NCBI GenBank assembly: GCA_903915625.1
Contig: CAIWTN010000228.1
Location: 1-32,180 of the forward strand
Origin: an uncultured Pseudomonadota bacterium
Lineage (GTDB): Bacteria > Bdellovibrionota_B > Oligoflexia > Oligoflexales > CAIYRB01
DNA length: 32,180 nt
Direction: 5' to 3'
The notes beneath the pieces were generated by a model. It saw only the letters and a list, made by a program, of their open reading frames with translations, searched no databases and was not told the origin of the DNA. This document shows positions 1-32,180 of the stretch, piece by piece (the stretch's first letter is position 1; every line of letters begins with the position of its first letter). A program made the translations under genes and the position numbers.

Positions 1-705
1 GTAGACTGTTTTTCGACTAAGGACCTTACTGTCGAGGCGAACAAGACATCGGTGAAAATATTCATTTCTGTGGACGGTACCGACTGTTATAAAAAAAAAT
101 ACAGCAAACCGGGTACTGACCTTGTTAGTGTAAAGGCGACATACAGGGAAAATTTTTACCTCACATGTTCATCCAAAGACCTTTCGTATTTGAATGGTAA
201 GAAAATCAGAGAAATTGAATCCGAAGCTGAAAAGTTTGGCTGCACAAATGGTACTCAACTGAGCCAGACAGTAACTGAAGTGGAATCAACTACTATTATA
301 GATGGCATTACAATTATTGGAAAAAACCGTACCCTGGAGCATTACGGGACTAAAAGTTTTGCTCCCTGTAAATTCTCAACATCTGGAACCAAAAGCACAA
401 TTGGCGATGACTGTATCATTTTCAAAAAGATCGAAGACCAAATTAAAAATTCGACAAATGAAACCGATCTGGAGGAAACCAATACAGCTACTATCACTCA
501 ATACTCAGCCACAGGCGTGACCGACGATGTCTCAGCCAGCACCAACGTTTGGCACAACACTGGAAAGATCGACGTCATCTACAATGACTGGACTGGAACC
601 GTGACCTACAAAGGTAGCAACACGGCGCCAACTTATTCTCTTAAAGAAACGCCTACAAGCACTCCAATCACAGGCTCTTTAACTGCGACTGAGGCTGAAT
701 ATTAA
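1..705 (+). CDS. Cys/Thr-rich hypothetical protein, 5' end missing
   Basis: The frame is open from the first base of the window, so the gene almost certainly starts upstream. A GTG at 52 could start a 217-residue product but has no convincing ribosome site. I recognise no family. The visible part has scattered cysteines (DCF, DCY, LTCSS, FGC, APCKF, DDC), which would suit an exported disulfide-bonded protein. The last 70 or so residues are Thr/Ser-rich (for example TPTSTPITGSLTATEAEY), like a surface or stalk segment. Codon use looks more AT-rich than in the genes to the right. It converges with the next gene, with five bases between the stop codons and no terminator hairpin. Coding status is supported by the long open frame; function is unknown. 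Confidence 0.6.
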   Translation, partial: VDCFSTKDLTVEANKTSVKIFISVDGTDCYKKKYSKPGTDLVSVKATYRENFYLTCSSKDLSYLNGKKIREIESEAEKFGCTNGTQLSQTVTEVESTTIIDGITIIGKNRTLEHYGTKSFAPCKFSTSGTKSTIGDDCIIFKKIEDQIKNSTNETDLEETNTATITQYSATGVTDDVSASTNVWHNTGKIDVIYNDWTGTVTYKGSNTAPTYSLKETPTSTPITGSLTATEAEY

Positions 706-710
706 GCATG

Positions 711-1505
711 CTAAATGTTGCGTTCTTTGACCGCGCTAATCGCTGATTCCCGAATCTGCCGCCAAACCTCAGCACTGTTATCGATCTTTAAGTGATCAAT
801 AGGTAACTCAATATTCTCGGATGCACTTGGGATCGCTGAGGAGTGCAGATAAGGCGTCCTACTCTGATAGTAGTTAGACCATTTGCCCACACTCGCAGCT
901 ATCTGTTGGTACTCCGGCTCAGAAATGTCGTGCGGGGCCCCAAGGCATCCCGAGATATTTGGCGGTCTGCAGGTGACCCGACTAATGGGGTCGATGGTCA
1001 CTAATCTGTCGAAGTGTATTTGATCAGCCAGTTGCAGCGCTAACTTAAGAGCCCACCATCCGCCATGTGAATGCCCCACTGCATGAAGGCGCTGCACACC
1101 ATGGGCATGAGTAAATTCGGTCACTTTTTCTGCAAGGCGCTCTGGTGCAACTTCACTGACAACCTTAGGAGCCGCAGACGATACGTAATAGATACGCCCG
1201 GTGACAGTATGGCAAATTAGAAAATAATCGACGTCTGCTGCATGCTGGCTTCGTAAATCCTGCACGACCTCGTCAAACTGCGTGTACATACTGAGGCCAT
1301 ACGGAGAACTTGCGTCATTACCAAATGGATGGCAGCTAGCGTTGCCACCGAACACGAGCGCTGCCCATTTAGACTGCGCATCTTGCGAAATACTTGAAAC
1401 ATGGCTTGAACTAGCGGCCGGTCCGCAGCCCTGAAACGCCATCGCTGACAGCCAGGCCAATTTAGACAAGGACAACCGAAAGCCTCGAATATATTTTTGG
1501 CGCAA
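711..1505 (-). CDS. alpha/beta-hydrolase fold lipoprotein (putative esterase/lipase)
   Basis: The protein has 264 residues and begins with a basic, hydrophobic leader ending in a plausible lipobox, AFQGC, with the lipidated Cys at residue 27, so it is probably anchored in the envelope. The nucleophile elbow is GHSHG, with Ser146 after a beta-strand-like LHAV. TIDPIS (Asp172) and PIDHLKI (His238) are good candidates for the rest of a Ser-Asp-His triad. The order and spacing fit the alpha/beta hydrolase fold, and the TIDPIS motif resembles lipase and deacylase relatives. Further cysteines (58, 98, 179, 187) could form disulfides. The start is a TTG with GGGAG seven bases upstream. A promoter-like TTGAAA-N18-TATGAT lies about 120 bases upstream. 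The substrate cannot be read from the sequence. Confidence 0.75.
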   Translation of the reverse strand: MRQKYIRGFRLSLSKLAWLSAMAFQGCGPAASSSHVSSISQDAQSKWAALVFGGNASCHPFGNDASSPYGLSMYTQFDEVVQDLRSQHAADVDYFLICHTVTGRIYYVSSAAPKVVSEVAPERLAEKVTEFTHAHGVQRLHAVGHSHGGWWALKLALQLADQIHFDRLVTIDPISRVTCRPPNISGCLGAPHDISEPEYQQIAASVGKWSNYYQSRTPYLHSSAIPSASENIELPIDHLKIDNSAEVWRQIRESAISAVKERNI

Positions 1506-1627
1506 TCAAGATCTCCCAGGATAATCGTAATCCTCTAAAGACTATGATTAACTTGTAAAGGTTTAATAAAAACGCCACCGGCAATACTGGCTTAAACCGA
1601 ATACATCTGGATCTTTTGACTACTGCT

Positions 1628-1657
1628 ATCATATAGGACAAATTGGCGTATTTTCAA
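1628..1657 (-). promoter_or_regulatory. sigma70-type promoter for the hydrolase lipoprotein
   Basis: On the minus strand, TTGAAA (1657-1652) is followed after 18 bases by TATGAT (1633-1628). This is a good match to both consensus hexamers, in the gap between the stop of the upstream glycosyltransferase and the TTG start at 1505. It implies a 5' leader of about 115 nt. Prediction from sequence only. Confidence 0.45.
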
Positions 1658-1662
1658 CTGCA

Positions 1663-2940
1663 CTAGCAAACAGCAGTGCGACGCCCAGCCAACTCGTAGA
1701 TCGCATGTGCAGCACGGGCGGCCCCGCCCTCCGAAAACCGCGATGAAATCTGCGTTGCATGCTGACTAAAACTGGGCTCGTGAACCAGTCGGTCGATGGC
1801 TACCTTAGCGCGGCAAGCGTCGTAACGCTCCGCTGGTATGGTAAGCCCAACACCAAGGCGCCTGATGCGCTCAGCGTTGTCCGGTTGATCATGTGAAAAG
1901 GGCACGACTAGTGTGGGCTTACCAGCTCTGAGTACTCTAGAAAGGGTCCCAATACCGCCATGGTTGATAATCGCCTTTGCCGCAGGAAAAATGTCGCTAT
2001 ATGGCAGGTACCTCATTTGTAAAAATCGCGTTGGATCGACATCTACATGATCCAGATATTGGTCCCCAGATATAAAAAGCGCTCTGAGCTTAAGTGCCGC
2101 GAGGGCCTGGTAACTCTCCGCAAAAAAATCGCCGCGAAAGTGCACAGCGGACGATCCCAATGTCACAATAACGGGCGCATCACCATTGGCGAGGAACTCG
2201 TCAAGACGACGCCTATCAAGAGCAGTAAGCGGCGCATCGACTTCGAACATGCAGGCACCGGTTTGTACAGTGTGCTGTGGCCAATCTCTTTGCGGCTCCC
2301 CAAACGCATCATCAAACAAGGCAAGATTTAAATATGGTGAATGAGACCCGATCAAAACATTTGGATAATCTCCACGCAGACCGAGCGAACTGCGGAATCT
2401 GCCGACCTCCTTGGCCAAAGGAGCCGCCATCTGCTTGAGCAGACGTTGCATCACGCCACCAACAAATGGAGAATGACGCGCCAACCCGCTGATCATCGGA
2501 CAAATCGGCAAAAACGGAGCGTCATATCGCGAAAAAAGAGCCACAGGAGCCAAAACAGTGGCCACCCACGGCTTTGCATGGATCTCGGAGCTAATCATCG
2601 CAGCTAGCCCAACTGGATGGGTAACCGTGACATCATGGCAGGCAACATGTGACTCGATCTCCCGATAGGCCTCCGAAAGGCCCGGCACAAGTAGCTCAGT
2701 CACGAGACTAACCGTACCCATCTTAGGATCGGTGATGGCATCGATAATAAGTTGATCTTCGGATCTGAAGTGTGGACCGACTGGCACGTAAGTAAAACCA
2801 AGCTTTTTCACGGTCTGCTCATACATTTTTATAGTGGCGATAGTTACCTCGGCACCTAGCCGCCTCAGGGCGACCGCCATAGCCAGAAAGGGCTCCAGAT
2901 CCCCGAGGGATCCCCAGGGATTTAGCAGGACTCGCATCAT
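1663..2940 (-). CDS. GT1-family (GT-B) glycosyltransferase, UGT/RhlB-like
   Basis: This is a cytosolic sugar-nucleotide-dependent transferase acting on a small or lipid acceptor. The N-terminal MRVLLNPWGSLGDLEPFLAMA is the first Rossmann strand and loop of the UDP-glycosyltransferase / macrolide and rhamnolipid transferase group. The C-terminal donor-binding block is clear: INHGGIGTLSRVLRAGKP (His327), then VVPFSHDQPDNAERI with HDQPDNA at about 350-356. Length is 425 residues, normal for the family. The open frame can extend to a GTG at 2952, but GGAGG (2950-2946) lies between that codon and tandem ATGs at 2940 and 2937, so one of these is the real start. It is divergent from the histone gene. 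The acceptor is unknown; RhlB-like and glycolipid or secondary-metabolite roles are all possible. Confidence 0.85.
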   Translation of the reverse strand: MMRVLLNPWGSLGDLEPFLAMAVALRRLGAEVTIATIKMYEQTVKKLGFTYVPVGPHFRSEDQLIIDAITDPKMGTVSLVTELLVPGLSEAYREIESHVACHDVTVTHPVGLAAMISSEIHAKPWVATVLAPVALFSRYDAPFLPICPMISGLARHSPFVGGVMQRLLKQMAAPLAKEVGRFRSSLGLRGDYPNVLIGSHSPYLNLALFDDAFGEPQRDWPQHTVQTGACMFEVDAPLTALDRRRLDEFLANGDAPVIVTLGSSAVHFRGDFFAESYQALAALKLRALFISGDQYLDHVDVDPTRFLQMRYLPYSDIFPAAKAIINHGGIGTLSRVLRAGKPTLVVPFSHDQPDNAERIRRLGVGLTIPAERYDACRAKVAIDRLVHEPSFSQHATQISSRFSEGGAARAAHAIYELAGRRTAVC

Positions 2941-2967
2941 CAGCCCCTCCACCTGACCGGAAAATAT

Positions 2968-2996
2968 TTTACTCGGGCACGCGCACTTGTTATCTT
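2968..2996 (+). promoter_or_regulatory. promoter of the histone gene
   Basis: TTTACT (2968-2973), a 17-base spacer and an extended -10 (TG at 2988-2989, TATCTT at 2991-2996) lie just upstream of the histone-fold ORF. Predicted transcription would begin near 3003, giving a leader of about 45 nt. The hexamers match four of six consensus bases each; the TG extension strengthens the call. Confidence 0.4.
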
Positions 2997-3046
2997 CGGT
3001 GCAAGAATAGTTCCGGATTTTGACTCACATGGCGAAGGAGCAGATT

Positions 3047-3232
3047 ATGAGCGAAGTGCTGGTCGTAGCGAGCAAGGTCAAAAAGATGATCAAAGACAAA
3101 TCCGGAATGAACACCTCGGCCTCGGTTATGGAGGCGCTGACCAAGTTGATTGAAAGCGAGTGCCTGAAGGCTATTGAGCGTGCCGGCGCAGAAAACCGCA
3201 AAACGGTGATGGACCGTGACTTTACGCCCTAA
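3047..3232 (+). CDS. bacterial histone (single histone-fold protein)
   Basis: This small basic protein of 61 residues has one histone fold. In order: an alpha1-like SEVLVVASKVKKMIKDK (about 2-18), a loop SGMNTSA, a long alpha2 (about 26-50), then NRKTVMDRDF, the classic L2 / alpha3 signature (compare RKTI/V-x2-x-D in archaeal histones). The alpha3 helix is cut short, as in Bdellovibrio bacteriovorus Bd0055, which from memory is nearly collinear with it (MAEVLVV.SKVKK.IK...MNTSA). That protein is an abundant nucleoid histone. I chose the ATG at 3047 because AAGGAG (3035-3040) sits six bases upstream; an upstream ATG at 3020 would swallow the ribosome site. The gene stands alone with its own promoter, divergent from the glycosyltransferase and convergent with the glycosidase. 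A role in chromosome packaging is inferred from the family. Confidence 0.9.
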   Translation: MSEVLVVASKVKKMIKDKSGMNTSASVMEALTKLIESECLKAIERAGAENRKTVMDRDFTP

Positions 3233-3253
3233 TTATTTTCAGCTTAATCTTTT

Positions 3254-4681
3254 CTAGCGCGCCTTCTGGACTTCAATCTGCTCCCTGATTGCTGTCATGG
3301 CAGGATCTTCGAAGCCAAAGCTGAAATAGTCTGAATGGTAAGGCGTACCGTTGCTACGATTAGGTATCGCCTGCCATATCATCGTGCCAGCGTAACCTGC
3401 TTTGTTGGCGGCCTTGTAGGTTTCAGACAGCCACTTGGTACGGTTGCTATAGTAGCCATTAGATTTCACCGCGTTCATAAAGCCGCTGTTATCGGTTGAT
3501 ACGTAACTACTGAATCCCACTTCTTCTAAAACTATCGGTTTACCTGCTGCATGCACGGCCCGCGCTCGGTCATCAATAACATTTGGAACGAACCAACTAT
3601 AAAACTCTGATTGTGGAATGCCCCAGTTATCCAGCAAAAAGTGTACTGTGGCAAAAGACACGTTAGGAAGTTTAATATTGCGATCAAAGTCTATGCCCTT
3701 TGATCCATCATGCAGCCAACCATGCCTACTGCGGTCACCTGAAACTCGGTAGCCCTCTTCACCCGTAGCAATCAGGTGGTTCGTATCTATGCTACGGACG
3801 TGGGACGTAATCGCTGACAACCATTTGTAGACTAAATCGCCTGGCCTACCACTTACTAAGGACTTACAGCTTGCGTCAATATTGCCAGAGGTTTCGTAGT
3901 TATCGGTAGTGTGCGGCTCATTGGCGACTTCAATCGCCATGATCGCTGGATCGTTTTTGTACTGGAGTCCGTTCGCTGTATTCACCCGGTTCAGTATCTT
4001 AGCTATATAATTTTGGTAGGCGGAAATTACCTTGGGATTGCAGTAAAACGCTTGTTTGCTCTCGCCCGGACTCCCATAGACTCGCGTCCACCAGCCCATG
4101 CCGCAGTATGAGGGTTCAAAGTTCACGAGAGGCAAAATAACTTTTAGCCCTGCATTACCAGCCTCTGCAATCACACGATCGAGATAACTCAGCGCGTCTT
4201 CGTTGTACCTGCCATCACGTTCCAAGATCGGAGGATTCACAATGGCAGGCTCAGGGACGCCAGGCTCGCGCCAGTCACTGGGCGTGTCGCAGGAAAACCC
4301 CCAGAAGCGGATGACTCGCATCCCAGAGTCGGCGGTCTTCTTCATGATATCTTTGACATCCGCGTCGCTGTAGCGCACGTCACGCACACCGAGACGATAG
4401 AAGTTTGTCCCCTGAAAGGCAAAAGGACGTCCGTCTAGAACGAATCCAGTCCCGTTCACTTGCACAAACGCCTGCGAAGTCGGCGTCGCTGCAACGGACT
4501 GTGAAGGTCCTGATCCAGGCCCAGAAGACGGCGAAGGCTTTGGCCCCTTACCAACCTGAATTAAATCATCGATATGGCGTCCGCCGTCGCGATCAGTTCT
4601 ACAGGCGAACAAACCGAAGCATACGATCATCAAAACTCGGCAGTGGGAACTCAGAAGCATCAGAATACTCCGCGCAAGCAT
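3254..4681 (-). CDS. GH5-like (endo-beta-mannanase-type) glycoside hydrolase lipoprotein
   Basis: Length is 475 residues. A hydrophobic leader ends in LFAC, with lipidated Cys27, followed by a Pro/Gly/Ser linker (about 45-68) and a clan GH-A catalytic domain. The domain opens with FVLDGRPFAFQGTNFYRL, typical of GH5 mannanases and relatives. The acid/base Glu is E255 in AIEVANEPH, and the nucleophile Glu is most likely E387 in PIVLEEVGFSS. RFWGFS (about 125-130) and ATVHFLLDNWG (about 344-354) fit the substrate-site strands. Cysteines at 131, 193 and 214 may form disulfides. The expected role is cell-surface or periplasmic hydrolysis of a beta-linked plant or algal polysaccharide; mannan is the best guess from family resemblance, not proof. 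It ends 21 bases from the convergent histone gene. Confidence 0.85.
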   Translation of the reverse strand: MLARSILMLLSSHCRVLMIVCFGLFACRTDRDGGRHIDDLIQVGKGPKPSPSSGPGSGPSQSVAATPTSQAFVQVNGTGFVLDGRPFAFQGTNFYRLGVRDVRYSDADVKDIMKKTADSGMRVIRFWGFSCDTPSDWREPGVPEPAIVNPPILERDGRYNEDALSYLDRVIAEAGNAGLKVILPLVNFEPSYCGMGWWTRVYGSPGESKQAFYCNPKVISAYQNYIAKILNRVNTANGLQYKNDPAIMAIEVANEPHTTDNYETSGNIDASCKSLVSGRPGDLVYKWLSAITSHVRSIDTNHLIATGEEGYRVSGDRSRHGWLHDGSKGIDFDRNIKLPNVSFATVHFLLDNWGIPQSEFYSWFVPNVIDDRARAVHAAGKPIVLEEVGFSSYVSTDNSGFMNAVKSNGYYSNRTKWLSETYKAANKAGYAGTMIWQAIPNRSNGTPYHSDYFSFGFEDPAMTAIREQIEVQKAR

Positions 4682-4686
4682 GTCAT

Positions 4687-5418
4687 TTAACCCAAATGCG
4701 TCCGAAGAAATTTGACGACACGCTTACGTGCATCTTTTTCCGCCTTAGGATTGTGACCTGTGTGAATAGGCAAGGCCTTACCGAGTAAGGCTAAACCAAC
4801 ATTGGGAGATTTATTCATAAAACTATGTCCAGCACTGCGGTAGTTCTTTACGTCGGCCGTAATGCTCTCTTTTTTTACTTCCTGCTTCAGACGCTTAAAA
4901 TGCGGTGCAAACGCAAGGTCCTTGCCACCATAACTGGCGACAATTGGGCAGGCACCTTTAAGGCTCGCCGGCACATGACCATAAAATGGCGCCGCCACTC
5001 GAAAAAGTCCTGTCTTTGATAAAAGCAAGGCGAATCCGCCGCCCATACAAAGGCCGAGCACTGCTGTCTTCGCGCCATCAACTTCAGGCTGTGCCACCAA
5101 CCACTCTCTTGCGGCCAGCAAATCATCTACACCACGACCACACTCATTCTTCAAATCGGCCATCAATTTGCGAATACAGCTAAACCAAGTGCCCCGACTA
5201 AAAAGATCGGGAATCATCACGGCAAAACCTTCAGCAGCGAAGGAATCGGCTAATCGGCGCATCTCGTCGTTCATGCCGAAGGCCTCGTAGATAAACAATA
5301 TGCCAGGGAATGCGCCTGAAAATGTTCCTGGCTCTGCCGGACACACAAAATAGGCTGGCATCGCGACGCCATCGGCACAGCGAAACTCGACAAATTTATT
5401 TGCCACCTGCTGGCTCAA
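4687..5418 (-). CDS. dienelactone hydrolase family protein
   Basis: This cytosolic alpha/beta hydrolase of the Cys-nucleophile DLH type has about 243 residues, the family norm. Using the TTG at 5418 as residue 1, the triad is Cys124 in GLCMGGG, Asp167 in SYGGKDLAF and His198 in RSAGHSFMN. FIYEAFG (Glu45) matches the conserved Glu that activates the Cys in carboxymethylenebutenolidase. The frame stays open to a GTG at 5517. However, the extra 33 residues are unlike the family, and a strong extended -10 (TGCTATACT, with the hexamer at 5500-5495) lies inside that extension, so the transcript would begin downstream of 5517. AAAGGG five bases before the TTG supports the short form. It lies five bases from the GH5 gene in the same direction and may be cotranscribed with it. 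The substrate is unknown. Confidence 0.82.
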   Translation of the reverse strand: MSQQVANKFVEFRCADGVAMPAYFVCPAEPGTFSGAFPGILFIYEAFGMNDEMRRLADSFAAEGFAVMIPDLFSRGTWFSCIRKLMADLKNECGRGVDDLLAAREWLVAQPEVDGAKTAVLGLCMGGGFALLLSKTGLFRVAAPFYGHVPASLKGACPIVASYGGKDLAFAPHFKRLKQEVKKESITADVKNYRSAGHSFMNKSPNVGLALLGKALPIHTGHNPKAEKDARKRVVKFLRTHLG

Positions 5419-5494
5419 TGAGACCCTTTCGATGTCGGCACGATAAAAACAATCAAATTTTAAATTTAAGTAATTTCGCCACGACTTCTCTAGT

Positions 5495-5503
5495 AGTATA
5501 GCA
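5495..5503 (-). promoter_or_regulatory. extended -10 promoter for the DLH-family gene
   Basis: On the minus strand the sequence reads TGCTATACT, an extended -10 with five of six matches in the hexamer. No good -35 is visible 17 bases upstream, as is common for extended -10 promoters. Predicted start of transcription is near 5488, about 70 bases before the TTG start codon. Confidence 0.4.
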
Positions 5504-5568
5504 CAGCTACCTCGCACAAATAGCGACCTCGGTATTGTAGCAAAAAAATAGCATGATGGAGGCTGACT

Positions 5569-6624
5569 GTGGAGGAGTCGTCACTATTCAAAACCCGAAA
5601 CATAGCTAGCAACCTCGGGATCGTTCTCCTGCTCATTGGCTGTGGCCAGACCGCAGACAATGTCACTAAATTGAAGACAAACCTAGGCAGCGTCGGCAAC
5701 CATCTCGTGACCGACACTTTCGAACGCTACCGCGGCAAGACAGAACACTGCCGCGCCTTATCCGACGCTCCCCGCGTTTTGGTTACCGGGTTTGGCCTGT
5801 TTAGTGGTGCCGAATACAACATCTCTGGAACTGTCGTCAGTTCATTTGCCGACCCAAACTTTGCCGCTTCCGACATTGACCCCATTGGGCGCACAGTACC
5901 ATTGGCCGATACATCCAAAGGTCGGCTTGATTTTATTGATTTCGGTGGCCGCGCCCAGAATCGAACGATCCGCATCAGCGGACAGGAGTATGACCTCTGC
6001 CTGGTGACGCTAGACGTACTTTGGGACTTAGCAGCCGCCATCGTCATTGATGAGGCACATGCATTCCGTCCAGACCTGATCATCATGACCGGTCGTGGTC
6101 GCAAAACACAGCAAGCCGTCTGGGAAGGCTACGCGCGCAATCAGGCGAGAGCAGTCAGTGGCTACCTATCCAGTGGGGCAAGTGCCGAAGGGAGCAATCT
6201 CCCCGTCGATAGCGGCATTCCTGTACTGCCATCGATGGCAACTGGATTAGATCTGCGCATGAGCTGGGATAATACTCTGCTGAAGACCAGCACCGAAAAA
6301 AATATTTCCGATATCAATCCAGAATTTTCCGCATTAGCACCAGAAGCGTGGTCACCAGGCAATGACTATATCTGTAACAACATAAGTTTCGTCGCCCTGG
6401 CGGCGCGCCAGCACAAGCAAATTAGTCTTGCTGGCGGCACATTAAGCTTTTCGCCCGAGCGCTCCGATTTAGCACCAGCAACGAAAATCGGCTTTTTGCA
6501 TTTACCGTCTGCTAGCGAAAACAACCCAGCGCAGGTGATGGGGTGGATCAAAGTGCTAGCTACAGCAATTCATGGCACCCTGTCGTCTAGCTTTAAATCA
6601 ACATTGGCATCAGACAATCCTTAG
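5569..6624 (+). CDS. lipoprotein with pyroglutamyl-peptidase I (C15) fold
   Basis: Length is 351 residues; GTG start with GGAGG six bases upstream. The leader ends in LLIGC (Cys25), a standard lipobox. From residue 69 the protein follows peptidase family C15: RVLVTGFGLFSGAEYNISG matches the family opening VLVTGFxPFxxxxxNPS. IIMTGRG (171-177) with Glu186 in AVWEGYARN matches the catalytic-Glu region. YICNNISFVAL (Cys269) matches the catalytic Cys block, and GFLHLP (His311) the catalytic His. All three triad residues appear kept. Glu-to-Cys and Cys-to-His spacings are longer than in cytosolic Pcp, so loops are inserted. Pcp removes N-terminal pyroglutamate from peptides and is normally cytosolic and about 215 residues; a lipid-anchored, enlarged copy is unusual. 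Activity is inferred. Confidence 0.75.
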   Translation: MEESSLFKTRNIASNLGIVLLLIGCGQTADNVTKLKTNLGSVGNHLVTDTFERYRGKTEHCRALSDAPRVLVTGFGLFSGAEYNISGTVVSSFADPNFAASDIDPIGRTVPLADTSKGRLDFIDFGGRAQNRTIRISGQEYDLCLVTLDVLWDLAAAIVIDEAHAFRPDLIIMTGRGRKTQQAVWEGYARNQARAVSGYLSSGASAEGSNLPVDSGIPVLPSMATGLDLRMSWDNTLLKTSTEKNISDINPEFSALAPEAWSPGNDYICNNISFVALAARQHKQISLAGGTLSFSPERSDLAPATKIGFLHLPSASENNPAQVMGWIKVLATAIHGTLSSSFKSTLASDNP

Positions 6625-6826
6625 GCAGCTGCCGCCGACAGCACAAAATCTCCCAACGACACGCCAGAAATCAAAAAAACTGTTGAATATCGGCTAATTG
6701 CACCGAGGCAGCGACACCCCTTAGGCACTCTCTGCTGCGGGGCAAATCATTGGCACACTTGCTGCAGACTTAGGTTTGCACACAAGACATACGGATCTTC
6801 CTCCTCTTACAAATTCGGAGTCGGAC

Positions 6827-7654
6827 ATGGGATACTTCACTGGTTCAAAAGGTCGCACAAACTCCGCGTTAACCGGGATCACTTTAGTAGCGAGTTTAGC
6901 AGCATCGCTTTCAAGTTGCGGCAAGCAGTCAGCGAGCACCGCCCTTTCAACAGCCGTAGATCAGTTGACCAACAGCGTCTGGGCTAAGCAAATGATCCTA
7001 GCCTCGGATTCATCGGCGATGGGGATCAAATCATCAAGCAAAATTGAACGCAGACTTTTAGTCAAGATGTCTAAGGTCAGTGGTAAGCTAGAAACATCAG
7101 AACAGGCATGCGACGTCACTTCGACAGCTACTGGTGGTGCGACGCTGGTATTTCCAGAAGCCTTCAAACGCAGCCTACCAATTCGCACGGCGTCTTACCA
7201 AATTAGTAATGACGCGCAAGGCATAGCACTAGCGGGTACGCAGGCAGTCGAAGTACTCGGTGCAAAACTAGCAGACGACAGCAAAGACCAAATTCCTACG
7301 AGTGCCGATGATCCATCAGTGATTGATCAAGACAATGATGGACAACCGGGAGTCACGGTTGACATCAGTGCTAAAGCGGCATTTGTCACGATCAAGGGCA
7401 AGGTTTATCTGGTACAACGCACGATCACCCAGGAAACCGGCCGTCTAGAGAGTGCTGACTTGATCCGCGGAAACATCAAGTGGTCCACTGAGCAAAAAAT
7501 TATTGGCTCCGATTCCAAGATATTGGGCGCCGTACAACCCACCATCACAGAGCTGCCAGAGCAAAGTGTATTTACCATGCGCAAAGTTAGCGACACCGAT
7601 ACCTGTGCTAGTATATTGAGTCATAAAGACCAATTATTTAGCAGAGCGGAATGA
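6827..7654 (+). CDS. hypothetical lipoprotein
   Basis: Length is 275 residues, with no family recognised. The start is the ATG at 6827, with GGAG six bases upstream; the frame also contains a TTG at 6776, but the ribosome site lies between the two. The leader SALTGITLVASLAASLSSC ends in a lipobox with Cys31. The mature part contains DQDNDGQPGVTVDIS (about 154-168), an Asp-rich stretch resembling calcium-binding or thrombospondin-3-like loops, and two later Cys-containing segments (QACDVTS, TDTCASIL). Its stop codon overlaps the start of the flavoenzyme (ATGA at 7651-7654), so the two are translationally coupled although one is exported and the other is not. Confidence 0.72.
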   Translation: MGYFTGSKGRTNSALTGITLVASLAASLSSCGKQSASTALSTAVDQLTNSVWAKQMILASDSSAMGIKSSSKIERRLLVKMSKVSGKLETSEQACDVTSTATGGATLVFPEAFKRSLPIRTASYQISNDAQGIALAGTQAVEVLGAKLADDSKDQIPTSADDPSVIDQDNDGQPGVTVDISAKAAFVTIKGKVYLVQRTITQETGRLESADLIRGNIKWSTEQKIIGSDSKILGAVQPTITELPEQSVFTMRKVSDTDTCASILSHKDQLFSRAE

Positions 7655-8793
7655 GCCCTTCGACGAACACAACGCAAAATTTTGATATCACGGTCATAGG
7701 CATAGGGGGCATGGGAAGTGCCGCCTTATATCACTTAGCAAAACGTGGCAGCCGAGTGTGCGGCGTCGAGCAGTTCAGTCCCGGCCACAATCTCGGCTCT
7801 TCCCACGGTGACTCGCGCATGATCCGCGCTGCCTATCATGAACATCCCGACTATGTCCCGCTGGTACGCCGCGCTATTGACCATTGGCGCCGACTTGGCG
7901 ATGAATCTGGCCAAACCTTGCTAGAAACTCCTGGCGTGCTAATGGTCGGGCGTGAGGGCAGTAAGGTGCTTACTGGCATGCGTGAGAGCGCTATGCTGCA
8001 CGGCATTCCCATCGAAGATATCGCCAGAGACGACTTCGCACGACGTTTTCCAGGCTTCTCATTACCACCTGATATGAAGTCTACCTTCGAGCCCGGTGCT
8101 GGATTCGTTCATGTAGAGGCTGCCGTCAGACAAATGACGGCATTAGCTGTACAAGCGGGCGCAACTCTCTATCAAGAGGAAACCGTACTTAGCTGGCAGG
8201 CAAAAGCGCACGCTATAGAGGTGATCACAGATAAGCGCCGCATTAACACCGAGCGCCTCGTGCTCACGGCAGGTCCTTGGATTAAAGACTTACTCGTCAA
8301 ACTAAATCTGCCTCTGCAGTTACATAAAATGATGATGCTCTGGTTCGCACCGCACACTAAACCTGCGCCAAACCAGCCAGGCTTTGGCTATGACCTGCCG
8401 GACGGCTTTTACTACGGCCTACCTCAGGTATCGTCCTTCGGTATCAAAGTGGGCAAACACGTAGCCGAAGATCCGATAAGTAACCCTGACACCTTCGACC
8501 GCACCTTAACACAGAGGCACCTAGAGCCAATCAGCCGCTTTGTGAAAGACTATTTGCCCTTTCTTGGTGACCAGGTGACGCGACACGCTTCCTGCATCTA
8601 CACGATGACTCCAGACGAACACTTTATTGTAGATCAGTACCCAAGCGACCCTCGCGTTGTCTTTGCGTCTAGCTGTTCGGGACACGGCTTTAAATTTGCG
8701 CCAGTCATCGGCGAGATACTTACTGATCTGTGTCTAAATGGATCGACGCGACTTCCAGCGGACTTTCTGCGTTTGGGCCAGCGGTTCGCATAG
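7651..8793 (+). CDS. FAD-dependent N-methyl amino acid oxidase, monomeric sarcosine oxidase family
   Basis: Length is 380 residues, matching monomeric sarcosine oxidase / N-methyltryptophan oxidase. The Rossmann FAD site is DITVIGIGGMGSAALYHLAKRG (12-33), with acidic Glu40 at the end of strand two. SHGDSRMIR (51-59) carries the His and Arg of the flavin and substrate pocket. FGIKVGKH provides Lys266, equivalent to the oxygen-activating Lys265 of sarcosine oxidase. CIYTMTPDEHF starts with Cys315, equivalent to the Cys that binds FAD covalently. The expected reaction is oxidative N-demethylation of a secondary amine such as sarcosine, giving formaldehyde, glycine and hydrogen peroxide; the exact substrate is open. 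No signal peptide. It overlaps the upstream lipoprotein gene by four bases. Confidence 0.9.
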   Translation: MSPSTNTTQNFDITVIGIGGMGSAALYHLAKRGSRVCGVEQFSPGHNLGSSHGDSRMIRAAYHEHPDYVPLVRRAIDHWRRLGDESGQTLLETPGVLMVGREGSKVLTGMRESAMLHGIPIEDIARDDFARRFPGFSLPPDMKSTFEPGAGFVHVEAAVRQMTALAVQAGATLYQEETVLSWQAKAHAIEVITDKRRINTERLVLTAGPWIKDLLVKLNLPLQLHKMMMLWFAPHTKPAPNQPGFGYDLPDGFYYGLPQVSSFGIKVGKHVAEDPISNPDTFDRTLTQRHLEPISRFVKDYLPFLGDQVTRHASCIYTMTPDEHFIVDQYPSDPRVVFASSCSGHGFKFAPVIGEILTDLCLNGSTRLPADFLRLGQRFA

Positions 8794-9002
8794 GGCACTG
8801 GACGGTAGATCAAAGTCGAGAAATCTCTACACTGCTCCAACGCAGAGACTCACTTTCGCACCTCTAGATGATATTGGCATACGCCCATAATCATTTGGCT
8901 ATTATTGGTTATTTAAATTTATCCTAAAGTATCGTCGCCAAGTTGCCGTTAAAAAGCTTAACAGCGTGGAGAGTTAGAGAAACGAACAGTTAGGAGGGTC
9001 AA

Positions 9003-10514
9003 ATGAGGACTCCGCTTTCTCTATCTTATGCACTGGTTCTGAGCCTAATCCTGAGCAGCTGCAGTAGCGGCCTCGGTGACAGGAAAAAATTGGGCCGTCA
9101 GTCGTCCGCGACTAGTTCCGGGGGCTCCACCACCTCTGGATCGGGTAATATCGATCCGGCGACACAGGCCGCAGAAAAGACCAGGTTGGTCGCCGAGGGA
9201 AAAAAATCAGTTGAGAACCTAGGCAATCTGAAAGCCCAACTTGAAGACCTCGACAAGAAACTTTCTCAACCAGACGCTGACTTAAAAAAACCCGAAGAAA
9301 TTCTGGCCTCGCTTTCCTTGATTATCGCTGACATAGAACGCGATGCGGCGTCACTAAAAAATGTCGCCGAGTCGTACAAGTCTGTTTCGGAAGGAAAAGC
9401 ACCGGTGAAAACGGCTGGACTACTAGGCCTTACTGATTCGGACCCAACCCAATCTCTCGTCGATGCACAAATTATGCTACGGCGAGTAACGCGCCTAGCC
9501 GCAGCTGCAGATGAGTATTTTTTAAAGGGTAAAGAAGACTGCAAGAACGATCCAACCCCGACTATCTCCGGCTTTAGCGCTGCATCATTTTATCGAGTAA
9601 ATTTTGAGCACTGTCGAGGCGTCAATCGCGGGTCTCCAGAATCAGTAGCCGCTGCAGCGACGCTTGGCCTTCGTGAATTAGGTGTTTTGGAAATCATTGG
9701 GATCATCGTGAGAAGTCTGATTACTCTGGTAATGAGGATCATGTCTGCGTTGGTACTTGGTTTTCTATACGGCGATGATGGGTCTCAACTGTTGTTGAAT
9801 CCTCTGCTCGGCCAGGTGATGCACCACAACAAAACTAAGGCAATCTTCTGGGGGACGGAATGGAAAAGCGATACCAGCGACGTGATCCCGGGCATCGATC
9901 ACTTCCTAAGAGCTTGGGGAGATTCTCATCCTGCGAGCTTAGCGAATGAATATTATGACGTCCACGGGCCCATAACGGCGAAATCAGAATATTTAGGTTA
10001 CGAAATCGACGACACGCCAGCACCGCAACCAAAGCTTCTTACGTTTCTCTTTGTGATCATGGGAGAGGTCTGCAGATTGACCAACAACAATCCAGACAAA
10101 GATACGATATATATGGTCTATACCTACACGGGTATGGGCGAATCACCGGTTGCTGCGATACATTATCCGGGCCTCTGCGGCCGCAAACCCTTTCAAATTA
10201 CTTGGATGCCAAGAGTTGACGTCTCCGGCGTATCCGGGAAAGATGGTGCGGGACATTCATCACTGCTAAGCTCTCTCGCCAATGCTAGTGCTCATGAACT
10301 TTGGGAAACTATGGTGAATCCTCTTGGTGACGGCTGGTATACTCTTGTGGACATGGGAGAGGTCGGCGATAGATGTTACACCACGTATCCACCAACAGAG
10401 GGTCAGCTGTCGACACTATCTGATGGCTCGAAGTGGCGCCTACAGTCACTCTGGTCCAACGCTGCGTTCAAGGCTAAGAGCGGCATAGGCCCCAAAAAGG
10501 CTTGTATTTATTGA
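9003..10514 (+). CDS. large lipoprotein with coiled coil and EXORDIUM-like HExxE domain
   Basis: Length is 503 residues. A strong ribosome site (AGGAGGG, four bases before the ATG) precedes a leader ending in LILSSC (Cys20). A Ser/Gly/Thr linker follows, then a predicted coiled coil (about 55-130; KKSVENLGNLKAQLEDLDKK). A hydrophobic stretch (about 222-255) may be a helix buried in the membrane. The C-terminal domain (about 275-503) has AIFWGTEW near its start and ASAHELWETMVNP with His431, Glu432 and Glu435, then GWY and EVGDRCY. That pattern recalls the plant and bacterial EXORDIUM / phosphate-induced protein family, where a His-Glu-x2-Glu-x3-Asn/Asp-Pro motif is conserved. The resemblance is by eye. 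A metal-binding or peptidase-like role is possible but unproven. Confidence 0.7.
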   Translation: MRTPLSLSYALVLSLILSSCSSGLGDRKKLGRQSSATSSGGSTTSGSGNIDPATQAAEKTRLVAEGKKSVENLGNLKAQLEDLDKKLSQPDADLKKPEEILASLSLIIADIERDAASLKNVAESYKSVSEGKAPVKTAGLLGLTDSDPTQSLVDAQIMLRRVTRLAAAADEYFLKGKEDCKNDPTPTISGFSAASFYRVNFEHCRGVNRGSPESVAAAATLGLRELGVLEIIGIIVRSLITLVMRIMSALVLGFLYGDDGSQLLLNPLLGQVMHHNKTKAIFWGTEWKSDTSDVIPGIDHFLRAWGDSHPASLANEYYDVHGPITAKSEYLGYEIDDTPAPQPKLLTFLFVIMGEVCRLTNNNPDKDTIYMVYTYTGMGESPVAAIHYPGLCGRKPFQITWMPRVDVSGVSGKDGAGHSSLLSSLANASAHELWETMVNPLGDGWYTLVDMGEVGDRCYTTYPPTEGQLSTLSDGSKWRLQSLWSNAAFKAKSGIGPKKACIY

Positions 10515-10524
10515 GTAAGCATCG

Positions 10525-10554
10525 GGCCGATGGTGAGGTCACGAACCATCGGCC
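10525..10554 (+). other. 10-bp perfect hairpin downstream of the EXORDIUM-like gene
   Basis: GGCCGATGGT and ACCATCGGCC pair perfectly around a 10-base loop, eleven bases after the stop codon. No T-tract follows on either strand. It may be an mRNA 3'-end stabiliser or the first half of a double terminator with the next hairpin. Confidence 0.45.
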
Positions 10555-10574
10555 ATAAACTGCGGACATTAACT

Positions 10575-10622
10575 GGGGATCAAGTAATGAGCGCGAATGC
10601 GCCAGTACTGATCCCCTCTTTT
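10575..10622 (+). terminator. rho-independent terminator
   Basis: GGGGATCA (10575-10582) pairs with TGATCCCC (10609-10616). The stem continues inward through GTA/TAC past one bulged A and contains an inner GCGC-GAAT-GCGC stem. TCTTTT follows at once. It would end transcription of the lipoprotein gene at 9003-10514 and separates it from the convergent small secreted protein. Confidence 0.6.
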
Positions 10623-10650
10623 CGCAATAGATAGAGCAATCGAACCCTAA

Positions 10651-10938
10651 TTAACGGCAAGAAGTCTTCGTCACCGGATTCCAGCCCCACCCGCCGTTGC
10701 TTTCAGCTTGGCTGTAATCACAGAAACCTTGGCTGTTTTGTGGTGCGCAAGGTGAGTTCGTCGCGGCATTCCAGCCCCAACCGTTGTTGTTTGCTGCATT
10801 ACTGTAATCACAAAAGTTCCGACTTGGACTTGCGGCAGGTTTTTGATGGGACCAACAACCGCAAACAAAGGCAGCACTTGCCATGGAGGAATAGCCAATT
10901 GTCATTGTAACTAGGGAGAGAAACACAATCTTTTTCAT
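10651..10938 (-). CDS. small secreted protein with two Cys/GWGW repeats (CBM10-like)
   Basis: Length is 95 residues from the ATG at 10938; the frame is open further upstream, but MKKIVFLSLVTMTIGYSSMASA is a clear Sec signal peptide with an ASA-A cleavage site. The mature part, about 73 residues, begins AFVCGCW and holds two copies of a motif: NFCDYSNAANNNGWGWNAAT...C and GFCDYSQAESNGGWGWNPVT...C. The shared core is FCDYSxAxxNxGWGWNxxTxxxC. The NGWGW...C core resembles the small carbohydrate-binding module CBM10 and short modules at the ends of secreted hydrolases. Binding to a polysaccharide is therefore a reasonable guess, but no catalytic domain is attached. Spacing and Cys pattern suggest one disulfide per repeat. 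Confidence 0.75.
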   Translation of the reverse strand: MKKIVFLSLVTMTIGYSSMASAAFVCGCWSHQKPAASPSRNFCDYSNAANNNGWGWNAATNSPCAPQNSQGFCDYSQAESNGGWGWNPVTKTSCR

Positions 10939-11006
10939 GATTTGATACCTATATTGGGTCTGCTTTTGCCAAAAAAATAACGGCAAGAGTCCGCGCCAAA
11001 GGTAAC

Positions 11007-11477
11007 TCAACGCTTCATCGTAAGAAAGAATAAATAATCTTCTGGATCTTCATCTAGTCGCATGACCGTAGAACATTTGGGGCAATTCAATACTGGCAAT
11101 GAGATCGCGTTACCCTGACTGAGCAAGGTAGCCGTTTCTATCAACATTTGCGTAGTGAGATTGCAGCTTGAACAGGCGTAGGGAAAATAGAAAGTCTGGA
11201 TCACAGATGGATCCTGTTTGGGGCCCAAGATGCTGGGGACAGTATTGATCACATTGATGAATGCAGACGAACAACGATGAAATTCCGTCTTGAACCCTAC
11301 CCTGGCCTGACCGAGTCTTATGAATCGCGCGACCGCAATACTATTGATGCCTTGCAGTTCTTCCAGATCAATCTTCAGATCACCGAAGAATTTTAATAAG
11401 ATCTGAAAGTCAGCGTGTTCGTCGATGTACCCTGCAACTTTTATAAAATCGCCTGATTGCACAATAGCAGAGGTCAT
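11007..11477 (-). CDS. STAS-like domain protein with zinc-ribbon-like tail
   Basis: Length is 156 residues from the ATG at 11477 (an in-frame TTG eight codons upstream is the alternative; neither has a strong ribosome site). The N-terminal half reads like a STAS or anti-anti-sigma domain: a strand VAGYID, a helix, then KIDLEELQGINSIAVARFIRL, matching the IDL-x-x-v-x-x-INS-x-g signature. There is no obvious phosphorylatable Ser in the family position beyond the Ser of INS. The C-terminal half carries CSSC and CPKC about 34 residues apart, a four-Cys arrangement fit for zinc. It is cytosolic, with no signal peptide. It sits between the desaturase and the small secreted protein on the same strand. 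Function unknown; a regulatory partner-binding role is the most natural reading. Confidence 0.65.
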   Translation of the reverse strand: MTSAIVQSGDFIKVAGYIDEHADFQILLKFFGDLKIDLEELQGINSIAVARFIRLGQARVGFKTEFHRCSSAFINVINTVPSILGPKQDPSVIQTFYFPYACSSCNLTTQMLIETATLLSQGNAISLPVLNCPKCSTVMRLDEDPEDYLFFLTMKR

Positions 11478-11558
11478 AGTTACACTTCGCTTCCACCGCA
11501 ACTAGATGCGAAAAGCTTGTTAACCATTGATAGTTTAGACGAAACGGAATGCCAGGCA

Positions 11559-12632
11559 CTAAGCCAATACTCGGTCCAGCTCCGCCAATGTTACCATGGA
11601 ACGCCTGTGACTAGCAGAAAGCGGATCGGGAGAGCCAATCACAGTCGGTTGACGCGCCAACTTAAGAGAAGTCAGGACATACCCCCTCTCTTCGACGAGC
11701 GGTTCACCACCGGCTTTGGCATATAGTTCCAAGAAGCGCTTATGTGCCGTTTCCAATAGATAAAAGGGGACCCTCGGAAAGGCATGGTGGACTGAATGAA
11801 AGTTCAGCCGGTTAAAAAACCAGCTAGCAAATCCGTTCGTCTGAATGTTGCGGCAGGTGTAACTTTGGGTTTCAAAGTAGTGCCGACCTTTACCCCAAAG
11901 TCCATAGTGCTCGACATGAGCACGCCACTGCATGATTGCGCCAGTGCAGCGTTCCATCACCAACCAAAACGCCAGCCAGCGTAGGCCATTGCCATGCGCG
12001 ATAGCAACGGAATAAATCAGTCCATTGACTACCAAGAGACCGGCGATATCGGTCATCACCGCACGGCGCATCGACTTCGATACTCGCGCATAACGCAGAC
12101 CGTTTCTGAAGGTTTCGCCGATCAGACCGAATCCACAAAATACGAAGATGTCAAAGAACCACTGATGCCGCACATAAAAGCGCGTTAGCGCCGAGGCCTG
12201 AGCATATTCCTCGCGCGTCCACTGCACCCGTTCTGGGTCAGCAATATCGTCACCATTCATTTTGTGGTGCACTTTGTGCACCTCGCTATAAATGCTGTGC
12301 ATCCAAAGAATCGGCCAAGACATCAGGCGAGGAAACAACTCATCGAACCAAACCAGTCCAGTCAGGGTATGATGAATGGCATCGTGGGTCGTAATTATCA
12401 TCACCGAAGCCACTAGGCCAGAAAACACAGCAGCAGTCGTGAATACAGCAACTGAACTTGCGGTCATAGCTACATACACACCCGCCAGAAATAGGACGGT
12501 GCAAATTGATACCTTGAGCAAGCCAGGACCTGGACGCGTAGTCTGCAAATCTGCTACTGCTCGTTGCAATTGCTTAGCTGTGACCATTTGATCTATTTGG
12601 GGCGCCGAATGCTGCGTGAGCTCGGTGGTCAT
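11559..12632 (-). CDS. membrane fatty-acid desaturase family protein
   Basis: Length is 357 residues from the ATG at 12632, chosen because AGGAGG lies six bases upstream. All three histidine boxes of the di-iron membrane desaturases are present: HDAIHH (83-88), HKVHH (119-123) and HSVHH followed by AFPRVPFY (279-290). A further HVEH occurs at 239-242. Hydrophobic pairs near 42-80 and 193-230 fit four membrane crossings with the His boxes on the cytosolic face. The expected role is oxygen-dependent desaturation (or hydroxylation) of an acyl chain, adjusting membrane fluidity; the position of the double bond cannot be read. It is divergent from mtgA with only 65 bases between starts. Confidence 0.87.
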   Translation of the reverse strand: MTTELTQHSAPQIDQMVTAKQLQRAVADLQTTRPGPGLLKVSICTVLFLAGVYVAMTASSVAVFTTAAVFSGLVASVMIITTHDAIHHTLTGLVWFDELFPRLMSWPILWMHSIYSEVHKVHHKMNGDDIADPERVQWTREEYAQASALTRFYVRHQWFFDIFVFCGFGLIGETFRNGLRYARVSKSMRRAVMTDIAGLLVVNGLIYSVAIAHGNGLRWLAFWLVMERCTGAIMQWRAHVEHYGLWGKGRHYFETQSYTCRNIQTNGFASWFFNRLNFHSVHHAFPRVPFYLLETAHKRFLELYAKAGGEPLVEERGYVLTSLKLARQPTVIGSPDPLSASHRRSMVTLAELDRVLA

Positions 12633-12648
12633 CGTAAACCTCCTCAAC

Positions 12649-12677
12649 TTTTCATGAATTTTTTGGCACCATATAGA
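12649..12677 (+). promoter_or_regulatory. promoter of the mtgA operon
   Basis: TTTTCA (12649-12654), a 17-base spacer and TATAGA (12672-12677) precede the mtgA ATG, with a predicted start near 12684 and a short leader. The promoter overlaps the 5' leader of the divergent desaturase, so the two transcripts probably interfere or are co-regulated. Prediction from sequence. Confidence 0.35.
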
Positions 12678-12697
12678 GTCGATGAAAGGGGCCAGTT

Positions 12698-13702
12698 ATG
12701 CCAATCCGCGAGGGTGACCAAACAAATCACCCCAGCCTGCCACCAGACCTATCCGCTACTGAGGATGAATCCCCAGTTGTTTCAGACCCTTATACTGATG
12801 ATCATAGAGTCAAAAAAGGGTCCAAGCGTATTCGTTACATACTCCTTTTCGGAATCTTTGTCATACTACTTAAGTTCTATATCCCGCCCGTATACGAGCT
12901 AAAAACAGGGCCAGTAGTGGTTAGCCGCTACGATCGTCGTTCGGGGGAGACCAAAGCGACTGTCGGCCCCGGTCAAGAGCACTGGATAGCCACGGCGCAA
13001 ATGTCGCGTCACATTCTCCATGCTGTTATTGCCGCAGAGGACGGTCGGTTCTACGAGCATCACGGCCTCGACCTCGACCAAATGGTTAAAAGTTACGAAG
13101 TTAACCGGCGCAAAAAGCGCTATGCTCGCGGCGCTTCGACCATCTCTCAACAAGTGGTCAAAATGTCTTTTCTCGGTCGCGAAAAAACGCTGTGGCGCAA
13201 ATCCCGAGAGGCAGTCGGGACTTTACTAATGGAAATGATGCTACCCAAGGACAAGATCCTCGAGTGGTACCTTAACCTAGTAGAGTTCGGCGACGGAGTT
13301 TATGGCGTCAAACAAGGCAGCTGGCACTACTTCAGGACTAAGCCAGAACTACTAACCGTAGAACAAGCCGTGCATTTAGCCCTTGTACTGCCAAGCCCGA
13401 ATAACTGGTCACGGGGCCTGCGGCGCCGCGCCCTGACACCGTTCGGGCAAAAACGCTTTCTGGCGATTTTAAATACCATGAAAAACATGGGCTTCATCAC
13501 TGCTAGCCAATGGACGGACGCTGTCACCCGAGGTGACTTTGGACGGCCACTGGCCGGATTCGGCGAACTCATGAGCGACCCGGATGTTCCAGATTCTGAC
13601 TCAAATGACTCAGGGAATGACTCAGACGACGAGGACTCGGGTGATGGTGCGCCGGAGACTGACGAAAGTATTCCAGACCAAGGACAGGAGAGTGATCAGT
13701 GA
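12698..13702 (+). CDS. mtgA: monofunctional peptidoglycan glycosyltransferase (GT51)
   Basis: This enzyme polymerises lipid II into glycan strands at the outer face of the inner membrane. One transmembrane helix (about 46-62) precedes a periplasmic GT51 domain with the family motifs in order: IAAEDGRFYEHHGLD (catalytic Glu114), RGASTISQQVVKM (144-156), KILEWYLNLVEFGDGVYGV (186-204) and the later ALVLPSPNNWSRG. There is no transpeptidase domain, hence MtgA rather than a class A PBP. At 334 residues it is longer than usual MtgA (about 240) owing to a 45-residue cytosolic head and an acidic tail (about 285-334) made mostly of Asp, Ser, Glu and Gly. Its stop overlaps the next start (GTGA at 13699-13702). 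Confidence 0.92.
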   Translation: MPIREGDQTNHPSLPPDLSATEDESPVVSDPYTDDHRVKKGSKRIRYILLFGIFVILLKFYIPPVYELKTGPVVVSRYDRRSGETKATVGPGQEHWIATAQMSRHILHAVIAAEDGRFYEHHGLDLDQMVKSYEVNRRKKRYARGASTISQQVVKMSFLGREKTLWRKSREAVGTLLMEMMLPKDKILEWYLNLVEFGDGVYGVKQGSWHYFRTKPELLTVEQAVHLALVLPSPNNWSRGLRRRALTPFGQKRFLAILNTMKNMGFITASQWTDAVTRGDFGRPLAGFGELMSDPDVPDSDSNDSGNDSDDEDSGDGAPETDESIPDQGQESDQ

Positions 13703-14370
13703 CCGAGGCCAAGAAGGCTAGGAAAATACGCATTGCAAGCGTCTTACTCTACGGTATAGCTCGCCTACTGCTTATCACCTACCGCATCAGAGTGACCGGC
13801 ATGAACGAGCGAGAGAAGGCCGCAAGCATGCACGCCGGGGGCAGCTTTTGTTTAGCATTGTGGCATGAGCAACTGTTCGCCAGCATCGTCGCCCACAATG
13901 GCCAGAAGTTCGCTCCCTTAGCGAGCCTCTCTTCTGATGGAGATATCGTCACAAGGGTCATGTCACGCTTTGGTTTTAACACCGTGCGTGGATCCAGCAG
14001 TCGCGGCGGTCCCGAGGCTCGCGAACAACTGGTGAGTGTCACAGAAAGTGGGTGGTTCACAGCAATCACGGTCGATGGCCCCCGCGGCCCCCGCCGCCGC
14101 GTCAAAGGCGGCATTGTCGATGTCGCCCGCAGAACCGGAGTCACCGTGGTGCCGCTGATCACTACCGCTGATCGCAACTGGGTACTGCGCAGCTGGGACC
14201 AGTTCAAAATACCAAAACCATTTGCCCGGGTGATCGTCCGCTACGGGACACCGATTCCGGTACCAAGTGACACCCAGGGCCTAGCTTTCGGCGCGGTCAA
14301 AAACAAAATAAGGGACGGTCTCAATACCACCGAGGCGGCAGCTCTCGCCGATTTAGCAGCGTGGCAATAA
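13699..14370 (+). CDS. DUF374 lysophospholipid acyltransferase-like protein
   Basis: Length is 223 residues with an N-terminal membrane anchor (about 12-28). The DUF374 pattern is clear: LALWHEQLFA (the His of the acyltransferase-like box, about 53-62), SLSSDGDIVTRVMSRFGFNTVRGSSSRGG (74-102) and AITVDGPRGPRRRVKGGIVDVARRTGVTVVPL. This family is related to LpxL/PlsC-type acyltransferases and is often found near lipid A genes. The likely role is acyl transfer to a lipid A or phospholipid precursor in the inner membrane; the substrate is not known. It starts with a GTG that overlaps the mtgA stop and is followed after three bases by the NFACT gene, so the three are one operon. Confidence 0.87.
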   Translation: MTEAKKARKIRIASVLLYGIARLLLITYRIRVTGMNEREKAASMHAGGSFCLALWHEQLFASIVAHNGQKFAPLASLSSDGDIVTRVMSRFGFNTVRGSSSRGGPEAREQLVSVTESGWFTAITVDGPRGPRRRVKGGIVDVARRTGVTVVPLITTADRNWVLRSWDQFKIPKPFARVIVRYGTPIPVPSDTQGLAFGAVKNKIRDGLNTTEAAALADLAAWQ

Positions 14371-14373
14371 CTG

Positions 14374-15846
14374 ATGCCAGTGATGTGCAAGTACAGTAAG
14401 TGCTTTGAGGGCCATGGACCGATCCTGGCCTTTGCTGCCAATGCTCCGGATCAGACCGGACATTTTCGAAAATTTTATCTCATCATCGATGCTAATCAAC
14501 AGTCCTTTGGCATCAGCTCCGCACCCGAGCGCTTCGAAGAAGTGAAATCAACTGGCTCCGTGGTTGCCATCATGCGTAAACACGCAAAAAGCGGCACTAT
14601 AGCCGGAATCTTTCGAGAGTCCGAAACAGGTGATTATTGGTTACCAATGTTCACCAGCCGTGGTGAACACCCCGATTTTTGGTTACAGCTGGCTGTGGCC
14701 TCACCGCCAGAGCTGCGCTTTATCGATGCCTCCGGCACCGCCCTAGTGCGCAAAAGCTCTCAAGGAACATACACAAAGCGCTGGCAGTTAAATAAACCGC
14801 TTCCAACGTACCCAGTTCAGGTTAATGCGTTGATGGAGGACATTTCTGCGAGTTTGATCGAGGCATCGAGCCCGGCTGAGGCCGCTCTTGGTCAGGAAAA
14901 CGCACTGACAGCCACTAGCGCTGACACATCCACATCCACATCCACTAACCCCGCCCTTCTCCCCGACTATCAGCGCAGCGCCCGTGACCGCATTGCGCGG
15001 CGACTAAAAACCGTGCGCAAGGCCATGACAAAGGCACAGAACTTAAGCACCCACAATACCGCAGCACTGGCAGCAGAACACGAAGCTCAACTCCTGCAAA
15101 ATTTCCTCAGTCGCGTTCTACCTGGACAGGATTGCCTCGAAATAAGCGCCGAAGAAAGTGGATTCGCCAGTCCACTGATCATAGAATTAAATCCTGATCG
15201 GACACCGGGACAAAATCTAAGTGATTTATTTACCCGCGCTAAAAAAGCCAGACGCGGAGCTTCGCTTTTAGAGGAGCAAGTTGCCGAGGCCGAAGCTGAG
15301 GTTCAGTCTCTCACGCTGGATCTTGAAAGTTTGCGCGCCGGCACATTAAACGTAGCCGCAGTGAACGAAATTCTGCGACGCCATCAGTTGCAGACTTCGA
15401 AAGGTGGTGGAGTTGCACCCGCTGCCGGCGAAAAAGTACCTTACCGCATATTTGAATGGCGTCCTGTGGGCGCACCCCCAAAGTCTGCCGCTATACGCTT
15501 ACTGGTTGGCAAGAGTGCCGCCGACAGCGATGAACTTTGCCGCCAAGCTAAGGGCAATGACCTTTGGTTGCACGTCGTCGGCTCAACCGGAAGTCACGTC
15601 ATAATACCGGCTCGGGATCTTAAGGCACCGCCTCTGCCAGGCCTGATCAGAACTGCTGCCATCTTAGCTGTGCATTTTTCTAAATTACGCGCGGATCAAA
15701 GTGCCGAAGTTTATCTGACGAGGCGCCAAAATATAAAAAAACGTAAGGGTATGGCCCCTGGACTATGGCAAGTTAATCAGGCTGAAACTTTATTCTGCCG
15801 CTACGAGACTGAAGAGCTTCAGAGCGTCTTAGTCACCGGCCTTTAG
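14374..15846 (+). CDS. NFACT-family protein (RqcH-like), divergent N-terminus
   Basis: Length is 490 residues. The C-terminal NFACT-R domain is plain: IRLLVGKSAADSDELCRQ, then AKGNDLWLHVVGSTGSHVIIP (Asp396 to His400 region), AAILAVHFSKLRADQSAEVYLT, and the RRQNIKKRKGMAPGLWQV block. A central coiled coil (about 285-320; LLEEQVAEAEAEVQSLTLDLESL) and helices at about 200-235 match the arms of the family. In Bacillus, RqcH binds stalled 50S subunits and directs C-terminal alanine tailing. Here the N-terminal domain is shorter (family members are about 550-580 residues). It starts near the FxxxLRKH block (SVVAIMRKHAKSGTIAGI, about 62-79), and I do not see the usual opening segment. It is the last gene of the mtgA operon. 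Its 3' end overlaps the convergent gene by 14 bases. Confidence 0.82.
   Translation: MPVMCKYSKCFEGHGPILAFAANAPDQTGHFRKFYLIIDANQQSFGISSAPERFEEVKSTGSVVAIMRKHAKSGTIAGIFRESETGDYWLPMFTSRGEHPDFWLQLAVASPPELRFIDASGTALVRKSSQGTYTKRWQLNKPLPTYPVQVNALMEDISASLIEASSPAEAALGQENALTATSADTSTSTSTNPALLPDYQRSARDRIARRLKTVRKAMTKAQNLSTHNTAALAAEHEAQLLQNFLSRVLPGQDCLEISAEESGFASPLIIELNPDRTPGQNLSDLFTRAKKARRGASLLEEQVAEAEAEVQSLTLDLESLRAGTLNVAAVNEILRRHQLQTSKGGGVAPAAGEKVPYRIFEWRPVGAPPKSAAIRLLVGKSAADSDELCRQAKGNDLWLHVVGSTGSHVIIPARDLKAPPLPGLIRTAAILAVHFSKLRADQSAEVYLTRRQNIKKRKGMAPGLWQVNQAETLFCRYETEELQSVLVTGL
14925..14945 (+). repeat. in-frame CACATC hexanucleotide repeat
   Basis: Three and a half copies of CACATC sit inside the NFACT gene and encode alternating Thr and Ser in a linker between the N-terminal domain and the helical arm. 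The unit is a multiple of three, so copy-number change would alter linker length without shifting the frame. Confidence 0.7.
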
Positions 15847-16399
15847 ACATACCGGCTGAGGCCGCCACCCAACCACCGCGCCTGCGTAGTTCGGTGATGA
15901 TCCGCTCTAGAGTTGCCGGTGGATAGCCAAATAATAGAACACGTTGGCCCTTACCAGCCACGTCCGCTGCTAAAATATTGATACTCTCGCCAGCCATACG
16001 CGCACCCTCTGCCTTACCGCCGACATTGAGCGGGAGCACCGAAACTTGCAGCGACTGTACCTGACTCAACTCAAAATGACGCTGCCACCGTAGCAGTCCA
16101 GCCTGCTCCCGCACGATGAGCTTACCGCCACTGCACAGGACACTGCTATGTCCACGCGCGAGTAGCAGGCCGCAGCCGACTGGCAAGGCACCAGCAATAA
16201 CGGCAAGAAAATGCATCAGGCCGAAGTTAATCGCCGAGCCTAGAAGTAGCGGTGACAGCCCGGCAACCATCATCAAAGCGCCAAGCACCATCACCGACCG
16301 AGCCACGCGAGCCAGCGAGGCGGGAAGCATGCGCATCGGTAACACCATGCGGGTACCACCGGCCTCTTCCTGCATATCTATCTGAGCTGTCGAAGTCAC
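15833..16399 (-). CDS. two-helix inner-membrane protein with PH-like soluble tail
   Basis: Length is 188 residues; GTG start overlapping the stop of the heptosyltransferase gene (GTGA at 16399-16396), so the pair is coupled. A 30-residue head is followed by two hydrophobic helices (about 35-56 and 62-82) and then a beta-rich cytosolic tail (SGGKLIVREQAGLLRWQRHFELSQVQSLQV and onward). This layout, with two helices then a PH-like barrel with a W-x-R-x-F-x-L-S-x-V pattern, is common among bacterial PH-domain membrane proteins. I do not recognise a named family. Its 3' end overlaps the convergent NFACT gene by 14 bases. Confidence 0.65.
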   Translation of the reverse strand: MTSTAQIDMQEEAGGTRMVLPMRMLPASLARVARSVMVLGALMMVAGLSPLLLGSAINFGLMHFLAVIAGALPVGCGLLLARGHSSVLCSGGKLIVREQAGLLRWQRHFELSQVQSLQVSVLPLNVGGKAEGARMAGESINILAADVAGKGQRVLLFGYPPATLERIITELRRRGGWVAASAGMSKGR

Positions 16400-17496
16400 A
16401 GGTTTCTCCCTGATGAAGGTTGTACGACTGTGTGGTCACGCTTGGCGGCTGCAGCAGCCGTTATCATTGGACGCATAACTTCAAGCTTGTGCCAAACCGC
16501 ATCTAAGGTAATCGCATCCATAGTAGGTACAGGTTTATGACCAAATTCTGGTGACTGCAGCGCTTGGTGACGCTGATTTAGAGGACACCAAGACGCGGCA
16601 CGAGTATGACCGTGCAACTGCAACGACGGAGTGTCAACCGCCACAGCCACGTGACTTGGGCCATTAGAATTGCCGATAAACAGATCGCAGTGAGCGAGAA
16701 AAGCCGCCATCCCACGAAAACTGGTCGGCGGCATTTTAAAGGTGCGTTCTTTGGTAAGAGCCATGGCCTGGTCCACGACCCCCTCCTCGCCGGGGCCATG
16801 CAGCCATAAGACAGCGGCGCCCCAGTCTCTCACCAAGCGATCGGCAAGAGCGGCATAACTAGCCAGCGGCCACTTTCTCACCTCGCGGCGATGAGTAGCA
16901 CTCAAGACAACCCGCAAAGGCGCAGCCGCGACCTCGGGAACTACCGCGACAAAGTCCCGGTAAGCTTTTGCATCAGCCTCGGTCCAAGTAAATACTAAAC
17001 GCTCGTCACTGGCTTGGAAGCCTCCAGCAGTGAGCAGCTTAAACTTCTCGCGGACGATGTAGTCAGCATCGTGCGGCCGAGCAATCGTCTGCGTGTATGC
17101 CGGCCACCTTGCTGAGCGAAACGCCAAACGCCGCGGCGCACCAGTCATACGCGCATAAAAAGCACTGCGGGGATTGTTCATGAAATCTAAGACCAGATCG
17201 AACCTACGAGACCGTAGCTGCTGCGCCAACTGCAATTCCTGTCGCCAGCCGCCGTTTGGATCATAAGTCACATGCTCATCGATGTAGGGATTGTCGGATA
17301 ACACCAGACGCCCCATCGGGTGACTCAAAAAGACAATTTCGGGGGCATGTTCGCCCAGATTTGCACCGGGATTTTCCGCGGCAACATCGGTGCCCGCCTT
17401 GAGCGCCCTGACACACGGAGTAGTCAGCAAGATATCGCCGAGCTGGCGCAGTTGAATGACGAGTATGCGTTGCCTATCCGCTTGCCGCCGCGCCAT
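16396..17496 (-). CDS. GT9 heptosyltransferase family protein (LPS core type)
   Basis: Length is 366 residues. The N-terminus ILVIQLRQLGDILLTTPCVRALK (11-33) is the GT9 opening with Asp21 at the catalytic-base position of WaaC/WaaF. The C-terminal half has SATHRREVRKWPLASYAALADRL (RKWP at 207-210), the Rossmann strand AAVLWLHGPGE (227-237), and the donor-site signature DLFIGNSNGPSHVAVAVDTPSLQLHG (271-296). The expected role is transfer of ADP-heptose (or a related sugar) to the inner core of LPS on the cytosolic face. It looks most like the WaaQ/RfaQ heptosyltransferase III branch, but the exact linkage cannot be assigned. ATG start at 17496 with GTGAGG just upstream; it is divergent from the methyltransferase gene. 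Confidence 0.87.
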   Translation of the reverse strand: MARRQADRQRILVIQLRQLGDILLTTPCVRALKAGTDVAAENPGANLGEHAPEIVFLSHPMGRLVLSDNPYIDEHVTYDPNGGWRQELQLAQQLRSRRFDLVLDFMNNPRSAFYARMTGAPRRLAFRSARWPAYTQTIARPHDADYIVREKFKLLTAGGFQASDERLVFTWTEADAKAYRDFVAVVPEVAAAPLRVVLSATHRREVRKWPLASYAALADRLVRDWGAAVLWLHGPGEEGVVDQAMALTKERTFKMPPTSFRGMAAFLAHCDLFIGNSNGPSHVAVAVDTPSLQLHGHTRAASWCPLNQRHQALQSPEFGHKPVPTMDAITLDAVWHKLEVMRPMITAAAAAKRDHTVVQPSSGRNL

Positions 17497-17702
17497 CCCT
17501 CACCGCCTTATCGTTGTCACTGGTCGTCGTAACTGTTCGGCTTTACCTACTTTTTATATCTTTACCGAGGCCAACACTCAAGCTCCCAGGAAGAATCCAG
17601 TCTCTGAGGTCTAGACCAGCCCTGCTTATGGTCGCTAAGAGGCGCTTTTTTTGGTACCTAATCGGCGCCCAAGGCTACTCAGACCCGATCAGTGAGGCCG
17701 TG

Positions 17703-18899
17703 ATGTCGACTCCCGCCATTTATATTAAGCAAGGTCGCGAAAAACCGCTAAGACAGCGTCACCCATGGGTGTTTAGCGGCGCCATCCAAAGAAGCGATGC
17801 AGCACCTCCCGGCGCCATTGTCGATATCCTCGATTACAAGGGAAGCTTTCTCGCCAGAGGCTATGCCAACCCGGCATCCAAATTAACTGCCAGAGCCCTT
17901 ACTTGGGACCCTACTGAGATTATCGACTCGGCATTTTGGCAGCGCCGTGTAGATGCCGCCATAGCTCGGCGCCGTCCCCTGCTTTCCGCAGATCAAACTG
18001 CCTGTCGTTTAATCATGAGCGAAGCCGATCAACTCCCGGGCCTTATCGTCGATAAGTACGGCGAGCATCTAGTAATTCAAGCCTTAACCGCTGGCATTGA
18101 CCGCCACATCGCACCCATCGTCACAGCCTTACACAACGCCCTGTCGCCCCTCACCATCAGTGAGCGCAGCGACGATAGTGTTCGTGATCTTGAGGGCTTA
18201 CCGCGAATCAACCGGCTACTTCACGGCAGCGAAGCGGCGCTGAGCGACGTCTTAATCGTGGAGCAAGGCGTCAACTTTCGCATCGACCTAAGAGCTGGGC
18301 ATAAAACCGGATTCTATCTGGACCAAAGACGAAACCACACCCTCATAGGTAGCCTCGCGGCAGGCCGTAAAGTACTGGACTGCTTTTCTTACACCGGTGG
18401 CTTCACGATGCACGCTGCCAAAGGCGGAGCAGCCAGTATTCTGAGTGTCGATGCCAGCGAACCAGCTCTCGCTCGTCTGCGGGAAAATCTCAGTGCTAAT
18501 GGTTTCGCTGCCGATGATGCGCGCTTTCAACAACGGGCTGGCAATGCCTTTGAAATACTCCGGGACCTAGTGCAGTCTGGTGAGCGATTTGATCTCATCA
18601 CCCTGGATCCACCCAAGTTTGCTGCCAGCGGCGGGCAAGTGGAAAAAGCAGCACGCGGCTACAAAGACCTAAACATGCTCGCACTTAAACTACTAAACCC
18701 GGGCGGCATGTTGGCCACATTCTCATGCTCCGGACATATCAGTTTAGACCTCTACCAGAAGATCGTGTTTGGAGCTGCGATTGATGCAGATCGTAACGCG
18801 CAGATCACGTCCCATCTGTTTCAGGCAGATGATCACCCAGTGCTACTGACCTTCCCCGAATCGCTTTATCTAAAGGGGCTCCTCTGTCGGGTACTTTAG
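17703..18899 (+). CDS. rlmI: class I SAM-dependent rRNA cytosine-C5 methyltransferase, RlmI-like
   Basis: Length is 398 residues from the ATG at 17703 (GAGG five bases upstream); this equals the length of E. coli RlmI (396). The frame is open back to 17514, but those 63 residues are not family-like. Domains in order: PUA (about 1-80; LRQRHPWVFSGAIQR, GAIVDILDYKGSFLARGYANPASKLTARAL), a central EEHEE-type domain, and the Rossmann methyltransferase. SAM motif I is VLDCFSYTGGFTMHAA (Asp226) and motif IV is DLITLDPPKFA (Asp302). TFSCSGHIS carries the Cys expected in the C5-cytosine catalytic motif. RlmI makes m5C1962 in 23S rRNA; a related target is likely. Its stop overlaps the convergent phosphatase gene by four bases. 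Confidence 0.9.
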   Translation: MSTPAIYIKQGREKPLRQRHPWVFSGAIQRSDAAPPGAIVDILDYKGSFLARGYANPASKLTARALTWDPTEIIDSAFWQRRVDAAIARRRPLLSADQTACRLIMSEADQLPGLIVDKYGEHLVIQALTAGIDRHIAPIVTALHNALSPLTISERSDDSVRDLEGLPRINRLLHGSEAALSDVLIVEQGVNFRIDLRAGHKTGFYLDQRRNHTLIGSLAAGRKVLDCFSYTGGFTMHAAKGGAASILSVDASEPALARLRENLSANGFAADDARFQQRAGNAFEILRDLVQSGERFDLITLDPPKFAASGGQVEKAARGYKDLNMLALKLLNPGGMLATFSCSGHISLDLYQKIVFGAAIDADRNAQITSHLFQADDHPVLLTFPESLYLKGLLCRVL

Positions 18900-20314
18900 G
18901 CGACAAGCTTGCCGCTGCGAACTAGGACCAAGATCTTATCATCGCCGATGTCGCGATCTACAATGGCGTCGCGCCCTCTAATAGAGAGATCTGTCATTAA
19001 CTGAAAAACTTTGCGCCTACCCTTGCGCACGGACCAGTCAAAGACACCATCTGTCCCGAGCATGACCGCATAATTCCCCTGAGTAGGCAGGTTCACTATA
19101 GTTGGTTCGATCTGAAGGGATGGGCTGATGCCTAAAAGGCCGCCGCCTCCCCCATTAGCTTCAACTGTTTCTGGATTAGTAATGTCTCGTACCAAGTAAA
19201 GGGGCAGATGGCCCGCACAATAGTAAGACAGCTTGCCTTCTTCTAGGATCATAAGACCTAAGGTCAAGGTGTGGGGCTGCTTACTACCTAGGGTAAATAA
19301 TGTACGGTTTACCATATTAATCCAAGCTTTCGGATCAAAAGCTAGTTCACTAAAAGTTTGCGCCCAAAGACATTGCAGCGACTGTACGACCATGGCAGCC
19401 GGAACACCTTTACCAGTTACGTCGGCAACTGCTATGGCCCAGCGACCAGGGTAAATCTCTCGAGCCGCAAACCAATCGCCACCCAGAATTCCATATGGGA
19501 CGTGAAAAAAATCGACTCGATTACGCCCGGCCACCAGTGACGCCGGCGGTGGGGTCAAAGATTCCTGAATTTCCTTGGCTAGCTGTAATTCAGCTTCCAT
19601 CGCCAATCGCTTTAATGTTTCGTTCTGCGCTGCCAATCGGCGGGACTCAAAACTAACCCGTGCTTGCTCCCGCAAGTTAACTACACGTCGAAAATTATAA
19701 AGATACATGTACACATCTATCCCGGATATCAAACATACCCACGCATTAAGATGGTTGAATTGTGCGTGATGCCAAATCAGCACTCCTACTGATGTGTGCA
19801 GGATCGCGCCAACCAACGATATGCCATACAAAGACTTACTTACATCGCAGATAAGTGCGCTAATAAATGCAAAAAACGTAAAGCCTATGACTAAATGCGA
19901 CACAGCCATACTTGGATCATGTGCAAGGAGCCAAGTACTTAGGCCGAAGCCAACGATGTTCACCAACTGAGTAAATAAACTGTGAGCCACGGCCAAACGG
20001 AAGGAGCGTTTCAACCCCTCAGTTTTCTGACAGAGGTAGTAAGCCGCATTGGTAAAAGCCTGCAAAAAAAGGCTAATCACATACGCGAGCTTCACCGATT
20101 GCGGTGCCAAAATATACATCGCGATACCGCCAAAGACGCAGATCGGTACCGTTGCGAGAGCAGTCGCTTCGCGCAATTCATACTGATACTGCAAAAACCA
20201 GTGCCTTAACTCAGCACGCACCTCTGCTGTTTCCTTCCCTTCTTGTGAAGGTGCAACTTGGTCTTTGGATCGCCTAGATTTTTTAAAAATTGAAAGTATC
20301 GGACTCCTCCTCAT
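18896..20314 (-). CDS. membrane SpoIIE-type PP2C protein phosphatase
   Basis: Length is about 472 residues. The N-terminal half is an integral membrane sensor with six probable helices (about 50-220 from the ATG at 20314), followed by a helical linker (ARVSFESRRLAAQNETLKRLAMEAELQLAKEIQESLTPP). The linker leads into the phosphatase domain, as in RsbU/RsbP proteins. Metal-binding motifs are GGDWF (Asp280), VADVTGKGVPAAMVVQSL and LGTDGVFDWS, with a final Asp pair in IGDDKILVLV. It should dephosphorylate a STAS-type anti-anti-sigma factor or similar partner in response to a membrane signal. The start is uncertain: the frame is open to a TTG at 20443, and AGGAGG lies just inside the ATG at 20314. 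A predicted promoter with a palindrome lies at 20463-20491. Confidence 0.85.
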   Translation of the reverse strand: MRRSPILSIFKKSRRSKDQVAPSQEGKETAEVRAELRHWFLQYQYELREATALATVPICVFGGIAMYILAPQSVKLAYVISLFLQAFTNAAYYLCQKTEGLKRSFRLAVAHSLFTQLVNIVGFGLSTWLLAHDPSMAVSHLVIGFTFFAFISALICDVSKSLYGISLVGAILHTSVGVLIWHHAQFNHLNAWVCLISGIDVYMYLYNFRRVVNLREQARVSFESRRLAAQNETLKRLAMEAELQLAKEIQESLTPPPASLVAGRNRVDFFHVPYGILGGDWFAAREIYPGRWAIAVADVTGKGVPAAMVVQSLQCLWAQTFSELAFDPKAWINMVNRTLFTLGSKQPHTLTLGLMILEEGKLSYYCAGHLPLYLVRDITNPETVEANGGGGGLLGISPSLQIEPTIVNLPTQGNYAVMLGTDGVFDWSVRKGRRKVFQLMTDLSIRGRDAIVDRDIGDDKILVLVRSGKLVA

Positions 20315-20640
20315 TAAAGTGCCCGCATGTGAACTATCGGCAAATATTCTGATTTTTTTAGGACTCTTACCGTCTGAACCCCAGGTCGCTGGCCAATCAA
20401 CGGAGCTGCGGGTCCGGGAAGCTGGTGGGGTGGCATTCCACAAAACGCTAAAATATATAATAATATTAGATCATTATGACGAAACCGTCATGGCAGTAGC
20501 GCCATTCCAGACATCAGACCGTAATTTCACTATGCTACCGAAATTTAGTCCTTGGTGATCCGAAGAGCTTGTGGTCAGCTAAAACCTAAGAGAAGCTTGA
20601 GGCCTCTCATAAAGCCACCACTCGACCGAGGTCTACACTA
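20315..20640. other. divergent intergenic region with palindrome
   Basis: This 326-base gap separates the divergent phosphatase and alkaline-phosphatase-like genes. It holds an AT-rich block (20450-20475), the inverted repeat ATGACG-AAAC-CGTCAT (20476-20491) and a predicted minus-strand promoter described separately. A TTG-initiated N-terminal extension of the phosphatase gene could cover 20315-20443, but no ribosome site supports it. I see no tRNA or small ORF. Confidence 0.5.
20463..20491 (-). promoter_or_regulatory. predicted promoter and operator palindrome of the SpoIIE-type phosphatase
   Basis: On the minus strand ATGACG (20491-20486), a 17-base spacer and TAATAT (20468-20463) form a plausible promoter. 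The palindrome ATGACG-N4-CGTCAT (20476-20491) covers the -35 box and the start of the spacer, the usual place for a repressor site. Each hexamer matches four of six consensus bases. The regulator is unknown. Confidence 0.35.
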
Positions 20641-22449
20641 ATGCGCACCGCAGCCATGGCTTGGCGTATTTGCTTACTCTCATTTTTAACCGCAACTACC
20701 GAGAGCGCTGCCGGCAAAACAGCCCAGCCCCATACCACCACTAAGACTAGCGGCAAAGCTGCCGCTGGTATTCACCCAGCGGACTCAGGCCTTACTCCGC
20801 GGGAAATCTTTAAACGTAGTATCAGTGACACGTCGGGAGATATTTTCTTCCTAACGGAAAAATATAATTTCCTGCTCGAACCGGGCGCTTTTAAACCAAG
20901 TGAATTCCATGCAAGTCACATCGCCACCAAGCGGGATGGTAAAGTAGACACAGTCCTTCCTGCGCACCCCGATATGACTCACGGTTATGCCTGGGACTAC
21001 GATCTGCAAATCCCATTGGCATTTTATGACCCCTCGGGGCAATGGTTCAAAGCGGGCACCTATTCGAATCTCGCCGTGCAGCAAGATGTCGCTCCAACCC
21101 TAGCGGACGTGCTGGGCATCGCCGCTCCGGACCGGGCTGAAGGGCGGGTACTTACAGAGGCACGCTCCTCAATAAGCAGTAATCAAGTCAAAATGAAACG
21201 CCCCCGCCTTGTCGCGGTGATCGTGCAAGATCAGATGGGCTGGCAGTACTTTGATGCGCACCCAAATAGACTGCCCTTTTTGCGTTCGCTGTTTAAACGC
21301 AGTGCTTTATTCACTGCCGCGCAAGTGGCGCATGTCGATGTCGAGACCGCGGTCGGACACGCTGCCATCGGGACTGGCGCCTACACCAAGGGCCACGGGG
21401 TCAGCGCCAACACGCGCTGGCAAACTGGCCTGTGGGCAGCACAACCCGTCTACGCGACCAAGTTGACCGATGAACTATCTAGCGAAGAATTCCCCCTGCA
21501 ACTAAGCGCAGCAACGCTGGCCGATGTCTGGCTGCAGGCACGGCAGAATAAACCCGAAATCTTCTCGCTGTGTGCAGCGGCCCGCGCCTCCGTGTCCCTT
21601 GGTGGCCACGGCTCCATGTTTAAAGACAACAAGAAAACCGCCGTCGTCTACTTCGCTGAGAAGGGCAAAGATGCGGGAACCTACACAGCCGATACCAATT
21701 TTTATAGAGTTCCAGAAAGCTTCAAGGACAACTCCGTCAAGCCCTATGCAGAAGCGTTGCTAAAAGAAAATGGCGGAGCTTGGTTCGGTCACTCGCTGAA
21801 ACATGGTGACAAAGATCTCGACATCAAGCTAGTGCGCGCCACGCCGGCAATGGTGCGCTTCGAAAGCGACCTCGTACAAGCTGCAATAAGCGAGATGAAA
21901 CTCGGAACTCACGAAGACACCGATTTGCTCTTTTTGAACTTTAAATCATCTGATTATTGTGGCCACTTATTTGGCTACGAAAGCGAGGAGTGCGGCTCTG
22001 TCATCGATGTCGTTGACGCAGAACTAGCCAAAGTTGTGGCCCAGCTGGAAAAGGCAACTGACGGTCAGCTTGTTGTCGCTTTCACAGCTGACCACGGCGC
22101 CGCCCCCCTACCAGAACTCAGTGGGGGCCTGCGCTACGACCGTAGCAAACTCCAAGCAGATCTCAACGCCCAGTTCAGTAAATCCGACAGTCAAGTGCTA
22201 ACGGTACCCTACATCGGCGCTTCCCAGCTGTGGCTTAACCGAAAAGAACTAGCTCGCAACGGCCATACCGTCGCCGATGTAGTCACCTACCTACGCAGCT
22301 ACGAGGTGCCTATGAAAGCACCTTGGAACATGCTGGCTGACGACTGGCTAACCAAGGGCAAGCCAGCCTCGCAGCGGTTTTTCCGCGACGTCGTCAGCCG
22401 CGATGAGTTACTCGCCACTCCCGCCGTCAAGGCCAGAGCAGCTCGCTAG
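20641..22449 (+). CDS. exported alkaline-phosphatase-superfamily enzyme (PafA-like), apparently circularly permuted
   Basis: Length is 602 residues with a Sec-type leader (about 1-24). Residues 188-600 carry most of the PafA/NPP active site: Asp197 (VIVQDQMGWQYF), Thr236 as the likely nucleophile (VETAVGHAAIGTGAYTKGHGV), Asn257, Asp438 and His442 (SSDYCGHLFG), and Asp484/His485 (FTADHGAAPLPE). The third His-bearing block, normally at the C-terminal end of such enzymes, is absent there. It appears instead at the N-terminus: SGDIFFL (65-71), then MTHGYAWDYDLQIPLAFYD (His114) and QQDVAPTLADVLGIAAPDRAEGRVLTEA (148-174). The protein ends at RFFRDVVSRDELLATP, exactly where the normal enzyme would continue into SGDI. 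A complete metal site is therefore possible. Expected role: periplasmic or outer-surface phosphomonoesterase or phosphodiesterase. Confidence 0.82.
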   Translation: MRTAAMAWRICLLSFLTATTESAAGKTAQPHTTTKTSGKAAAGIHPADSGLTPREIFKRSISDTSGDIFFLTEKYNFLLEPGAFKPSEFHASHIATKRDGKVDTVLPAHPDMTHGYAWDYDLQIPLAFYDPSGQWFKAGTYSNLAVQQDVAPTLADVLGIAAPDRAEGRVLTEARSSISSNQVKMKRPRLVAVIVQDQMGWQYFDAHPNRLPFLRSLFKRSALFTAAQVAHVDVETAVGHAAIGTGAYTKGHGVSANTRWQTGLWAAQPVYATKLTDELSSEEFPLQLSAATLADVWLQARQNKPEIFSLCAAARASVSLGGHGSMFKDNKKTAVVYFAEKGKDAGTYTADTNFYRVPESFKDNSVKPYAEALLKENGGAWFGHSLKHGDKDLDIKLVRATPAMVRFESDLVQAAISEMKLGTHEDTDLLFLNFKSSDYCGHLFGYESEECGSVIDVVDAELAKVVAQLEKATDGQLVVAFTADHGAAPLPELSGGLRYDRSKLQADLNAQFSKSDSQVLTVPYIGASQLWLNRKELARNGHTVADVVTYLRSYEVPMKAPWNMLADDWLTKGKPASQRFFRDVVSRDELLATPAVKARAAR

Positions 22450-22451
22450 AC

Positions 22452-22901
22452 TCAGCTTAAGTTTGCGGGCTTTTGATGATTCGGCATTTCAAAATTGATC
22501 GGAGCTAGCATAAGTGGTGGGAATCCTCCCGCCACTAGCGCCTGATCGACGGCCTGCCGCGCATACGGAAACAAGACGTTTGGACAAACTACCCGCAGAG
22601 CATGCTCCATAGCCTGACCCTCTGGGCCGCGCACATCAAATAAACCGCACTGTTCAACCTCGACGATAAAGCCCACGTCCTTGTTCTCACGAGCTTCGAC
22701 GTTGATTGCTAAAACTACTTCGAACAGGGATTCCTCAATGTGCCGAGGCGTCACAGAGACATCTAATTTGATCTCGGGGCGCCACTGAGTACGAAAGATT
22801 TGTGGTGACCTAGGCGACTCAAAGGATAGGTCTTTGACGTAAACCCGGACGATACCTAGTTGGATCGATTGATTGGCCTGATTAGTTGCTGAATCCTGCA
22901 T
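22452..22901 (-). CDS. secB: protein-export chaperone SecB
   Basis: Length is 149 residues, normal for SecB (about 150-160). The family is unmistakable: VYVKDLSFESPRSPQIFRTQWRPEIKLDVSV, then FEVVLAINVEARENKDVGFIVEVEQCGLFDV, and LRVVCPNVLFPYARQAVDQALVAGGFPPLMLAPINFE. SecB forms a tetramer that holds preproteins unfolded and hands them to SecA. The tail after INFE is short and ends NHQKPANLS. ATG start at 22901 with GGAGG four bases upstream. It converges with the phosphatase-like gene with two bases between stops. Its presence fits the many exported proteins of this window. Confidence 0.95.
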   Translation of the reverse strand: MQDSATNQANQSIQLGIVRVYVKDLSFESPRSPQIFRTQWRPEIKLDVSVTPRHIEESLFEVVLAINVEARENKDVGFIVEVEQCGLFDVRGPEGQAMEHALRVVCPNVLFPYARQAVDQALVAGGFPPLMLAPINFEMPNHQKPANLS

Positions 22902-23068
22902 GTTGCCTCCGACAGAGCTGGCTAGATTTGCCGCTGAACCGTTAACTATGGCGAGTCTAGAATAAGTTGGCTAGCGCTATCTCACCGGCTAGCGGCCGTA
23001 GCGAAAATCTAAGTGAGCTAGCACGGGGCATATTCGACTTCAAAATGCTGGCTTTCCGCGATAACGTC

Positions 23069-25105
23069 ATGCACACACCCCGGAGACTGATAGTCGTGAA
23101 GTCAGACAAGATATCACCGATGCTTTTGATCTTGGCCCTCGCTTGGTTACTCGGAGGCCGCTTGTTACCTTTAGAGGCGTCAGTAACGAGCTCAGTTGGT
23201 CCTCTCGTCTTCATAATCAAGTCGACCCTAACCTTTATCTCCCTTTTACCCATGCTTCTAGGCTGGGGACTTTTCCTGCTCCTGCTACTGGGCAGGATTG
23301 CTGTGCCGACCGGGATCAGCGAAGAAAACTATGTAACTCAGCCCCGATTAGCTTTGTGGACTGGCTGCGCCTTGCTCCTCGGAGTAGCCACTACTGGCCT
23401 GTTCATATTCGTATCTGGACTCGTTTGGGCACCAAGCTGGAAGGGCGCACTCCCCCTAGTGAGTTCAGGCTATTTGCTGTTCGCATTGGCCTGGAGTCGG
23501 CGTTGGCTGAACTGGCGCCCATGTGTGACGCACGTGTTTCAACGCGACTCGAAAAAGTCGAGATCGTGGGACAAGCGGCTGCTTTGGCTTCTGGGCATGG
23601 CCGTCTTTGTTCGCACCTCGGGCGTGTACTTTTTCCAGGGCCACGAAGACGCATATCTCTATCACCTGTCTGCGGCAGAAAGCTGGTTGCAGCGCGGCCA
23701 AACAGGAGTATTTCTCACCAACATATTCTCCGGTTATGCACTTGCGGTTGAGCACTACTATTTATTCTTAAAACTACTAGCGCGCGGTAACGCTGAACAA
23801 AACGCCCTAGCACAGCTGAGCCACGCGATCTTTGGCTACGGCACATTCGTATGCGCATTACTAGTTTTGGCTGAACCATGGTTAAAACGCCGGGAACGAG
23901 CCGCGTTTATTTTAGTATGCATGCATACTTGGCTGATTTTTTTCATGCTGCTACCGAAAAATGATGGCTACCTAGCTGCATCGGTCGGGCTAGCCTTAGT
24001 TGGATTGGTACGCGGCATGCCGATCATGTTTTTCGCCGGTGCGGCAACCGCAATGATTATGAAACCCACATCGGGCGTAACTTTCGTAGCCTTAGGCATA
24101 GCGACGATTATCTGCAATTTGTTTAAGGTCCAAAACCGTTGGCGTGAAGTGGCGCAAAGTTTGCGCCTTCTTTTTGCTGGTGCTGTGCTTATGATTCTCA
24201 GTTGGGCACCATTTGGTTGGCGCAATGCAGTTGTTACGGGCGATCCATTTTTCCCACTACTCACTGAAATTTTCCCTACGCCGTTTGCTCCCAGCCTAAG
24301 TCGAGTGATTACTGAAGCTGCGCCTTTCCAACTAAACTTTGACTCGCTACTGCGCTCGTTTGGCAGACTGCTCTCCAGTGACGCCATGATCGTGATCGCT
24401 ACGGCAACCTTGCTGGGCTCATTATTTTCGAGAAAAGGCAGACAAGCCCTGTCAACCATTGCAAAAGATCCCGGCAACCAACTCATGCTTGCGTTCCTGA
24501 TCATAGGCTTTGTTCTGCTTCAGCTATTTACTGGAGAATTCGGACACCACTTAGAATCTAGACATTATTTAGTCGTACTGGGACCACTCCTCGTCCTAAG
24601 TGCTATAGTGTTCGTCGCACCTTTCAGTGACCGGCATAGAACTTGGATCACACCAACAGTAATAGCCTTAATAGGCTTGGGGTACTCAAACTTTGACGTG
24701 GCTGCGAGGGACCTTTACCGCGGCATAACGAGTAGCAACATCACGTCAACATTCTTAGCGCGCAAGCCTAATTTTATGCTCAATGATTATTTAGCCCAGA
24801 AAATTAAAGCTGCAGCACCTAATCACTTACCAAAAGTATATGCGAACACAATCTGTTACGCAGAGTACTTCCTAAATAACGCTGAGTTTTGGCACCCGAA
24901 CAAAACTCATCCGGCATGGACTTGGAATGTACAGAGCATCTCCGGGCCCGAGGTTTTAAACAAATTATATGAACATCACATTGACTACGTGATCACCGAC
25001 GACACATCGTCTCTCGCTACAGCACTCAGGCAGAGAGCAGCAGCTCGGATCCTTCAGCGCGCCGGGAATGTAGAACTTTGGCAACTAGAGCCTTCGTCCA
25101 CTTAA
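23069..25105 (+). CDS. polytopic membrane glycosyltransferase, GT-C-like
   Basis: The protein has about 678 residues and ten or more hydrophobic helices, followed by a soluble domain of about 120 residues on the outer side. GHEDAYLYHLSAAESWLQRGQ follows the second helix group and matches the D-x-x-x-YHL first-loop motif of GT-C enzymes (PMT, ArnT, and related families). FGWRNAVVTGDPFFPL matches the RN-x-x-x-TG-x-P-x-x-P motif of the same group. These enzymes use polyprenyl-phosphate sugars at the periplasmic face to decorate lipid A, O-antigen or proteins. The start is unclear: TTG 22967 opens the longest frame, ATG 23069 is used here, and GTG 23096 has GGAG ten bases upstream. It is divergent from secB. 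Sugar and acceptor unknown. Confidence 0.75.
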   Translation: MHTPRRLIVVKSDKISPMLLILALAWLLGGRLLPLEASVTSSVGPLVFIIKSTLTFISLLPMLLGWGLFLLLLLGRIAVPTGISEENYVTQPRLALWTGCALLLGVATTGLFIFVSGLVWAPSWKGALPLVSSGYLLFALAWSRRWLNWRPCVTHVFQRDSKKSRSWDKRLLWLLGMAVFVRTSGVYFFQGHEDAYLYHLSAAESWLQRGQTGVFLTNIFSGYALAVEHYYLFLKLLARGNAEQNALAQLSHAIFGYGTFVCALLVLAEPWLKRRERAAFILVCMHTWLIFFMLLPKNDGYLAASVGLALVGLVRGMPIMFFAGAATAMIMKPTSGVTFVALGIATIICNLFKVQNRWREVAQSLRLLFAGAVLMILSWAPFGWRNAVVTGDPFFPLLTEIFPTPFAPSLSRVITEAAPFQLNFDSLLRSFGRLLSSDAMIVIATATLLGSLFSRKGRQALSTIAKDPGNQLMLAFLIIGFVLLQLFTGEFGHHLESRHYLVVLGPLLVLSAIVFVAPFSDRHRTWITPTVIALIGLGYSNFDVAARDLYRGITSSNITSTFLARKPNFMLNDYLAQKIKAAAPNHLPKVYANTICYAEYFLNNAEFWHPNKTHPAWTWNVQSISGPEVLNKLYEHHIDYVITDDTSSLATALRQRAAARILQRAGNVELWQLEPSST

Positions 25106-25325
25106 TCTACCAGGACTTCATGATCTGGATTCTCCATGCTGACCCAGCCCGAACTCATTTAACCCCACACAGCCCTTAGCATCGCCCCAATAAAGCCCCT
25201 CAAGATTCTGTAATCATTGGACAATAAGCCAGAGCATAGGGAGTAAACTCAACTTTTATAGGCAAAATGCCGATACGGGGTTGGGCTAGGGAGAAGATTG
25301 TTGCGGGTTCAAGAGGGAGCAAACC

Positions 25326-27263
25326 GTGGGTATCAATCTGCGCAAACGAACGGACATAGTTCGAGTCATAAGGTCGCTCGGACTCATGGCCGCGTTAATA
25401 GGAAGCAGCTCCTGCGGCATTATCGAGCCAATACAGTCTAACGGGCTCACTGGCGCACTCCCCTTTCCTCTGCGCGGCTTGCCCAAGGCCACAACCAACT
25501 TAACCATGCATCCACTAGGAAATTTATCCCCATCGCGGGGTCTAAGCTTATTCTCAGCCGGTCAAATTAATTTTTCAGAGGCAGTGAAGACAATCGTCGG
25601 CGACCGTCTACCTAACGGTGTCCAACTCGACATGCGCCAAACGGTTTTACCGCCGCAAGTGGGCGGCGGCGGCCGGCGTTTCGATGGCAAATTTATGGTT
25701 AATGGCGTCGCGATTTTCGGTACCCATGTTGCGGCGCACATGCTGAAAGGGCGGGAACCATTTTTACTGGGAACTATGCCGAATGTATCTGCCTCTGCCG
25801 TGGCGAGTGCATTGAGATCATGGCCAACCTTAGACTCTATAAAGACTGTAGTAGCGCGCAGTGTGGCTGAGCAAGGCCTGCCTACAAAAGATTTGCAGCT
25901 AGTGGCAGCCGAACGTTACTACTTCCCCAAATCAGCTGACGAACTTCGTCCGGCTTGGCTTTTCGTTGCCAAAATAGGCAACCTCCCCTATGAAGTCTTG
26001 GCCGACGAATCCACGGTTTTTAGCTTTTCTAGGCGGTATTTTGAAGTCGACGGCAGTGCCAGCATCCTACCAAATAACGTGAACGACAGTGCACTAGTCA
26101 ATTACAATCTCAAAGATCTAGCTGGTGATGGGACGCTCAAAAGCAACTACTTAGAAACAATTGTTCCGAACGACAGATTGCAAGCTATTGAGCCAACTCA
26201 TAGGTTCAACTATCAGCCGAACGATAGTCGATTCGCGCAGCCTAATGCTTATGCCCACACGGATGAACACTTCCGTTGGATGCTTGGTCTAGGCGGAAAA
26301 ACTTACGGAGCCTTGCCCCTTCATCTTGAATTACATCAACTCATTAACATGACAAAAAACAACGCCCTCTTTATCCCGGGGAACGAAAAAACGGGCGAAC
26401 CATTCGTAATCCAACTTGGTGACGGCGATGGTGAAGGCCTGCAGAATTTAGCAACAGACTCCGATGTACCGTCGCACGAGTCCGGACATTACTTCGTTTA
26501 CAACTATCTAAAAGTGACCCGCGACGAACCGCTGGGGATCCACGAAGGTGTAGCCGACCTTCTAGTATATTTACATAAACGCAGTAAAGGCATCGTCAAC
26601 GCAGCATGCCTCGGGGAATCAATCTGTCCGCCAGGAACACCATTTTGCGTGAAAAGCGGCTGCCTGCGCACTGCCGACAATGACTGGGTTTACAACGATT
26701 CTTCCTGGAAGCAGTGGAGCCAACAGATGTATGGCTCGTGCTGCGGACACAAGCATGGTCAGGTGATTGGTGGAGTGGTCTGGGATCTGGTGAAAAACAA
26801 AACCATGAGCGCATCAGATGCCGCCAACCTCACCATGACCGCAATTACATACTTTAAAGCTGACAGTGGCATCCGCGATTTCTTGTTGGCCCTGCTGATT
26901 GCGGACAAGACCGTCTTCAACTGCGCCTATGATTCCGCCATCAGACAAGCCATCGGCAAAAGAAACTTCAGTAGCTTCATTGCTGATGCACCTGCAGGAT
27001 GCGAGAACCTGCCCCAGCTCACTGGGACGGGTGACAACAGCCTAGCGCCGAGTGACGAGCCAGCAGTTACAAAATCTAGCCCATCGAAACCAAAGATCTT
27101 TGGCATATCTTGCGGCACAGTGGGTGGTACATCACCCGTACCGTCGTGGTTGGTCTTAGCTATCCTGCTCATACCCGCACTCGCTAGTGCAGTATCACCG
27201 GCTTTGGCTCGAGTAGTAGTCCGTAACCGCAGGAATCCAAGACGTGACACACGGAGACCGTGA
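25326..27263 (+). CDS. thermolysin-like (M4/M36-type) metallopeptidase lipoprotein with C-terminal sorting-like tail
   Basis: Length is 645 residues; GTG start with GGGAG seven bases upstream. The leader ends GSSSC (Cys30), a weak lipobox. An FTP/PepSY-like propeptide covers about 85-250 (NGVAIFGTHVAAHML; ERYYFPKSADELRPAWLFVAKIG). The catalytic domain has His384-Glu385-Ser-Gly-His388 and, 19 residues on, Glu407 in GIHEGVADLLVYL, the gluzincin third ligand. KHGQVIGGVVWDLV supplies the later His seen in M4 and M36 enzymes. Several Cys cluster at about 425-475. The tail (about 590-645) is ISCGTVGG, a hydrophobic helix (PSWLVLAILLIPALASAV) and an Arg-rich end, resembling the Cys-containing MYXO-CTERM / JDVT-CTERM sorting signals. 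The expected role is a secreted or surface protease. Confidence 0.8.
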   Translation: MGINLRKRTDIVRVIRSLGLMAALIGSSSCGIIEPIQSNGLTGALPFPLRGLPKATTNLTMHPLGNLSPSRGLSLFSAGQINFSEAVKTIVGDRLPNGVQLDMRQTVLPPQVGGGGRRFDGKFMVNGVAIFGTHVAAHMLKGREPFLLGTMPNVSASAVASALRSWPTLDSIKTVVARSVAEQGLPTKDLQLVAAERYYFPKSADELRPAWLFVAKIGNLPYEVLADESTVFSFSRRYFEVDGSASILPNNVNDSALVNYNLKDLAGDGTLKSNYLETIVPNDRLQAIEPTHRFNYQPNDSRFAQPNAYAHTDEHFRWMLGLGGKTYGALPLHLELHQLINMTKNNALFIPGNEKTGEPFVIQLGDGDGEGLQNLATDSDVPSHESGHYFVYNYLKVTRDEPLGIHEGVADLLVYLHKRSKGIVNAACLGESICPPGTPFCVKSGCLRTADNDWVYNDSSWKQWSQQMYGSCCGHKHGQVIGGVVWDLVKNKTMSASDAANLTMTAITYFKADSGIRDFLLALLIADKTVFNCAYDSAIRQAIGKRNFSSFIADAPAGCENLPQLTGTGDNSLAPSDEPAVTKSSPSKPKIFGISCGTVGGTSPVPSWLVLAILLIPALASAVSPALARVVVRNRRNPRRDTRRP

Positions 27264-27287
27264 AAAGGACTAGCTAGCGAATCCTCT

Positions 27288-27296
27288 TGCTATCAT
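27288..27296 (+). promoter_or_regulatory. extended -10 promoter of the small secreted protein gene
   Basis: TGCTATCAT (TG at 27288-27289, hexamer TATCAT at 27291-27296) lies 25 bases after the peptidase stop codon. No good -35 is seen. Transcription would start near 27302, inside or just at the 5' arm of the hairpin that covers the ribosome site. Confidence 0.35.
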
Positions 27297-27300
27297 CTGA

Positions 27301-27350
27301 GCTTCCTTTATCCTAGGGTTCGAGAATACCTCGAACAACAAAAAGGAAGC
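27301..27350 (+). promoter_or_regulatory. 5' leader hairpin covering the ribosome-binding site
   Basis: GCTTCCTTT (27301-27309) is the exact reverse complement of AAAGGAAGC (27342-27350), which contains the whole Shine-Dalgarno sequence of the next gene (ATG at 27354). Inside the loop a second perfect hairpin forms: GTTCGAG-AATAC-CTCGAAC (27318-27336). The two stems could stack, hiding the ribosome site. This is the layout of a translational switch or RNA thermometer; it does not match any riboswitch class I know. Confidence 0.5.
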
Positions 27351-27353
27351 ACT

Positions 27354-27674
27354 ATGCTGATTCGTAATGCACTTACTGTATTGACTCTAGCAACCGCTGG
27401 TTCCGCTATAGCAGCTGTCCCGCAAATTAGCTGCAATGGCGCCGACGATTTCAAAGCAGTGCTAAAAATCGAGCACGGCACCGGTCTGGGCACACTGACA
27501 TACGGTTACGGTGACGACCTCACCACAATCGAAGATCTCGATACCAGCTTTGTACGGGACTGCGGAGCGGCCACCAAAGGCAACGAAGTACTGTTTGTCG
27601 TAACACCTGTCGGCAACAAACGCGTTGGTCAGTTAATTCTAGACGGCAAAACTCGCATTCTAAGCTGCCGTTGA
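27354..27674 (+). CDS. small secreted protein of unknown function
   Basis: Length is 106 residues with a clear Sec signal peptide (MLIRNALTVLTLATAGSAIAA, cleavage after AIA). The mature part, about 85 residues, has three Cys (SCNGADDF, VRDCGAAT, LSCR) and reads as a small beta-rich domain. I recognise no family. The ribosome site AAGGAAG, four bases before the ATG, lies inside the inverted repeat described separately, so translation may be conditional. It is followed by another unknown gene 56 bases on. Confidence 0.7.
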   Translation: MLIRNALTVLTLATAGSAIAAVPQISCNGADDFKAVLKIEHGTGLGTLTYGYGDDLTTIEDLDTSFVRDCGAATKGNEVLFVVTPVGNKRVGQLILDGKTRILSCR

Positions 27675-27730
27675 TTCGCTTTGGGCGCGCCTTGCGCCTT
27701 GTGCTTTGTCCCTTGTAAGGAACAGTGACT

Positions 27731-28477
27731 ATGTTAAGCGCATTAGTTAAGGGAACAGACTGGTCGCAGCTGACCGAATATCTTTCGCCGGTCTTTTTCC
27801 AAATTGTGCCACCGATTGGAATGGCACAAAAACTAAAATCGATGGTCAGCGGCTATATGTCGCCGTCTAAGTTTCAAGAGATTGCAGCTAGGGTCAATAG
27901 CGCGCTAGAAACCAGCTCACTCAATGTAAGAATCGCCAACCTTAACAAGGGAGGGACGAAGGTCGAGATACCTGCTCCAGGTCCCGAAATTAAACCTGGT
28001 GATGTACTCCTTCGGCTTTATTTCTGGCAATTATTTGCACTGGATGAGGCCCTACTAGACTTCCGTTCCAAAGCGTTTCCACAACCACAAAACGTGTACT
28101 CATGGCATCCAAGCCCGTTATTTACTCGTTGGGATCCGAAGTTTATCAGTGCCGCACGGAATCTCTATCTAGGCTTCTACACTGACCGCACAGACCTCAT
28201 GGATGACGCCCTTGCCCATCTTGGGTTAACTGCGGGTAAAAGTGTGCTGCTAAAGCATTTCGGTGAAAACCAAGACCGGGTCCGATTTGAGATGGCCAGC
28301 TTCAGGGCCACCTTTCATGAAGTGTTCCTCGCTTGCAAACAGGCAAGATCCCGAATGCACCCAGACTTTCTAGCCTTAGGTGGAATGCTCGCCTGCCTCT
28401 ACGAGCATCTGGAACAATTGGGGGGGACATATAATGTGCGACAAGCTTTTGCTGATGTGTGCGCCCCGGTAAAGTAA
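27731..28477 (+). CDS. hypothetical cytosolic protein upstream of the hybrid kinase
   Basis: Length is 248 residues; no family recognised. I chose the ATG at 27731, with AAGGAA (27717-27722) eight bases upstream; a GTG at 27725 would be too close to it. No signal peptide or membrane helix. It has a Trp/Phe-rich centre (LLRLYFWQLFALDEALLDFRSKAF; YSWHPSPLFTRWDPKF), and the C-terminal half looks all-helical (FRATFHEVFLACKQARSRMHPDFLALGGMLACLYEHLEQLGG). It lies 72 bases upstream of the hybrid histidine kinase on the same strand, so a shared transcript and a related signalling job are possible, but this rests on position only. Confidence 0.68.
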   Translation: MLSALVKGTDWSQLTEYLSPVFFQIVPPIGMAQKLKSMVSGYMSPSKFQEIAARVNSALETSSLNVRIANLNKGGTKVEIPAPGPEIKPGDVLLRLYFWQLFALDEALLDFRSKAFPQPQNVYSWHPSPLFTRWDPKFISAARNLYLGFYTDRTDLMDDALAHLGLTAGKSVLLKHFGENQDRVRFEMASFRATFHEVFLACKQARSRMHPDFLALGGMLACLYEHLEQLGGTYNVRQAFADVCAPVK

Positions 28478-28504
28478 AAATCTCATCACGCTCTCACGCA
28501 CCTC

Positions 28505-28544
28505 TCACCCTCTTTGTGGTAAATCCCACTTTTCAAGAGGGTGA
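28505..28544 (+). promoter_or_regulatory. 5' leader hairpin covering the kinase ribosome-binding site
   Basis: TCACCCTCTT (28505-28514) pairs perfectly with AAGAGGGTGA (28535-28544), which contains the AGAGGG ribosome site of the hybrid kinase (ATG at 28550). An inner GTGG/CCAC stem (28516-28519 with 28526-28529) lies in the loop. No T-tract follows, so it is not an intrinsic terminator. The design repeats that seen at 27301-27350. Confidence 0.5.
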
Positions 28545-28549
28545 ACTTG

Positions 28550-31500
28550 ATGGAACAACTCCATTCGACATCCGATAACCGCGTAAGCGCCTTAAAAACA
28601 CTTCAAGGTCGGTTTGCTGCGCTACAGACAGATATTGATTTTTCATCTGCTAAAAAAGACGCTCTCGAGCTGGCTGGATCCTCCCTCGCCATTGCAGCAG
28701 AGTTACTAAAAGAGCTCGAATCTGCCGAGCAGCGACACCTAGATCTAACTGCAGCTCTTCCCCAGATGCTATGGACAACGCGGCCAGACGGTTTCCATAT
28801 TTATTTCAATCAACGTTGGGTGGAATATACCGGCCGTACCCTAGAAGAAAGTTACGGCTTCGGCTGGCTCGAGGCCTTTCACCCCGACGACCGCGTTCGC
28901 ACTTTAGAACGCTGGCAACAAGCAACAGCTTCCGGTGAAGCCTATGAGATTGAATATCGACTGGTCCGAGCAGACGGTGGCTACGGATGGGTGCTTGGAC
29001 GGGCCATGCCACTGCGCGATGCATCCGGCAAAATTTCTCAATGGTTTGGCAGCTGCACGGATATAGACAGTCAAAAAAAGGCAGAAGAACTTGCAGCATC
29101 GCAGGCTCGCGAGTTGGCCGCCGCCAACATTCAGCTGACGCAGGCAGAGGCATTAAAAGGCGAGTTTTTTTCGAACGTCTCGCATGAACTCAGAACGCCA
29201 TTGACTCTACTTATCGCCCCCTTGGAATCGTTACTATCAGGAGACTACGGCAATATTTCAGCCAGCCAACGCCCCATGTTAGATGTTATCCATAATAACG
29301 CCATTCGCCTTCTCCAGATGGTGACTGGGCTACTTGACTTCTCAAAACTTGGTGCTAAAAAATTCATTCCTGCACCCGAGCCGACCAATGTTATAGCTTT
29401 AACTCAAAGTATTACTGCTGACTTTATGCCGCTGATCACGGACTGCGGTGTCACCTACGAATTTTTCAGCAACCAAGATAAAATTTGGGCTAACATCGAT
29501 CGCTACCTTTGGGAACGGATCGTTTTCAACCTACTGTCAAACGCGATAAAGTTTACGCCCAAAGGCGGCCACATCACGGTAAGCGTCAGCATTCACAATG
29601 AGCACCTGGTGCTTAAAGTAAAGGACACTGGCATTGGCATCGCTGAGCACAATATGCCGCTACTATTCCACAAATTCAGGCAAATCGAAAGTGCTTCCAC
29701 CCGACGTTTTGAAGGCACTGGTCTGGGGCTTTCCCTCGTTAAGGAATTTGCCCAACTTTTAAATGGCGACGTTTCAGTCAAAAGCACGATCGGCAAGGGC
29801 AGTATCTTCACTGTTGGCTGCGACGTGATGCGTGCGAACCCCGCCGACGCGGCACCCATGATAAATGGCAATATATTAAGAAACCAAACACTTGTTCCAG
29901 ATCATAACTTAGAGTTACAACAGACTGATGCAACTGGCAGGCACAGCACATCTAAGGTTTTAATTGTCGAAGATAATATCGAGCTTGCGCGTTACATCGT
30001 GTCTCAGCTCCGATCAATCTGCGAAACGCGATTGGCGAACGATGGGGACGAAGCACTCGCTGCGATAAATACATGGAAGCCAGATTTAATTCTATCTGAT
30101 GTCATGATGCCAAAGCGCGACGGACTAAGTCTCTGCCGCGAAGTCAAAGCCAACCCCAATACTGCAAAAATCCCGGTAATATTGCTTACCGCTTTGACGC
30201 ATCGGGACGCACTTTTACAAGGCTGGCAGGCCGGTGCTGACGAATATCTATTCAAACCATTCCACCCTAGGGAACTAATCGCACGCGTAGAAACCATGCT
30301 CGATCTGTCGCTCGAGCGGCAAAGGTCAGAAGATACGCTGAGACTCGCCAACCTAGATCTCGAGCGAAAAGTCACTGAGCGCACTGCTTCTTTGAAGGAA
30401 GCTAACGAAATACTCAAACAAAGCGAAACAGCCGAACGTGCCGCACGCCTCGAAGCTGAGTATTCAGCGCGTATAAAAGACGAGTTTTTAATCACGCTCT
30501 CGCACGAGTTGCGTACCCCGCTGGTTCCGATTATAGGATGGATCGGATTGATCAACAGTGATGTTTTAGACAGCACAGGCACCGCAGAAGCATTAAAGAC
30601 CATTGAAAGAAGTGCGCGCTACGAACTGCAATTGATCGAGGATCTTCTCGATACCTCGCGGATTATTTCCGGAAAGCTGATTATCGAATTTAACCCAATC
30701 GAATTGCTTGAGCCTTTGAAAGCGGCCTTAGAAACTGTTCGATTGACGGCAGAAGCCAAAAACATAACTCTTAACGTTTTTATGCCCCCAGCCTCATTAG
30801 GCGTTATCAGGGGAGAGACCAGGCGGCTTCAGCAAGTCATCTGGAACCTTCTAGGTAATGCAATAAAATTTACTCCCAAGGGTGGCAGGATCGACGTCCG
30901 ACTCACCAGCGATGATAAACACGCAGTAATAGAAATTGCCGATAATGGAATCGGGATAAGCTCCGATTTTCTGCCGCATGTTTTCGAAAGATTTCGCCAA
31001 GCCGACAGCTCGACCACGCGTCAATTCGGTGGGCTTGGCCTGGGATTGGCACTTGCTCGCCAATTAGTCGAAGCTCATGGCGGCCGAATAAGTGTTGAGA
31101 GTCCAGGCGTAGGACTGGGCAGTACATTCCGCATTCAGCTCCCCCTGTCGTTGAGCCAGTCAATTCAGCGGACAGAGAGTCCGATCAATGACCAAACACG
31201 CAAAACTAAAAACGCAATCAAAGAAACCAAGCTTGCCGGTCTGAAGATCTTAGTGGTTGATGATTCGCCAGAGGATCGACACTACCTAACGGCTTTATTG
31301 ACTAGCCAGGGTGCCGTTGTCACGGCAGCAATGACTGCTGCAGAAGCACTGGTCCTAACTCAACACGATATGCCGGACGTGCTGGTCAGCGATATAGGTA
31401 TGCCAGACAAGAGCGGGTATGAATTTATTCGTGAAATTCGCGAGATGAAAAGCGACAGGAAAAATTTACCAGCATTAGCTCTGACCGCATATGGCAGTGT

Positions 31501-31630
31501 CAATGACCGAGAGCGAGCGATGGCCGCCGGCTTTCAACTATACTTAACCAAGCCATCTAATTCCGAGCAATTAATCGGAGCTATTTATGACCTTGCTCAC
31601 CTACAAAATTTCGAGCGTCCACAAGTCTGA
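28550..31630 (+). CDS. hybrid sensor histidine kinase, PAS-HK-REC-HK-REC
   Basis: Length is 1026 residues from the ATG at 28550 (AGAGGG eight bases upstream; a GTG at 28541 overlaps that site). Order: a short helix; PAS/PAC (about 62-180; LPQMLWTTRPDGFHIYFNQRWVEYTG); HisKA 1 with His212 in SHELRTPLTLL; HATPase 1 ending GTGLGLSLV (about 389); receiver 1 with Asp517 in LILSDVMMP and a later Lys in LFKPF; a coiled coil; HisKA 2 with His652 in SHELRTPLVPI; HATPase 2 with GLGLGLALARQLVEAHGG (about 827); receiver 2 with Asp948 in VLVSDIGMP and LTKPS. Both kinase cores and both receivers keep their phospho-acceptors. No membrane helix is seen, so it senses a cytosolic signal through PAS. No response-regulator gene lies next to it. 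Confidence 0.93.
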   Translation: MEQLHSTSDNRVSALKTLQGRFAALQTDIDFSSAKKDALELAGSSLAIAAELLKELESAEQRHLDLTAALPQMLWTTRPDGFHIYFNQRWVEYTGRTLEESYGFGWLEAFHPDDRVRTLERWQQATASGEAYEIEYRLVRADGGYGWVLGRAMPLRDASGKISQWFGSCTDIDSQKKAEELAASQARELAAANIQLTQAEALKGEFFSNVSHELRTPLTLLIAPLESLLSGDYGNISASQRPMLDVIHNNAIRLLQMVTGLLDFSKLGAKKFIPAPEPTNVIALTQSITADFMPLITDCGVTYEFFSNQDKIWANIDRYLWERIVFNLLSNAIKFTPKGGHITVSVSIHNEHLVLKVKDTGIGIAEHNMPLLFHKFRQIESASTRRFEGTGLGLSLVKEFAQLLNGDVSVKSTIGKGSIFTVGCDVMRANPADAAPMINGNILRNQTLVPDHNLELQQTDATGRHSTSKVLIVEDNIELARYIVSQLRSICETRLANDGDEALAAINTWKPDLILSDVMMPKRDGLSLCREVKANPNTAKIPVILLTALTHRDALLQGWQAGADEYLFKPFHPRELIARVETMLDLSLERQRSEDTLRLANLDLERKVTERTASLKEANEILKQSETAERAARLEAEYSARIKDEFLITLSHELRTPLVPIIGWIGLINSDVLDSTGTAEALKTIERSARYELQLIEDLLDTSRIISGKLIIEFNPIELLEPLKAALETVRLTAEAKNITLNVFMPPASLGVIRGETRRLQQVIWNLLGNAIKFTPKGGRIDVRLTSDDKHAVIEIADNGIGISSDFLPHVFERFRQADSSTTRQFGGLGLGLALARQLVEAHGGRISVESPGVGLGSTFRIQLPLSLSQSIQRTESPINDQTRKTKNAIKETKLAGLKILVVDDSPEDRHYLTALLTSQGAVVTAAMTAAEALVLTQHDMPDVLVSDIGMPDKSGYEFIREIREMKSDRKNLPALALTAYGSVNDRERAMAAGFQLYLTKPSNSEQLIGAIYDLAHLQNFERPQV

Positions 31631-31656
31631 TGTCCTCAACAAAGGAGCAAGAGTCA

Positions 31657-32180
31657 CTATATACGACTGTTATGCTCATTAATTCTCTGGATCACATATG
31701 GGTCCGCAAAAGAGCCTTCCCATGTCGTACTTTCGGGATAAATAGCCTGGATATCCCAGGATCCTTGATTCCATAAAAAAGCGGCATCCACCGTGTACTC
31801 AAACTGAATATCATTCCGCAGGAATTCAAGGGTCTTGTCATAAAAATAATGCATGTAGTCGCGCGGCTCGTAGGGAGTCCCGGTGTCATAGAGGTGCCAA
31901 GGATCCGTAGCCTTTTTATAGGCACCAAAAATACCAAAAAATGGATATTTTGCTGCTTCTTCAGCGTTGCTCGCAAGTACTGTTCCGTTTTGATTGGACC
32001 CCCCCCCAATCCCGTATTCCGCCAAATGTAGCTTTTTGCCTGCCGTCAGAAGTTTCTGCACGCTCAGCTCGGGATGAACCAACTTCAACTCGAAATCAAA
32101 CTGGTAAATAGCATTTTGGACGTCAGAGGTATTGAAACCGGGCTTTAACGATGGGTAAGAAGATATGCCAAAATAATCCA
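31657..32180 (-). CDS. clan GH-A-like glycosidase, N-terminal part outside the window
   Basis: The frame is open to the right edge, so only the last 170 or so residues are present. The visible part begins DYFGISSYPSLKPGFNTS, continues with KKLHLAEYGIGGG and ends FLWNQGSWDIQAIYPESTTWEGSFADPYVIQRINEHN. The order S-x-YP, then K-x-L-x-x-x-E-x-G at a strand end, then a Trp strand, is that of the C-terminal half of (beta/alpha)8 glycosidases of clan GH-A (GH5, GH53, GH113 and kin). The Glu of LAEYG would be the nucleophile. The specific family cannot be set without the rest. It converges with the hybrid kinase; no terminator is visible in the 26-base gap. Confidence 0.65.
   Translation of the reverse strand, partial: DYFGISSYPSLKPGFNTSDVQNAIYQFDFELKLVHPELSVQKLLTAGKKLHLAEYGIGGGSNQNGTVLASNAEEAAKYPFFGIFGAYKKATDPWHLYDTGTPYEPRDYMHYFYDKTLEFLRNDIQFEYTVDAAFLWNQGSWDIQAIYPESTTWEGSFADPYVIQRINEHNSRI

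Follow-up and report, generated by a model that had tools for sequence, protein, structure and literature searches.

The analyzed stretch of 32,180 nucleotides (henceforth the window) is contig CAIWTN010000228.1 of a metagenome-assembled Oligoflexales genome (GCA_903915625.1). On its forward strand, positions 3047–3232 including the stop codon encode a 61-residue protein, MSEVLVVASKVKKMIKDKSGMNTSASVMEALTKLIESECLKAIERAGAENRKTVMDRDFTP, which we assign to the bacterial-dimer (HBb-like) class of α3 histones on the basis of phmmer, AlphaFold2 and Foldseek analyses. The gene stands alone between a divergently oriented glycosyltransferase gene and a convergent gene for a GH5-like hydrolase. The latter (3254–4681, reverse strand; Cellulase, PF00150) belongs to a family with 4–6 matches per genome in the genus. 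This gene order is retained only in the nearest relative, locus L003 of genome G005, while other genus members have different neighbors; with such flanks and such limited synteny, a functional neighborhood was rejected. Further along the window, an NFACT-type protein of the RqcH/FbpA family is encoded at 14374–15846 (forward strand); its N-terminal domain seems missing or divergent, since the NFACT N-terminal model aligns with it only from profile position 307 onward. A large protein at 28541–31630 (forward strand) reads, from its translation alone, like a hybrid sensor kinase that combines receiver domains with two kinase modules.

Gene start, selection and promoter

The ribosome-binding site AAGGAG (3035–3040, forward strand) lies 6 nt before the ATG and is conserved across the genus as AGGAG or GGAG. 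Alternative starts at 3029 and 3020 were rejected: the in-frame upstream extension MAKEQI occurs in L003 and is absent from the rest of the genus, which places the start at 3047. Comparison with the L003 histone gene gave dN 0.021 and dS 0.235 (dN/dS ~0.09), i.e., synonymous change greatly exceeds non-synonymous change and the gene is under purifying selection. The frame is short and the curated domain models all score below their cut-offs, as might be expected of a chance or decayed reading frame, but homology to HBb far above chance (1e-16), the dN/dS value, intact frames in relatives and the conserved start and ribosome site led us to reject this reading, which we consider vanishingly improbable.

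The intergenic region contains a putative extended −10 promoter (2968–2996, forward strand) consisting of TTTACT (2968–2973), a 17-nt spacer and TATCTT (2991–2996), with TGT preceding the −10 hexamer (TG at 2988–2989). Hexamers, spacer and TG are thus all present as originally described, and the hexamers agree with the consensus at 8/12 positions. A promoter tool scan with a cut-off of 9/12 lists other sites and omits this one because its score falls under that cut-off. In a post hoc test based on dinucleotide shuffling of the 94-bp intergenic sequence, only 0.75% of the shuffles contained a site of the same class with TGn. Both hexamers are identical in L003, and the stretch from the −10 element to the ATG agrees with it at all 56 positions. 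Identity to L003 amounts to 95.7% over the intergenic region (2953–3046), as against 89.1% in the neighboring glycosyltransferase gene and 66.7% in the gap on the downstream side, a pattern that supports a conserved promoter and leader, albeit as thin evidence from two closely related genomes. The corresponding region of the remaining genus members is not alignable to the window. On these grounds, the proposed promoter is plausible.

Homology and predicted fold

A phmmer search of the PDB returned the Bdellovibrio histone HBb/Bd0055 (8FVX, 8CMP) with E = 1e-16 in a gapless alignment of residues 1–59, 36 of which are identical; the near-collinearity with Bd0055 noted in the preliminary description holds. 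The next matches, HTkC (9F2C) and HLp (9QT0), lie near 1e-3 (HLp, 2.4e-3). In the HMM search proposed as a check at the outset, the histone models of Pfam (PF00808) and NCBIfam matched below their cut-offs (PF00808, 17.4 bits against a gathering cut-off of 21.4), as is expected for this divergent histone class. The anticipated RKTV signature is present as RKTVMDRD, comprising R51, K52, T53, V54 and D58.

A single-chain AlphaFold2 prediction from a 38-row alignment (mean pLDDT 87.1) yielded helices at residues 3–19 and 26–48 and a short turn at 56–58 by DSSP, in agreement with the complete histone fold with shortened α3 that had been proposed, here seen in a monomer model. Combining DSSP on this model, residue mapping and the published HBb contacts (PMC11317129), α1 (residues 3–19; 3053–3103) carries the contact set S9-K10, K12 and K16. 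From the model and residue mapping, loop L1 (20–25; 3104–3121) includes the contacts N22-T23-S24-A25, and the dimerization helix α2 (26–48; 3122–3190) retains L31 and I35. Loop L2 (49–55; 3191–3211) contains R51-K52-T53-V54, and the one-turn α3 (56–58; 3212–3220) provides R57 and D58 of the RD clamp; all these parts lie on the forward strand. The model thus has the truncated α3 and shortened α2 of bacterial dimers, a class in which α3 spans 3–4 residues. Foldseek returned five matches with E < 0.001, every one an HBb chain, with moderate TM-scores of the model to HBb (0.73–0.78); HTkC, HLp and then eukaryotic and archaeal histones followed. The phmmer match, the AlphaFold2 model, the Foldseek comparison and the mapped residues all group the protein with HBb/Bd0055, in support of the preliminary interpretation, and it is confirmed as a real bacterial histone of the bacterial-dimer α3 class, a class defined by sequence clustering.

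Putative DNA contacts and comparison with other histone classes

HBb contacts DNA through T8, S9, K10, K12, K16, N22, T23, S24, A25, K52, T53 and R57, and its L2 is locked by an R51–D58 clamp (PMC11317129). All of these contacts are kept in the window protein except T8, replaced by Ala as in most sampled family rows. The RKTxxxxD pattern of bacterial dimers, i.e., the R51/D58 clamp with K52 and T53, is complete, as are the α1 SK motif and lysines (S9, K10, K12, K16). HBb structures (PDB 8FVX, 8FW7, 8CMP, 9EZZ, 9F0E) share with the window protein the fold with a short α2 and one-turn α3, the RKTV motif, the clamp and nearly all DNA contacts. The two differ by A8 for T8, E38 for L38, R45 for S45 and E49 for D49, and in the last turn, where the window protein has D56 and F59. 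L38 lies at the HBb dimer interface; as its position is occupied by Glu in the window protein, an exchange seen in 26 of the 89 rows aligned, dimer stability cannot be taken for granted.

We compared these features with other histone architectures. Nucleosomal (HMf-type) histones differ in that their α3 spans ten residues rather than one turn, and the archaeal tetramer histidine corresponds to A48 in the window protein, likewise Ala in HBb. The face-to-face α3 histones HLp of Leptospira perolatii (9QT0) and HTkC (9F2C) share the histone fold and truncated α3 but are distant in sequence (E ~1e-3). Conceivably, the protein might act unlike HBb, for instance as a DNA-wrapping face-to-face tetramer like Leptospira HLp: R45 matches a conserved arginine (R41 of D4GZE0; PMC11390915) that is absent from HBb (S45), and HLp does match, more weakly, in both sequence and fold. 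The second tetramer residue, however, an asparagine two positions before the RxT arginine, is Glu49 in the window protein, and the match to HBb is far better (1e-16 versus 2.4e-3), making a mechanism of this kind very unlikely. With the HMfB-type and face-to-face signatures absent or incomplete at A48 and E49, a dimeric DNA bender is the best inference and the mechanism to be expected.

ZZ histones and doublets approach the window protein in their endings but differ in domain composition: the former possess a Cys-rich domain at the N-terminus and the latter a further histone domain, both lacking in this 61-residue singlet, the start of which is set by the ribosome site and comparison with relatives. 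In two Bdellovibrionales MAGs (G057, G056), L111 and L112 combine an N-terminal Cys-rich ZZ-like domain with a C-terminal histone domain ending RKTVMDRDF and RKTVLDRDF, respectively. Both genomes additionally encode Bd0055-type singlets (L114, L113), and G056 also an HLp-like third histone (L116). Bacteriovoracaceae loci such as L026, L037, L046, L058 and L066 encode doublets; their in-frame preceding histone domain ends grktvmgkdfn, and the C-terminal half, e.g., of L026, reads RKTVMDRDF as in the window protein.

Phylogeny and distribution

Closest in sequence are histones from Oligoflexales and Chlamydiota MAGs that end RKTVMDRDF. These singlets (L003–L025) share 62–95% identity over the alignment, length and ending with the window protein, and we found no characterized member among them. 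The KTVMDRDF stretch was one of the patterns used to find loci, and its near-invariance among them is therefore partly ascertainment. Several Chlamydiota MAG singlets (L007, L011–L013 and others) resemble the window protein more closely than Bd0055 does, with identities of up to 75%; the Bd0055 clade ends in RKTVMARDI. In a 60-column tree, Bd0055 and two Bdellovibrio-type sequences form their own supported clade with the window protein outside, and Oligoflexales and Chlamydiota rows are intermixed. AU tests on these columns rejected neither a union of Bd0055 with the group that contains the window protein (p = 0.457) nor a tree keeping the 12 Oligoflexales-type rows under test together and apart from Chlamydiota (p = 0.217). 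Because the window protein falls outside the Bd0055 clade and joining is nonetheless allowed, we regard the designation HBb-like as secure, whereas 60 columns do not suffice to call the protein a strict orthologue of Bd0055. Histone transfer between phyla may have occurred. That the RKTVMDRDF singlets of Oligoflexales and Chlamydiota, with the charged E38 in the dimer helix, might constitute a subgroup apart from Bd0055, partly spread by transfer between these lineages, which are unrelated to each other, and assembling or binding DNA in a manner unlike HBb, appears doubtful. The class has been reported from Bdellovibrionota, Chlamydiota, Planctomycetota, Myxococcota and others (PMC11390915, PMC10627809).

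Five of the six genus members possess the histone gene. Across the phylum it is present in only 16 of 58 genomes, with weak matches in two of them, and many genomes of the order are without it. The 38-row histone profile, which detects Bd0055-type, ZZ and HLp-like proteins in other genomes, found no second histone in this one. A mobile origin was considered and rejected, as no match emerged in phage or plasmid collections. One viral contig (L124, IMGVR_UViG_3300014502_000004) contains a distant histone-like match with 33% identity over residues 4–59.

Proposed function

In Bdellovibrio, HBb is among the major proteins of the nucleoid, and its deletion was not achieved (PMC10627809). The unusual DNA-binding mode ascribed to it in the preliminary description is contested: in contrast to HBb only ensheathing straight DNA (PMC10627809), subsequent work observed DNA bending by HBb (PMC11317129). 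By analogy, the window protein, predicted to fold as α1-L1-α2-L2-short α3, would most likely form a homodimer via antiparallel α2 helices. The L1–L2 edge of this dimer (N22, T23, S24, A25, K52, T53, R57) may grip the phosphate backbone at minor grooves, with a second grip by the N-terminal turn of α1 (S9, K10, plus K12 and K16). Binding would be without sequence specificity, and DNA would be bent and compacted as by HBb. Expression is probably driven by the gene's own promoter, and the product would serve as a nucleoid protein alongside HU/IHF; the high expression and nucleoid role proposed initially are inferred from homology.

A histone-fold protein could alternatively bind DNA at low abundance, at particular loci or in a regulatory capacity rather than as a global nucleoid component. 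The same genome encodes four HU/IHF-family proteins, the histone is patchy in the phylum, and the one genus member without a detectable copy is 93% complete, all of which would be in line with such a restricted role. Against it stand the conserved backbone-contact residues, the single stand-alone gene with its conserved upstream region, and the abundance of HBb homologues in the species studied in the literature, and we judge it an unlikely alternative. Sequence homology, the predicted monomer fold, conserved contacts, purifying selection and a stand-alone gene have been observed here, and dimerization, DNA bending, abundance and a nucleoid role would follow by analogy. Overall, we hold with considerable confidence that the gene encodes an HBb-like bacterial dimer histone, which would act by the proposed bending and nucleoid mechanism.

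Histones occur in 1.86% of bacterial genomes (PMC10627809), in keeping with the rarity noted at the outset, and good characterization is limited to HBb and HLp. The gene adds a member to an already described family and is not new in kind, leaving the overall picture of bacterial histones likewise unchanged in kind. A single-copy, selected HBb-like histone beside HU/IHF in an Oligoflexales-type genome widens the range for comparing histone-based nucleoids, and because some genomes of the phylum have the gene and others lack it, natural plus/minus pairs are available.
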